Assembly: GCA_902619265.1 (NCBI GenBank)
Contig: CACNDL010000001.1
Coordinates: forward strand, 62,001 to 126,000
Reading direction: 5' to 3'
Source: an uncultured SAR86 cluster bacterium
GTDB taxonomy: Bacteria > Pseudomonadota > Gammaproteobacteria > Magnimaribacterales > TMED112
DNA: 64,000 nucleotides
Made by a program: the position numbers and the translations under genes. This document shows, piece by piece, positions 1 to 64,000 of this stretch. Every line of letters starts with the position of its first letter. Position 1 is the first letter of the stretch. The notes under the pieces were generated by a model that was given only the letters and a program-made list of their open reading frames with translations, searched no databases and had not been told where the DNA came from.

Positions 1-468
1 CAGATTTATAGGACAAATGAGAGTTTTTTCTTATTAGATAATAATGGTCCAGATCCCTTTGAAAAAGAGGCTAATGCAGATTATCTTTTTAATAAGATAA
101 AAAAATCAACGGCTTCAATAAAATCTATCCTCCTTAATCATAAAGTTATTTCTGGAATTGGAAATATATATGCTTCTGAAATACTTTTTGCTACTAACAT
201 CTCTCCAACCAGATTAGGCAAAGATGTTAGCTATGATGAATGCAAGAAAATTTTACAAGAAAGTAAAAAAATTCTTTCAAAGGCAATAAAAGCCGGTGGA
301 ACCACTCTAAATGATTACTTTAATGCTGAATCAAAGCCAGGTTACTTTAAAATTCAACTAAAAGTTTATGGAAGAGATGGGCAGAAGTGCTCAAAATGTG
401 AATCAAACATTTTAAAAATTACTCAAAGTAATAGAAGCACTTATTTTTGCAAAGAAAGCCAAAACTAG
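1..468 (+). CDS. mutM: Formamidopyrimidine-DNA glycosylase, C-terminal part (5' truncated by window)
   Basis: Open frame 1 from base 1 to TAG 466-468; contains NHKVISGIGNIYASEILF and C-terminal zinc finger GQKCSKCESN...STYFC typical of Fpg/MutM. Confidence 0.93.
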   Translation, partial: QIYRTNESFFLLDNNGPDPFEKEANADYLFNKIKKSTASIKSILLNHKVISGIGNIYASEILFATNISPTRLGKDVSYDECKKILQESKKILSKAIKAGGTTLNDYFNAESKPGYFKIQLKVYGRDGQKCSKCESNILKITQSNRSTYFCKESQN

Positions 469-947
469 TTTTTAAATTTTTTTAAAAGTGCAGCTTTGAT
501 GTCAGCATGCACAAATTTTGAGATATCACCACCATAACTTGCTAATTCTTTTACCATACTTGAAGAAATAAAGGTTAGTTTTTCATCTGGTGTGAAGAAT
601 ACACTTTCTATTTCAGGGTTTTGTGATCTGTTAATGCTCGCTATTTGAAACTCATACTCAAAATCTGATACCGCTCTTAGCCCCCTGATTATACCTTGAG
701 CACTTAATTCTGACGCTAAATCAACTGTAAGTTTTGATTCAAGGCCCATACAACTAATATTTTCATGATCCTTAAACAGGTCATTTATCATTCGAACTCT
801 ATCTTCTAAAGAAAATAAATAATTTTTTGCTGAGTTTTTCACTACGGCAATTATGACCTTATCAAAGATTTTTAAAGATCTTGAAAGAATATCATTATGT
901 CCGTTAGTAAATGGATCAAATGAGCCTGGATAGATTCCTAATTTCAC
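465..947 (-). CDS. coaD: Phosphopantetheine adenylyltransferase
   Basis: MKLGIYPGSFDPFTNGHNDIL nucleotidyltransferase motif, IIRGLRAVSDFEYEFQ. Confidence 0.97.
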   Translation of the reverse strand: MKLGIYPGSFDPFTNGHNDILSRSLKIFDKVIIAVVKNSAKNYLFSLEDRVRMINDLFKDHENISCMGLESKLTVDLASELSAQGIIRGLRAVSDFEYEFQIASINRSQNPEIESVFFTPDEKLTFISSSMVKELASYGGDISKFVHADIKAALLKKFKN

Positions 948-1072
948 ATATTAAAGTTACACAATTTAAACTGCGATGAAAACTTTATTTTTGCAACAAT
1001 TATGTGAAAAATCATTTACATATTATTGAAAATTAGCTGATCGTATCTAAAATTAAAGTTAGAACAAATTAA

Positions 1073-3205
<2,133 letters not shown>

Positions 3206-3268
3206 ATCCAATTTAAAACTAGTATTGACAAGTATGTTAGATTAAAAACTAACAAATAGAGTTGCAAG

Positions 3269-4483
3269 GTGAAAAATAATTTAGCAGAAAGACTTCCTGT
3301 AACCGTACTTTCCGGTTTCTTAGGTGCAGGAAAAACCACAGTACTTAGTCATGTCTTAAACAATCGGCAAAATAAAAAAGTCGCTGTAATAGTCAATGAT
3401 ATGAGTGAAATAAATATTGATGCTGCTTTAGTAAAAAATGAAATTTCTTTAAATCACAGCGAAGAAAAATTAGTTGAGATGAGTAATGGCTGTATTTGTT
3501 GCACACTTCGTGAAGATTTGTTGTTGGAAGTTAATAAATTAGCTAAAGACAGTAAATTTGATTATTTAGTAATAGAGTCGACCGGAATTTCAGAGCCTTT
3601 ACCTGTTGCAGAAACTTTTACTTTTGCGGATGAAAAAGGAGTTTCATTATCTGACGTTGCTAAACTCGATACCATGGTCACTGTTGTAGATGCTGTTAAT
3701 TTTTTAAAAGACTATGATCAAGCAAAATACCTTCAAGAAACAGGAGAAGCACTCGGTGATGACGACGAACGCAGCGTAACTGATTTACTAGTTGATCAAG
3801 TTGAATTTGCAGATGTAATTCTCATAAGTAAAACTGATATTGCGTCTAAAGAAGAAATAAAAAAAGTTACAGGAATATTAAAAAGCTTAAATACACACGC
3901 TCGTATCTTGCCCATTGCAAATGGAGCCGTAGAAGTTGATGAAATATTAGACACCAACCTATTTGATTTCAAAAGAGCACAACAAGCTCCTGGGTGGTTA
4001 AAAGAAATGAGAGGTGAACATGTTCCTGAAACTGAAGAATATGGTATAAGTAGCTTTAGCTATATAGCTAGAAGACCTTTTTATCCCGAAAAATTCTTCA
4101 ACTTTCTTCATAATACGAAAAATTATGGAAAACTTATTCGTTCAAAAGGTTATTTCTGGTTAGGTTCAAGACTTGAATTTGCTGGACAATGGAGCCAAGC
4201 TGGAGGAATTGCAAGATATGGTTTTGCTGGTAGCTTTTGGAAAGTAATACCAAAAGAAAAATGGCCAACGGATGAAGCATCAGTTTCACACATTATGTCT
4301 AAATGGGAAGAACCCTTCGGTGATATGCGACAAGAGCTGGTATTTATTGGCCAAAATCTCGATAAAAATGCCATGATTAAAGCATTAGATGCTTGTTTGG
4401 TAACTGAGGAAGATCTCCATAAAGGCCAAGATTTCTGGGAAAATCTAAATGATCCTTTTCCTGCTTGGGAAGAAATTCAATAA
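3269..4483 (+). CDS. COG0523 (CobW/YjiA/ZigA-type) G3E GTPase, putative metal chaperone
   Basis: GTG start; Walker [16 protein letters not shown] motif [20 protein letters not shown]. Confidence 0.93.
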
Positions 4484-4495
4484 TTGTTATTTCAC

Positions 4496-4572
4496 TGGTG
4501 GGCCCGGGAGGACTCGAACCTCCGACCAATGGATTATGAGTCCACTGCTCTAACCAACTGAGCTACAGGCCC
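4496..4572 (-). tRNA. tRNA with CAU anticodon (elongator Met or Ile2), CCA encoded
   Basis: Reverse strand GGGCCTGTAGCTCAGTTGGTTAGAGCAGTGGACTCATAATCCATTGGTCGGAGGTTCGAGTCCTCCCGGGCCCACCA folds as a cloverleaf; 7-bp acceptor stem, anticodon loop CTCATAA. Confidence 0.95.
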
Positions 4573-4669
4573 AATGTCTTTTAACTAAAGAGGTGTAATT
4601 ATATAAGAATAAAAATTTTAAGGAATACTTCTTTATTTATATATTAAATTTTTAAGCTATCATTTTAAG

Positions 4670-5305
4670 ATGATTGATTTAAATGGTGTTGAACCATTCG
4701 CTGAAGGTGGAAATAGAAAATGTTTTATAAATCCTAATAATCCCAATCAATGCTTGAAAGTTCTTCATCCCGGATTGCTAGAAAAAATAAATAAAGATAG
4801 ACCCTGGTATAAAAAAGGGAGATCATTAGAAAGTTTTGATGACAATCTAAGAGAAAAAGAAGGTTATGAGCAAAGAGCTTTAAAATCAAAAAATCCCGAT
4901 ATTTGGAAGCATCTTGCTAAGTGGTATGGTCTTCAAGAAACAAGTTTAGGCTTAGCTTCAGTTACAGAGTTAATTCAAAATAATGGTCAAATTGCAAAAA
5001 CACTTGAAGATTACCTATTTGATAAAGGCCTAACTGAGGAAATAAGGACTGCTTTAATGGAATTTGAAAACTGGTTGAAAGAGAATTTAGTGTTAACCAA
5101 AAATTTAATACCTCATAACTTGGTCCTTAAAAATGAGGCAAACGGTGTAAGGATTAAAATAATCGATGGTTTAGGGTGTCATGCTTTTATTCCTCTACCA
5201 CAAAACACAAAATTTTTTGCCAAAATTTATGTAGAAAAAAGGATTGAATTAATGTGGAAGAGAATTAACTGGGATCTCAGCGGCAGGAAAGGTGATTGGA
5301 AATGA
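4670..5305 (+). CDS. YrbL-like protein (PhoP-regulatory-network protein family, kinase-like fold)
   Basis: N-terminal FAEGGNRKCFINPNNPNQCLKVLHP resembles YrbL GTGRHRKCYxHPxxxxxCIKI. Confidence 0.7.
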   Translation: MIDLNGVEPFAEGGNRKCFINPNNPNQCLKVLHPGLLEKINKDRPWYKKGRSLESFDDNLREKEGYEQRALKSKNPDIWKHLAKWYGLQETSLGLASVTELIQNNGQIAKTLEDYLFDKGLTEEIRTALMEFENWLKENLVLTKNLIPHNLVLKNEANGVRIKIIDGLGCHAFIPLPQNTKFFAKIYVEKRIELMWKRINWDLSGRKGDWK

Positions 5306-5307
5306 GA

Positions 5308-7125
5308 TTATTCGTGAAGGAAACTTTTTAAGACATCTGATCTAGTTGGGTGTCTTAATTTTCTTAATGCTTTAGCTTCTATCTGTCTGATTCTTTCTCT
5401 AGTCACATCGAATTGCTTACCAACTTCTTCTAATGTGTGGTCATTATTCATACCAATTCCAAATCTCATTCTTAGGACTTTTGCTTCTCTGGCAGTTAGG
5501 GATGCCAATATTTCATCAGTAGCATCTTTAAGACCTCTAATGGAAGCATCATCTATTGGTGAATTTATGGAAGTATCTTCGAGAAAGTCACCTAAGTTTG
5601 AATCTTCATCATCACCTATTGGGGTTTCCATAGATATTGGCTCTTTTGCTATTTTCATAACCTTTCTCATTTTATCTTCTGGAATATCAAGTCTTTTAGA
5701 CATCTCTTCAGGTGTTGGTTCTCTACCTATTTCCTGCATCATCTGTCTTGAGAGCCTGTTAAGTTTGTTAATTGTTTCAATCATATGAACTGGAATTCTT
5801 ATAGTTCTAGCTTGATCGGCTATAGATCTGGTAATTGCTTGTCTTATCCACCAAGTGGCATAAGTAGAAAACTTATAACCTCTTCTGTACTCAAACTTAT
5901 CAACAGCTTTCATTAAACCAATATTGCCTTCTTGTATTAAATCTAGAAATTGCAGACCTCTATTTGTATATTTTTTTGCAATAGATATAACAAGACGCAA
6001 ATTAGCTTCTATCATTTCTTTTTTAGCTCTAAGGAGACCTCGATAAGCTTTATTAATTCTCTTATTTAAAGAAATGATTTGTGTAACAGGCATAAGATTA
6101 TTTTCGTCAATTTTTATTAGGTCTTTTTGTATTCTTACAAAAGTAGGTTTGACTTCATCAATTTTCTTCTTTTTAAACCGTTTGTCTTTTGCTAATTTTG
6201 TCAGAAGCCTGATGTTTATTAAGTTATCTTCAATTAGATCTCTTGCTTCTTTGTTTGGGACGCCAATTTCTTTGACTAATAACCTTTTGAGCTCTTTTTC
6301 GAAACCGCCTACTAGATGTTTTTTCTCTGCTGGGATTTGTACCAGAGTATCGAAAACTTTTGAATTAAATTTTATTACTTGGAATTCTGTTTTTAGTTTA
6401 TCTAATGCTTTTTGACCTTTTTCATCAAGTTTTTCATTACTTAGAGACTTAAGGTATTTATTATATTCTCTTTTAATTACCTTAATTTTTGCTTCACACT
6501 CTTCAAAAGATATTACATTTGCTTCTTCTTCCTCATCATCTTCGGAATCTTCAGCAGGAACTTGCTCGGTATCTTCAAATTCTTGTTCAACTATTTCTTC
6601 TTCAGGCTCTTCTAACATGAAACCTGAAATTAAGTCCTGTGTTTTCTTTTCACCAATTTTTATTCTGTTAAAGAAATCTAAAATATATTCAATACAAAGA
6701 GGATACTCTGCGCACAACGATAAAACCTCTTTCATTGCTGCTTCAATTCTTTTTGCTATGCCTATTTCGCCTGTTTTTGTTAAAAGATCAACACTTCCCA
6801 TTTCTCTCATGTACATTCGTACTGGATCTGTTGTTCTTCCTGATTCAATCTCAGTTTGAGACAATGCTGCTACTGCATCCTCAGCTGCTAATTCATCTGT
6901 TTCTTCATCCTCACCCAACATCAACTCATCTTGGTCAGGCGTATCTTCAAATACCTTGATACCCATATCTCGAAGAACTTGAGTAATCTCTTCAAAATTG
7001 TCAGCGTCTGTTGAACCATCAGGCAAGGTATCGGTTATATCAGCATGCGTAAGATAACCTTGTTCTCTTCCCAACTGAATTAGTTGAGCAATATCATTTT
7101 TTTGCGTAACTTGTTTATCTGACAT
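5308..7125 (-). CDS. rpoD: RNA polymerase sigma factor RpoD (sigma-70)
   Basis: [73 protein letters not shown]; region 4 [20 protein letters not shown]. Confidence 0.99.
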
Positions 7126-7156
7126 GACTTCTTATATGCTTGTGATTATTGAAATT

Positions 7157-8902
7157 TCAACTATACGTGTTCAAATTTTGAATAAGCTCCTCTTCCTGAA
7201 TTGAGTTATTATCTCTCAAATTTAGAAGTTTTTGCAGATTTTCTTTTCTTTCTTGTGACAATTCTTTCTTATTGGCAAGAATAATTAAATATTCTGCAAA
7301 TAATTCATCAAATTCTAACCTTATTGCATCTGATGCTCTTATAAATTCACTTATTACTTCGTCTTGACTTAAATTTAGGTCAATCATCATTGCTTTAGCA
7401 AAAAGTGGAGATTCCTTTCTGGTAGAATTTTCTGTTTTTATTTGATTAATAACTTCTTGAAAGCTGGTTATTTCATCTCTTTTCGTGGTTTCAATAAATT
7501 TAAAAAATTCTTGTGAAAGATCATTTATTGAATTTTTATGATTCTCTAGCAAGAAAATTAGAAGTAAAAATTCATTTTCAAAGGCTGCTTTTTTTGATTT
7601 TAAAGCTTTTTTTACATAAGTTTTCTTTTCGGGCCTATCTTCTTTCATAAGAATTTCTTTATTAATATTAAGTTCAGACGAAAACTTGGTCATAAGCGTT
7701 TCCTTCAACATTTCTGATGTTACTAGTGGGAGTAATTTTTTAAACTCAAAAATAATCTGTCTTATATCTTCAGGTGAATCTAATTTCTTGCCTCTTTTTA
7801 AGTATTGAAAGGCAAAACTTTCAAGAACCATTGCTCTATCTAACTTTTTATAAAATTCTTGCTCTCCCTTCTCTTTTACAAATGAGTCTGGATCATAACC
7901 TTCAGGTAAAAATAAAAATCTTACTGTTTTATCGTCAATTACATTTTTTAGAGAAATCTGAAATGCCCGCCACGCAGCTTTTAGTCCAGCTTCATCTGAA
8001 TCAAAGCAAAAAGTAATTTTTCTGCGCAATTTAAACATTGAACTCATATGATTTTGTGAGAATGCAGTTCCCAATGATGCAACTGCGTTATTAATACCAT
8101 ATTCACTCAACATAACTACATCCATATAGCCTTCTGTAACAATAAAATCATCTGTTTTATGATCTTTCTTAGCATTATTGAAACCATAAAGCTCTCTGGT
8201 TTTATTAAAAAATTTACTATCCTTAGAATTTAAATATTTTGGCAACGAATCATCAGTAACTCTCCCACCAAAACCTATAGTTTTTCCAGAAGAATTAAAT
8301 ATTGGAAAGGTCACTCTATTTCTTAAAAAAGGGTAAAACCCCTTATCATTTTTAAGAAAATTTCCACTCTCTAAAATTTCTTTTTCAGAGAATTTGCTTT
8401 GTAAAATTTTTAAAAGCTCGTTTTGATTAAAATCAGCAAAACCAATTTTGAAATTTTTTGCTGTTTGACCACTGATACCTCTTTCTTTTAAGTATTCAAC
8501 AATAGATTTATTTTTTTGGTCTTTCAGTGCTTCAAAGTAGTAATTAGCAACAAATTCGTTTATTTCATGGATCTTAGAAAAATCATTATTACCAAACGTA
8601 TTTTCTCTAGGTACAGTTACATTATTTAATTCAGCAAGCTTTTCAACAGCTTCAACAAAGCTTAAACCTTCATGATCTTTTATGAATGTAAGAACGTTTC
8701 CACCAGCACCACATCCAAAACAATGGAATATTGCTTTCTGAGGGCTTACTACAAAAGAAGGTGTTTTTTCTTCATGAAAGGGACAACAGCAAGTATAGTT
8801 GTTTCCCTTTTTTGAAAGTGAAACATAATGATTTATAACCGAAACAATATCGGAATCTTCAACAAGTCTATCTATAAAATCTTTCGGAATTGATTTAGCC
8901 AT
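7157..8902 (-). CDS. dnaG: DNA primase
   Basis: CCPFHEEKTPSFVVSPQKAIFHCFGCGAGGN zinc-binding domain; TOPRIM EGYMDVVML. Confidence 0.98.
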   Translation of the reverse strand: MAKSIPKDFIDRLVEDSDIVSVINHYVSLSKKGNNYTCCCPFHEEKTPSFVVSPQKAIFHCFGCGAGGNVLTFIKDHEGLSFVEAVEKLAELNNVTVPRENTFGNNDFSKIHEINEFVANYYFEALKDQKNKSIVEYLKERGISGQTAKNFKIGFADFNQNELLKILQSKFSEKEILESGNFLKNDKGFYPFLRNRVTFPIFNSSGKTIGFGGRVTDDSLPKYLNSKDSKFFNKTRELYGFNNAKKDHKTDDFIVTEGYMDVVMLSEYGINNAVASLGTAFSQNHMSSMFKLRRKITFCFDSDEAGLKAAWRAFQISLKNVIDDKTVRFLFLPEGYDPDSFVKEKGEQEFYKKLDRAMVLESFAFQYLKRGKKLDSPEDIRQIIFEFKKLLPLVTSEMLKETLMTKFSSELNINKEILMKEDRPEKKTYVKKALKSKKAAFENEFLLLIFLLENHKNSINDLSQEFFKFIETTKRDEITSFQEVINQIKTENSTRKESPLFAKAMMIDLNLSQDEVISEFIRASDAIRLEFDELFAEYLIILANKKELSQERKENLQKLLNLRDNNSIQEEELIQNLNTYS

Positions 8903-9281
8903 CTATATCATTAAACCAGTCTTGAAAAATTAATTCAGCTGAATATGAATCTTTCATATGGTTTTTTTTGCATTTATCTAACCCTTGGGTTGTAAAGTCT
9001 TCATTTACCTCTATCACTTTTATTTTATGCTCATTGATAATGTAGGCTTTAGCTTCATTTAATCCGTCATTAAAATCTGAGGACATTTTAGGCGGAATGC
9101 CGATTAAAACTATATTAGGTCTCCACTCTTTTAAAAGGTTATCTAGCTCAGTATAAAAAGAATCATTATTTTCGATGACTGGCAGAGGTTTAGTTTGCCC
9201 TGTGTAAGTTTCAGCAATACAAATTCCAATATTTTTTGTTCCGTAGTCAAGACTTAATACAACTTTGGCTTCTTTGCTCAA
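8895..9281 (-). CDS. ruvX: Putative pre-16S rRNA nuclease YqgF/RuvX
   Basis: LSLDYGTKNIGICIAE, VLIGIPPKM, VNEDFTT; adjacent to gshB as is common. Confidence 0.9.
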   Translation of the reverse strand: MSKEAKVVLSLDYGTKNIGICIAETYTGQTKPLPVIENNDSFYTELDNLLKEWRPNIVLIGIPPKMSSDFNDGLNEAKAYIINEHKIKVIEVNEDFTTQGLDKCKKNHMKDSYSAELIFQDWFNDIDG

Positions 9282-9286
9282 TATCT

Positions 9287-10222
9287 CTACCTATCTTTGT
9301 TCAAAGTATCCCAAAAAATCTTAGCAGGATCTAAATCTGAGTTTTTATGTATTTCTTGTAAACATGTAGGTGAAGTAATATTTATCTCGGATAGCCACCC
9401 TCCAAGCAAATCAACACCAGCAAAGAAAATCCTATTTTCTTTAAGATAAGGGATTATGTTTTCTGCTACTTTTTCATCATGTTCAGTGACAGTTTCAATT
9501 TTTGAAACTGCACCAACGGCTAAGTTCCCTCGAAAATCTTTATCGGATGGAACACGAACAACTTTTTTGTTCAATAATTCATAATCTATAAAAATAAGTC
9601 TGTGGTCTCCAAATTTTGCTTCTTCGATAAATTCTTGAATGATGAAATGTTTTTTTCCTTTTTGGCTTACAGTTTCCCATATTACACTTAGATTTTTGTC
9701 GCCCTTTTCAATTATAAAAATTGATTTTCCACCCATTCCATCTAAAGGCTTAATAACAATTTTTTCTATGTTTGAATTTTCAAACACTCTTTCTATTTCC
9801 TCTAATGAATTTGTTACAACTGTAAATGGAATGATTTCAGGGAAATTTAAGATCATTAATTTCTCGTTATTTTCTCTCAATGCCTTGGCAGGATTAATAC
9901 AATCAACACCTGAAATTTCCAGCATTTGTGTTAAGTAGAGATACTCTTTATTGAAAGGTGGATTCAGTCTGTTAATAACAAAATCAAATTCCTTTACTTC
10001 AATTGATTCAGAACCATCAATAACAAAATTTAGTTCGCTAGGATTCGGAAAATTTATTTTTTTACAGTTTGCATATAGTAATGTGGCTTTATGTGTAACA
10101 TCTTTAGAATCAAAAGCAAATACATCATCACCTCTTGCATGTGCTTCTTTCATAAGATAAACAGAAGTATCTTTCTCAAGGTTCATTGAGTTTAGGTCAT
10201 TAATAATAAATCCTATTTTCAT
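9287..10222 (-). CDS. gshB: Glutathione synthetase
   Basis: KIGFIINDLNSMNLEKDTS, ATP-grasp IVIKPLDGMGGKSIFI, RVPSDKDFRGNLAVGA. Confidence 0.97.
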   Translation of the reverse strand: MKIGFIINDLNSMNLEKDTSVYLMKEAHARGDDVFAFDSKDVTHKATLLYANCKKINFPNPSELNFVIDGSESIEVKEFDFVINRLNPPFNKEYLYLTQMLEISGVDCINPAKALRENNEKLMILNFPEIIPFTVVTNSLEEIERVFENSNIEKIVIKPLDGMGGKSIFIIEKGDKNLSVIWETVSQKGKKHFIIQEFIEEAKFGDHRLIFIDYELLNKKVVRVPSDKDFRGNLAVGAVSKIETVTEHDEKVAENIIPYLKENRIFFAGVDLLGGWLSEINITSPTCLQEIHKNSDLDPAKIFWDTLNKDR

Positions 10223-10224
10223 AT

Positions 10225-10908
10225 TTAAATATTTAATCTTGAAAGAGCTACTAAGGGTGCTGTTTCAGCTCTAAGTATATTTTCACCTAAATTGAGTGAA
10301 CTTGCTCTATTTTTACTAATAATTTTAATTTCCGTATCATCAAATCCATACTCTCCACCTGAAACTAAAAGATCACAAGGTTCTTTTTTATTCAAAAGGG
10401 TTTCTGAGAACTGATCCAGAACAATAATTTTTTCAAACTTGTTAAAATTGAAATCAGCAATTGAACTGACAATACTTAAATTTGGTAAGTAAAAATTCTC
10501 AGACTGAAGAAAGGCTGATTTTATAATGTCTTCATATCTGTCCGTCCTTTTCTTTTCCTTCTCATAATTAAATGAATGTTTAGATTTTTCTGCGATGTAA
10601 AGACAAATATTCTTCACACCAATCTCAACTGATTTTTGGAGCAAAAACTCTAATTGATTTTTTTTTAACAATGGAACTAGCAAAGTTATTTGAAAATTTC
10701 TCTTTCTGGTCTCTAAGTCAATTATTTTTAAGCTAGCATTTCCATCATATATACAAATGCATCTATTGCCCTCTCCATCTTGAACATAAACATTCTCATC
10801 TTTTTTAAGTTTAAGTACTTTTTTTAAATAATGTATTTGACTATTGTCTAAAAAATGATCAGTATTTTTATCTAGTTTTTTTTTAACAAAAATTGAAGCT
10901 GTTCTCAT
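10225..10908 (-). CDS. rsmE: 16S rRNA m3U1498 methyltransferase
   Basis: RsmE-type PUA+SPOUT; SGGEYGFDDTEI, LGENILRAETAPLVALS. Confidence 0.93.
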   Translation of the reverse strand: MRTASIFVKKKLDKNTDHFLDNSQIHYLKKVLKLKKDENVYVQDGEGNRCICIYDGNASLKIIDLETRKRNFQITLLVPLLKKNQLEFLLQKSVEIGVKNICLYIAEKSKHSFNYEKEKKRTDRYEDIIKSAFLQSENFYLPNLSIVSSIADFNFNKFEKIIVLDQFSETLLNKKEPCDLLVSGGEYGFDDTEIKIISKNRASSLNLGENILRAETAPLVALSRLNI

Positions 10909-10932
10909 AAGAAAAGCAATTATATCATTTAG

Positions 10933-11184
10933 ATGTCGACCAAGTTTAATACAAATAAGAGAAGCCTAAGAGGCGAAGTGAAAAGAGCTATAAAACGCTA
11001 TTATCGAAACTTAGATGGTGAAAGCCCAATAGAACTTTATAACTTAACTATCAGTCAAATTGAACCTCCTTTGCTTGAGGTTGTTCTCAAGAAATGTAAA
11101 GGAAACCAATCACAAGCAAGTAAAATTCTTGGCCTTAATAGGGGAACTTTGAGAAAAAAAATGGCGAAGTATGGGCTTTTGTAA
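10933..11184 (+). CDS. fis: DNA-binding protein Fis
   Basis: C-terminal HTH PPLLEVVLKKCKGNQSQASKILGLNRGTLRKKMAKYGLL. Confidence 0.96.
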   Translation: MSTKFNTNKRSLRGEVKRAIKRYYRNLDGESPIELYNLTISQIEPPLLEVVLKKCKGNQSQASKILGLNRGTLRKKMAKYGLL

Positions 11185-12671
11185 TGATAGAAATTAAGAC
11201 TGCGCTGATAAGTGTTTATGATAAAACGGGTTTGCTTGAGCTATCGCAAAACCTAATTAAAAATAATGTTTTAATTCTTTCATCCGGAGGAACAGCAAAA
11301 TACTTAAAAAATAACGGAATTGAAGTAACTGAAGTATCTGAATACACTGGATTTAATGAAGTTTTTGACGGTAGGGTGAAAACTCTTCATCCTAAGATAC
11401 ATGCAGGAATTCTAGCCAGGGGAGATTCTGATAAACAGGAATTAGAAAAGCTCAATGCAAAGAAAATAGACCTTGTTGTTGTTAATTTATACCCATTCGC
11501 GTCAGAAGTAGCAGATGAAGATTCAACAGAAATTTCAATAATTGAAAAAATTGATATTGGTGGTCCTGCTATGGTTCGAGCAGCTGCAAAAAATTTTAAA
11601 CATACTATTGTGATGACAGATCCAAAACAATATGATCAGCTGAATTTTAAAAACTTTACTGAAGAACAATCAAAAGAGTTTGCTGCCGAAGCCTTTAGTC
11701 TCACGACTGATTACGATTTAGATGTGTCAAATTGGTTTTTAGATAATCCTATTAAAGAAGAATCAAAAAAATTACGTTACGGCGAGAATCCACACCAAGA
11801 GGGTTTTTTGCATATTGGAAAAGACTCACCCATAGATTTTTTAAATCCCTTGCAAGGAAAAGAAATATCTTTCAATAATGTATCTGATGCACTAGCTGCT
11901 TGGGCGTGTGTTCATGAATTTGATGAACCGAGTGTTTGTATTGTCAAACATACAAATCCTTGTGGTGTAGCATCATCTGATAATATTCTTTCTTCTTATA
12001 AAAAGGCTTTTCAAACTGATCCAACTTCGGCATTTGGAGGGGTGATCGCAGCCAATGGTGAAATTGATGAAGTGTGTGCAAAAAACATGATCGAAAATCA
12101 ATTCATTGAAGTTTTAATTGCACCAAATTTTACATCTGAAGCACAAGAAATTTTGAATACAAAACCGAATATCAGGGTACTAAGAAGTAATAATGTAGCA
12201 ACTGATATATATGAAAATAAAATGATTCACGGCGTTGGATTAGTTCAATCTACTGATATTGTTAACTTTGCAGAAATGAAACTTGAACACGTCACAAATA
12301 ATCGCCCATCTAAACATGAGATAGATGATTTAATCTTTGCTATGAAAGTAGCGAAACACGCTAAATCTAATGCAATTGTATTAGCTAAAAATAAGATGAC
12401 TCTAGGTATTGGTGCTGGTCAAATGAGTAGAGTTGTAAGCACAAAAATAGCTTTCATGAAAGCAGATGAAGAAGGCTTAGATGTTACTAATTGTGTGTTA
12501 GCTTCTGATGCTTTTTTTCCTTTTAGAGATAATATTGATTTTGCTGCAAGTAGAGGCGTACTCCATATTATTCAGCCAGGTGGCTCAGTTAAAGATGATG
12601 ACGTTATAAAAGCTGCCGAAGAAAAAAATCTTACCATGACCTTTACAGGAGTGAGGCACTTCAAGCATTGA
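11184..12671 (+). CDS. purH: AICAR transformylase / IMP cyclohydrolase
   Basis: ALISVYDKTGLLELSQNL, KTLHPKIHAGILARG, LRYGENPHQ, CIVKHTNPCG. Confidence 0.98.
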   Translation: MIEIKTALISVYDKTGLLELSQNLIKNNVLILSSGGTAKYLKNNGIEVTEVSEYTGFNEVFDGRVKTLHPKIHAGILARGDSDKQELEKLNAKKIDLVVVNLYPFASEVADEDSTEISIIEKIDIGGPAMVRAAAKNFKHTIVMTDPKQYDQLNFKNFTEEQSKEFAAEAFSLTTDYDLDVSNWFLDNPIKEESKKLRYGENPHQEGFLHIGKDSPIDFLNPLQGKEISFNNVSDALAAWACVHEFDEPSVCIVKHTNPCGVASSDNILSSYKKAFQTDPTSAFGGVIAANGEIDEVCAKNMIENQFIEVLIAPNFTSEAQEILNTKPNIRVLRSNNVATDIYENKMIHGVGLVQSTDIVNFAEMKLEHVTNNRPSKHEIDDLIFAMKVAKHAKSNAIVLAKNKMTLGIGAGQMSRVVSTKIAFMKADEEGLDVTNCVLASDAFFPFRDNIDFAASRGVLHIIQPGGSVKDDDVIKAAEEKNLTMTFTGVRHFKH

Positions 12672-13927
12672 TGAAGATCTTAGTTATTGGGCAAGGTGGA
12701 AGAGAACATGCATTAGCTTGGAAACTATCTCAATCAAAAAAAAGTGAAATTGTTTTTGTTGCACCAGGAAATGGAGGCACAAGTACTGAGGAAAAATGTC
12801 TAAATGTCAGTATTAAAGTTAATGATTTTCCAGGCATAAAAAAATTTATAATTGAAGAACAAATAGAGCTCGTGGTAATAGGGCCAGAAGACCCACTGGT
12901 GAATGGTCTTGTTGATTATCTCCAAGATCTAAATATTCTAATATTCGGGCCATGTTCAAATGGTGCACGACTTGAAGGTTCTAAAATATTTTCTAAAAAA
13001 TTTCTCTTTGAAAATGACATTCCTACAGGTAAGGCCAGTTTTTTTTCCGATCCTGAAAGTGCATATTCTTTTTTAGATAATTGTGAATACCCAATTGTTC
13101 TTAAGGCAGACGGTCTAGCTGCTGGAAAGGGAGTTTTGGTCTCTAAAAACGTTAAAGAAGCAAAAGAGTGGGTTGATTCAGTAATGAATAATGCATTATT
13201 TGGTGTTGCTGGAGAGAATATCTTAATTGAGGAATGCTTATATGGAACTGAACTTAGTTTTATGGGCGTCATGACACCAAGTGAATTCATCCCTTTTGAA
13301 ACTAGCGTAGATTATAAGCCTCTTTTAAACAGAAATAAGGGACCTAATACTGGAGGGATGGGCTGTATATCACCATCTCCGTTTATGAATGATGTTTTGA
13401 GAGAGAAAATAATAAAAAAAGTGGTGCAACCAACAATAGATGGGCTAAATAAGATGGGTGTTTCCTATTATGGTTTTATGTACTTTGGGCTTATGGTCAA
13501 AGATGATAATCCTCAAGTTTTAGAATTTAATTGTCGCTTAGGTGATCCTGAAACCCAATGTTTAATGATGCAGATGGATTCAGATCTTGTCGAATGTCTT
13601 GAGGATGCTCTTAATAATAAGAAGGTTTCAATATCTTGGAAACAAGGTTCATCTATGGGCGTAGTTATTGCATCAAGTGGCTATCCTGAAAAATATAAGA
13701 CTAAATTACCAATTAAAATAGGAAATTTGGATAAACTAAAACTATTTCATGCGGGAACAGAGATTGTTGAAAACGAACTATTAACTTCTGGTGGGAGAGT
13801 TTTTTCTCTCAATTATCATGCATCAAATTTAGAAGATTGTATGTCTTATATTTACAACAGGATTGATGAAATCGAATTTGATGGCACTATATATAGGACT
13901 GACATTGGAAAAATTTATGAGTCTTAA
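12671..13927 (+). CDS. purD: Phosphoribosylamine-glycine ligase
   Basis: MKILVIGQGGREHALAWKL, VLKADGLAAGKGVLV, FNCRLGDPETQ; the tracked start 12668 is TTG, ATG is at 12671. Confidence 0.98.
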   Translation: MKILVIGQGGREHALAWKLSQSKKSEIVFVAPGNGGTSTEEKCLNVSIKVNDFPGIKKFIIEEQIELVVIGPEDPLVNGLVDYLQDLNILIFGPCSNGARLEGSKIFSKKFLFENDIPTGKASFFSDPESAYSFLDNCEYPIVLKADGLAAGKGVLVSKNVKEAKEWVDSVMNNALFGVAGENILIEECLYGTELSFMGVMTPSEFIPFETSVDYKPLLNRNKGPNTGGMGCISPSPFMNDVLREKIIKKVVQPTIDGLNKMGVSYYGFMYFGLMVKDDNPQVLEFNCRLGDPETQCLMMQMDSDLVECLEDALNNKKVSISWKQGSSMGVVIASSGYPEKYKTKLPIKIGNLDKLKLFHAGTEIVENELLTSGGRVFSLNYHASNLEDCMSYIYNRIDEIEFDGTIYRTDIGKIYES

Positions 13928-14519
13928 CGATAAATTAGCTACAGAGCTTAGCCATTTTTTAAAAACAATAACATATAAGAATACTGGCGAACTTGATAAT
14001 TCTTTAACAGATGAAGAAAGACAGAAATCCATATCACTTATGCGAGTGAATGCTTCGGGTGAAGTGTCAGCACAAGCACTCTATAGAGGGCAAGCTTTTT
14101 TTACAAATACACCTGAGGTTAGAAAGCACTTAATTAAAGCAGGAGATGAAGAATTTGCGCATTTAGAGTGGTGCAGCAAAAGACTTGATGAGCTTGGTGG
14201 TAAGAAATCTATACTTGATCCACTTTATTATGCAGGATCCTTCACCCTTGGATCTATAGCAGCTTTAATAAGTGACGCTACAAGTTTAGGATTCGTGGAA
14301 GAAACAGAAAAACAAGTAGTAGAACACCTTAAGAGACATTTAAAAGAAATGTCTCCAAAAGATGAAAAGAGCAGAAAAATTCTTGAAAAGATGCTGGAAG
14401 AAGAGGAGATACATGGTCAAGAAGCAAAAGATTACGGCAGTGAAGAGCTTCCACCATCTGTAAAAGGAATGATGACTGCAACTTCAAAAATAATGACGAC
14501 CCTAAGTCGATATTTTTAA
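13917..14519 (+). CDS. coq7: Demethoxyubiquinone hydroxylase (Coq7 family)
   Basis: Di-iron RVNASGEVSAQALYRGQA, EFAHLEWCSKRLDELGG; in-frame ATG 13917 gives the expected N-terminus (MSLNDKLATEL). Confidence 0.93.
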   Translation: MSLNDKLATELSHFLKTITYKNTGELDNSLTDEERQKSISLMRVNASGEVSAQALYRGQAFFTNTPEVRKHLIKAGDEEFAHLEWCSKRLDELGGKKSILDPLYYAGSFTLGSIAALISDATSLGFVEETEKQVVEHLKRHLKEMSPKDEKSRKILEKMLEEEEIHGQEAKDYGSEELPPSVKGMMTATSKIMTTLSRYF

Positions 14520-14926
14520 GGCAATAAAACCTTTACGCCTGGCTCAATATTATTTTCTCTAAACCAGCCTTTATTCATTTCTATCGCAGCTATGATATTT
14601 CCTCTAGATGAGCAAATTGACTCCAAGCTTTTAGACTTTAGTTCTTTAATTTCAGTAATTTTTCTTTCCCTATCAATAAAAGCTACAGATAAATCTATGA
14701 AAGTATTTTTCATCCACATGCATTTTCTTGAAGCATTTGGCCAAATAAAAATCATACCTTGATTGTATTCAAGAGCTTTTACGCCCATTAAGCCGTCAGC
14801 GCGCGAAGCTTGAGTATTAGCAATTTTAAGCAATATTTCTTTTTCACCAATTTTCGCTGGTATTAAATCTTCATTAGAACTAAGAAATGCTGTTACGAAG
14901 CTTATTAATAGTATTCGAATAATCAT
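14516..14926 (-). CDS. DUF192 family exported protein
   Basis: Signal-like N-terminus; QASRADGLMGVKALEYNQGMIFIWPNASRKCMWMKNTFIDLSVAFID. Confidence 0.9.
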   Translation of the reverse strand: MIIRILLISFVTAFLSSNEDLIPAKIGEKEILLKIANTQASRADGLMGVKALEYNQGMIFIWPNASRKCMWMKNTFIDLSVAFIDRERKITEIKELKSKSLESICSSRGNIIAAIEMNKGWFRENNIEPGVKVLLP

Positions 14927-15539
14927 CTGTATTAAATATAGCTGAGCCTAAAACAAATGTATCTGCTCCTGCATCACAAACTGTTTTTATATTTTCAGTA
15001 TTCAAGCCACCATCAACCTCCAGCCTAACCTCTTTGGAAGAACTATCAATAATTTCTCTCATCTCAGTAATTTTTGGTAATACATCATCTATAAATTTCT
15101 GACCACCGAATCCAGGATTTACTGACATTAATAAGGCCAAATCCAATTCTTCAATATAATTTTTAACTATATCTAAACCTTCTGAAGGATTAACGGCAAA
15201 TCCTGCGGCGCAACCAGAATCTTTAATTAAAGCCAAAGTTTTATCTACATCTTTTGTTGCCTCAGGATGAAATGAAATTAGGTCTGCACCAGCTTCTGCG
15301 AACATTTTTACTAAGGCATCTACTGGTTCGACCATTAAATGAACATCAATAAAATTTTTTATGCCGTAACTTCTTAAAGATCTGCAAACCATTGGTCCAA
15401 TGGTTAAATTTGGAACGTAATGATTGTCCATAACATCAAAGTGCACCCAATCTGCTCCTGCACTAATAACATTTTCAACTTCCTCACCCAATCTTGAAAA
15501 ATCAGCAGAAAGAATTGAAGGAGCAATAATTTTTTTCAC
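14880..15539 (-). CDS. rpe: Ribulose-phosphate 3-epimerase
   Basis: APSILSADFSRLGEEV, VHFDVMDNHYVPNLTIGP, LLMSVNPGFGGQKFI. Confidence 0.98.
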   Translation of the reverse strand: MKKIIAPSILSADFSRLGEEVENVISAGADWVHFDVMDNHYVPNLTIGPMVCRSLRSYGIKNFIDVHLMVEPVDALVKMFAEAGADLISFHPEATKDVDKTLALIKDSGCAAGFAVNPSEGLDIVKNYIEELDLALLMSVNPGFGGQKFIDDVLPKITEMREIIDSSSKEVRLEVDGGLNTENIKTVCDAGADTFVLGSAIFNTDDYSNTINKLRNSIS

Positions 15540-15540
15540 T

Positions 15541-16182
15541 TTAATTATTAAGTTTTTTTAATGTCTCAACGTTACCGACATCATACCAATTTATATCCAA
15601 AATTTCTGCGTTAAGTTTTTTGTTATTGGCAAGGAGTTTTAAGCAGTCATGCCAATAATGAAAGCTTGAATCATGATTTTGATTAAAAGTTTCTTTATTG
15701 ATAATACTAAAACCTGTCCATGTGTAATTTTTCTCACCCTCAAGGCTTATAAGTTTTTCCTCAACAAAAAAGTCACCAGAACCAGAATGATTTGAGGGGA
15801 CTACAAATAAAGTATTAGCCGAGAAATTTGAAAAATATGTATAGTCGAGATCTGAATAAATATCTGAATTAATCACAACTATATCCTCATCTCCGAAATC
15901 TGATATGGCTTTTTTTATTCCACCTCCAGTGCCAAGAAGTTGCTTTTCATGACTTATATGTATTTCAACTCTCTGTCCAAAATTATCAATTATATGGTCA
16001 GAAATTTGGGCACCTAGATAATGAGTATTAATAGCTATAGTTTTAAACCCAGAGGAAATAAGCTTTTCAATATGGTAATCGATTAATGGCTTTCCTTTTA
16101 CTTCTAATAATGGCTTTGGTTTGCTTTTGGTTAATTCTCCAAGCCTTTTACCAAAACCTGCTGCTAATATCATTGCTTTCAT
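15541..16182 (-). CDS. murU: Sugar-1-phosphate nucleotidyltransferase, MurU-like
   Basis: MKAMILAAGFGKRLGELTKSKPKPLLEVKGKPLI; adjacent to AmgK-like kinase and near lptD as in Pseudomonas. Confidence 0.85.
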   Translation of the reverse strand: MKAMILAAGFGKRLGELTKSKPKPLLEVKGKPLIDYHIEKLISSGFKTIAINTHYLGAQISDHIIDNFGQRVEIHISHEKQLLGTGGGIKKAISDFGDEDIVVINSDIYSDLDYTYFSNFSANTLFVVPSNHSGSGDFFVEEKLISLEGEKNYTWTGFSIINKETFNQNHDSSFHYWHDCLKLLANNKKLNAEILDINWYDVGNVETLKKLNN

Positions 16183-17105
16183 AATAACTTTTTCACTATT
16201 TTTGCTTCTTCCTTTTTTAATGTAGAAAGGGCTAAATATATTCTTTTTAGAAATTTTTCTAAATCTAATTTTCTGTTTAAAAGTTTACCTTCTTTAAAAT
16301 ATTTGTTGAAAGTACCTACTACTCGCATCGAACGATGTGCTAAAGCGTGCATAATCATATCTTTTAATTCTGCACTAGATGCGTTTAAACCATTATTTTT
16401 AAGATGTTTCTCAAGCAAGTTATCAATCAAGGCCTTCGGATATTCATAAGAATGCTCATACATAATTGAAGCTAGATCTATGCCTATAGGCCCCATATTT
16501 AAATCTTGAAAATCAATAACAAATAATTTTCCCTCAAACATCATTAAATTTCTTCTTTCAAAATCATTATGAGAGGGAATAAATTGTTGATTCAACAAAT
16601 TATGAACTAATTCATTTCTGAGGTTTTCAAGTGATTTTATCTCATCATTAGAACACTTTTTTTCTCTACAAAAATCCATGAAACTGTTGGTTTGTAGAAG
16701 TAGAGATTCTTTGGTAACACTTTTTAGAACATCTTGGTCAGAAAAATATATTTTTGAAAGCTGTTCCAATGCCATTTCTAGAATTTTTTCGTCATTGTAT
16801 TCATCATTGATATCAAGGCTTTCATCACCAAGATCTTGTAATAAAACAAATCTTAAATCTTCTGAAAATGCTAAAACTTCGGGCACATTCACAGAACTAT
16901 TTTTTAAAATTTTTGAAGCATATAGAAAATTTGCTGATTGATCTGTTTTATCAAAATTATCAGTTAATACATACGAAATATTTTCAGCTTTTATTCTGTA
17001 ATACTTTCTATCACTAGCTTCTTGACGTAGTTCTTTGATATTAAACGAACTATTACCAATGGTTTTACTTAACCAGTTGGTAATTTCTTTTTGGTCTGCT
17101 CTCAA
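16179..17105 (-). CDS. amgK: Aminoglycoside-type phosphotransferase, AmgK-like (anomeric MurNAc/GlcNAc kinase)
   Basis: FIPSHNDFERRNLMMFEGKLFVIDFQDLNMGPIGIDLASI; synteny with murU/lptD. Confidence 0.85.
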   Translation of the reverse strand: MRADQKEITNWLSKTIGNSSFNIKELRQEASDRKYYRIKAENISYVLTDNFDKTDQSANFLYASKILKNSSVNVPEVLAFSEDLRFVLLQDLGDESLDINDEYNDEKILEMALEQLSKIYFSDQDVLKSVTKESLLLQTNSFMDFCREKKCSNDEIKSLENLRNELVHNLLNQQFIPSHNDFERRNLMMFEGKLFVIDFQDLNMGPIGIDLASIMYEHSYEYPKALIDNLLEKHLKNNGLNASSAELKDMIMHALAHRSMRVVGTFNKYFKEGKLLNRKLDLEKFLKRIYLALSTLKKEEAKIVKKLL

Positions 17106-17959
17106 CTCTCTTTGACTACTTTTGGAACAGGGTAGCCATCTGCAGGCACAAAAAAGTCAGGCATTAATTGATCAAAAGGATAGTCTGCATATTTACTAAA
17201 ATCAGTTTCCCCATGCTCAGCAAGCAATGAATCATCTATTAAAAAGTTACCACTAAACGTTTTGTAGTCCTTATTTAAAATGATGTATGCAGCATCAGAC
17301 ATTATTTCAGGTTTTCTTGATTTATCGTACATTTCTTGCCCACCTAGTACATTTGCTACAGCTGCAGTCCTAATGGCAGTTCTTGGCCAAAGTGCATTTA
17401 CTGCGATTTTGCCTGAATACTCTGCAGCCATACCCAACACACACATACTCATATTAAATTTAGCCATTGTGTATGCAAGCGAGCCCTGGAACCAAAGCGG
17501 ATCCATATCAAGTGGTGGAGATAAATTCAAAATATGTGGATTTTCAGATTTTAGTAAATGAGGAATGCAAAGCTTGCTCATTAAAAATGTACCTCTGCCA
17601 TTAATATTGTGCATAAGATCATATCTTTTCATATCTGTTTGAAGTGTAGGTGTGAGACTTATTGCAGAAGCATTATTAACGCATATATCTATTCCACCAA
17701 ATTCCTCTATAGCTTGATCAACTGCGTTTTGAATACTTTCCTCAAAGCGAATATCGCATTGAACAGGCAATGCTTGTCCACCAGCTTTTTTAATTTCTTC
17801 AGCTGCTGTAAAAATCGTCCCTTCAAGTTTTGGATGAGGATCTACAGTCTTTGCTGCGATAACAACTTTAGCTCCATCTTGAGCAGCTCGAAGAGCAATA
17901 GAAAGCCCAATTCCTCTGCTTCCACCTGACATAAAAATTACTTTATCTTTAAGACTCAT
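17102..17959 (-). CDS. Short-chain dehydrogenase/reductase (HSDL2-like)
   Basis: MSLKDKVIFMSGGSRGIGLSIALRAAQDGA; CVNNASAISLT; start placed at Met68 of the tracked ORF because the upstream part lies antisense to lptD. Confidence 0.9.
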   Translation of the reverse strand: MSLKDKVIFMSGGSRGIGLSIALRAAQDGAKVVIAAKTVDPHPKLEGTIFTAAEEIKKAGGQALPVQCDIRFEESIQNAVDQAIEEFGGIDICVNNASAISLTPTLQTDMKRYDLMHNINGRGTFLMSKLCIPHLLKSENPHILNLSPPLDMDPLWFQGSLAYTMAKFNMSMCVLGMAAEYSGKIAVNALWPRTAIRTAAVANVLGGQEMYDKSRKPEIMSDAAYIILNKDYKTFSGNFLIDDSLLAEHGETDFSKYADYPFDQLMPDFFVPADGYPVPKVVKES

Positions 17960-17999
17960 AAAACTTTTTCCAATAGTATAAGTCTTATAATACAGGCAT

Positions 18000-19868
18000 A
18001 TGAAAAAAGTTAATAATCTTGGAGTTCTCTTAATTTGTTTCAGCTTGTCCTTGAGTGCAGAAAATTGTGATGAATCTGATGCTGCAAACATAATTATTGA
18101 AGATGGCAATATTGATCTCTCTGAAAAAATAAATCTTTCATTTGATTCGGCTGAAAGCAATGGTGAAGATTTAGAATTAAAAAATATTAAAGTAACTTCT
18201 TGTAAAAAAAGCTCTGTGTGGAGCTTAACTGCTGAAAATGCAAATTTAGAAAATGAAAATTTAACGATTCAAAATACAAAACTTAGAATTTTTAATGTGC
18301 CTATTTTTTGGTTGGGTGAGGTTAGCCTTGATGAAGATGATAGCTTTGATATTCCAAACCTTGGTGTAACTGATTCTAATCTAGATATTAGCTACAAATT
18401 TAAAACTAAAGGTGAAAATTCTGAATTTGTCTTAGAACCTATCTATTCAAACTCCTCATTTGGTCTTTCTATTGACTATAACTTTGATAATGGTATTAAT
18501 AATTTTCATTTTAGTAGCTTAGCTTTGGACGATGAAAATAGTTCTTGGGTTTATGACATAGATTCTGTGATAAATTTAAATGACTTTCTTTCGCTAACTT
18601 TAGATTATTCAGATTTTAGTGGTAATTCACTGATACAGGATTATGGATTTAAGTATTTAGATATAAACAGGAGAAGTTTAGATTTAAAACAGTCAATTGG
18701 AATTTCATTTTTGAATGAAAATAGAAACATTTCTTTTTTTTCAGATAACTTTATAAATATTGGAGCATTAAGGCCCGTATCTCATTCAAAAGATTATATT
18801 GCTTACGAGAGGTTTTTTATTATCAACGATTGGTTTTTAGATATGAATTCCGAATATGCAAAATTCTCCAATAACACACCAAATAGCTTAGAAATGCCAT
18901 ATATTCTTTATGATCAGGTGGAAAGAATTTCGAGAGATATAGAGATAAAGAAAAACTTTTCATATGCTGCCTTAAATTATGAATCAAAATTCTTAATCTC
19001 CAACCGAGATTACGAGATAGAAGATACAAGTGAAAACTTAACCATAAATAATATTGCTACATCTCAAATATTTTCATTTCTTGAAGATAAAAGCCTAAAA
19101 CTCGGCTTCATATGGTCAACATTTAACGATGAATCGTCATTGCCAATTTTAGATTCATACCCTTCTCTACCTTCACCTGAATCAAATATTTCTTTAAATT
19201 CTTGGGTGGGAAAGGATAGATCTAGTAGTTCAAGAAAGCTTTTTATTTATAAAGATTGGAGCAATTTTGCTTTTAATTTTTCAATATCCTCTAATCTTTA
19301 TGAAAAGTATAATTTTGAAGAAGAAAATAATATTTTTAGGAAATTTTATGATAAACGACCAATCTTTTTTTCCGCAAAAACTAAAAATAAAAACCTAAAT
19401 CTTTTTGCTAAGGGTAATTACAGTTATGAAAAAAGTGATTTCATGGGATTAATGGCAGGAGTAGAATATATCGATGATAAAACATTTTTGTCATTACAAA
19501 AAAATAATATCGTTCCATCCAGCTACCCTCTTCAACCGTTAGACAACTATGTACTGAAATTTAGAAGAGATTTTGATAATTTTCAGATTTTTTCTAGGGC
19601 TCAATATTCAAAAGAAGAAGAAATTATCAATGAAAATATTTTGGGCCTTCAATGGGAGTATGACTGCTTTAGACTAAGATTAAGTATGGAAAGAGCAAGA
19701 TTTTTTCCATTTATTGATCCAAATTTCGCTGAAACTTCTTATTTTGACTTAATATATTTGACTAATCCTAAAGTAAAAAATAATCTAAGTTTTGAATTTG
19801 AGTTGGTTGGACTTACAAATATACTTACTCCGATAGATAATATTATTAATGATGGACTATTTAATTAG
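18000..19868 (+). CDS. lptD: LPS-assembly protein LptD, divergent/short
   Basis: Signal peptide; N-terminal OstA-like region then beta-barrel-like sequence; directly upstream of surA-pdxA-ksgA as in other gammaproteobacteria. Confidence 0.8.
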   Translation: MKKVNNLGVLLICFSLSLSAENCDESDAANIIIEDGNIDLSEKINLSFDSAESNGEDLELKNIKVTSCKKSSVWSLTAENANLENENLTIQNTKLRIFNVPIFWLGEVSLDEDDSFDIPNLGVTDSNLDISYKFKTKGENSEFVLEPIYSNSSFGLSIDYNFDNGINNFHFSSLALDDENSSWVYDIDSVINLNDFLSLTLDYSDFSGNSLIQDYGFKYLDINRRSLDLKQSIGISFLNENRNISFFSDNFINIGALRPVSHSKDYIAYERFFIINDWFLDMNSEYAKFSNNTPNSLEMPYILYDQVERISRDIEIKKNFSYAALNYESKFLISNRDYEIEDTSENLTINNIATSQIFSFLEDKSLKLGFIWSTFNDESSLPILDSYPSLPSPESNISLNSWVGKDRSSSSRKLFIYKDWSNFAFNFSISSNLYEKYNFEEENNIFRKFYDKRPIFFSAKTKNKNLNLFAKGNYSYEKSDFMGLMAGVEYIDDKTFLSLQKNNIVPSSYPLQPLDNYVLKFRRDFDNFQIFSRAQYSKEEEIINENILGLQWEYDCFRLRLSMERARFFPFIDPNFAETSYFDLIYLTNPKVKNNLSFEFELVGLTNILTPIDNIINDGLFN

Positions 19869-21099
19869 AATTTTAGCTCTTTTGCTTTGCGCAAATTCTT
19901 TAATATCTCAAGAGTTAGATAGAGTTGCTGTGATCGTTAATGACGGTGTTGTGTTGGAGTCAGACATTCAGCAAAGAATTGCTGATTTTAAAAAAAATGC
20001 CACTCTTAATGGTGAAAAAATTCCATCAGATGAAATTCTTAGAGAAGATATTCAAGAACAACTAATAACCGCTGAAATTCAACTTCAAATTGCGGATAGA
20101 GTAGGAATTAAAATCAGTGATGAAGAATTGAACCTTACTGTCAAAAGACTTGCTCAGCAAAACAACCTAAGTATTGAAGAATTTATTAAAGTTGTCGAGG
20201 AAAGAGGAGATTCCTACTCAGACTTAAGGGAAGAAGTCCGAAAAAATTTAAAGATAAATAGAGTTCAACAAGGTCGAATTCAAAATAAAATTCAGATCAG
20301 TAGAGATGAATTAGCAAATTTTTTGGAAACCGAAGAAGCTCAGAATCAACTTGGACCTGAGCTAAAAGTAAGGCAAATTCTTATTAGAAACAACTCTTCA
20401 AAAAATGCCGACACAGTTTATCAAGAAGCATTATCCGGTTTAGAAAATGGAATAAATATAGAGAATTTAATCTCTACTTTTTCAGAAGATAATGATTCAG
20501 GGGATCTGGGTTGGAGAAAATTACCAGCTTTCCCAGAACTCTTCTCTGATTATATTAAAGATATGAAAATTGGGGATCTCTCTGTGCCTATCAAAAGTGG
20601 TGCGGGTAATCACATTCTATACTTGGAAGATAAGCGAGGGCCAACTGTTTTATTCGAGAAACAATGGGATGTTAGACATATCCTGCTCATACCAAATCGA
20701 ATCAGACCTGATGCTGCAAGTGAAAATCTAATAAAAGAAATCAAGAATAGAATAGAGTCTGGAGAGAGTTTTAGTGAACTAGCATCAGAATATTCTGATG
20801 ATCCTGGCTCAAAGCAAGAAGGTGGAAATCTGGGCTGGGCTGGCGAAGGAGTTTATGATGATGAATTTGAAAGGCAAATGATTAAATCGAATCTTAATGA
20901 AATTACTGATCCATTTTTAAGTCAATTCGGGTGGCATATTTTAGAAGTGCTTGGGACAAGAGTTGAAGACAAAACTAATGAAAATGTTGAGGATAGAGCT
21001 TTTTCCTATCTATTTAACAGAAAGTTTCAAGAAGAACTAGAAACAGACTTACAAGAATTGAGAGCTGATGCTTTCGTTGAGATCAAGGAGCTTGATTAA
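19849..21099 (+). CDS. surA: Periplasmic chaperone / peptidyl-prolyl isomerase SurA
   Basis: LDRVAVIVNDGVVLESDIQQRI; two parvulin domains (VRQILIRNN..., VRHILLIPN...GGNLGWAGEG). Confidence 0.97.
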   Translation: MMDYLIRILALLLCANSLISQELDRVAVIVNDGVVLESDIQQRIADFKKNATLNGEKIPSDEILREDIQEQLITAEIQLQIADRVGIKISDEELNLTVKRLAQQNNLSIEEFIKVVEERGDSYSDLREEVRKNLKINRVQQGRIQNKIQISRDELANFLETEEAQNQLGPELKVRQILIRNNSSKNADTVYQEALSGLENGINIENLISTFSEDNDSGDLGWRKLPAFPELFSDYIKDMKIGDLSVPIKSGAGNHILYLEDKRGPTVLFEKQWDVRHILLIPNRIRPDAASENLIKEIKNRIESGESFSELASEYSDDPGSKQEGGNLGWAGEGVYDDEFERQMIKSNLNEITDPFLSQFGWHILEVLGTRVEDKTNENVEDRAFSYLFNRKFQEELETDLQELRADAFVEIKELD

Positions 21100-22063
21100 T
21101 AAACCTACTTTTGTTTCTTTAGGCGACCCTTCTGGTATCGGTCCTGAAGTTTTTATAAAAGCTATAAAAGATCAAAGGCTAAGACAACATTTGTCTAAAA
21201 TCATCTTAGTTTCTTCACCAAAAGTTATTGAAGGTGCAATATCAGCTCTAGACGTGAAACAGAAGATAAACCCTATTTCTGATGTAAATGAAGCTCAGCC
21301 TGATTCAGTCAATCTCATAAATATAGATGGTTGCCAGGATTTTGTATTAGGAAAACCAACTTTCAATAATTCAAGTTTTATCATTGAGTGTTTATCAACA
21401 GCTGCTGATCTAGCACTAAAAAATTCTTCAAGTTTAGTAACTGGTCCATTAAACAAAAGCATCATTCAAAAACATATACAAAACTTTACGGGTCATACAG
21501 AGTTTTTGAAGAAAAAATTTAATGCTAATGAAGTTTTAATGTACATGACTAATGGAGATTTGCATCTAGGAATTACCACAACCCATGTGCCTCTAAGAGT
21601 GGTGCCCAATGTTATTTCGAGAGATCTAATCAAAAATAAATATAAGCTTTTGCATCATGGTCTTATAGATATTTTCAAATTAGCAAATCCAAAAATTGCT
21701 GTGCTTGGAATTAACCCACATGCAGGAGAATTTGGCACAATTGGTGATGAAGAACAAAATGTTATTATGCCGACGATTGATGAGTTACAACATGAAGGAT
21801 ATGATGCAAATGGACCTATATCCGCTGATACAGTATTTACACAAACTAAATATGATGCAGTTTTATCAATGTATCACGATCAAGCATTGCCCGTTCTTAA
21901 AGCTATCGACTTTTACAAAACTGTGAATATCACATTAGGTTTGCCTTTCTTGAGAGTATCTGTTGATCACGGCACAGCTGAAGACATTGCAAAAGATTAT
22001 TCTGCGAATTATGACAGCATGATGGAAGCATTATTAATTTCGATAGCTAGAAATGAAGCTTAA
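21068..22063 (+). CDS. pdxA: 4-hydroxythreonine-4-phosphate dehydrogenase
   Basis: SLGDPSGIGPEV, LGINPHAGEFGTIGDEE, SMYHDQALPVLKAIDFYKTVNITLGLPFLRVSVDHGTAED. Confidence 0.97.
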   Translation: MLSLRSRSLINKPTFVSLGDPSGIGPEVFIKAIKDQRLRQHLSKIILVSSPKVIEGAISALDVKQKINPISDVNEAQPDSVNLINIDGCQDFVLGKPTFNNSSFIIECLSTAADLALKNSSSLVTGPLNKSIIQKHIQNFTGHTEFLKKKFNANEVLMYMTNGDLHLGITTTHVPLRVVPNVISRDLIKNKYKLLHHGLIDIFKLANPKIAVLGINPHAGEFGTIGDEEQNVIMPTIDELQHEGYDANGPISADTVFTQTKYDAVLSMYHDQALPVLKAIDFYKTVNITLGLPFLRVSVDHGTAEDIAKDYSANYDSMMEALLISIARNEA

Positions 22064-22808
22064 AAGATCACTAGGACAGAATTTTTTAACAGATAGTTTT
22101 TTTCTTGAAAAAATAGTTCAGAGTTCTCAAATTCAGAAGTTGGATGATGTAATTGAAATTGGTTCAGGAGATGGAGCGCTGACTGAACTTATCCTTAAAA
22201 AATCTAATAGTCTCACAGCAATTGAAATTGATCCAAGATTTAGTGAAAAGTTACGAAAAAAGCATATTGACGAAAATTTTCAAATACATAATAAGGACTT
22301 TTTAAAAATAGATCTAAATGAAATTAACTTTGAAGATAAGGTTATCATGGGGAACCTTCCATACAATGTTTCATCTCAAATAATTTTTCGACTTCTTGAA
22401 TCAGGCCTTAAATTTAGGCATTGTGTCTTCTTGATACAAAAAGAATTAGCAAATAGGTTTCTTACAAATCAAAAAGCAACAAAAATATCAATTCAATGCC
22501 AATTATTCTGTGAAATCGAGCCTTTATTTGACATACCACCAGATGCTTTTGAACCAAAACCAAAGGTTAATTCAACTCTAATTAAAATTACTCCTCACGA
22601 TAAGTATGCTAATTTCCGTATTAAATATAATTTATTGCAAGAAATTTTGTCTGTTTGTTTTGCTAATCCAAGGAAAAAAATATCAAGTGCATTAAAAAAG
22701 ATTGATTTATCAAGTGAATCATTTAATTTTGACTTAAATAAGAGGCCTGAGGAGCTTGAGATAAATAATTTTTTTGAAATACTAAATCTTTATGAAAACA
22801 AACTCTAA
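22053..22808 (+). CDS. ksgA: 16S rRNA dimethyladenosine transferase
   Basis: KRSLGQNFLTD, VIEIGSGDGALTE, VIMGNLPYNVSSQI. Confidence 0.98.
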   Translation: MKLKRSLGQNFLTDSFFLEKIVQSSQIQKLDDVIEIGSGDGALTELILKKSNSLTAIEIDPRFSEKLRKKHIDENFQIHNKDFLKIDLNEINFEDKVIMGNLPYNVSSQIIFRLLESGLKFRHCVFLIQKELANRFLTNQKATKISIQCQLFCEIEPLFDIPPDAFEPKPKVNSTLIKITPHDKYANFRIKYNLLQEILSVCFANPRKKISSALKKIDLSSESFNFDLNKRPEELEINNFFEILNLYENKL

Positions 22809-23610
22809 ATATGTTATTGGCGATATCCAGGGTTGTTACAAGGAATTTAAAAACCTTATAAAACTAATAGACCCAAATAAAGAAAATAAATTCTTGTGTG
22901 TTGGTGATTTAGTCAATAGAGGTCCTGAATCAGAGAAAGTAGTTGATTACGTGATTAAAAATAACGTGAAGAGTGTATTTGGAAATCATGATTTACATTT
23001 AATGGCAATACTTATTGGTGCCAGAAAACATAATAAAAAAAAGGATACTATGCAAAGGCTAATAAATAAAAATAAGGCAATTGAAATAATTGATTATTTT
23101 TCACAATTTTCATTTGCAAAAGTTGTTTCGAGCAATAAGAAAAAATCTTTAATCGTGCATGCAGGAGTTTTGCCAAGCTGGTCGCTAGATAACACTTTAA
23201 GTGCTAATGATGAGTTACAAGAAGATCTAAAAAAAGATCCGGAAGAATTTTTTTCGACAATGTACAGCGATCGAAGCAAAGCTATATCAAAATCAACTAA
23301 CAAGAAAAATAGAAGAAGGTACCTAATTAATGTTTTTACCAGAATGCGTTTTATTTCCGAAAAAAATAAACTTGACCTTCAAACAAAATTAAAAAAAGCT
23401 GGATCTAATAAATTTAATCCATGGTTCTCATATAAGCATAAATGCCTAAAGGATGTTGATAACATTATCTTTGGACATTGGGCAGCTTTGAATGGCGTTA
23501 CTAATCATAACAATATAAAAGGGATTGATTTAGGCTGTGTATGGGGAGGCTCTTTAGCAGCAATTAATATTGAAGATAAATCTATAATAACTGTGGATTC
23601 TGTCACATGA
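22792..23610 (+). CDS. apaH: Diadenosine tetraphosphatase
   Basis: KYVIGDIQGCYKEFKNL, CVGDLVNRGPES, VFGNHDLHLMA; LptD-SurA-PdxA-KsgA-ApaH synteny. Confidence 0.96.
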   Translation: MKTNSKYVIGDIQGCYKEFKNLIKLIDPNKENKFLCVGDLVNRGPESEKVVDYVIKNNVKSVFGNHDLHLMAILIGARKHNKKKDTMQRLINKNKAIEIIDYFSQFSFAKVVSSNKKKSLIVHAGVLPSWSLDNTLSANDELQEDLKKDPEEFFSTMYSDRSKAISKSTNKKNRRRYLINVFTRMRFISEKNKLDLQTKLKKAGSNKFNPWFSYKHKCLKDVDNIIFGHWAALNGVTNHNNIKGIDLGCVWGGSLAAINIEDKSIITVDSVT

Positions 23611-24608
23611 AGATTTTTAAAGTTGGTGGTGCTGTAAGAGATACCCAAATGGGTTTGAAGCCAAAAGATACTGATTGGGTGGTTGTAGGTTCCTCGCCAG
23701 AAGAAATGATTGAAAAAGGGTTTAAACAAGTTGGCAAAAATTTTCCAGTTTTTTTGCATCCAAATACAAACGAGGAATATGCATTAGCTAGAAAAGATAG
23801 AAAGACTGGCGTTGGTCATAAAAATTTCCAATTTAATTTTTCTCCGAGCGTAACATTAGAAGAAGATCTAGAAAGAAGAGATTTAACTATCAATTCCATG
23901 GCATTAGATGAAGATGGCAACCTTATTGATCCATTTAACGGCGCCAAAGATATTAAAAATAAATGTTTAAGACCAGTATCTCAGGCATTTTTTGAAGACC
24001 CATTAAGAGCGTTAAGAGTTGCTAGATTTAAGGCACAATTTCCTGAATTTTTTCTTCATGAAAGTATGGAGCAGGCACTTAATAAAATTTCTACATCAAA
24101 TGAGCTTTCAAAATTATCATCTGAAAGAGTTTGGGGAGAAGTAATGAGAGGCTTAGAGTATGATTTTAGCGAATTCTTGCAAATAATAAGAAACTATAAC
24201 CTTGATACACCTTGGTTTAATAAATTAACTGAGATTCCGAATATAAATTCAGATATTCCAGAAATAAAGTGGTGCGAAGTATCACAAGCAAATGAATTTG
24301 AATTTGCGGTGTGTTTGGAGATTCCAAAGAGCTTTTCAAAACAACTTTCACTGTGGAAAAAGTTTTTTGATTACGATAAAAAGGGGAATGTTAGTTATAA
24401 AGTTAAGTTTTTTGGAGATTTTTCAAAAAATAATTTGCGGGATGCTATTTATACACTTCAATTTTTTAAAGATATTAATTTAGAATGCATTCCTATTATA
24501 AAAGAGTATGCTAACTTTAACTTTGGTGCTTTGGCTTCTAATAAAAAACAAGAAATTGAGAGCGCTAAAGAAAAAGAACTAAAAAAAATAATAGAAAAAT
24601 ATGGCTAA
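23607..24608 (+). CDS. cca: CCA tRNA nucleotidyltransferase
   Basis: MKIFKVGGAVRDTQMGLKPKDTDWVVVG; RRDLTINSMALDEDGNLIDPFNG; DPLRALRVARFKAQF. Confidence 0.95.
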   Translation: MKIFKVGGAVRDTQMGLKPKDTDWVVVGSSPEEMIEKGFKQVGKNFPVFLHPNTNEEYALARKDRKTGVGHKNFQFNFSPSVTLEEDLERRDLTINSMALDEDGNLIDPFNGAKDIKNKCLRPVSQAFFEDPLRALRVARFKAQFPEFFLHESMEQALNKISTSNELSKLSSERVWGEVMRGLEYDFSEFLQIIRNYNLDTPWFNKLTEIPNINSDIPEIKWCEVSQANEFEFAVCLEIPKSFSKQLSLWKKFFDYDKKGNVSYKVKFFGDFSKNNLRDAIYTLQFFKDINLECIPIIKEYANFNFGALASNKKQEIESAKEKELKKIIEKYG

Positions 24609-25329
24609 TAAAGTACTGATAACAGGTGGAGCGCAAAGAATTGGCAAAGCCTTAGTTAATCATTTTCATGCAAATGGTTGGAATATTATTTTCCAATATA
24701 GATCTTCAAAAATAGAAGCAGAATCAATCAAAGAGAAGCTTAATTCTGTTAGAGCAGAATCCTGTGAGATTATTCAATGTGATTTTGATGATAATGACTC
24801 TTGTAAAATCTTTTATGAAGAGTTAGAAGATAAATTAAATGGTCTCACTGCATTGATAAATAATGCTTCAACATTTTATCCAAAAAAACTTAGCGAAACA
24901 TCTCATGATGATTGGGTAAAACTAACTTCTTCAAATTTATACTTGCCAATTTTTCTTTCAAAATTTTGTTCTAATGAGCTGATTAAAAATAAAGGTCACA
25001 TTGTTAATATTGCTGACATTCATGCTGAACAAGGCTTAAGAAATTATACCGTTTATACTGCCGCAAAAGCAGGTCTATTGAATTTCACAAAATCTTTAGC
25101 AAAAGAATTAGCACCAAATGTATTAGTTAACTCAGTAAGTCCGGGCGCAATTCTCTGGGACGTAAACGAACCTAGTGCGGATAAAAAGAATGAGATATTA
25201 GCAAGCATTCCGATGAAAAGGATTGGTAATGAAAAGGATATTGTTGCAATAATTGATTATTTGCTTTCAAAAAATACTTATATGACTGGTAGAAATATTA
25301 ATATTGATGGAGGAAAATCTTTAGGATGA
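24601..25329 (+). CDS. SDR oxidoreductase, pteridine reductase/FolM-like
   Basis: VLITGGAQRIGKALVNHFHANGWN; LINNASTFYPKKLSE; SPGAILWD. Confidence 0.8.
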   Translation: MANKVLITGGAQRIGKALVNHFHANGWNIIFQYRSSKIEAESIKEKLNSVRAESCEIIQCDFDDNDSCKIFYEELEDKLNGLTALINNASTFYPKKLSETSHDDWVKLTSSNLYLPIFLSKFCSNELIKNKGHIVNIADIHAEQGLRNYTVYTAAKAGLLNFTKSLAKELAPNVLVNSVSPGAILWDVNEPSADKKNEILASIPMKRIGNEKDIVAIIDYLLSKNTYMTGRNINIDGGKSLG

Positions 25330-25610
25330 ATGAGCAGAGAGTTGAGCTTTTCATTAAAGATAGAAAGTTTTCTTTCATGATCCCATTTAATGATTATGTA
25401 CCGTTTAAAAAAGCTGAAAAGAAAATTATAGATCTGATTGAAAACATTGAACATACAGAAGAACAGCTAGATGATGCAATTGTATACTCAGCTTTACAGC
25501 TGGCTATTGAAAATGAAAAGTTGATCACAAAAGAAACAGACGATAAGATGCAATCAGATGATGAAATATCACAATTAATAAATAAAATCGAAATATTTCT
25601 TAATCAATAA
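25326..25610 (+). CDS. zapA: ZapA-like cell division protein
   Basis: 95-codon ORF immediately upstream of 6S RNA and fau (zapA-ssrS-fau synteny); weak sequence signal. Confidence 0.6.
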   Translation: MNEQRVELFIKDRKFSFMIPFNDYVPFKKAEKKIIDLIENIEHTEEQLDDAIVYSALQLAIENEKLITKETDDKMQSDDEISQLINKIEIFLNQ

Positions 25611-25647
25611 CTCCAAAAAACATAAAAATAGTTATATATTTAGATTG

Positions 25648-25813
25648 TCTGAATCATTAGGTTTTCAGAATTTATTCTAGAACCGATAATGTAAATTAAG
25701 GGAAACAGATTTTATTTAGCTGTGCGTTACTTTTTCGATAGGGAAGCCTTACTAAATAAAAGAGTTGCCCACCTGTCCTTAGGGTTCAGGGTGACTGGAA
25801 ACAATGATTCAGA
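25648..25813 (+). ncRNA. ssrS: 6S RNA
   Basis: Perfect 11-bp terminal stem TCTGAATCATT (25648-25658) / AATGATTCAGA (25803-25813); internal GGGAAGCCTTACTAAA and CACCTGTCCTTAGGGTTCAGGGTGACTGG resemble E. coli 6S; located zapA-ssrS-fau. Confidence 0.88.
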
Positions 25814-26349
25814 TGTCTAAGTTAAAAATTAGAAAGTATTTCATAGAACAGAGAGATAAACTTTCTACAGAAAAGAGAATTCTTTTAACTTCAAAAATTA
25901 ATAGAAACCTCGAACTTCAAAAAGAATATATTGTTGCTAAAAACATAGCTAGTTTTAGGGCTTTCAGAAATGAACCTCAGCCAACTCAACTAATAAATAA
26001 AATTTATCATTATCCAAAAATTTCTAAAGCTGGATTAACTTTTCATACAGATAGCAAAGGTTTCAAACTAAACAAATATGGAATAGAGGAACCAATTGAA
26101 AAACAGTCAATACCACTTAATGAAATAGATATTTTCCTTGTCCCGCTGATATCTTTTAATAAAAATCTGCACCGAGTGGGTTTTGGAAACGGTTATTACG
26201 ATAAAACTTTAAGCCAATTGCTTGGAATAGCCGATAAACCAAAATTTTGGGGGATTTGTTACGATTTTCAATTATCTGAGACTAATTTTGAAACAGAGTT
26301 TGATGTAAGATTAGATAGAGTGATCTCTGATAAAAAAGTCTATGTCTGA
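25813..26349 (+). CDS. fau: 5-formyltetrahydrofolate cyclo-ligase family
   Basis: MSKLKIRKYFIEQRDKLSTEKR; VPLISFNKNLHRVGFGNGYYDKTL; alternative ATG at 25804. Confidence 0.93.
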   Translation: MSKLKIRKYFIEQRDKLSTEKRILLTSKINRNLELQKEYIVAKNIASFRAFRNEPQPTQLINKIYHYPKISKAGLTFHTDSKGFKLNKYGIEEPIEKQSIPLNEIDIFLVPLISFNKNLHRVGFGNGYYDKTLSQLLGIADKPKFWGICYDFQLSETNFETEFDVRLDRVISDKKVYV

Positions 26350-27001
26350 AAAATATAATGCTGCTTTAGGCGCTTATGAATTAATAGCAAAAGGTAAGGA
26401 GCCATTAATATTAGGCATTGGAACTGGTAGTACAGCTGATCAGTTTACGGAACATTTCCTCCCAAAATTAAGAAAAAGAATAAATGAAGTTTTTTCCAGC
26501 TCCGATAGAACAACAAATCTATTAAAGAATTTAGGTTTTCGAGTAAGTGATTATGACCCTGAGGTTGGTCTGGATTTCTACGTAGACGGTGCTGATGAAG
26601 TCGACGAAAATCTTAATTTAATAAAAGGTGGTGGTGGTGCCCATACTAACGAAAAGAAGCTAGCTAAAATTGCTGAAAGTTTTATATGTATAGTAGATGA
26701 ATCAAAAATTGTTCAAACTCTTGGAAAGTTTCCTCTTCCCATTGAAATTGATATTAATCAGAATGACAAAGTATTATTTGAGCTAAAAAAGTATTCAAAA
26801 ACCATTCTTCGCAGAGAATTATTGAGCGATAACAATAATTATATTTATGATCTTCATGACTTTAAAATTTCTGACCCTAAAAAAATTGAAACTGAAATTT
26901 TATCAATAACTGGTGTAGTAGACGTTGGCATATTTGCTATTAATAAGCCACAAATAGTTATTGTTGGAGAAAATTCAAGTTACAGATTGATTGAATCTTG
27001 A
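26342..27001 (+). CDS. rpiA: Ribose-5-phosphate isomerase A
   Basis: LGIGTGSTADQF, DFYVDGADEVDENLNLIKGGGGA, KLPIEID-like FPLPIEI. Confidence 0.97.
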   Translation: MSEKYNAALGAYELIAKGKEPLILGIGTGSTADQFTEHFLPKLRKRINEVFSSSDRTTNLLKNLGFRVSDYDPEVGLDFYVDGADEVDENLNLIKGGGGAHTNEKKLAKIAESFICIVDESKIVQTLGKFPLPIEIDINQNDKVLFELKKYSKTILRRELLSDNNNYIYDLHDFKISDPKKIETEILSITGVVDVGIFAINKPQIVIVGENSSYRLIES

Positions 27002-27507
27002 ATTGCAGAAACAATTAAATCGTCTTCAGGATCAATCCTATGTGAAAAGCTTTTGATATTACCTTCAGGCGTGATTAGGTATTTATGAAAGTTCCAAGAA
27101 GGCCTATCACTTGTTAACTTATATAATTTTTTGTAAAAAGGGTGATTTGTTGAATTTTTTACGTTTGTTATTGAAAATAATGGGAAGGAAACATCGAAAG
27201 TTGATTTACAAAACTCACTTACTTTTTCTTCATCATTAAATTCTTGGCCTAAAAAATTTCTAGATGGAAAACCCAAAACTGTAAATTTTTTGTCTTTGAA
27301 TCTTCTTTGTAAGGATTCGAGCTGTTCGTATTGATATGTAAAACCACACTTGCTTGCTGTATTAACTACAAGTATTGTGTGGTTATCGTACTCACATAAA
27401 TTTTTAAGTTGATTTTCGTTTAAAACTTTTACATCTGTATCAAGCAAATCACTACAAGGAAATGCACTAAAACTAAAAAAGATTGCGAATATAACAAGTT
27501 TTTTCAT
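26980..27507 (-). CDS. Glutathione peroxidase family protein with N-terminal signal peptide (Cys-type)
   Basis: VVNTASKCGFTYQYEQLESLQRRF, LGFPSRNFLGQE, WNFHKYLITPEG. Confidence 0.93.
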   Translation of the reverse strand: MKKLVIFAIFFSFSAFPCSDLLDTDVKVLNENQLKNLCEYDNHTILVVNTASKCGFTYQYEQLESLQRRFKDKKFTVLGFPSRNFLGQEFNDEEKVSEFCKSTFDVSFPLFSITNVKNSTNHPFYKKLYKLTSDRPSWNFHKYLITPEGNIKSFSHRIDPEDDLIVSAIQDSINL

Positions 27508-27528
27508 ATTTTTACCTAGGGTGTTATT

Positions 27529-27612
27529 TTAGACTGATGAGATACCAAGTAAAAGCACTGCAAAAATCGTGAAGAGGATAACTAATTCTATGTTGTCTGC
27601 AAATTTTTCCAT
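27529..27612 (-). CDS. Small membrane ORF (27 aa), candidate
   Basis: MEKFADNIELVILFTIFAVLLLGISSV*; single hydrophobic segment; same strand and just upstream of gpx; preceded by a strongly structured leader. Confidence 0.45.
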   Translation of the reverse strand: MEKFADNIELVILFTIFAVLLLGISSV

Positions 27613-27631
27613 ACTTTCTCTTAAAATGCTT

Positions 27632-27680
27632 GGGGCCGAAGCCCCTCGCGTGTCAGTCATGGGGGAGAGGAGAGACTGAC
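27632..27680 (-). promoter_or_regulatory. Candidate structured 5' leader RNA
   Basis: Minus strand GTCAGTC-N15-GACTGAC followed by GGGGC-TTCG-GCCCC (C(UUCG)G-type tetraloop hairpin), immediately upstream of the 27-aa ORF. Confidence 0.5.
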
Positions 27681-27688
27681 TAATACAA

Positions 27689-27710
27689 ATATAATAAATA
27701 TTTATTATAT
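27689..27710. repeat. 22-bp perfect AT palindrome
   Basis: ATATAATAAATATTTATTATAT. Confidence 0.9.
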
Positions 27711-27721
27711 AATATCAATAG

Positions 27722-27754
27722 TTTTTATAAATAAATACTACTTATTTATAAAAA
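27722..27754. repeat. 13-bp perfect inverted repeat with 7-nt loop
   Basis: TTTTTATAAATAA-ATACTAC-TTATTTATAAAAA, just downstream of the L,D-transpeptidase stop. Confidence 0.9.
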
Positions 27755-27757
27755 TAA

Positions 27758-28288
27758 CTAATATTTATTAATATAGACAATTTCTCCGCCTGAAAGCAGA
27801 TCAAATAGCTCAATAACATCACTATTTGCCATTCTTATACACCCTTTTGAAGCTTTTTGCCCAAGTAACCACTCTTCTGGAGTCCCATGGATATAAATAT
27901 ATCTGTCAAATGAATCTACGCCTGGACCTTGGTTGATGCCCTCTTCCATACCAGATAACCAAATAATTCTTGACTGAACTACATCATCAGTAACATAAAC
28001 TTCTTCATTATCATATATTGGGTATAGTTGACTTGGCGTTCGACCAATAAATCTCATACCTTTCTGCTCATTTTTGCCAATAAGTTTTTTTATTTCATGT
28101 TTACCCAATGGTGTTTTAAATGAGTTTTCTTTTGAGCCTTCGCCATACTTGGAAGACGAGATTTTATATGTTTTCGATATTTCTCCAAATTCAATTAGGT
28201 AAAGTTCTTGCTTTGAAATAGAAATTTGTATTTCTTTCGACGATAAAGACATCATAAATAATATTATAAAAAATAATTTATTCTTCAT
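27758..28288 (-). CDS. L,D-transpeptidase (YkuD domain) family protein
   Basis: YIHGTPEEWLLGQKASKGCIRMANSDVIELFDLL catalytic HGT/SKGCIRM motif; signal peptide. Confidence 0.93.
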   Translation of the reverse strand: MKNKLFFIILFMMSLSSKEIQISISKQELYLIEFGEISKTYKISSSKYGEGSKENSFKTPLGKHEIKKLIGKNEQKGMRFIGRTPSQLYPIYDNEEVYVTDDVVQSRIIWLSGMEEGINQGPGVDSFDRYIYIHGTPEEWLLGQKASKGCIRMANSDVIELFDLLSGGEIVYINKY

Positions 28289-29495
28289 TTTTTCTTTGAT
28301 AGAAACCGAATAGTAAAGTCAAAATAGAAAATATTAAAAATGGAGCATCTCCATATTTCAAATAAAAAGTGTCTTTATCATTTAAGGTTATTTTGTGAGT
28401 TATAGAGCCTTTCTCTCCTCTTTTTAAGATTCTTGATGATTCTTTAGATCTAGGACTTATTATTTGTGAGATTCCATCAAGTGTGGCTCTTGCAACCCAT
28501 TTATTAGATTCTACTGCTCTAGCTTTTGCATGTTTTAAATGCTGTGCAGGCATTGATTTGCCGTACCATTTATCATTGCTCATATGAATAATATATTTTG
28601 TTCCTCTTGTTCTATTAATAAATGTACTGTTGAAAGCAAGCTCCCAACATATTAGTGCTGACCAATCTGCTTTTGCTTGATTTTTCTCGCCACGATTTAA
28701 GCTTGAATTGGGTATGTTGAAAAAATCATTAAAATTTTCAAGCAAAGCCCCGAAAGGCTGAAATTCTCCAAAAGGCACAAGGTTTCTCTTGTCATAAAAA
28801 TGACCAGTTTTAAGGTTTATCGCAGATGTATAGAAATAATTTTCCTCTTCTCTAAAGAACCCACCAATAACTATTTTTCCAGAAGTTAAACTAGAAATGC
28901 TCTGGTCGTAAACAGTTACAGCTTCTGGCCATATGACTAGATCGCTATTAGCATTATTTGTAATCTGAACAATTTCTGTCATATTTGTATCAAGTGGCTG
29001 AACCACAGTAATGTTTAGCTCCTCTTCTCCACCTTCTTGATAGTGTCCTGGTCCAAAGAATAAAAGCAATAAGATTAAACTTGCAGAGATCCGAGCAATA
29101 ATCGCTTTTTTTCTTTCAAAGAATAAAGCTATAACTAAAATAATTAAGAAAGATGTGCCAGATACGCCTACGACTGGAAGCAAACCCCATAAACTCTCTG
29201 ACATAATCCCTAAATTTAGCCAAGGAAACCCTGATATAAACCAAGATCTAAGCCATTCAAGTATGAAAAAGACACTAGGAATGATTAAAAACCTATACTG
29301 ATGTTCTTTAAAATAATTTATGGCAAACAAAAAGATACCAAAATAAACCGAAAGGTAAGTTATCAATAAAAAGGTGATACTGCTGCTTAAAAGAACACCA
29401 GCACCATAATAATTAATTGCATCGTAAATCCAAGAAATTGAATAAGCCCAGAAAGCAAAGGATAATAGCCAGCCTATTAAAAAGTGCTTATTCAA
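28278..29495 (-). CDS. lnt: Apolipoprotein N-acyltransferase, short form
   Basis: SWIYDAINYYGAG, GFPWLNLG, LVIWPEAV, KRNLVPFGEFQPFG, LICWELAF, SNDKWYGKSMPAQHL. Confidence 0.93.
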   Translation of the reverse strand: MNKHFLIGWLLSFAFWAYSISWIYDAINYYGAGVLLSSSITFLLITYLSVYFGIFLFAINYFKEHQYRFLIIPSVFFILEWLRSWFISGFPWLNLGIMSESLWGLLPVVGVSGTSFLIILVIALFFERKKAIIARISASLILLLLFFGPGHYQEGGEEELNITVVQPLDTNMTEIVQITNNANSDLVIWPEAVTVYDQSISSLTSGKIVIGGFFREEENYFYTSAINLKTGHFYDKRNLVPFGEFQPFGALLENFNDFFNIPNSSLNRGEKNQAKADWSALICWELAFNSTFINRTRGTKYIIHMSNDKWYGKSMPAQHLKHAKARAVESNKWVARATLDGISQIISPRSKESSRILKRGEKGSITHKITLNDKDTFYLKYGDAPFLIFSILTLLFGFYQRKNEE

Positions 29496-30282
29496 CTTTT
29501 CGAACCGTAATTTTCTTTATTTTTCTTTGATCAGCTGAAGTGACTATCATTTCTAAATAATCGACTTGAATTTTTTCCCCAACTTTTGGTAAATGGCCAA
29601 TTTCTTTAAGCATGAAACCTCCCAGCGTTTCAACTTCAGGGCAATCTAGGTGGATAGAGAAAAACTCTTCAAACTTTTCTTTTTCAATAGTTGATGAAAC
29701 GATAAATTCTTTGTCATTTATTTTAATAATTTCATTATTTTTTTCTTCATAGAATTCATCTTCAATTTCTCCAACTATTTCTTCAAGAATATCTTCAATG
29801 GTAATCAATCCTGATATAACTCCATACTCGTCTAGGACTATTGCTAGGTGAGCTTTATCTTTTTTAAAATCCTCTAAAAGAGATGTTACAGATTGAGATT
29901 CTGGTATATGTTTAGCTTCTCTCAAAATAGAGCTTAAACTGAAAGCATTTTCTTTGATTGAGCCAAGCATATCTTTCACATGCAAAATCCCTATTACTTT
30001 ATCTTTTTCTTTATTAAATACTGGATAGCGTGAATGCTTTGTATCGTTAACTACTGAATATACTTGCTCCAAGCTATCCGATTCAGTTATAGAAGAAATA
30101 TTGACTTTAGGTATCATTATTTCTTTAACAACCGAGTCTTTTATGCTTAAAACATTTTCTATTAATTCCTCAATTCTTTCGTCTTCAGGCACAGTAAGTT
30201 TTGCAGCTTCTGCAGTATTTTTGTTTGAACTAAATAAATTTTTTAAATTTGAAAAAAACGATTGCGATGGTTCGTCTGGCAT
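29488..30282 (-). CDS. corC: CBS-domain/CorC_HlyC transporter-associated protein
   Basis: Two CBS domains, ISGLITIEDILEEIVGEIEDEF. Confidence 0.95.
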   Translation of the reverse strand: MPDEPSQSFFSNLKNLFSSNKNTAEAAKLTVPEDERIEELIENVLSIKDSVVKEIMIPKVNISSITESDSLEQVYSVVNDTKHSRYPVFNKEKDKVIGILHVKDMLGSIKENAFSLSSILREAKHIPESQSVTSLLEDFKKDKAHLAIVLDEYGVISGLITIEDILEEIVGEIEDEFYEEKNNEIIKINDKEFIVSSTIEKEKFEEFFSIHLDCPEVETLGGFMLKEIGHLPKVGEKIQVDYLEMIVTSADQRKIKKITVRKVE

Positions 30283-30758
30283 TATTTATAAGGGTCTTTT
30301 ACTCCAATTTTTGATAAAAATTCAACTTCTTTTGTTTCCATTAATATAGCATCATTTTCATTTTCGTGCCCATAGCCAACAATATGAAGCATTGAATGAA
30401 TTAAAAGATGAGTAAAATGATCAAAGGTTCTTTTTTTCTGATCTAATGCTTCTCTCTCAAGAATATTTTGGCAAATTAGCAACTCACCAATGCATTGCTT
30501 TGATAAAATTTTTAACTCCTGATCTGGGAAGGACAATACATTAGTGATAGCATCTTTACCTCTGAATTTTTTATTAAGTTCTCTTATTTGACTTTCACTG
30601 CAAAAACTAATTTCTAAATCTAATTTGAGAATGTCAAAAAAATCCAGGAATAGATTTAAAATATGTTTAATTTTATCTGATTGATTGGTCACATATTCAG
30701 GCTGATCAAAAAACTCAACCTTACAATTTTCACTCGAAATTATCATAAGCCTCAACAA
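30282..30758 (-). CDS. ybeY: Endoribonuclease YbeY
   Basis: TNVLSFPDQ, LLIHSMLHIVGYGHENENDAILM zinc motif HxxxHxxGxxH-type. Confidence 0.95.
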   Translation of the reverse strand: MLRLMIISSENCKVEFFDQPEYVTNQSDKIKHILNLFLDFFDILKLDLEISFCSESQIRELNKKFRGKDAITNVLSFPDQELKILSKQCIGELLICQNILEREALDQKKRTFDHFTHLLIHSMLHIVGYGHENENDAILMETKEVEFLSKIGVKDPYK

Positions 30759-31674
30759 TTTCCTGAACCAGGGAATGTCTAACTACATCTCGCGCCGTGA
30801 ATTTTGTAAATTTAATAGATTCAACATCTTTAAGAACTTCGATGGCATGTTTAAGGCCTGAGACTGAGCTTTTTGGTAAATCTATCTGACTTAAGTCTCC
30901 ATTTACAACTGCTTTTGATCCAAAACCTAATCGTGTAAGGAACATTTTCATTTGTTCTATGGTTGTATTTTGACCTTCATCCATTATGATAAAGGCCTCT
31001 CTTAAAGTTCTTCCTCGCATATAAGCCAAAGGTGCAATTTCTATTATGTCTCTCTCTACCAATCTATTCACCCTTTCAGCTCCAAGCATGTCATGTAGTG
31101 CATCATAGAGAGGTCTTAAATATGGATCAATTTTTGAGCTCAAATCGCCCGGAAGGAAACCTAATTTTTCTCCTGCTTCAACTGCTGGCCTAACAAGAAC
31201 AATTTTTCTTATTTTTTCTTTAATCAAATCATCTACAGCTCTAGCTACTGCAAGAAAGGTTTTGCCTGTACCAGATGGTCCTACACCAAAAGTTAAATCA
31301 GCGCTTGCAATATTTGTTAAATATTCTTTTTGATTTTTGCCTCGAGCAGTTACAGAGGCTCTTGGTGTTTTGATGTGAACTTCTTTTGAGTCTATTTTTT
31401 CAGCATCTGAAAATTTAGCAGTATGCAAGCTGAGATGAATAAGATCTGGAGTAATAACAGAATTTGTCTCCAACTTTTGTTTCAAATCAAATAAAGCTGA
31501 TACGCCCATTTCTACATCATCTTGATTGCCTGAGATGTTAAATTCAGTTCCATTCTGAATTACTTTAATCTTCAACGCTTTTTCTATTTGTTTAAGATTT
31601 TTATTGAGCTCACCGCATAGCAACATCAGTTGTTCTGGCGGTAGATTAGAGAAATTTAATTGGTGGCTATACAA
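30730..31674 (-). CDS. ybeZ: PhoH family ATPase (YbeZ)
   Basis: FGVGPSGTGKTFLAVARAVD, LVRPAVEAGEKLGFLPGDL, IMDEGQNTTIEQMKMFLTRLG. Confidence 0.97.
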   Translation of the reverse strand: MYSHQLNFSNLPPEQLMLLCGELNKNLKQIEKALKIKVIQNGTEFNISGNQDDVEMGVSALFDLKQKLETNSVITPDLIHLSLHTAKFSDAEKIDSKEVHIKTPRASVTARGKNQKEYLTNIASADLTFGVGPSGTGKTFLAVARAVDDLIKEKIRKIVLVRPAVEAGEKLGFLPGDLSSKIDPYLRPLYDALHDMLGAERVNRLVERDIIEIAPLAYMRGRTLREAFIIMDEGQNTTIEQMKMFLTRLGFGSKAVVNGDLSQIDLPKSSVSGLKHAIEVLKDVESIKFTKFTARDVVRHSLVQEIVEAYDNFE

Positions 31675-31679
31675 GATTT

Positions 31680-33005
31680 TTAATTTTGAATTGATCCTCT
31701 AAGACAATTTGGTAGTGCATCGTTAATTCGAATATTAATCAATTGTCCAACTAAATCAATACTATCTGATCTAAAATTTACCACTCTGTCACATATTGTT
31801 CGGCCTTGAAGTTGACCTGGATCTTTTTTTGAGATTCCAGTCACCAGACATTTTTGGACTGACCCAACCATTTTTCGACTATAACCATATGACAATTGGT
31901 TTAATCTAGCTTGCAAAATATTAAGACGTTCCTTTTTCTCTCCTTGTGATACATCATCTTCCATTGTCGCAGCTGGAGTATCAGGCCTAGCGCTATAGAT
32001 AAAACTATAAGATTCATCAAACTTTACTTCATTTATGATATTCATAGTATCAGTGAAGTCTTGTTTTGTTTCTCCTGGAAAACCGACTATAAAATCTGAA
32101 GAAAATCTCATATCTGGCCTTACTTTTTTAAGTTTATCGATCAATATTAAATATTTTTCAGCTGTATATCTTCGTCGCATCAATTTAAGAATTCTGTCTG
32201 ATCCACTTTGAACTGGTAAATGAACATGGCTCACCAATTCTGGAACTTTTGCATAAGTCTCAACGAGATCATCTTTGAATTCATGTGGGTGGCTAGTTGT
32301 AAATCTTATCCTTTCTATGTTTTCAATTTTTGCAGTTAGTTCTATCAGCTTTGCTAAGGAAGACTTTTCTCCTTTGTACAGACCTTTAAAATTATTGACG
32401 TTTTGGCCTAGAAAGTGAATTTCTTTTGTCCCTTTTTCTGCAAGAATTGAAACTTCTCTCAAAATATCTTCAACATTTCTAGAGACTTCATGTCCCCTTG
32501 TTTTTGGCACTACACAGAATGAACAATATTTATTACATCCCTCAACAATTGATACGAATGCTGATGCTTCTCCTCTGTCTGGCATTGGAATATGATCAAA
32601 TTTTTCAAGTTTAGGGAAGGAGATATCAACTTGTGGTTTTTTTGTTAAATTTTCATCTTTGTAAAGCTTAGGTAGATTGTGTAAAGACTGCGGACCAAAT
32701 ACTATATCAACAGACGGTGCTCTTTTTATAATTTTCTCGCCTTCTTGAGAAGCGACACAACCACCAATAGCAATTTTTAAGTCCGGCTTTACTTCCTTAA
32801 TTTTTCTCCAACGGCCAATTTGATGAAATACTCTTTCTTGAGCTTTTTCACGTATCGAACAGGTATTTAAAATTAATAAATCAGCCTGATCTTCTGAATC
32901 TACTAACTCAAAATCTTCTTCAGCCTTAAGCAAGTCAATCATCTTTGCAGAATCATATTCATTCATCTGACAACCATGTGTTTTTACAAATAATTTTTTG
33001 GACAT
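31680..33005 (-). CDS. miaB: tRNA-2-methylthio-N6-dimethylallyladenosine synthase
   Basis: [15 protein letters not shown]; radical [22 protein letters not shown] domain. Confidence 0.98.
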
Positions 33006-33095
33006 TTTGTTATTATATTCTCCTGATTCAAATTTAAGATGAAAATCTTACATCAAATTCATAAAGTTGTAACAAAACAATTTTAAAATACCAGC

Positions 33096-34685
33096 TTGAA
33101 TAGAAGAAATTTTCTAAAAATACTCGCATTTTTAACTTTTTTTTTAAGTTTCAATTTATTTTCTAAAACTAAAAGAATAGTTAGGTTTAAACATGGAGTT
33201 GCAAGTGGCGACCCTACACCTGACGATGTAATTTTATGGACTAAAGTAACATCCAATTCTAAAAGTAGTATTTTAGTATTTTATGAAGTATCAAATACCA
33301 TTGATTTTAAAAATATAATTGCATCTGGGAAACAATACACTACCGTAGGGAGGGATTTTACAGTAAAAGTAGATGCAAGAATTCCCAATAAATTTGCAGG
33401 TCAAAAAGTTTTTTATCGTTTTGCTGCTGAAGGAGTTTATTCACAAATTGGAATAACTTTTACTTTACCTGAAGATGTTGAGAATTTTAAACTTGCTGTT
33501 TTCAGTTGCTCTAATTATCCTGCTGGTTATTTCAATGCATACAATTCTGCTTCAAAAGATAAGTCTATTGATATGGCTATTCATTTAGGTGACTATTTAT
33601 ACGAATATAAACAAGGTGAATATGCGACAGAGAATTCGATCAGCCTTAATAGGCAGCCAATTCCAAATAAAGAAATAATAACGCTTAGTGACTACCGCCA
33701 AAGACATGCACAATATAAATCAGATATGGATTTACAGAAATTACACTCTACCATGCCTGTATTATGTGCATGGGATGATCATGAGATCACCAACGATGCT
33801 TGGAAAAATAATGCAGAAAATCATCAATTAAATGAAGGATCTTTCAGCCAGAGAAAAAGAAATGCTATTAAAGCTTATTATGAGTGGATGCCTGTTCGAG
33901 AGCCAAAAATCTCTTTCAATAATTGGAAAAGGTACAAAATTGGGAAGCTAATTGACTTGAAGTTACTCGAAACGCGTATTTCTTCAAGATCTAAACAAGT
34001 TAACCTAAATGACTACATTAAAGATGGTAAAAATTTTCAAAAAGAAGCTTTTTTAAAAGAATTAAACAATAAGAAAAGAAGCTTGATAGGAAAGAAGCAA
34101 TTAGATTTTATAAAAGAAAATGATCTTGACGATCAAACCTGGAATCTATATGCACAGCAAGTATTATTAGCAACTTTAAAGCTGCCAACTATACCTGATA
34201 ATATTATTGATGAACTTCCTGAGTATCAGAGTTTTTACAAAACAATTATAAAAGAGGATTTACCTTATAACTTTGATGCGTGGGATGGGTATCCTGAAGA
34301 AAGAAAACGGTTTTTAAATACAGTTCGATCTATTTCCAAAAAAAATATCTTTATTGCAGGAGACACCCACAACTGTTGGGCCAACAATATTTATAAAGAC
34401 GAAGATTTTATTGGTGCTGAGCTTGGTGCTCCTTCGGTTACATCCCCTGGAGCGTCTGAAATCTTTAATGGATTAATTCCCAATAATATCCTGGAAAACT
34501 CAACACTGTTGAAAAATAAAAATTTAAAATGGACAAATCTGGTTGATCGCGGGTATCTCACAATAGATTTCAAAAAAGATATTGCTACTGCAGAATTCAT
34601 TGCAGTTGATAATATACTTTCAAGAAACTATAAAGCAAAAGTATTGAAAAGAATTGAAGTTTCCCCTGGTGAGCAGCTTACTTAA
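33096..34685 (+). CDS. phoD: PhoD-like alkaline phosphatase/phosphodiesterase with Tat signal
   Basis: TTG start; NRRNFLKIL twin-arginine motif; FKHGVASGDPTPDDVILWTKV, CAWDDHEITNDAW, FIAGDTHNCWANN. Confidence 0.9.
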   Translation: MNRRNFLKILAFLTFFLSFNLFSKTKRIVRFKHGVASGDPTPDDVILWTKVTSNSKSSILVFYEVSNTIDFKNIIASGKQYTTVGRDFTVKVDARIPNKFAGQKVFYRFAAEGVYSQIGITFTLPEDVENFKLAVFSCSNYPAGYFNAYNSASKDKSIDMAIHLGDYLYEYKQGEYATENSISLNRQPIPNKEIITLSDYRQRHAQYKSDMDLQKLHSTMPVLCAWDDHEITNDAWKNNAENHQLNEGSFSQRKRNAIKAYYEWMPVREPKISFNNWKRYKIGKLIDLKLLETRISSRSKQVNLNDYIKDGKNFQKEAFLKELNNKKRSLIGKKQLDFIKENDLDDQTWNLYAQQVLLATLKLPTIPDNIIDELPEYQSFYKTIIKEDLPYNFDAWDGYPEERKRFLNTVRSISKKNIFIAGDTHNCWANNIYKDEDFIGAELGAPSVTSPGASEIFNGLIPNNILENSTLLKNKNLKWTNLVDRGYLTIDFKKDIATAEFIAVDNILSRNYKAKVLKRIEVSPGEQLT

Positions 34686-35214
34686 AAAAATTTTCTTGAT
34701 AGAACTTAAGCTCATTAATAGAATCTTTGATGTCGTCCATAGCTCTATGAGATGAAGCTTTTTTAAATTCATTGGCTTCTGGATACCATCTCTTTATGAC
34801 CTCTTTAAATGAACTTACATCAATATGTCTATAATGAAAATGATTGGCTAATTTGGGCATGTGCTTAATTAAAAATCTTCTATCGTGTGAAACACTGCTA
34901 CCACAAAGCGGAGATTTATGTTGCTTTATGTGTGATCGAAAAAATTTTAAACACAGCTCTTCAGCCTCTTTTATTGATATATCACTAGATTTTATTTTTT
35001 CTACAAGGCCAGATGAGGTGTGTTGCTTTACATTCCATTCATTCATCAGTGAAAGGATATCTTCATCTTGAAAAATTGCTATTTCTGGTCCTTCGGCAAC
35101 TATATTTAAGTTTGAGTCTGTGACCAGGCATGCAATTTCAATAATATGATGTTTTTCAGGGTCAAGCCCCGTCATTTCAAGGTCTATCCATGCTAGTAAA
35201 TTTGAATTAGTCAT
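34678..35214 (-). CDS. orn: Oligoribonuclease
   Basis: LLAWIDLEMTGLDPEKHHIIEIACLVTD; HRAMDDIKDSINELKFY. Confidence 0.98.
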   Translation of the reverse strand: MTNSNLLAWIDLEMTGLDPEKHHIIEIACLVTDSNLNIVAEGPEIAIFQDEDILSLMNEWNVKQHTSSGLVEKIKSSDISIKEAEELCLKFFRSHIKQHKSPLCGSSVSHDRRFLIKHMPKLANHFHYRHIDVSSFKEVIKRWYPEANEFKKASSHRAMDDIKDSINELKFYQENFFK

Positions 35215-35247
35215 TTATACTTTCTTTTCTCAACACAATAATACTAT

Positions 35248-36003
35248 ATGAGCGAAAAAGATAATCAAAAAGTATATTTCGGAGATAAAAAAGTTTCTAA
35301 AGACATAAAAAAAGATGGTGTAGAAGAGATTTTTACCAAAGTGTCTGATAACTATGACTTGATGAATGACATGATGTCTGTAGGAATGCACAGATTGTGG
35401 AAAAGGTCATTTATCGATACAGCAAATATTCAAAAAAATCATGTTTGTCTTGATCTAGCAGCAGGAACTGGTGATATCGCTAAACTCATTGCACAAAAAG
35501 TCTCAAAAAAAAGTATCTATTTGTGTGATCAAAATAAAGAAATGATTGAAAAAGCAAAAGAAAGGTCCCTTAATGAAGGTTTTTTTAACAAGTGTCATTT
35601 TGAAGTCTCTAGTGCTGAAAAATTACCTTTCAAAGATGAACAATTTGATCACGTATTCATATCTTTCGGTTTTAGAAACTTTTCAGATAAGAGCCAAAGC
35701 TTGTTAGAAATAAAAAGGGTGCTAAAAAAAGCTGGGGTTTTACATATTTTAGAATTTTCAAAAGTTGAAAATAAAACTTTTTCTAAAATTTATGATTTTT
35801 ATAGCTACAACTTTATCCCTTTGATGGGCCAAGCAATATCAGGAGATAAAAAAAGTTATGACTACTTAGTTAAATCAATAAGAACTCATGAAAACCAAGA
35901 AGATATGTTGAAACTATTTAACAAAGCTGGCTTTAAAGACAACAATTATGAAAATATGTTCAATGGTATTGTGTCCCTTCATAGAGGAAGAAAATGCCCA
36001 TAA
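35248..36003 (+). CDS. ubiE: Ubiquinone/menaquinone biosynthesis C-methyltransferase
   Basis: VFTKVSDNYDLMNDMMSVGMHRLWK-like; FISFGFRNFSDKSQSLLEIKRVLK; GIVSLHRGRK. Confidence 0.98.
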   Translation: MSEKDNQKVYFGDKKVSKDIKKDGVEEIFTKVSDNYDLMNDMMSVGMHRLWKRSFIDTANIQKNHVCLDLAAGTGDIAKLIAQKVSKKSIYLCDQNKEMIEKAKERSLNEGFFNKCHFEVSSAEKLPFKDEQFDHVFISFGFRNFSDKSQSLLEIKRVLKKAGVLHILEFSKVENKTFSKIYDFYSYNFIPLMGQAISGDKKSYDYLVKSIRTHENQEDMLKLFNKAGFKDNNYENMFNGIVSLHRGRKCP

Positions 36004-37385
36004 TACGTTTATTAAAAATTTTTGCTGTCTTAAGAAATACCGGCATTTTTAATACTTTCATAAAAGGCTTTAATCCATTTTTAAAAACCTTTAGTTCAAA
36101 AAATAATATTGAGCAAAATTTTAGGAAAACATTAGAAAGTCTTGGGCCTGTATTTATCAAATTGGGGCAACTCCTTTCAACAAGAACAGACATTATTTCC
36201 AAAGAATTAGCTGCAGAACTAAACAACTTAACCGATAATTGCGAACCCATTGAATACAATTACATTAAAGACCAACTAATTGCTAATCTTGGTGACAATG
36301 CCAAAGATATACTTGAAGATATAGATCCTAAACCGTTAGCATCAGCTTCACTTGCTCAAGTACATAGATTCACTAAAGAAGGTGAGAATTTAGTAGTAAA
36401 AGTACAGAAACCTAACTTAGATGAGCAGATAGAGGTGGATATTAAAGCAATAAGGTTGGGTACAAAAATTCTGAGAACATTCTATAAAGGCTACCCAAGA
36501 GTAGATTTAAATTCAGTTGTTGATGATTATGAAAAAATCATTATGAATGAACTAGATTTTCGAATAGAAGCGGCTAATGCAAAAAAAACTTATCAAAACT
36601 TCACAGAGAATAACTACCTATACGTACCTAAAATTCTTGATAAATATACGACGAAAAAAATACTTGTGATGGAATATATTGATGGTATTCCCATTACCAA
36701 TATTGCACACCTCAAGAAACATAATTTAAATCTTAAAGTACTATCTGAAAACGGAGTAAGGATATTTCTGAAACAAGTTTTTCAAGATAATTTTTTTCAT
36801 GCTGATATGCACCCAGGAAATATTTTTGCATCGAAAGAGTCCCCCGAAAAACCTTTTTATTATGCTGTAGATTATGCAATATGTGGATCTTTGACCGAAT
36901 CAAATCAAATATTGCTAGCACAAATGATCTCTTGTTTGTTGGAAAGAGACTTTTTCTCTCTTGCGCAGCTTTTTATTTTCGCCGATTGGGTAAAAGAAAA
37001 TACGAAAACCGAAGAGCTCGAATCAGTTTTGAGAGCAAACTGTGAGAGCCTCCTTGATAAACCACTTTCACAGATATTATTTGGAGAATTGCTATTAAAT
37101 CTTTTTGATGGGATGAAGCAATTCGACCTATATTTAGATAATGATTTAGTGCTATTAGTTAAAACGCTAATTCATATAGAAGGCATGGGCAGACAAATTT
37201 ATCCAGACCTTGATTTCTGGTCTGTAGCTCAACCATTTATAAAGAAATGGATTGAAGAAAAGTACAGTGTAAAGGGTTTAGTGAAGTATCTTGTATCAAA
37301 AAAACATATACTTACATATATGATTCTTAAAAAATTTGAAGAAGCAAAATATAAATATACAGATAGTGAAGTAGAAGAATTATGA
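35994..37385 (+). CDS. ubiB: Ubiquinone biosynthesis atypical kinase UbiB
   Basis: GPVFIKLGQLLSTRTDII, ASLAQVHRF, FFHADMHPGNIF. Confidence 0.98.
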   Translation: MPIIRLLKIFAVLRNTGIFNTFIKGFNPFLKTFSSKNNIEQNFRKTLESLGPVFIKLGQLLSTRTDIISKELAAELNNLTDNCEPIEYNYIKDQLIANLGDNAKDILEDIDPKPLASASLAQVHRFTKEGENLVVKVQKPNLDEQIEVDIKAIRLGTKILRTFYKGYPRVDLNSVVDDYEKIIMNELDFRIEAANAKKTYQNFTENNYLYVPKILDKYTTKKILVMEYIDGIPITNIAHLKKHNLNLKVLSENGVRIFLKQVFQDNFFHADMHPGNIFASKESPEKPFYYAVDYAICGSLTESNQILLAQMISCLLERDFFSLAQLFIFADWVKENTKTEELESVLRANCESLLDKPLSQILFGELLLNLFDGMKQFDLYLDNDLVLLVKTLIHIEGMGRQIYPDLDFWSVAQPFIKKWIEEKYSVKGLVKYLVSKKHILTYMILKKFEEAKYKYTDSEVEEL

Positions 37386-37540
37386 GTATTGGGTTTTGGC
37401 AAATATTAGTTGTTCTATTAATTATTCTTATAGTTTTCGGATCTTCTAGAATTAAATCTATAGGTTCAGACCTAGGCAAAGCTCTAAAAGGTTTCAAAAA
37501 AGAAATAAAAGACGAAGATGATCCAAATAGGGATTCTTGA
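37382..37540 (+). CDS. tatA: Twin-arginine translocase TatA (52 aa; not in supplied track)
   Basis: MSIGFWQILVVLLIILIVFGSSRIKSIGSDLGKALKGFKKEIKDEDDPNRDS*; upstream of tatB-tatC. Confidence 0.93.
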   Translation: MSIGFWQILVVLLIILIVFGSSRIKSIGSDLGKALKGFKKEIKDEDDPNRDS

Positions 37541-37748
37541 ACTCATAATAGTTGTATTGGTAATTTTATTTTCTGTAAAACCAGAAAAATTAATGCATTA
37601 CATCAAGGGCATTTTTAGTCTTTTTCTTCAAATTCAAAACTTTTTTACAAGCACAAAAGAGGATATTGAAAGGGAACTTAATATTCAAGAGCTTAAACAG
37701 GATATACATAATGAAAATAGGATGAGGGAGCTGGAAAAAGATGAGTGA
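37518..37748 (+). CDS. tatB: Twin-arginine translocase TatB-like
   Basis: Single TM N-terminus IGILELIIVVLVILFSVKPEKL, between tatA and tatC. Confidence 0.85.
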   Translation: MIQIGILELIIVVLVILFSVKPEKLMHYIKGIFSLFLQIQNFFTSTKEDIERELNIQELKQDIHNENRMRELEKDE

Positions 37749-38439
37749 AAATCTCGGAACTCATTTTTTAGAGCTAAGAAATCGAATTCTTTATAGTCTC
37801 AGCTTTTTTTTCATAGCTTTTGTATGTATATACCCTTTCAATAATTATTTTTTTAATAATATTGTTGATTACCTACAAACCTTTACAACAATCGATTTAA
37901 TAGCTGTTCAGGTAGCATCTCCATTTATCGTGCCACTAAAACTTTCTGCATTTATCGCAGCTTTGATTTCTATTCCTTTTATGCTTTATCAGGCTCTAGT
38001 TTTTATGTCTCCAGGCTTGTATCCAAGAGAAAGGTCGGTCATTTTTTCCAGAACAATAATTGGCTCTCTTCTCTTTTTTTTAGGCGTTAGTTTTTGCTTT
38101 CTTGTTGTTTTGCCTAATGTCCTTAATTTTTTCCAAACTGTAGGTCCTGAGTCAATAAAGGTTAGTACTGATATTTCAAACTTTCTTAGTTTTGTTCTTA
38201 CGTTATCGTTTGGTTTTGGTATTGCCTTCCAAATTCCATTGATTGTAAATGCTCTAATAAAGTTGAAGATTTCAACTAAAATAAAATTGAAGTCCTACAG
38301 AGGTCTTGTGCTGATTCTTTGTTTTATATTCGGAATGATATTTACACCGCCCGATATTATTTCACAGTTTTTAATGGCAGTTCCTATGTATTTGCTTTTT
38401 GAAATTGGATTATTATTTAGCAATGACAAAAAAACGTAA
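37741..38439 (+). CDS. tatC: Twin-arginine translocase TatC
   Basis: HFLELRNRILYSL; ASPFIVPLKLSAFIA; multi-TM; FTPPDIISQFLMAVPMYLLFEIGL. Confidence 0.97.
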   Translation: MSENLGTHFLELRNRILYSLSFFFIAFVCIYPFNNYFFNNIVDYLQTFTTIDLIAVQVASPFIVPLKLSAFIAALISIPFMLYQALVFMSPGLYPRERSVIFSRTIIGSLLFFLGVSFCFLVVLPNVLNFFQTVGPESIKVSTDISNFLSFVLTLSFGFGIAFQIPLIVNALIKLKISTKIKLKSYRGLVLILCFIFGMIFTPPDIISQFLMAVPMYLLFEIGLLFSNDKKT

Positions 38440-38557
38440 TCTAATCGCTAAAGACCTAAGAACACCAAAATATCGCCTTAAAATTGAGAAAAATAAAAAG
38501 AAGTACACTCGAAAAAATCAGCCTAAAATTGACCCTATCAAACTCGAGAAGAATTGA
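38423..38557 (+). CDS. Small basic protein, ArfA-like alternative ribosome-rescue factor (44 aa; not in supplied track)
   Basis: MTKKRNLIAKDLRTPKYRLKIEKNKKKYTRKNQPKIDPIKLEKN*; resembles ArfA FRQRVEKNKKGKGSYMRK core. Confidence 0.65.
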   Translation: MTKKRNLIAKDLRTPKYRLKIEKNKKKYTRKNQPKIDPIKLEKN

Positions 38558-38571
38558 CTTAATTCACTGAA

Positions 38572-38612
38572 ACATTTATATTACATTTATGTGACATTTA
38601 TGTGACATAAAA
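38572..38612. promoter_or_regulatory. Tandem 11-bp periodic repeat, Pho-box-like
   Basis: ACATTTATatt ACATTTATgtg ACATTTATgtg ACATAAAA; reverse complement reads ATGTCACATAA ATGTCACATAA ATGTAATATAA. Confidence 0.55.
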
Positions 38613-38632
38613 AAGTTTTGGAGTTAAGTAAA

Positions 38633-38929
38633 GTGAAAAAAATATTATTTACAGTATCTTTTATATTAATGAGCTTATTTTGTAAGACAGATAATCATAT
38701 ACATAAAGATGATATTGATATGGTTTTATTTACAAGTTCAAATAAAGTAATTTTTAAGCTGGTCAATGGAACTTCATTTCAAGGCAATATCTTAACTAAG
38801 AAAAACTGCCCTCTTAAACAAAACTATCACAAAATTTTCTTTAAGAGCGATCTTATTACAAATTCACTCATCGTCATGCGTAATAATGGTTTCACTACCT
38901 GTGAGTGGGAAAATCTAACAAAAATTTAA
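38633..38929 (+). CDS. Hypothetical exported protein
   Basis: GTG start; MKKILFTVSFILMSLFCK signal-like N-terminus; no recognised family. Confidence 0.65.
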   Translation: MKKILFTVSFILMSLFCKTDNHIHKDDIDMVLFTSSNKVIFKLVNGTSFQGNILTKKNCPLKQNYHKIFFKSDLITNSLIVMRNNGFTTCEWENLTKI

Positions 38930-38936
38930 TACCTCT

Positions 38937-38976
38937 CAATCGATGCGAGTAATTCCGTATCGATTGGCATTTTTAT
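38937..38976 (+). terminator. Rho-independent terminator between convergent genes
   Basis: CAATCGAT(38937-38944)...ATCGATTG(38959-38966) then GCATTTTTATT. Confidence 0.7.
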
Positions 38977-40883
38977 TGTCTCGAATTAATTAATTCTTCA
39001 ACAATACTCGGATCAGCTAAAGTTGTCACGTCACCTAAATTTGCTGTATCTTTGTTTGCTATTTTTCTAAGAATCCTTCTCATAATTTTTCCAGAGCGAG
39101 TTTTAGGCAGGTCTCTTGTAATATGAATGACTTCTGGTTTTGCAATTTTTCCAATAGATTTTGAGACAGTATCAATAATCTCATTTTCTACCAAGCCATT
39201 ATTTTTTTCAGTATCTTTTAATATTACAAATGCGTAGATAGCTTGCCCCTTTATATCATGCTCTATTCCAACTACTGCCGCTTCAGCTACATCAGGATGC
39301 GTTACAATTGCACTTTCAACTTCTGCTGTTCCAATTCTATGGCCTGAAACATTCAGTACATCATCTACTCTTCCTGTAACCCAGTAATATGCATCAGCAT
39401 CTCGTTTTGCTCCATCTCCTGTAAAATATTTTCCATTGTATTGAGAAAAATAAGTTTGAACCATTCTTTCGTGATCTCCATATACTGTTCTAATCTGGCT
39501 TGGCCAACTTTGATCAATGCATAAATTTCCTTTGCCCTCTCCTATAATTTCAATGCCATCGTTATCTACGAGTGAAGGTTTAACTCCAAAAAACGGTAAA
39601 GTTGCTGATCCTGGTTTTTTAGCAGTGATGCCGGCTATTGGACTAATTAATACAGAACCGGTTTCTGTTTGCCACCAAGTGTCAACGACCTCACAGTTTG
39701 ATTTTCCAACTTTTTCAAAATACCACTCCCAAACCTCAGGATTTATTGGCTCGCCAACTGTGCCAAGGACTTTTAGAGAGGATCTGTCTGAGTTTTCTAG
39801 GTACTTATCTCCTTTAGCAATCAAAGCCCTTATTGCAGTTGGAGCAGTATAAAAAATATTGACATGGTGTTGGTCACATACTTCCCAAAATCTTGATGGA
39901 TCTGGATATGTTGGAATTCCTTCAAACATTAATGTTGTGGCACCATTTGAAAGTGGCCCATATACAATATAAGTGTGGCCTGTTACCCAACCAACGTCAG
40001 CTGTGCACCAATAGACGTCTTCTGAAGAAAATCCAAAGATATATTTGAATGACATTGTAGCCCCTAATAAGTAGCCACCTGTTGTATGCATTACGCCTTT
40101 TGGTTTTCCTGTTGAGCCTGATGTATACAAAATAAATGATGGGTCTTCTGCATGCATTTTTTCTGGCTTACAAACATCGGGCATTTGACTGATAAGCTCG
40201 TTATAACAAACATCTCTAGAATCAACCCAGTCTATTTTTGCATTGGTATATTTAAAAACGATTGTTTTTTGCACGTTTGGACAATTCTTCAAAGCAATAT
40301 CAATATTTTCTTTTAGGTTTACTCTCTTTCCACCTCTAATTCCTTCGTCTGCTGTGATTACATATTGGCAATCTGAATCTAGAATTCTTGAACTAATTGC
40401 TTCTGGAGAAAACCCACCAAATACTACAGAATGTATCGCACCTATTCGCATACAAGCCAACATTGAGTAAGCAGCCTCAGGAATCATTGGCATGTAAATG
40501 CATACTCTGTCGCCTTTTTTGACGCCAATTGATTTTAGTCCGTTAGCTAACTTGCTCACCTCAATTAGTAACTGGTCATAAGATATATTTTTTGTATTTT
40601 CTTTTTCGTCACCCTGCCAAATAATTGCTGTTTTATTAGGGTTTTTTGCTGCGTGGCGATCGATACAGTTATAAGAAATATTAAGCACCCCGTCTCTAAA
40701 CCAAGCTGGTTTAGTAATTTTTCCAGAATAACCTACGCTAGGTTTTTCAAACCACTCTAATTCTTTTAGTGCGTGCTCAAGAAAAAATGAACTTGGATCA
40801 GTAACAGACTTCTCATACATATATCTGTATTCATCTAAATCTTTTAAGTTTGGGTTTTTAAAATCTTTTATATCAAAATTCAT
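38973..40883 (-). CDS. acs: Acetyl-CoA synthetase
   Basis: [57 protein letters not shown]. Confidence 0.98.
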
Positions 40884-41412
40884 TTAATTTAATAGTTTTA
40901 ATTAGCTCTTCAATCGTGTCTGCAACAAAAAGCTTATCAGAAATTGATGGCAACATGCCAAGCTCAACGTTTTTCTCTAACCATTTTAAAATGTCTGTCC
41001 AACAATCGTTTTTATTAAAAATAAAGATTTTTTTGTCAATTAGATTGAGTGAAAGATGATTAAAAACATCAAAAAATTCATCTGCTGTACCAACTCCACC
41101 AGGCATAACAACAAAAAAGTCTGATTGATCTATTAAGCTTTTTTTTCGAAGGTAAAAATTTGTTTGTACTTCTTCTTCATCTAAATAATTCGGTTTAATT
41201 TCTTCGTTATCAAACATAGGCAAAGTTATACCTTTGATTCTTCCATTTTTTTTCGAGACTTTTTCAGATAACTCACCCATCAAACCTCTCTTGCCACCAC
41301 CATAAACAAGTTTTAATTTTGATTCTGATATAAATCCAGCAAGTATATCTAAATCATTATCTAAATTTAATTTTGGTGTCAGAGATGATAAAAAGACACC
41401 AATGGATTTCAC
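40873..41412 (-). CDS. LOG family protein (cytokinin riboside monophosphate phosphoribohydrolase-like)
   Basis: [33 protein letters not shown] (PGGxGTxxE). Confidence 0.94.
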
Positions 41413-42426
41413 TTATTCCTCTAGGCTCTTACTCCACTTTCCAAGTGAAGCAAGTTTATTCATTTCGGCTCTATGAGAAAATGCATCTTGAGCTGCAGAA
41501 ATATTCTCTTTTTTACCTAACCACGCTGAAAGCGCTGATGCTTGAAGTGCTCTTCCATATGAAAAACTTAACTTCCATGGAAAACCACCAATTTTATTCA
41601 TCATATCAAGGTGTTCAGTTGATTCTATTTCTGTTTGACCGCCAGATAAGAATGCAATACCTGGCAATTCTGCAGGAACATTTTTTTTGAGACATTTAAC
41701 AGTAGCTTGAGCAACCTCTTCAACTGTTGCTGTATGTACGTGATCTAAGCCTGGTGTCACCATGTTTGGCTTAAGTATCGTTCCGGAAATATCGACGTCA
41801 TAACTATCAAGATAATCAAAAAGTGATTTTATTGATCTGCTTGTGGCATCGTAACAATCATTAATCGAATGTTCGCCATTTATAAGCACCTCTGGTTCGA
41901 CTATAGGAACCATGCCATGTTTTTGTGCAGTTTTAGCATAATTTGCAAGTGCTTCCATATTTGCATCTATACATTCTTGTGATGGTATGTTTTCACCAAT
42001 ACTTATGACGGCTCTCCATTTAGTAAATTTTGCGCCAAGTGCGGCATATTCTGCAGATCTTTCATCAAGATCATCTAAACCTTGAGTTAATGTTTCAATT
42101 TCTGAGCCATTAAAAGGCTGTAAACCTTTATCAACTTTTATGCCTGGAAGCGCACCACTCTCAACGATTATTTCCACTAATGGCTTACCTGATTCCGAAT
42201 GTTGTCGAATAGTTTCATCAAATAAAATCACTCCACCTATATTTTTTTTCATGCCCTTGGAAGTGAAAAGGAGTTCTCTATAGTCCCTCCTGTTTTCTTC
42301 CGTACTTTCTACAGATATAGAATCGAATCTTTTTTTACAGGTTGGATTGCTTTCATCTGCAGCGAGAATACCTTTACCATCAGCAACAATATATTTTGCT
42401 ATGTCAGATAAGTTTGAGAAATTCAT
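41413..42426 (-). CDS. Class I fructose-bisphosphate aldolase (eukaryote-type)
   Basis: GKGILAADESNPTCKKRF, VPIVEPEVLINGEH, GTILKPNMVTPG, GIAFLSGGQTE, FSYGRALQASAL. Confidence 0.96.
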   Translation of the reverse strand: MNFSNLSDIAKYIVADGKGILAADESNPTCKKRFDSISVESTEENRRDYRELLFTSKGMKKNIGGVILFDETIRQHSESGKPLVEIIVESGALPGIKVDKGLQPFNGSEIETLTQGLDDLDERSAEYAALGAKFTKWRAVISIGENIPSQECIDANMEALANYAKTAQKHGMVPIVEPEVLINGEHSINDCYDATSRSIKSLFDYLDSYDVDISGTILKPNMVTPGLDHVHTATVEEVAQATVKCLKKNVPAELPGIAFLSGGQTEIESTEHLDMMNKIGGFPWKLSFSYGRALQASALSAWLGKKENISAAQDAFSHRAEMNKLASLGKWSKSLEE

Positions 42427-42433
42427 TGAGATG

Positions 42434-43552
42434 CTATTTTAACCTTAAAGCTTCTATTGATGGAAGTTTATTTCCTGATAAGTACTCTAAAAATGCACCA
42501 CCTGCCGTAGACACATAATGAAATTTGTTTATATCTGAGAATTTATTGATTGCAAAAAGAGTTTCACCCCCACCTGCAATTACTTTTGATTTTGAATTTT
42601 CTAAAAAACCTATCAGCTGTTTTGTTCCATTTGAGAATTGATCTATCTCAAAAATACCAAGCGGCCCGTTCCAAATAATATATTCATGATCGAAAGACAT
42701 TATTTCTTCATTTAGCTCTATATCTAAAATCATTTTATTTTTAGGGACATCTTCAACGGAAACTAAGTTCACTTGATTTGATTGGGGCGATTCTGCTACA
42801 TAGACACTTTTTGGAAGGATGATTTTATTTGTCATTAATAATTTTTTTGCGGTGTCTAGCATATTATCTTCAACAAGTGAGTTTCCAATAGGCTTGCCAG
42901 CAGCTTTTAAAAAAGTGTTTGCTATCCCACCACCAACAACAACTGAAGAAGACTTAGTAATTAAATTTTTAATTACTTCTAATTTTGTTGATACTTTTGA
43001 GCCTCCAACTACGCTGAGAATTTGTTTGTTTTCTTCTAATGCTGACTCCAAATTTTTAATTTCATCAGAAAACAAAAGCCCAGCACATGCATTTTTAGAC
43101 AATTCTATTGCACCGAAAGTAGAAGCAGCTGTTCTGTGAGCAGTAGCAAAAGCATCCATAACATAAACATCAAAAACATTTGCTATTTGCTGAGACAAAT
43201 TTTTATCATTATCTTTCTCCCCTTTAAAGAATCTAATATTTTCCATAAAACAAATATTATCGGGAATATTTTCAAAATTATTCAGAAGCTCTATGTTCAT
43301 ATTTAGTCTTTTTTCGAACCATTTCTTAATTGGCAAGACTGATTGATTAATATCAAATTCACCTTCTCTAGGTCTGCCAAGATGTGTGATAACACATAAC
43401 TTGTCAGTTTGTTTTAATATGTGAAGAATAGTCGGAAGTGCAGCTGAGAGTCTTTCATGACTGAGAATTTCACCATTTTCAATAGGGACATTTAAATCGA
43501 CTCTAAGACCTACTTTCTTGTCTTTAATATCTGTCTTTTCAAGATGATTCAT
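42434..43552 (-). CDS. pgk: Phosphoglycerate kinase
   Basis: KVGLRVDLNVPIENGEI; ITHLGRP; VVGGSKVSTKLEVI; VSTAGGAFLEYLSG. Confidence 0.98.
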   Translation of the reverse strand: MNHLEKTDIKDKKVGLRVDLNVPIENGEILSHERLSAALPTILHILKQTDKLCVITHLGRPREGEFDINQSVLPIKKWFEKRLNMNIELLNNFENIPDNICFMENIRFFKGEKDNDKNLSQQIANVFDVYVMDAFATAHRTAASTFGAIELSKNACAGLLFSDEIKNLESALEENKQILSVVGGSKVSTKLEVIKNLITKSSSVVVGGGIANTFLKAAGKPIGNSLVEDNMLDTAKKLLMTNKIILPKSVYVAESPQSNQVNLVSVEDVPKNKMILDIELNEEIMSFDHEYIIWNGPLGIFEIDQFSNGTKQLIGFLENSKSKVIAGGGETLFAINKFSDINKFHYVSTAGGAFLEYLSGNKLPSIEALRLK

Positions 43553-45510
43553 ATCATCTGCTTTATTTTCTTTATTATTTTCTCAGGAGTAAACCCAAAA
43601 TGATCCATTAAATCACTACCTTTGCCAGATTCACCAAAACAGCTTATGCCAATAACATTTTGTGTATGTTCGTACCACGAATTAGGGTGACCACATTCAA
43701 TAACAATATTAGTTGTATTAGTTGAGAATATCTCATTGTATTGATTTTTATTTTTGAGAAGAGCTTCAAGACAAGGCACACTTACAACGTTACAGTTAAT
43801 GCCTTCTGAATTTAATAGTTTTTCAGCTTCAATTGCTAGACCAACTTCTGAGCCTGTGGCGATTAAATTGATATTGGCATCATTTTTCTTTGAAACAAAA
43901 TAACCACCCATCTTTAACTGTTCTATTTCTTTTGTTTTAAAAGGCGCTAAATTCTGTCTGGACAAGATAATGGAGGTAGGCCCATTTATTTTTGAAAGCG
44001 CTTCTTTCCATGCAACTGCAGTTTCAGCTAAGTTTGCTGGTCTCCATGTAGTCATATTTGGGGTAGAACGTAAAGTTGTTAAATGTTCAATTGGTTGATG
44101 TGTAGGACCATCTTCCCCTAGCGCAATTGAATCATGAGAAAATACGAATATCACTCTAATGCCCATTAAAGATGCCATTCTTACTGCATTTCTTCCATAA
44201 TCCATAAAGACTAAAAATGTACCTGAGTAAGGAATTAATCCTCCATGTAAAGCCATGCCATTCATAACTGCATTCATTCCAAATTCTCTTACACCATAAT
44301 AAATATAGTTACCGTCATCATTGGAATTGATGTCTATCGAATTTTTCGTGTTGGTATTGTTTGAACCACTCAAATCAGCAGAGCCACCTATTAGTTCAGG
44401 CAAATTTGCTTGCAGAAATTCAAGCACTATTTGTGAACTCTTCCTGGTTGCTAGAGAATCAGAATTAGATGATAAGCCATCAATAAATTTATCAAAATCA
44501 GAATCAAAATTGTCAGGCATCTCGCCTCTAATTAGTCTTTGCATTAAATCAAATTTGTCAGGTTCTGATTCTGCAAATTTCTTACACAAATTATCCCATT
44601 CTTTTTCAAGAGCGATTCCTTTTTCAACTGCACTCCATGAATCATATATCTGCTTATCAAGCTCAAATGGCTCGTAAGGCCAATCAAGATTTTTTCTAAG
44701 AGTTGCCATTGCCTCTTTGCCAAGCGCTGCTCCGTGAGATGCCTCGCTATCTTGCTTATCTCCAGCTCCATAACCAATAGATGTTTTGCAAACAATCATA
44801 GTAGGCTTGTCAGATAGCTTTGCTTCCTCAATGGCTGAGTTAATATCGTCTCTTTTATGTCCATCAACATTATCAATTACATGCCAACCATAGGATCGGC
44901 ATCTTAATGCAATGTCATCTTGGTACCATGCATCGATTTTTCCATCAATTGAAATTCCATTACTGTCATAAAAACAAATGAGCTTGTTTAGTTTTAAAAC
45001 ACCTGCCAAAGACATTGCTTCATGTGAAACGCCCTCCATTAAACAGCCGTCTCCTAAGAAACAATAAGTTAAGTGGTCAATTGGTTGAATTGAATCGGTA
45101 TTTATTTTATGCGCTAAAGTTTTTTCCGCTAATGCCATGCCAACTGCATTGGCAATGCCCTGTCCAAGTGGTCCAGTTGTTGTTTCAACACCTTCAGTAA
45201 TACCAAATTCTGGATGTCCAGGAGTTTTTGATTTTAATTTTCTAAAATCTTTTAAATCTTGAATTGAAAGATTGTAGCCACTTAAATGCAAAAGACTATA
45301 TAAAAGCATTGATCCGTGCCCATTCGACAAAACAAATCTATCTCTATTAAACCAACTTGGGTTTTTAGGCGAATGCCTTAGATGATCTCTCCACAGCACT
45401 TCTGCTATGTCTGCCATGCCGAGCGGCATACCAGGATGTCCTGACGCAGCTGCCTCAACAGCATCAGCTGATAAAAATCTTATAGCGTTAACTAACTTGT
45501 TAGTAATCAA
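43549..45510 (-). CDS. tkt: Transketolase
   Basis: SADAVEAAASGHPGMPLGMADIAEVLW; GPLGQGIANAVGMALAEK; FSHDSIALGEDGPTHQPIEHL. Confidence 0.98.
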   Translation of the reverse strand: MITNKLVNAIRFLSADAVEAAASGHPGMPLGMADIAEVLWRDHLRHSPKNPSWFNRDRFVLSNGHGSMLLYSLLHLSGYNLSIQDLKDFRKLKSKTPGHPEFGITEGVETTTGPLGQGIANAVGMALAEKTLAHKINTDSIQPIDHLTYCFLGDGCLMEGVSHEAMSLAGVLKLNKLICFYDSNGISIDGKIDAWYQDDIALRCRSYGWHVIDNVDGHKRDDINSAIEEAKLSDKPTMIVCKTSIGYGAGDKQDSEASHGAALGKEAMATLRKNLDWPYEPFELDKQIYDSWSAVEKGIALEKEWDNLCKKFAESEPDKFDLMQRLIRGEMPDNFDSDFDKFIDGLSSNSDSLATRKSSQIVLEFLQANLPELIGGSADLSGSNNTNTKNSIDINSNDDGNYIYYGVREFGMNAVMNGMALHGGLIPYSGTFLVFMDYGRNAVRMASLMGIRVIFVFSHDSIALGEDGPTHQPIEHLTTLRSTPNMTTWRPANLAETAVAWKEALSKINGPTSIILSRQNLAPFKTKEIEQLKMGGYFVSKKNDANINLIATGSEVGLAIEAEKLLNSEGINCNVVSVPCLEALLKNKNQYNEIFSTNTTNIVIECGHPNSWYEHTQNVIGISCFGESGKGSDLMDHFGFTPEKIIKKIKQMI

Positions 45511-45566
45511 AGTAGGGTAATTGTTTAAGACAATTATATAATTCTAAATTAGGAATTGATCGCAAT

Positions 45567-46280
45567 ATGAAAAGTAAGTACACAAAAATGCAATCTAATG
45601 GTAATGACTTTTTAATTACAGAGGACATCAAGCTTGTTTCAAAAACAAAAGAATTATCTGACCGAATTAAAAATATAGGCTTTGATCAGCTTCTGTTTTT
45701 TCAAAATAAAGAAATACCTATATTACAGGTATTTAATGCCGATGGTTCTGAAGCAGATAATTGTGTAAATGGTTTGAGGTGTATAGCTTTTTTATACGGA
45801 TTAAAAAATACTTACATTAAGATTAAAAAACGTAGTTTCTACGTGAACAAGACGAAAAATGGCGCAGTTGTAAGAGGAAGTTTTCCTCAAATTAAAAAAA
45901 TTCAGGATTGGTATGTTATTAATTTTGGAAACAATCATATTGCGAAATCATGTGAAGATATTGACGGTTTTGATTTAAAGTCAGCTTATAAAACAGAAAG
46001 AGAAAATATGCTTTTTAATAGTATTGATAATTTCAATATGAGTATTTTTAAAATATGTGAAAACTCAATTAAAATTCGAACATACGAAAATGGTACAGGT
46101 GAAACATTATCTTGTGGTTCAGCCACAATATCAGTTGCCTATGCATTGAGTTTTGAATTGGGTTTAAATGAATTAACATTTAAATCTCTTGGTGGTGAAA
46201 CAAAAGTTTACATTTCAAATGATGGTGTAGCTTCAGAAGCAAGTGCTGAAATAATAGAAGAAGGTTTTTTAAATGGATGA
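45567..46280 (+). CDS. dapF: Diaminopimelate epimerase
   Basis: YTKMQSNGNDFLI; FNADGSEADNCVNGLRC; RTYENGTGETLSCGSATISVA. Confidence 0.95.
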   Translation: MKSKYTKMQSNGNDFLITEDIKLVSKTKELSDRIKNIGFDQLLFFQNKEIPILQVFNADGSEADNCVNGLRCIAFLYGLKNTYIKIKKRSFYVNKTKNGAVVRGSFPQIKKIQDWYVINFGNNHIAKSCEDIDGFDLKSAYKTERENMLFNSIDNFNMSIFKICENSIKIRTYENGTGETLSCGSATISVAYALSFELGLNELTFKSLGGETKVYISNDGVASEASAEIIEEGFLNG

Positions 46281-47166
46281 GCTAAAAAAATCTCTTAAAG
46301 ATTTTTTAAGAATCAAAAATTATTCCAAACATACGATCTCAAATTATGAGAGAGACATTAATAGGTTTCTTCAATATTTAGAGACAAAAAAAATCGATTC
46401 AAACAATATAAACACATCAATAATTACTGGTTGGATAATCTCATTGCGCAAAAATGGCTTGGGCAATAGATCTATCCAAAGAAATATTTCTTCACTGAAA
46501 AATTTTTATAAGTTTCTTTTTAAAAGTGGAGTAATCGATACCAATCACTTTGAATCGGTTCAATCTCCAAAAATTGGTGAAACTTTACCAAAAGCCCTAA
46601 CCCCTGAAGATGTAGAGAAATTATTATCTTTTGAACCAAAAACTTTTTCAGATGTTCGAGATAAGGCTTTTCTAGAGCTGCTATATTCTTCTGGTCTGAG
46701 AATATCTGAGGCCGTAAATGTCAATATTTCCTCTTTTGAGTCAGATTTAAATTTTGTAAAAGTTCTTGGAAAAGGAAACAAAGAAAGAATGCTGCCAGTT
46801 GGGAAATTTGCTAAAGATGCAATACTAAGCTGGCTTGAGGTGCGTAGTGGCATGGTCAATATCACCGACGCACTATTTACTAATAAATTTGGTAAAAGAA
46901 TCTCTGTCAGAGCAATGCAGCAAAGAATATATAAAATTTCAATAGCTCAAGGCATGTCTCCAGTTAACCCACATATGCTGAGACATAGTTTTGCTACTCA
47001 TATTCTTGAATCAAGCGGAGATTTAAGATCCATTCAAGAAATGCTAGGCCATAGCAGCTTGAGCACAACGCAAATTTATACAAAACTTAATTTTCAACAA
47101 TTAGCAAAAATTTACGATAAATCGCATCCTCATGGCAAGAAAGAAAATAAAACTAATAACATTTGA
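46273..47166 (+). CDS. xerC: Site-specific tyrosine recombinase XerC
   Basis: LLYSSGLRISEAVNV; HMLRHSFATHILESSGDLRSIQEMLGHSSLSTTQIYTKL; dapF-xerC-yigB context. Confidence 0.96.
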   Translation: MDELKKSLKDFLRIKNYSKHTISNYERDINRFLQYLETKKIDSNNINTSIITGWIISLRKNGLGNRSIQRNISSLKNFYKFLFKSGVIDTNHFESVQSPKIGETLPKALTPEDVEKLLSFEPKTFSDVRDKAFLELLYSSGLRISEAVNVNISSFESDLNFVKVLGKGNKERMLPVGKFAKDAILSWLEVRSGMVNITDALFTNKFGKRISVRAMQQRIYKISIAQGMSPVNPHMLRHSFATHILESSGDLRSIQEMLGHSSLSTTQIYTKLNFQQLAKIYDKSHPHGKKENKTNNI

Positions 47167-47860
47167 TCTAGACGATACAGTTTGGCCAAATCATAAAGTA
47201 ATAGTAGATGCGGAAAAGGCTTTATGGAGCTTTCTTATGATAAAGGTGCCACAAGTTAAAGATCAGCTCAATGAGGATAATATAAATAGAATTAGAGTAG
47301 ACCTTGTTGAAAAAGATAATTCATTAAAATTCAATTTAACTAAATTTAGAAAAGAAGTTGTTAAAGCACTTTTGCTAGAGTTGGGCTTAGATGAGAATGA
47401 AGCAATTTACTATAGTAATGAAAGTTTTAATGAATTTTTTAAAGTAAGGAATAAGGTGCAGCTCTATAAAGATGCAAAAACTATTTTAGAAAGATTGCAT
47501 AGAAAGGTGCTTATAGGGTCTCTATCGAATGGAAATGCTGATTTAAAAATTATAGGAATAAATTCGTTTTTTGATTTTTCGGTTAATTCAAAAGATGTAG
47601 GATCAAATAAACCATCTCCACCACATTTTTTAAAAGCTTTGGAAGTTGCTTCATGTGATGCAGATGAAGCTATACATGTAGGAGATTGTCCAGTAAATGA
47701 TGTTGGAGGTGCTAGAAATTGTAATATAAATGCCATATGGTTTAATTGTGAGAAAAACAAGTGGGATGAAATATTTCCATGCGATCTTCAAGCAAGAAGC
47801 TGGAAAGATCTTTACGAGATTATAAGTAAGAACTTTATTTTGGAGAAAAAAAATGTTTAA
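47132..47860 (+). CDS. yigB: HAD-family hydrolase, YigB-like
   Basis: ITFDLDDTVWPN; LSNGNADLKIIGI; AIHVGDCPVNDVGGARN; downstream of xerC. Confidence 0.88.
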   Translation: MARKKIKLITFDLDDTVWPNHKVIVDAEKALWSFLMIKVPQVKDQLNEDNINRIRVDLVEKDNSLKFNLTKFRKEVVKALLLELGLDENEAIYYSNESFNEFFKVRNKVQLYKDAKTILERLHRKVLIGSLSNGNADLKIIGINSFFDFSVNSKDVGSNKPSPPHFLKALEVASCDADEAIHVGDCPVNDVGGARNCNINAIWFNCEKNKWDEIFPCDLQARSWKDLYEIISKNFILEKKNV

Positions 47861-48026
47861 CCCATTCAATATGACCAAAGACATGAAAGGTATGGAAAAA
47901 ATGGTAAAACCTGCCTTGGAGAAATTCATGAAAGAGTCTGGTTTTGTTAAGAAAGAAGAGCTTGATAAAGCTATTGAAAGAATTGACTCTTTAGAAAGTA
48001 GGTTAGCTGAGCTAGAAAGACGTTAA
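47853..48026 (+). CDS. ubiK: UbiK-like accessory factor (57 aa; not in supplied track)
   Basis: MFNPFNMTKDMKGMEKMVKPALEKFMKESGFVKKEELDKAIERIDSLESRLAELERR*; C-terminal coiled coil FVxKEELDxxxxxxxxLExRLAELE like YqiC/UbiK. Confidence 0.6.
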   Translation: MFNPFNMTKDMKGMEKMVKPALEKFMKESGFVKKEELDKAIERIDSLESRLAELERR

Positions 48027-48028
48027 GT

Positions 48029-48439
48029 TTATTCTACAACCGTCAAAGCATCTAACATATATTGAACTGATCTTTCAATTTCAAGTTCAGAACAATCCAT
48101 ACACATACCTTTTGCGGGCATAGCATTGTAGCCATTATATGCATTTGCAGTAAGGACTTCTAAACCTTTTGATGTGCGGTCTGTCCACTGATCTAGGTTG
48201 CCAAGCATAGGAGCACCAGCTAATCCAGCCGTGTGACATGCAGCACAACCTTGGTTGTAAACAACTTCACCTGATCGCCCGACAGGACCATCTGAATCAT
48301 CTGTAGACATACCTGGCATAGAAACCACTGGTACATCTTTTAAAAGACCTAGTCTTTTTCTTACTTCATCTTCATAAGAATCAGGAATCATCAAAAAAGA
48401 TGTGAAAATTAATGTGAATAAAAGTAAAAATTTTTTCAT
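48029..48439 (-). CDS. c-type cytochrome (cytochrome c5-like)
   Basis: Signal peptide; YNQGCAACHTAGLAGAPMLG; YNAMPAKGMCMDCSELE. Confidence 0.92.
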   Translation of the reverse strand: MKKFLLLFTLIFTSFLMIPDSYEDEVRKRLGLLKDVPVVSMPGMSTDDSDGPVGRSGEVVYNQGCAACHTAGLAGAPMLGNLDQWTDRTSKGLEVLTANAYNGYNAMPAKGMCMDCSELEIERSVQYMLDALTVVE

Positions 48440-48474
48440 GTTTAGTTTGTTGTAGCAGTCTTTAAAAAATCAAG

Positions 48475-49089
48475 CTAATTATCGTATAGAAATAACATAT
48501 TATCGATATTTCTTTGAACATCACCAGTTCTTCTAAATTTATACTTACCATTTATTACTATTGTTGGTACGCCTTCAAGAACTCCGGCATTTGCCAAGCT
48601 TCTCACAGTCCGTAATGCATTTTGTGCTTTTATACCAATACCAAATGAATTATAGACATTCATAAATTTTGTATCATCATACCCATGTCTTTTAGCAAAT
48701 TCTAAAACGTCATTTGTGCTGCTAAGGTTTTTTCGTAGTAATTGAATATCTTTATACACATTTAAATGTGCTTCTTCTCCTAGATCTAAAGCAATTATTG
48801 TGTAATAAAGTCTTGCGTAAACTTCGTTTCCAGCAGGAATTTGAACAATGTTTACATCTGCTCTTTGCTCTCGCATCTTTTGTACAGTGCTTTCAAAACT
48901 AAAACACGCGTTGCACCAATAACCAAACACTTCAGTGATAGATTGACCTTCGATTAGATCAGGCGGTATTAGTTGATAGTCTTTACCCTGTTCTGGCTGT
49001 CCGCTCGCTTGAAAAGATAAAAAAAAGACTAAAGCAATAAAGTTAAAAAATTTATTTCTCATAAGTATGCGAGAATGATTATATAACAA
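48475..49089 (-). CDS. dsbA: Thiol:disulfide interchange protein DsbA
   Basis: VFGYWCNACFSFE (CxxC) and GVPTIVINGKYKF; the start may be the inner Met at about 49062. Confidence 0.92.
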   Translation of the reverse strand: MLYNHSRILMRNKFFNFIALVFFLSFQASGQPEQGKDYQLIPPDLIEGQSITEVFGYWCNACFSFESTVQKMREQRADVNIVQIPAGNEVYARLYYTIIALDLGEEAHLNVYKDIQLLRKNLSSTNDVLEFAKRHGYDDTKFMNVYNSFGIGIKAQNALRTVRSLANAGVLEGVPTIVINGKYKFRRTGDVQRNIDNMLFLYDN

Positions 49090-49107
49090 CTTGGATATAA
49101 TTTATTA

Positions 49108-49689
49108 ATGAAATTTAATTTTAAATATTTAGAGCTTGAGTTTATAGAGAGCGCAGCAGAATTTAACCAATGTTTACATCATGATATGCAAGAGATTGCA
49201 TTTGTAGGGGCTTCAAATGCTGGAAAATCATCTGCTATAAATGCCATTTCCAATCAAAAAAAACTTGCCAAAACTAGTAAAACACCTGGCAAAACAAAGC
49301 TTTTTAATTTTTTTAAAGCAAAAAATGGCTATATCGTTGATTTTCCTGGTTATGGGTATTCAAAGGTATCGAAATCTCAAAAAAAGGATTGGGCTAGAGA
49401 ATTACCAAAATACTTTTCTTTAAGACAGAGCTTAAGAGGAGCAATTCTTTTTACAGATATAAGAAACCCTATGAGAGAACTAGATATAACAATGTATGAA
49501 ATGTTGCTTAGTTATAATTTACCAACTTTAATAGTACTAACAAAAAAAGATAAAGTTTCTATAGAAGAGGTTAAGACAGCTGAAAAAGATATTAATCATG
49601 TTTTCGGAAGCTGTATCAGCTTTTCAATAAAGGAAGGTGTTTCAGTTGAAAAACTTGTTAAAGAGATTAATGAGCTTCTCTCCAGTTAG
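49108..49689 (+). CDS. engB: Ribosome biogenesis GTP-binding protein YihA/EngB
   Basis: AFVGASNAGKSSAINAI; KTPGKTKLFNFF; VDFPGYGYSKVS; VLTKKDK. Confidence 0.98.
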   Translation: MKFNFKYLELEFIESAAEFNQCLHHDMQEIAFVGASNAGKSSAINAISNQKKLAKTSKTPGKTKLFNFFKAKNGYIVDFPGYGYSKVSKSQKKDWARELPKYFSLRQSLRGAILFTDIRNPMRELDITMYEMLLSYNLPTLIVLTKKDKVSIEEVKTAEKDINHVFGSCISFSIKEGVSVEKLVKEINELLSS

Positions 49690-52321
49690 TCCCAAAGCCA
49701 TATTCAACTTTTAGAGGAACGTCGATTTCAGTAGTATTTTCCATAAGATCTAAAATTGGCCTCAAATCGTCATCTGAGAAAGTGTCGGGAACCTCATAAA
49801 CCAATTCATCATGAACTTGTAAAATCATATTTATCTCTGGTGCATTAAGATTAATCCACTCATCAATTTTTATCATTGCAATCTTTATAATATCGGCAGC
49901 ACTTCCTTGCAGAGGGCCATTAATTGCAGCCCTTTCAGCTGCTTGGCGTACCATATAATTATTAGCAGTAATGTTTGGAACATGAATCTTCCTTCCATAA
50001 ATAGTTTCGACGTACTTAAGCTCTTTAGAATTTTCAACAATATCACTCATAAATTTTTTAACGGCACTGTACCTTTCAAAATAATTATTTAAGAATATCT
50101 CTGCTTCAGTTCGTGATACTGCAAGCTGATTAGCAAGCCCAAAAGCACTCATGCCATAAAGCAGACCGAAGTTTATAGTTTTTGCTCTTCTTCGCATTTC
50201 ATCGTCTACATTGTCTAATTCAACTCCAAAAATTTCAGAAGCAGTCCGCTTATGAATGTCTTCATTATTTTTAAAAGAATTAAGCATTATAGGATCTTGA
50301 GAATAATGAGCCATGAGTCTGAGCTCTATCTGAGAATAATCCATTGCAAGAATTTTTTTATTTGAAGGCGCAATAAAAGCCTCTCTTATCGTAATTCCTT
50401 CCTTAGTTCTAATAGGAATATTTTGTAAATTTGGGTCAGAAGAGGATAGTCTTCCGGTTGAGGTCACGGCCTGATGATAAGAAGTATGAACTCTTGAGTT
50501 TTGATCACAAATTTCTGAAATTTTATCTGTATATGTACTCTTTAATTTTGCTAAAGAGCGGTACTCCAAAATATCTTTTACAATCTCATTTTCATCAGAA
50601 AGTTTTTGTAAAACAGATTCAGATGTTGAAAAATAGCCTGTAGAGGTTTTCTTTAACCCTTTAGTTTCTATCTTCAACTTTTCAAATAAAATTTCACTTA
50701 ATTGTTTTGGTGAATCAATATTAAATACACTTCCCGATGCTTCGTGAATTTTTTTCACTAAATTTAAAAGTTTTGTACCAAATTCTTTTGACAGCCCATT
50801 AAGATGGCTCGTGTCTATTAATGCGCCTTTTTGCTCCATCTCTAAAAGCACAAATAAAAGTGGATAATCTATGGTCTGTAAAAGTTTGATTGAGCTTTTG
50901 TCGATTATCTCTATAAGTTTTTCATAAAGTTGTAAAGTTATATCAGCGTCTTCGGCAGCATAGTTCGTAGCATCTTTAATTGGAACTTGATTAAAACTTT
51001 TATATTTCTTTGCTCCCTTTCCAATAACGTCTTCATATTTAATTGTTGTGGTATTTAAATAATATTCAGCTAATGCATCTAAGTTATGTCTCGATGAAGT
51101 ACTATTAGTTGCATAAGACATCAGCATTGTGTCTGCAAAAAATTCTTTTATATGAATGCCATGATTTCGAAGCACAGCAATGTCATATTTAAGATTTTGA
51201 CCAATAATTTTATTTTGGTTCGTTTCTAGAAGTTGCTTTAACCATTCAATCAACTCATTTGCACTTATTTCCGTTTGTTCAACATGATTAATTGGTATAT
51301 AAAAACCTTCATCTTTTTTCACTGAAAATGAAGCACCAACTAATTCTGCTTCAAGCGAATTTATTGAAGTGGTCTCAGTATCAAATGCAAAATACTTAGC
51401 TTCATTTATCTTCAGTTGAAGCTTTCCTAATTCGCTTTTATTTTTAATTGTTTTGTATTCTGATTTTCTTTTTTCGCTGTTTTCACCAATAAAAGAATTA
51501 AATTCAAGCTCTTTATAAAAATCCCTAAGCCCCTCACTACTTGATGCTGGCACATTTATGTCATCAAATAACAAGTTAAGCTTTATATCCTGCTTTAATG
51601 AAACAAGAAATAGATTTCTTTGGAGAACATCTTTTTCGTCTCTCAGGTTTTGTCCCACTACTCCTGTGATTTCTTCAGAATTTATAAGAATATTCTCTAA
51701 ACTACCGTAAGTATTCAACCACTTAGAAGCAGTTTTATTTCCTACCTTTGTAATTCCAGGGATGTTGTCAGCTTTATCTCCAACTAGAGCTAAAAGTTCA
51801 GCAACTAGCTTGGGCTCAACACCAAATTTTTCTTTTACGTACCCGTTATTGAAGAATTCATTGGACATTGAATTGTGTTGAATAACATTTTCTTCTACTA
51901 ATTGTGTTAAATCTTTATCTGGTGAAGAAATTAAAATCTTTTTATCTCGTTTAAATTGTTTTGCCAGAGTTGCTATAACATCATCTGCCTCTACACCACT
52001 CTCTTCTTTTACCGTGAAATTAAATAATCTTGATAGTTTTTTTATATCTTCAATTTGAACTCTTAGTTCATTTGGCATCGGAGGCCTGTTAGCCTTGTAG
52101 GCCTGATAATAATCATTTCTAAAATTAGGCCCTTTAGCATCAAATACCATTACCATTGGTACTCCTGGATATTTTTCAATGAGCTTTCTTAGCATTGCAG
52201 CAAATCCTCTTGTCGCTCCAGTTGGTTTTCCAGTAGATGTAGTCAGAGGTGGTAAAGCATGAAATGCTCTATATATATAGGAAGTTCCATCAATTAAAAT
52301 TAAATCTGGTCTAAATATCAT
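49667..52321 (-). CDS. polA: DNA polymerase I
   Basis: 5' nuclease (LIDGTSYIYRAFHALPPLTTSTGKPTGA), 3'-5' exo (FDTETTSI), pol (DYSQIELRLMAHYSQD, LQVHDELVYEVP). Confidence 0.99.
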   Translation of the reverse strand: MIFRPDLILIDGTSYIYRAFHALPPLTTSTGKPTGATRGFAAMLRKLIEKYPGVPMVMVFDAKGPNFRNDYYQAYKANRPPMPNELRVQIEDIKKLSRLFNFTVKEESGVEADDVIATLAKQFKRDKKILISSPDKDLTQLVEENVIQHNSMSNEFFNNGYVKEKFGVEPKLVAELLALVGDKADNIPGITKVGNKTASKWLNTYGSLENILINSEEITGVVGQNLRDEKDVLQRNLFLVSLKQDIKLNLLFDDINVPASSSEGLRDFYKELEFNSFIGENSEKRKSEYKTIKNKSELGKLQLKINEAKYFAFDTETTSINSLEAELVGASFSVKKDEGFYIPINHVEQTEISANELIEWLKQLLETNQNKIIGQNLKYDIAVLRNHGIHIKEFFADTMLMSYATNSTSSRHNLDALAEYYLNTTTIKYEDVIGKGAKKYKSFNQVPIKDATNYAAEDADITLQLYEKLIEIIDKSSIKLLQTIDYPLLFVLLEMEQKGALIDTSHLNGLSKEFGTKLLNLVKKIHEASGSVFNIDSPKQLSEILFEKLKIETKGLKKTSTGYFSTSESVLQKLSDENEIVKDILEYRSLAKLKSTYTDKISEICDQNSRVHTSYHQAVTSTGRLSSSDPNLQNIPIRTKEGITIREAFIAPSNKKILAMDYSQIELRLMAHYSQDPIMLNSFKNNEDIHKRTASEIFGVELDNVDDEMRRRAKTINFGLLYGMSAFGLANQLAVSRTEAEIFLNNYFERYSAVKKFMSDIVENSKELKYVETIYGRKIHVPNITANNYMVRQAAERAAINGPLQGSAADIIKIAMIKIDEWINLNAPEINMILQVHDELVYEVPDTFSDDDLRPILDLMENTTEIDVPLKVEYGFGTNWREAH

Positions 52322-52346
52322 TGGACTATATATATAATACTTAATA

Positions 52347-52850
52347 GTGAAAGAAATAATTAAAAATTACAGCGATATCTTTATTACTTCGAGTTCTGCC
52401 GTTGTAATGTGTGGTCAATATTATCTAGAAAATATCGTTGGACTTGAGCCTTGTAATTTATGTATTTTACAAAAGCTTTCAGCACAAGCAGTATTCTTTA
52501 TTTTTCTATTGAAAATTATATCGCCTAAATTCAAATTAATTTTTGATTTGGTTGGTATTGGGGTTTTAATTTTTGGTGCATCTGCTAGTGCAAGACAAAT
52601 TTATCTTCAAAATTTACCAGCTAACCAATTAACAGATGGCTATTGTGACATACCTTTTGAATTTCTTTTTAATATGTATCCTTTTTTTGATGCTCTTGGA
52701 AAAGTATTTCAAGGAAGTAGTAAATGTGCTGAAGAATCTTGGGTTTTCTTATATCTCAATATACCTGAGTGGGCCCTTTTATTTTTTACTTCAATGATAT
52801 TGTTATTATTGCTAAGATACTTCCTAATAAATTTTAAGGGCCAAAAATAA
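52347..52850 (+). CDS. dsbB: Disulfide bond formation protein DsbB
   Basis: LEPCNLCILQKLS (CxxC) and second Cys pair YCDIPFEF...KCAEESW; four TM helices; GTG start. Confidence 0.88.
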   Translation: MKEIIKNYSDIFITSSSAVVMCGQYYLENIVGLEPCNLCILQKLSAQAVFFIFLLKIISPKFKLIFDLVGIGVLIFGASASARQIYLQNLPANQLTDGYCDIPFEFLFNMYPFFDALGKVFQGSSKCAEESWVFLYLNIPEWALLFFTSMILLLLLRYFLINFKGQK

Positions 52851-52853
52851 TAA

Positions 52854-54377
52854 ATGTCTAGATCTCTAAATCTGTCTAATTCAGAGTTAATAGAAAAATC
52901 AGTTGCCAATAATGAAAGTGAGCTTACGCACACTGGTGCCTTATTAGCATTAACTGGAAATAGGACTGGCAGAAGCCCCAAAGACAGATACATTGTTGAG
53001 GAAAGTAGCACTAAAGACAAAATTGATTGGGGTGAAGTTAATAGGCCTTTTGACTCTAATCATTTTGATAAATTATGGAATAAAGTTTCTGCTTATCTAG
53101 ATGATAAAGATCATTATGTTTCCAATGTGCATGTGGGTTCTAATAAAGATCACTATATTCCTGTTGAAGTGAAGTCTGAACTTGCATGGCATTCATTATT
53201 TTCAAAATTAATTTTTATATCGCCTAGTGATTTTAATGAAGAAAACAAAGAGGTATGGAAAATAATTACTGCGGCAAATTACGTTTGTGATCCCGATGAA
53301 GATCATACGAATTCAGAATCATGTGTGATTATAAATTTCTTACGTCGAAAAGTTTTGATTGTAGGCATGAAATATGCTGGTGAAATTAAAAAGTCTATGT
53401 TTGCAGTTCAAAATTTTCTCCTTCCTGAGAAAGGAGTGCTCCCAATGCATTGTTCTGCTAACCAAACATCTGATGAAAGAACAACATTATTTTTTGGATT
53501 GTCAGGAACAGGAAAAACTACTTTGTCTGCTGACCCAAAATGTTCTCTTATAGGAGATGATGAACACGGCTGGGGTGATGGAACAGTATTTAACTTTGAG
53601 GGAGGTTGTTACGCAAAGTGCATTAATTTATCGAAAGAAAATGAACCTTTAATTTGGGATGCTATTAAATTTGGGAGCATTTTAGAAAATGTTGTAATAA
53701 ATAATCAAGGAGTTCCTGACTATACTGATAGCAAATACACAGAAAATACTAGAGTCTGCTATCCAAGAGATTTTATAGAAGGTGCTGTCGCTGCTAATCA
53801 AGGAGATGAGCCTGATAATATAATTTTCCTAACTTGTGATTTATCAGGAGTATTACCCCCCGTAAGTATATTAAATGAAAATGCGGCTGCTTATCATTTT
53901 TTAAGTGGCTACACAGCCAAGGTTGGCTCTACTGAAATAGGGGCATCAAAATCAATGGACTTTACTTTTTCAACCTGCTTTGGCGCACCATTCTTTCCTC
54001 GACCAGCAGGTGTATACGCCGACCTTTTAATAAAAAGAGTAAAAAGAAACAACACTAAGGTCTTCTTAGTAAATACCGGCTGGACTGGTGGGGGTTATGG
54101 TGTAGGCAACAGGTTTCCGATACCAGTAACTAGAGCAATTATTAATGGAATTCAAGAGAATAAAATAGATTTTAATAATCTCACTTACTTAGACAAACTT
54201 AATCTTTATATTCCTAACGAGCTTGAAGGAGTAGAAAGCAGCCTTTTAAATCCAAAAAGCTCATGGAGCTCAACTGAAGAATATGAAAAAGAGTGTGATG
54301 AGCTGTGTTTAAGGTTTAAGGAAAACTTTAAACAATTTAATGTGTCTCAAGAAATTGTTGATGCTGGACCAAAATAA
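52854..54377 (+). CDS. pckA: Phosphoenolpyruvate carboxykinase (ATP)
   Basis: GNRTGRSPKDRYIV; LFFGLSGTGKTTLSADP; IGDDEHGW; NTGWTGG. Confidence 0.98.
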   Translation: MSRSLNLSNSELIEKSVANNESELTHTGALLALTGNRTGRSPKDRYIVEESSTKDKIDWGEVNRPFDSNHFDKLWNKVSAYLDDKDHYVSNVHVGSNKDHYIPVEVKSELAWHSLFSKLIFISPSDFNEENKEVWKIITAANYVCDPDEDHTNSESCVIINFLRRKVLIVGMKYAGEIKKSMFAVQNFLLPEKGVLPMHCSANQTSDERTTLFFGLSGTGKTTLSADPKCSLIGDDEHGWGDGTVFNFEGGCYAKCINLSKENEPLIWDAIKFGSILENVVINNQGVPDYTDSKYTENTRVCYPRDFIEGAVAANQGDEPDNIIFLTCDLSGVLPPVSILNENAAAYHFLSGYTAKVGSTEIGASKSMDFTFSTCFGAPFFPRPAGVYADLLIKRVKRNNTKVFLVNTGWTGGGYGVGNRFPIPVTRAIINGIQENKIDFNNLTYLDKLNLYIPNELEGVESSLLNPKSSWSSTEEYEKECDELCLRFKENFKQFNVSQEIVDAGPK

Positions 54378-54382
54378 TAAAA

Positions 54383-55867
54383 ATGGTTGAAAGCAACCAA
54401 AAAAAAATTACCAAATTTTTAAGCTCAGACAGGATCACCTATAAAGGTCTTGAAAAAGAGAATTTGAGATCAGACTCAGAGGGCAAGGTATCTAATAAGA
54501 CCTTTCCAAAAGCTTTTGGTGTACACAATTTTAATAGGTTTATCACCTTAGATTATTCAGAACCACACCTTGAGATAGTTACACCTCCTTTTGAAGAAAA
54601 TATAGATGCGTACAATTTCTTATGTGATCTTCATAAATATGTTGAAAATCAAATTGATGGTGATTTGCTCTGGAACTATTCAATGCCGCCAAAATTCAAA
54701 AGAAAATATATTAAATTACCACCTCATAGAGAATCTAATATCACGAAACTTGCTCATCTTTATAGGCTTGGTTTAAGAAATAGATACGGAGATAAAATGC
54801 AAAGCACAGCGGGCATACATTTCAACTTTTCATTTTCTGATTCTGTAATAAAAGCGCTTGGAAACAATAAAACTGAAATATATCTTGGCATATCAAGGAA
54901 TTTTTTGAGAATTTTCCCATTGGTTTTAAGACTAATAGGCTGTTCGCCTGTAACGCATAAATCATTTCTCAAAGGAAGAAACATTAATATTGAAAATTTA
55001 GATGAGGAAGATTGTTTCTTGCCCAATTCTACTTCTTTACGTGTTAGCAGGCTTGGCTATTACTCAGAAGAACAAGATGAAAATTTTAGTACTTTCAACT
55101 CTTTGGATGATTACTTGGTCACAATTGAAAGCTACATAAATAATCCAAATGAAAAATTTAGAGACATATCGCTCGACCTAAAACAACAAGTCAATAATGG
55201 AACGATACAAATGGAAAGTGAGCTATATAACCACATCCGGCCAAAAGGAATAATTTCAAAAGAAGTAAGAGCTTATAACCAACTAAAAGAGAATGGGATT
55301 GAATATTTAGAAATAAGATCAATAGACTTAAATCCTTATTCAAATATTGGTATTTCACTTGAAGATGTAGAGTTTCTTGAGCTTGTAATGATATTTTGTG
55401 CATTATCTGATTCGCCATTAATTAGCGATGTTGAAAGTGATTGTATTAAAGAAAATATAAGAAGATCATCTGAAACAGGTCAAAATTGTAATTTCATAGC
55501 GGGTATAGAAGGCGCAACTGCTGAAGAATCTGCAAAACAAATGACCGAAAGATTTCTTTTTAAGCTTCAAAAATTCGCAGCAGAAATTGGCCTAAGCAAA
55601 GATCGTGAGAATATGTTCAACAATTACTTTGTCAGAAATAATGAGCCCTTATCTCAAAAACTTATCAATGATCTAAATGAATCTGAGGGCCTATTATCTT
55701 TTGTTCTAAAAAACTCTACACCCATTAAACATAAAATTAGTAAAGAAAATCTTTCGCTCTTTGAAAAAGAACGACATTTATCTGAGAACCGATATATGCA
55801 AGAAAAGAAAGAAGATAATATGTTATTTGAAGAATATTTAGAACATTTTAGGAGAGAAATTAAATGA
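54383..55867 (+). CDS. gshA: Glutamate-cysteine ligase (proteobacterial GshA type)
   Basis: TLDYSEPHLEIVTPPF; GIHFNFSFSD; YLEIRSIDLNPYSNIGIS. Confidence 0.95.
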   Translation: MVESNQKKITKFLSSDRITYKGLEKENLRSDSEGKVSNKTFPKAFGVHNFNRFITLDYSEPHLEIVTPPFEENIDAYNFLCDLHKYVENQIDGDLLWNYSMPPKFKRKYIKLPPHRESNITKLAHLYRLGLRNRYGDKMQSTAGIHFNFSFSDSVIKALGNNKTEIYLGISRNFLRIFPLVLRLIGCSPVTHKSFLKGRNINIENLDEEDCFLPNSTSLRVSRLGYYSEEQDENFSTFNSLDDYLVTIESYINNPNEKFRDISLDLKQQVNNGTIQMESELYNHIRPKGIISKEVRAYNQLKENGIEYLEIRSIDLNPYSNIGISLEDVEFLELVMIFCALSDSPLISDVESDCIKENIRRSSETGQNCNFIAGIEGATAEESAKQMTERFLFKLQKFAAEIGLSKDRENMFNNYFVRNNEPLSQKLINDLNESEGLLSFVLKNSTPIKHKISKENLSLFEKERHLSENRYMQEKKEDNMLFEEYLEHFRREIK

Positions 55868-56862
55868 AAATATTACATTGCAAAGAATATGGACCTGTAG
55901 ATAGTTTGGTTTGGGAAGAAGTTGAAAGTCCAGAACCTCAAGATAATGAAGTTTTAATAGACATAAAGGCTGCAGCGTTAAACTTTCCTGATTTTTTGAT
56001 TGTGCAAGGGCTCTATCAATTTAAACCTGAGCTGCCTTTTGCACCTGGCAATGAGGGTGCAGGAATAATCAAAAAAACTGGTAAAAACGTCACTCGTTTC
56101 AAAGAAGGAGATCGTGTTTATTTCATGGCACCTCATGGAGCATTCGCAGAACAGATATGTATAAACGAATTTGGCGTATTCCCTATTCCTGATGAAATAT
56201 CTTTTCAATTAGCTGCTTCTTATCAAATGGCTTACGGAACAAGCTATCATGCTTTGGTTCAAAGAGGCGATCTTTCTGAGGGCGATGAAGTGTTAATATT
56301 AGGTGCCTCTGGTGGTGTCGGGCTTGCGGCACTTGATATAGTAAAAGCAAAAGGTGCCAGAGCTGTTGTGGGTGTTTCAACCGAAGAAAAGGCAAAAATA
56401 TGTCGAGACTATGGTGCAGATGAAGTTATAGTTTACGGAACAGGTCCAAAAGACAAAGAGGAGGCTAAGGCATTTTCAGCTGAGCTCAAATCTAAAAGCA
56501 TAAAAGGTGGCTACGATATTATTTATGACCCTATCGGTGACTGTTATGCTGAACCAGCTTTTAGAGCTATTGGCTGGAAAGGTAAATATCTGGTAGTAGG
56601 TTTTGCAGCAGGCCAAATACCAAAACTTCCAATTAATTTAACATTATTGAAAGGTGCTTCTGTTGTGGGAGTGTTTTGGGGAGCATTTACTGGAAGAGAA
56701 TTTGAAGAAAATCAAAAAAATATATCTGACATCAATAGAATGTTATCCGTTGGAGAGATTAAGCCCCTAATATCAAAAGAAATTCCAATGGAAAATGCAG
56801 TTGAAGCTATTCAAATGATAGGCAGCAGAGGTGTAGTGGGAAAGGTTGTGCTAGTAAACTGA
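55864..56862 (+). CDS. NADPH:quinone oxidoreductase family (zinc-independent MDR)
   Basis: AALNFPDFLIVQGLYQFKPELPFAPGNEGAG; VLILGASGGVGLAALDIVKAKGA. Confidence 0.94.
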   Translation: MKILHCKEYGPVDSLVWEEVESPEPQDNEVLIDIKAAALNFPDFLIVQGLYQFKPELPFAPGNEGAGIIKKTGKNVTRFKEGDRVYFMAPHGAFAEQICINEFGVFPIPDEISFQLAASYQMAYGTSYHALVQRGDLSEGDEVLILGASGGVGLAALDIVKAKGARAVVGVSTEEKAKICRDYGADEVIVYGTGPKDKEEAKAFSAELKSKSIKGGYDIIYDPIGDCYAEPAFRAIGWKGKYLVVGFAAGQIPKLPINLTLLKGASVVGVFWGAFTGREFEENQKNISDINRMLSVGEIKPLISKEIPMENAVEAIQMIGSRGVVGKVVLVN

Positions 56863-56863
56863 T

Positions 56864-57487
56864 CTACTGGGAAGCTAGCAAAGATTTTATAACCAGTGAC
56901 ATAGAAGAGCTATCAAAAGGCGCCTTGAATATTCCTATAACTTCTGCTTTTGCGTTTACAACTATTAGATGATTAGTGTGAGTAATTATTCTTTGATTCA
57001 TATGGTTTTCCATAGGAGTTAATTTCTCTACACCAAGCTGATAACCCAACTTTACAACCTCGGGAATATCTCCGGAGATACCAATAAAATCTGGATTAAA
57101 CGCTGTTACATAACTTTTCAATCTCTCAATGGTGTCAACTTCAGGGTCAAAGCTAATTAGATAATACGAAATATTATCTGTCTCAATTTTTTCATAAACT
57201 TGCCTCATAACAGACATCATTACAGGGCATTCTGTCGGACAGCTTGAATACCCGAAATATAAAAAGTTAAGACTATGCTCTTTAAGATTTTCTTTTGTAA
57301 ATACTGTGCCATTATGATCAACTAAATTAAAATCTCGTAACTCTTGAAAACTTCCATAACCGTAATATCCATTTACTTTCATTTCTTCTGCAGAGAGCAC
57401 TCTTGGTTGGCTTATCCTCCAAACTGAATAGACAGAAAGAAAAATAACTACCGAAAATAAGATAATTGTTAAGAGGTTCTTAGACAT
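56864..57487 (-). CDS. SCO1/SenC family copper chaperone
   Basis: LNFLYFGYSSCPTECPVMMSVMRQVY (CxxxC); distal His in ITHTNHLIVV; one N-terminal TM. Confidence 0.95.
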   Translation of the reverse strand: MSKNLLTIILFSVVIFLSVYSVWRISQPRVLSAEEMKVNGYYGYGSFQELRDFNLVDHNGTVFTKENLKEHSLNFLYFGYSSCPTECPVMMSVMRQVYEKIETDNISYYLISFDPEVDTIERLKSYVTAFNPDFIGISGDIPEVVKLGYQLGVEKLTPMENHMNQRIITHTNHLIVVNAKAEVIGIFKAPFDSSSMSLVIKSLLASQ

Positions 57488-58340
57488 AAAGTTTCAATAA
57501 AAAATCTACATAAGTTGCAAGGAAAAAAAGCAGCATGTACTGTACAGAGAAATTGAAAATCTTCATAGAGAGCTCATTTTCCTTATCATTTAAATACGCT
57601 ATGCAGAGATATATAAAGTACAGATTAAGGGCCGTAGTAGAAATTAAATAGAAGTATCCTGTTAAACCGTAGAAAAATGGTGCAAGAGAAGCCCCTAATA
57701 GTAAAACTGAATAAACTATCATCTCTTTTTTTGTTCTCGATACACCTTTTGCGATTGGCATCATAGGAACTCCCTCTTTTTTGTATTCATCTAGTCTGTC
57801 AATAGCAAGTGGCCAAAAATGCGGAGGGGTCCATAGAAAAATTATTAATACCAAAATTAATGGTAGTAATGAAATTTCATTCGTTACAGCTGTCCAGCCT
57901 ATCAGCGGGGGCAAAGCCCCTGATAATCCTCCAATTACGATGTTTTGGGGAGTGGCCCATTTTAAATAGATTGTGTAAACAAGACTATAAAAAATAAAGC
58001 CAAATGTTGTTATAAAAAGTGTTAGCAGGTTGGAAAAATATAACAATAAACTTGAACCAATAAATAACAAAATAGCTGTAAATGTTAAAGCTTGTGTGAG
58101 AGAAATATCTCCGCTAGCAAGTGGTCTTTTTTTCGTTCTTTCCATATTTTTGTCTGATTCTCTATCAAAGATTTGATTTAATGCAGCAGAAGACGCGGCT
58201 AAAAAAGCAAAACCAAGCAGACTAGCGAGACTAGAAAGAATATTTGTATAGAATTCTATTGTAAGCATCATGCCAACAAGGGCAGTAAGAGTGAGTAGTA
58301 GGACAATTTTTGGTTTGGTAAGCGCTAAAAAGTTTGCCAT
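57480..58340 (-). CDS. ctaB: Protoheme IX farnesyltransferase (haem O synthase)
   Basis: LTKPKIVLLLTLTALVGMML; NQIFDRESDKNMERTKKRPLASG; WTPPHFWPLAI. Confidence 0.98.
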   Translation of the reverse strand: MANFLALTKPKIVLLLTLTALVGMMLTIEFYTNILSSLASLLGFAFLAASSAALNQIFDRESDKNMERTKKRPLASGDISLTQALTFTAILLFIGSSLLLYFSNLLTLFITTFGFIFYSLVYTIYLKWATPQNIVIGGLSGALPPLIGWTAVTNEISLLPLILVLIIFLWTPPHFWPLAIDRLDEYKKEGVPMMPIAKGVSRTKKEMIVYSVLLLGASLAPFFYGLTGYFYLISTTALNLYFIYLCIAYLNDKENELSMKIFNFSVQYMLLFFLATYVDFLLKLYV

Positions 58341-58344
58341 TAGA

Positions 58345-59316
58345 TCAAATTCTCCTGAATCCCAAGAAAGTCATAACCACAAAAGATAAAAATAGCATCA
58401 CCCCTACTATATTGTGAGCAACTGCATTCCATAAGGGAAGAGAACTTAAAATATTATTTACCCCTAAAAATATTTGAATTCCGAGAATTGATAGAAAACT
58501 TAGGACGATTGGTTTAGTCTCATTTGACCATAACTTGATTGCTAGAAATATAGAATAGAAAAATACAATAATTGCGCCGATCCTATGGGTGAGGTGTATA
58601 GCTACTCTAGCTTCATTGCTCATTTGACCGTAAAGATAGTTTGGGCCAATTGATTGAAATAGATTGAACCCCTCTTCAAAATTAGTGTTTGGTATTAACT
58701 GTCCTTGACAATATGGCAGATCTAAACAAGCTCTTGCTGCATAATTCGTCGAAGTCCAGGCCCCAAGGAATATCTGAAAAATGATTAAGGCAAATCCAAT
58801 AATAATGTAAGGTCTGTTACGCACTAAGATTAAGTAAGAATTTGTTACTCTTAGTGATTTCATGAAGATAACAAGGAATAAAGATGTAACTATCATTGCG
58901 CCAAAAAGATGAGATGTAACAATTAAAGGGTGTAATTTTAAGCTTACAGTCAAATAACCGAAAATGCCTTGCCCTATAATAATTAATAGCAAAGCTAAGG
59001 ACTCACTTTTCATTTTTCCTTCTTTGAATGCAATGAAAACAAGTGCAATTGCCAGGAGACCTAATGATGCTGCAAAGTATCTGTGAACGACTTCTGGTAT
59101 TATTTTATCGATTTCAACCGGTGAATCAGGGAATAGCGATTCAGCGATGGCGATCTCGTCTGGAGTTGTTGGAAATGTTACAAATCCATAGCAACCGGGC
59201 CAATCAGGACAACCAAGACCTGCATCAGCAAGCCTTGTCCAAGCGCCAAGACCAATAACTATAAAACAGAAAGCAATGCCGATTGCTGAAAATGTTTTTG
59301 TGTTGAAAATACTCAT
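58345..59316 (-). CDS. ctaA: Haem A synthase (CtaA/COX15)
   Basis: GLGAWTRLADAGLGCPDWPGCYG; PEVVHRYFAASLG; HLTHRIGAIIVFFYS. Confidence 0.97.
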   Translation of the reverse strand: MSIFNTKTFSAIGIAFCFIVIGLGAWTRLADAGLGCPDWPGCYGFVTFPTTPDEIAIAESLFPDSPVEIDKIIPEVVHRYFAASLGLLAIALVFIAFKEGKMKSESLALLLIIIGQGIFGYLTVSLKLHPLIVTSHLFGAMIVTSLFLVIFMKSLRVTNSYLILVRNRPYIIIGFALIIFQIFLGAWTSTNYAARACLDLPYCQGQLIPNTNFEEGFNLFQSIGPNYLYGQMSNEARVAIHLTHRIGAIIVFFYSIFLAIKLWSNETKPIVLSFLSILGIQIFLGVNNILSSLPLWNAVAHNIVGVMLFLSFVVMTFLGFRRI

Positions 59317-59888
59317 AAAAGCACCTTAAGATCCTCAAATATCTCACTAAATGTCAGGCTTACATTGAACTCTTCCATTACATTAGAAAATGAATCAATC
59401 AAAAACATAGATTTTGAAAAATATGGATTGTTTAACTGAGAAGAAATTCTATTTTCAAACATATTGTCTTTGTCATATAGAAAGATTATTTGGGGAAACT
59501 GCTCTTTAAGTTCTAAAGCATTTGCAAATAATTCTTTATCCTTATAAACAACCACCCTTCTAAGTCTATGGCTTTCTCTTGGCAGGGTTATTTTTAAACT
59601 TGTCGCAAGCTTATATCTGTCAAGGCTAAATGTTTTGTTTTGAAAATCATCAAAGTGAACTAGATACCATTTTCCAGTTGAAAAATTGAAAACATTACCT
59701 TCAGCATCAATCAAGTTTAAATTTTGCGTTTCAATTTGTGGAATAACTAGCTCTCCATTGTTATTTGAGCTTGTAGGCTTATATCCCAGGTAAAAAGTTG
59801 CAGTAGACAAACTTATTACTAAAAGAGGTGTGAGCAGTATTATAAGCGCAAGATATTTTTGATTATTCACCTTTTCTCCTATATGCAT
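59313..59888 (-). CDS. Conserved hypothetical membrane-anchored protein of the cytochrome oxidase cluster
   Basis: One N-terminal TM; DAEGNVFNFSTGKWYLVHFDD; thioredoxin-like pattern but no CxxxC; between SURF1 and CtaA. Confidence 0.7.
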   Translation of the reverse strand: MHIGEKVNNQKYLALIILLTPLLVISLSTATFYLGYKPTSSNNNGELVIPQIETQNLNLIDAEGNVFNFSTGKWYLVHFDDFQNKTFSLDRYKLATSLKITLPRESHRLRRVVVYKDKELFANALELKEQFPQIIFLYDKDNMFENRISSQLNNPYFSKSMFLIDSFSNVMEEFNVSLTFSEIFEDLKVLL

Positions 59889-60552
59889 ATATTGTCAAAA
59901 TTATTAGAGCTGCGCACAGACCAAACCATTGAATGGCATAGCCTATATGTTTAGTAGCAGTCATATTAACTGGCTTTTCAATGGGCTGAAACTTATCTGC
60001 ATCTCTAACATCTAAGTTAAATAGAAATGGGTGCAAATATCTATCTTTCAATATCGGAAACCTTTTGATAAGTACTGGGGTGTTAAATTCTTGAATTATA
60101 CGAATATCAGACTCCTCAATGTTTTTTACAAATGTGTTGTTTTGTTTAAAAAGCGTTGTGCCTTTGATATTTTTTTTTCCAACAGGAGTATCGATCCTTG
60201 GTAAATTGTTTTTTATTAAATTCCTTTCTATAAACCCTCTGTGAACAAATATAAAAGTGCCATCACCATTTTGGAATAGGTGATAAACCTTAAAACCAGC
60301 CTTACCACTGTTGATTGCATTATCCTCATAAATAACGAGATCTTGATATGCACCAACCGTTTCAATTGGTTGCCAATTTTCTAGTGGTTGTTCTTTCTGC
60401 AATGCAATTGGTGTAGACACCAACAGCTTGTCGTAATTAGAAATTATTACTTTTTTTTCATTGGCTCTCTCAATCTGCCACAAACCAAGACTAATTGTTA
60501 TAGGAACAAATATAATTGCGAAGATTAATATCTTTGATTTAAAGTTATTCAA
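59863..60552 (-). CDS. SURF1 family protein
   Basis: SLGLWQIERANEKK; FIFVHRGFIERN; KHIGYAIQWFGLCAALIILTIY. Confidence 0.94.
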   Translation of the reverse strand: MNNFKSKILIFAIIFVPITISLGLWQIERANEKKVIISNYDKLLVSTPIALQKEQPLENWQPIETVGAYQDLVIYEDNAINSGKAGFKVYHLFQNGDGTFIFVHRGFIERNLIKNNLPRIDTPVGKKNIKGTTLFKQNNTFVKNIEESDIRIIQEFNTPVLIKRFPILKDRYLHPFLFNLDVRDADKFQPIEKPVNMTATKHIGYAIQWFGLCAALIILTIYAYRRKGE

Positions 60553-60567
60553 TGTTTTAATATCCCA

Positions 60568-60780
60568 GTGTTAAAAACAATCATCTTCATTTTACTTATT
60601 CTTGTTTTGATAAGCTTAGCTTCGAGTCTTGTATTTCTTTTCATTGATAGGGGCAAGCCTGGAAAGAAAAGAATACTATATGGCTTGGGCTTTAGAGTTA
60701 CTCTTGGTGCAATATTATTAGTTCTCATAATTTATGGTATATCTACCGGTCAATTAGGCAATGAAGCCCCTTGGGGTTAA
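60568..60780 (+). CDS. Twin-transmembrane small protein (DUF2909-like)
   Basis: Two TM segments, KIIFILLILVLISLASSLVFLFIDRG...RVTLGAILLVLIIYG; in COX cluster. Confidence 0.85.
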   Translation: MLKTIIFILLILVLISLASSLVFLFIDRGKPGKKRILYGLGFRVTLGAILLVLIIYGISTGQLGNEAPWG

Positions 60781-61697
60781 AGAATATAAACAAACAAGAA
60801 TAAACAGACCCACACTACATCAACAAAATGCCAATACCATGATGCAGCTTCAAAACCAAAGTGTTCCTTGTCTGTAAAGTGGTTATAGCCTGCTGACCTT
60901 GTAAGCTGAGTAGCTAAAAATATCCCACCTATTAGAACATGCATACCATGGAATCCCGTCAACATAAAAAATGTAGTTCCATACACACCCGAATTCAAAG
61001 TTAATCCCAAATGAGCATATGCTTCGTAATACTCTAAGGCTTGAAGAATAACAAAGATGAATGCTAGCAGTACTGTTATGCCAAGCCAAAAATTAAATCT
61101 TTTTCTATTATTATCCTTCAGTGCCATGTGCGCAAAATGAACGGTTCCACTTGATGTAAGCAAAACAACTGTATTGTATAGAGGCAGCCATGTTCCAAGG
61201 TTTCGTATACTGTGTAAATACATGCTTTCATCAGGGCCTTTTGTTACCGCTTGCTCTCCCATTAAACTTTCCTCAGGTGTAACCATAGGCGGCCATGTTG
61301 CCACAAAATCTGGCCATAATAATTCTCCAGCAAGCCCCTTATCTCCTTCTCCGCCCAACCATGAAATTGAAAAAGTTCTGATATAGAAGAGAGCACCAAA
61401 GAATGCTGCAAAAAACATTACTTCTGAAAAAATAAACCAAGCCATTCCATAAACATAGGAGGTATTTAGTTGTGGTGTATCAAGCCCCGCATGTGATTCT
61501 CTTATTACTACTGACCACCAATAAGCTAGAGTTGCAACTACTGCAGCAACACCAATAAACAATAAAGTTGTTCCTTTGCCCATGACTGCATCTGCAGCAC
61601 CCACCCCAAAAAACAGCATAGCTATTGCAAAAACAATAGGTATAGAACTACTTTCAGGTACGTAGTATTTTTGGTGGTCTGTTGTCTCAGTGCTCAT
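60777..61697 (-). CDS. coxC: Cytochrome c oxidase subunit III
   Basis: FIFSEVMFFAAFFGALFYIR; TGFHGMHVLIGGIFL; SWYWHFVDVVWVCLFLFVYIL. Confidence 0.98.
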   Translation of the reverse strand: MSTETTDHQKYYVPESSSIPIVFAIAMLFFGVGAADAVMGKGTTLLFIGVAAVVATLAYWWSVVIRESHAGLDTPQLNTSYVYGMAWFIFSEVMFFAAFFGALFYIRTFSISWLGGEGDKGLAGELLWPDFVATWPPMVTPEESLMGEQAVTKGPDESMYLHSIRNLGTWLPLYNTVVLLTSSGTVHFAHMALKDNNRKRFNFWLGITVLLAFIFVILQALEYYEAYAHLGLTLNSGVYGTTFFMLTGFHGMHVLIGGIFLATQLTRSAGYNHFTDKEHFGFEAASWYWHFVDVVWVCLFLFVYIL

Positions 61698-62241
61698 GAT
61701 TGACAGCTAGCATTTCCTCTCTTTCTTTTTCAAACAAAGTATATGACAAATAGACGTTATTTACATTCTCACTTAGTTCTGAATCTACATAAAATCTTAC
61801 TGCCCACTCTTGTGTCTCATAAGGCTCGAGTGTTTGTTCACTAAAGCAAAAGCATTGAATTTTTTTTACGTTTTCGGCAGCTAAGCCCGGAGAAACTGAT
61901 GGAACGATAGATAATGTCAGTCTTTTGTTTGTATTGTTAGTTGCAATATAAGAGGTTTTGCTGACTTTGTCGGTCATGACCTCTAAATTTGTTTCTGAAG
62001 GATAAAAAGTTACAGGAGCTGAGCCATTAACTGTACTTAAGAACCGTATATTTACTTGGCGCTCATAAGTTTCATTATTTTTTTTAAAGAAATCTGAAGG
62101 ACCGTATATTTTTCCATTTAAGCCAGTTACTTCGCAAAATACATTGTAAAGAGGCACCAGCATGAACGAGAAAAAAAACATAAAAGTCACAGCGCCAAGC
62201 AAGGACACAAAAACTTTATTCTTTAATGGTCCGTTACTCAT
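61687..62241 (-). CDS. ctaG: Cytochrome c oxidase assembly protein CtaG/Cox11
   Basis: LVPLYNVFCEVTGLNGK; KKIQCFCFSEQTLEPYETQEWAVRFYVD. Confidence 0.97.
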   Translation of the reverse strand: MSNGPLKNKVFVSLLGAVTFMFFFSFMLVPLYNVFCEVTGLNGKIYGPSDFFKKNNETYERQVNIRFLSTVNGSAPVTFYPSETNLEVMTDKVSKTSYIATNNTNKRLTLSIVPSVSPGLAAENVKKIQCFCFSEQTLEPYETQEWAVRFYVDSELSENVNNVYLSYTLFEKEREEMLAVNHEH

Positions 62242-63821
62242 TTAACTTTAGGAGGAACATCAAATGTGTGGTATGGTGCTGGCGAGTCAACTGTCCATTC
62301 AAGTCCATCCGCCCCATCCCAAACTTGTGGAGTAGCCTTTTTGCCTGCAAATACAGTTTTAACAACAATGTATAAAAATAATAGTTGTGACAAACCAAAC
62401 AAAAATGCTCCTACTGAAGAAACAGCGTTCCACTCAGCAAACTGTAATGCATAATCTGCATATCTTCTAGGCATCCCTGCAAGACCAACGAAGTGTTGTG
62501 GGAAAAACGTGATATTTACACCAGCGAATGAAAGCCAGAAATGCAATCTGCCCATTTTTTCGTCGTACATATTTCCGGTCCATTTTGGCAACCAGTAATA
62601 AACTGCTGCCATTATTGAGAATACTGCTCCAGGTACTAATACATAGTGGAAATGAGCTACCACAAAGTAAGTGTCATGATATTGGAAATCTGCTGGTGTT
62701 ATTGCGAGCATCAAACCTGAAAAACCCCCAATAGTGAATAAAACTACAAAAGCAATTGAAAACAACATTGGTGTTTCATAAGTGATTGATCCTTTAAATA
62801 TAGTTGCGCACCAGTTGAAAACTTTAACCCCAGTTGGAATTGCTATAAGCATTGTTGCCCACATAAAAAACAGTTCAGCAACAAGCGGCATACCTACTGT
62901 AAACATATGATGTGCCCAAACTACAAATGATAGAACCGCAATAGATACCATTGCATAAACCATTGAAGAGTGTCCAAATAGCGGTTTTCTTGAAAATGTT
63001 GAAATTATGTGTGAGGTGATACCAAATGCTGGCAAGATCATAATGTACACTTCGGGATGTCCAAAAAACCAGAAGACGTGTTGGAAAAGTACTGGATCAC
63101 CACCACCTGCAGCATCGAAAAAAGATGTTCCAAAGTAAGCATCCATCAATAGCATTGTTACAGCGCCTGCTAAAACAGGCATAACCGCTATTAAAAGATA
63201 TGCAGTTATTAGCCAAGACCATACAAAAAGAGGCATCTTCATTAGAGTCATACCTGGTGCTCTCATGTTCATAATGGTTACTATGACGTTGATTGAGCCC
63301 ATTATTGATGAAGCTCCCATAATATGAATAGCAAAAACAAAGTAGGCTACATTAGGATAATTGGTAGATAAAGGAGCATAAAATGTCCAACCAAAACCTG
63401 GCATCCCACCTTCCATAAAAGCTGTTGAAAGAAGAATGGCAAAAGCTGTTGGCAATAACCAAAAACTGAGGTTATTCATCCTCGGCATGGCCATATCAGG
63501 TGCACCGATCTGTAATGGTATTAGCCAATTAGCCAAACCTACAAACGCTGGCATCACACCACCGAAAATCATTATAAGGCCGTGCATAGTGACAAGCTGG
63601 TTGTATCTAATTGGGTCCATAAGCTGAAGACCAGGCTCAAATAATTCGGCCCTTATTCCCATTGCAAATGCTCCGCCAAGAAGAAAAGCTGCAAAACTAA
63701 ACCACAAATATAAAGTCCCAATATCTTTATGATTTGTTGTTGTAAGCCATCTCATAATGCCTTTTTTTGGTCCATGATGATGGTCATCATGATGATTGTG
63801 ATTTTCAACTACTGCACTCAT
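62238..63821 (-). CDS. coxA: Cytochrome c oxidase subunit I
   Basis: RWLTTTNHKDIGTLYLWF; FWFFGHPEVYIMILPAFG; YHDTYFVVAHFHYVL. Confidence 0.99.
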   Translation of the reverse strand: MSAVVENHNHHDDHHHGPKKGIMRWLTTTNHKDIGTLYLWFSFAAFLLGGAFAMGIRAELFEPGLQLMDPIRYNQLVTMHGLIMIFGGVMPAFVGLANWLIPLQIGAPDMAMPRMNNLSFWLLPTAFAILLSTAFMEGGMPGFGWTFYAPLSTNYPNVAYFVFAIHIMGASSIMGSINVIVTIMNMRAPGMTLMKMPLFVWSWLITAYLLIAVMPVLAGAVTMLLMDAYFGTSFFDAAGGGDPVLFQHVFWFFGHPEVYIMILPAFGITSHIISTFSRKPLFGHSSMVYAMVSIAVLSFVVWAHHMFTVGMPLVAELFFMWATMLIAIPTGVKVFNWCATIFKGSITYETPMLFSIAFVVLFTIGGFSGLMLAITPADFQYHDTYFVVAHFHYVLVPGAVFSIMAAVYYWLPKWTGNMYDEKMGRLHFWLSFAGVNITFFPQHFVGLAGMPRRYADYALQFAEWNAVSSVGAFLFGLSQLLFLYIVVKTVFAGKKATPQVWDGADGLEWTVDSPAPYHTFDVPPKVK

Positions 63822-63830
63822 TTCCTACTC

Positions 63831-64000
63831 CTATAAATTTGTTTCCTTATACTCAACAATATCTTTTGGTATAACAATCTCTCCATCTCCTGATCTCTCA
63901 TTACCCCAAGCAAGCCTAGTAAAAGTAATAACAGATGCCATTTCTACCTCATTTAACTGTTCAGCAAATGATTGCATCTGACTACCTCTTATACCTTCCA
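63831..64000 (-). CDS. coxB: Cytochrome c oxidase subunit II, C-terminal end (truncated by window)
   Basis: Minus-strand translation ...EGIRGSQMQSFAEQLNEVEMASVITFTRLAWGNERSGDGEIVIPKDIVEYKETNL*; resembles the C-terminal cytochrome c domain of CoxB; directly upstream of coxA. Confidence 0.85.
   Translation of the reverse strand, partial: EGIRGSQMQSFAEQLNEVEMASVITFTRLAWGNERSGDGEIVIPKDIVEYKETNL

Follow-up and report, generated by a model that had tools for sequence, protein, structure and literature searches.

What are the four consecutive inverted repeats upstream of gpx, and do they belong to a single element? In the window (the whole 64,000-nucleotide stretch of DNA analysed here, which lies on contig 1 of a 0.97-Mb assembly), each repeat is present where the original prediction had placed it, at 27632-27645, 27652-27680, 27689-27710, and 27722-27754. 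The claim that this much structure stands out was likewise borne out, and all four repeats exceed chance: in 300 dinucleotide shuffles of the gap 27508-27757, a 5-bp all-GC hairpin with a 4-nt loop was found in 0.3%, 7-bp stems with 4 or more GC and a loop no longer than 20 nt in 1%, and an 11+11 palindrome or a 13-bp repeat in none (0/300). The 64-kb window contains no other palindrome as long as the 22-bp one at 27689-27710, and apart from the 13-bp repeat it has no inverted repeat with arms of at least 12 bp and a loop of at most 10 nt. The window has 33% G+C; the gap falls into two halves, one A+T-rich (27689-27757) and one G+C-rich (27628-27680), and the four repeats do not form one structure. 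As argued below, the locus very likely holds a real, conserved, and so far uncatalogued small RNA (sRNA) gene.

A search for gpx in 21 genomes of the genus yielded 20 clear orthologs. At 20/20 of these loci, the gpx strand carries a promoter-like sequence followed by GTCAGTCTCTCCTCTCCCCC, GACTGAC, and then the GGGGC..GCCCC hairpin, and both G+C-rich hairpins (27652-27680 and 27632-27645) are kept in all 20 genus members with the ortholog. As for the A+T-rich repeats, the 22-bp palindrome is shorter or missing in congeners and is not conserved as a repeat; the 13-bp repeat has a perfect copy in just one other genome, and its arm TTTATTTATAAAAACTA is conserved directly upstream of the -35 hexamer while the other arm is not. 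Both overlap the sequence TTGATA-N16-TATTAT, a conserved promoter in this A+T-rich part (the original prediction had included a promoter), with the palindrome spanning the promoter spacer and the -10 hexamer; TATTAT or TATAAT is found at the -10 place in most relatives. The A+T-rich repeats are best read as promoter DNA; a regulator site is possible, and the perfect repeats look incidental to the species of the window and one relative.

The features of the locus are as follows, where f1 is the family of the window and f3 a second SAR86 family, represented by 107 genomes from 10 genera.

27719-27738, minus strand: A+T-rich element TTTATTTATAAAAACTA, which abuts the -35 hexamer, is kept in most congeners, and forms one arm of the 13-bp repeat; possibly an UP element or a regulator site.
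27713-27718, minus strand: -35 hexamer TTGATA, matching the consensus and kept in most copies in both families.
27691-27696, minus strand: -10 hexamer TATTAT, after a 16-nt spacer and inside the palindrome.
27652-27680, minus strand: sRNA hairpin 1, a 7-bp stem with the C-rich loop UCUCCUCUCCCCCAU; the stem covaries across the two families.
27628-27649, minus strand: sRNA hairpin 2, GGGGC-UUCG-GCCCC plus outer GC pairs, the putative terminator stem; present in all congeners and covarying.
27622-27627, minus strand: weak terminator tail AUUUUA, with a U-tract far shorter than in deeper relatives.
27529-27612, minus strand: gene for a 27-aa membrane mini-protein (MEKFADNIELVILFTIFAVLLLGISSV), with a homolog between sRNA and gpx throughout f1 and at the f3 loci examined.
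26980-27507, minus strand: gpx, encoding a glutathione-peroxidase family protein of the Cys type (Pfam GSHPx, 2e-27), linked to the sRNA in f1 and f3.

Judged from sequence, hairpins 1 and 2 would be the two hairpins of one ~60-nt minus-strand RNA, with a putative transcription start at ~27681-27684. The minus-strand fold of 27622-27683, which comprises both hairpins, has an energy of -24.4 kcal/mol (z = -3.6). In deeper members of the genus (L016-L018, L021-L023), hairpin 2 is soon followed by 6-9 U, which settles the strand and marks hairpin 2 as a probable intrinsic terminator. The tail appears weak in the window's own lineage: the window's hairpin 2 is followed by AUUUU only, and a terminator scan gave it no score. 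Because of this weak tail, some read-through into the mini-ORF and gpx would be expected. Two other readings of the hairpins were rejected. A plus-strand RNA with a GGGGGAGAGGAGA loop containing CsrA-like GGA motifs was discarded because the conserved promoter and the U-tracts are those of the minus strand. A longer mini-ORF of 43 aa (MTDTRGASAPSILRES...), with an N-terminal extension that would run across both hairpins, is in frame in some congeners only, shifted in one (G007), and absent in f3; because this frame is not kept, we conclude that the hairpins are not coding.

The first 20 nt of the sRNA (GTCAGTCTCTCCTCTCCCCC) have zero changes among 20 congeneric genomes, and because this block is invariant while synonymous sites in the ORF just downstream have a pS of 0.60 among the same genomes, the block must be under strong constraint. 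In the GACTGAC arm, three genus genomes have a G-U pair. An alignment of f1 alone gave no covariation, its sequences being too alike. A covariance model built from the genus detected a divergent form of the sRNA in f3, which has GTCAGCA-CTCCTCTCCCCCTATN-TGCTGAC, then an unrelated G+C hairpin (GGAGGGC..GCCCTCC type) and a U-rich tail; the stems in other genera or copies are CTCAGCA/TGCTGA, ATCGGCA/TGCCGAT, TCCAGCA/TGTTGGA, ACCAACA/TGTTGGT, GTCAGCT/AGCTGAC, and GCTAGCA/TGCTAGC. The f3 stems vary with compensation, and the loop core remains C-rich (CUCUCCCC type). When 32 sequences are aligned, double-sided changes appear in 13 of 15 pairs, and there are 54 covarying cells vs. 14.2 in shuffles, which ignore relatedness and never matched this number (0/500), and 4-10 in slid controls, which keep relatedness. 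The check for conservation and covariation proposed in the original prediction was strongly positive for both G+C hairpins, and the promoter hexamer TTGATA is also kept in both families. With its stem covarying freely and its unpaired loop core nearly invariant, hairpin 1 looks like a seed for pairing with other RNAs.

With a second model at E of at most 1e-3, the sRNA was detected in 20/21 f1 genomes and 97/107 f3 genomes; one of these 97 matches (G085) is a generic terminator only. Where records with this RNA carry a name, they are SAR86 cluster bacteria, including TMED112, MED-G83, AG-349-I13, and the complete TMED112-A1. GTDB TMED112 corresponds to CHAB-I-7 and D2472 to the Suzuki lineage, and the two have a common origin (PMC11582366); f1 and f3 fit TMED112 and D2472, and f3 is presumably D2472, judging by its genus count and size. 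The SAR86 isolate that has been published falls in a different family (PMC11582366). The sRNA is absent from the two other SAR86 families, f2 and f4, which gave nine and two matches, respectively, with weak scores in the second model. Of five f2 matches examined, three are without the C-rich loop and two (G046 and G060) are a possibly related C-rich hairpin. The hairpin at these two loci (L281 and L280, respectively) is GTCAGCATTTCTCTCCCCTGAAAACTGCTGAC, with a C-rich loop and without the family's promoter or terminator. Beyond the order, a sample of 365 gammaproteobacterial genomes gave no convincing match, and the best of the class-wide matches that were examined were ordinary terminators without a C-rich loop. 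An 18-mer occurs in five records of other groups, without the hairpin, and viral contigs and phage records gave no match to the sRNA. A scan of the window and five relatives with Rfam 15 returned only tRNAs above the curated cut-off; the near-matches S774, snR9, and rli36 were dismissed as far below it (the best, S774, with 22 bits vs. 48). In the literature and Rfam searched, no small RNA regulator of SAR86 was found described. Elsewhere in the window, 6S RNA (RF00013) was matched at 25643-25819 on the plus strand, between zapA-like and 5-formyltetrahydrofolate cyclo-ligase genes; with 44.3 bits vs. the Rfam cut-off of 46.4 (E 5.6e-8), it is missed at the gathering threshold.

In both f1 and f3, sRNA, mini-ORF, and gpx follow one another on the minus strand and face a convergent rpiA. 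Upstream of the sRNA, f1 has ldt on that same strand, and f3 has a fadB-like gene on the opposite one. At the f2 and f4 loci examined, the ldt-gpx gap is only tens of bases, without sRNA or mini-ORF. The co-occurrence of sRNA and mini-ORF agrees with a single origin in an ancestor shared by f1 and f3. The mini-protein is 25-33 aa long across relatives and consists of a single hydrophobic helix; the 27-aa protein has no Pfam match. With a pS of 0.60 and a pN of 0.10 in f1 (pN/pS 0.17 in f1 and 0.44 in f3), it is under purifying selection. A second small membrane-type ORF (MKEYMNNLFSFCKEYPVWAAVFFSFGYLIGEIYVV and relatives) lies between sRNA and mini-ORF in L016-L018 and L021-L023, i.e. in deeper genus members only.

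Several f3 genera have a second copy of the sRNA with its own TTGATA promoter and terminator and with no gpx following; these copies adjoin the 3' end of a convergent sbcB-like gene, and a tRNA gene is near in two loci. Because these copies stand alone, they are the best evidence that the sRNA acts in trans and not only as a leader, and it likely does so through the C-rich loop. Our working hypothesis, to which we assign a probability of roughly 0.7, is that the gene encodes an Hfq-independent antisense sRNA whose C-rich loop pairs with other mRNAs, with read-through to the mini-ORF and gpx and a link to stress. Specifically, the sigma-70-type promoter (27691-27718, minus strand) would start the RNA, hairpin 1 would display the C-rich loop (UCUCCUCUCCCCC), and hairpin 2 would terminate the transcript. 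The loop would pair with G-rich stretches of the GGGGAGA type, mostly where ribosomes bind other mRNAs, and would alter the translation of those mRNAs independently of Hfq. Part of the transcripts would read through the weak terminator into the mini-protein gene and gpx, for which they would serve as a leader. Because of this read-through past the weak tail, the sRNA would be produced jointly with a peroxide-detoxifying enzyme, probably as part of an oxidative-stress response; a role of the sRNA in oxidative stress is plausible. As to Hfq, an Hfq-dependent sRNA would require the protein in its host, and none was found in 21 genus genomes, which are incomplete drafts with four at least 90% complete; the control search was positive in 5/14 named genomes, including E. 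coli and B. subtilis.

Alternatively, the RNA could be a cis-acting leader only, in which hairpin 2 attenuates the mini-ORF and gpx and a protein or RNA binds the C-rich loop. We consider this unlikely as a full account: it agrees with the constant position before the mini-ORF and gpx in the two families and with a U-tract that is weak both in the window and in close relatives, but not with the copies that have their own promoter and terminator where no gpx follows, nor with the strong U-tracts in deeper f1 members. For the main copy taken alone, which the mini-ORF and gpx always follow at the loci examined, a leader role could suffice.

If the antisense hypothesis holds, sites complementary to the loop are candidate targets. 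Genome-wide, there were 168 matches, of which 20 are the sRNA itself, vs. 131 for the reversed control, so that enrichment is not clear; before ATG, there were 137 vs. 80, a mild enrichment that ordinary Shine-Dalgarno sequences could explain. In five congeners (L328, L344, L349, L350, and L351), UAGGGGAGAAAAUUAUG is the ribosome-binding site of a gene that we take, from its sequence and known features of the family, to encode proteorhodopsin, and the predicted duplex with the loop has an energy of about -14.7 kcal/mol. Within the stretches examined, a proteorhodopsin gene was not located in the window's own genome. GGGGAGAGACATG is found at true start sites in two congeners (L307 in G009; the same string at G016:C9:25744) and in G009 precedes a probable TonB-dependent receptor gene (-17.1 kcal/mol). 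Both may simply be good Shine-Dalgarno sequences, and we regard these sites as leads rather than as evidence of regulation. GGGGAGA-N-ATG sites within the window were rejected because they lie inside coding genes and are not start sites. A more specific proposal built on the two leads, that the RNA is a light/oxidative-stress regulator that tunes phototrophy and nutrient uptake by pairing with the proteorhodopsin ribosome-binding site and the TonB-receptor start, from a transcript that also makes the mini-protein and the peroxidase, seems to us quite doubtful.

Even less probable is that hairpin 1 is a protein-binding site or sponge, with the RNA titrating an RNA-binding protein that recognises the C-rich loop. 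The near-invariance of the loop would fit such a role, but a candidate binding protein was not identified, and the length and 3' half of the loop vary between genera with the pyrimidine core alone constant, as expected of a pairing seed. Finally, the original prediction itself, in which the repeats are unrelated DNA and terminator elements of the flanking genes (an ldt terminator, an operator, and a leader), is almost certainly wrong as a whole: the two A+T-rich repeats do stand out in the window, yet neither is conserved, both G+C hairpins covary as RNA, and the sRNA unit exists in f3 without ldt upstream. Its ldt terminator is wrong or at least unsupported: relative to the sRNA promoter, the G+C hairpin is downstream, where it would end the sRNA; no terminator after ldt came out of the scan; and in f3 the gene upstream of the RNA is divergent and not ldt. 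Of its leader, the structured minus-strand RNA upstream of the downstream genes stands, with conserved and covarying hairpins; what it had overlooked is that the RNA has a gene of its own, with further copies at other places, and that a conserved mini-ORF lies between this gene and gpx.

The antisense hypothesis has precedents. With a short structured RNA, a conserved unpaired C-rich loop, and a probable terminator, the SAR86 sRNA has the structure of the antisense sRNAs with C-rich loops. sX13 of Xanthomonas needs no Hfq to act on G-rich motifs close to start codons, and its loop 3 has UCCCCCU in common with RepG/HPnc5490 of Helicobacter pylori (PMC3771888). Like sX13 and RepG, the SAR86 sRNA is short and highly structured with an exposed C-rich loop, and UCCCCCU also occurs in f3 copies (CUCUCCCCCUA). 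By contrast, sX13 consists of three stem-loops, whose loops are 4C/5C, and has not been described beside gpx, whereas here there are two hairpins, one with a C-rich loop and one that is the predicted terminator; Rfam searches gave no match linking the SAR86 sRNA to the sX13/RepG sequences. GsrN of Caulobacter pairs through a C-rich 5' loop with the katG leader and raises the peroxide enzyme KatG (PMC5869019). The C-rich loop and the connection to a peroxide enzyme are similar; GsrN, however, is alphaproteobacterial and controlled by sigma-T, whereas in SAR86 the sRNA gene and gpx are physically linked, and the promoter is sigma-70-like. CcsR1-4 and other cuckoo RNAs of alphaproteobacteria have C-rich (CCUCCUCCC) anti-Shine-Dalgarno loops on variable stems (PMC8307010, PMC10253847), SmelA075 and SmelA099 being examples of cuckoo RNAs (PMC3927594), and the CcsR RNAs affect the glutathione pool, function in stress, and are co-transcribed with a small-protein gene (PMC8307010, PMC10253847). 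The C-rich loop on a variable stem and the linkage to a small-protein gene are again alike. However, those sRNAs follow a DUF1127 gene and occur in tandem or as several CCUCCUCCC-loop hairpins, whereas the SAR86 sRNA is single, with one hairpin per copy and the loop CUCCUCUCCCCC or a variant, and precedes an unrelated membrane mini-protein without a Pfam match. By analogy with these systems, we infer an antisense regulator that is expressed together with an oxidative-stress enzyme. SAR86 bacteria are among the most abundant in the surface ocean and have small genomes, and the linkage of sRNA, mini-protein, and peroxidase in a genus without detected Hfq makes post-transcriptional control testable from existing metatranscriptomes. 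If supported, it would add another independent case of C-rich-loop sRNAs beside oxidative-stress functions.
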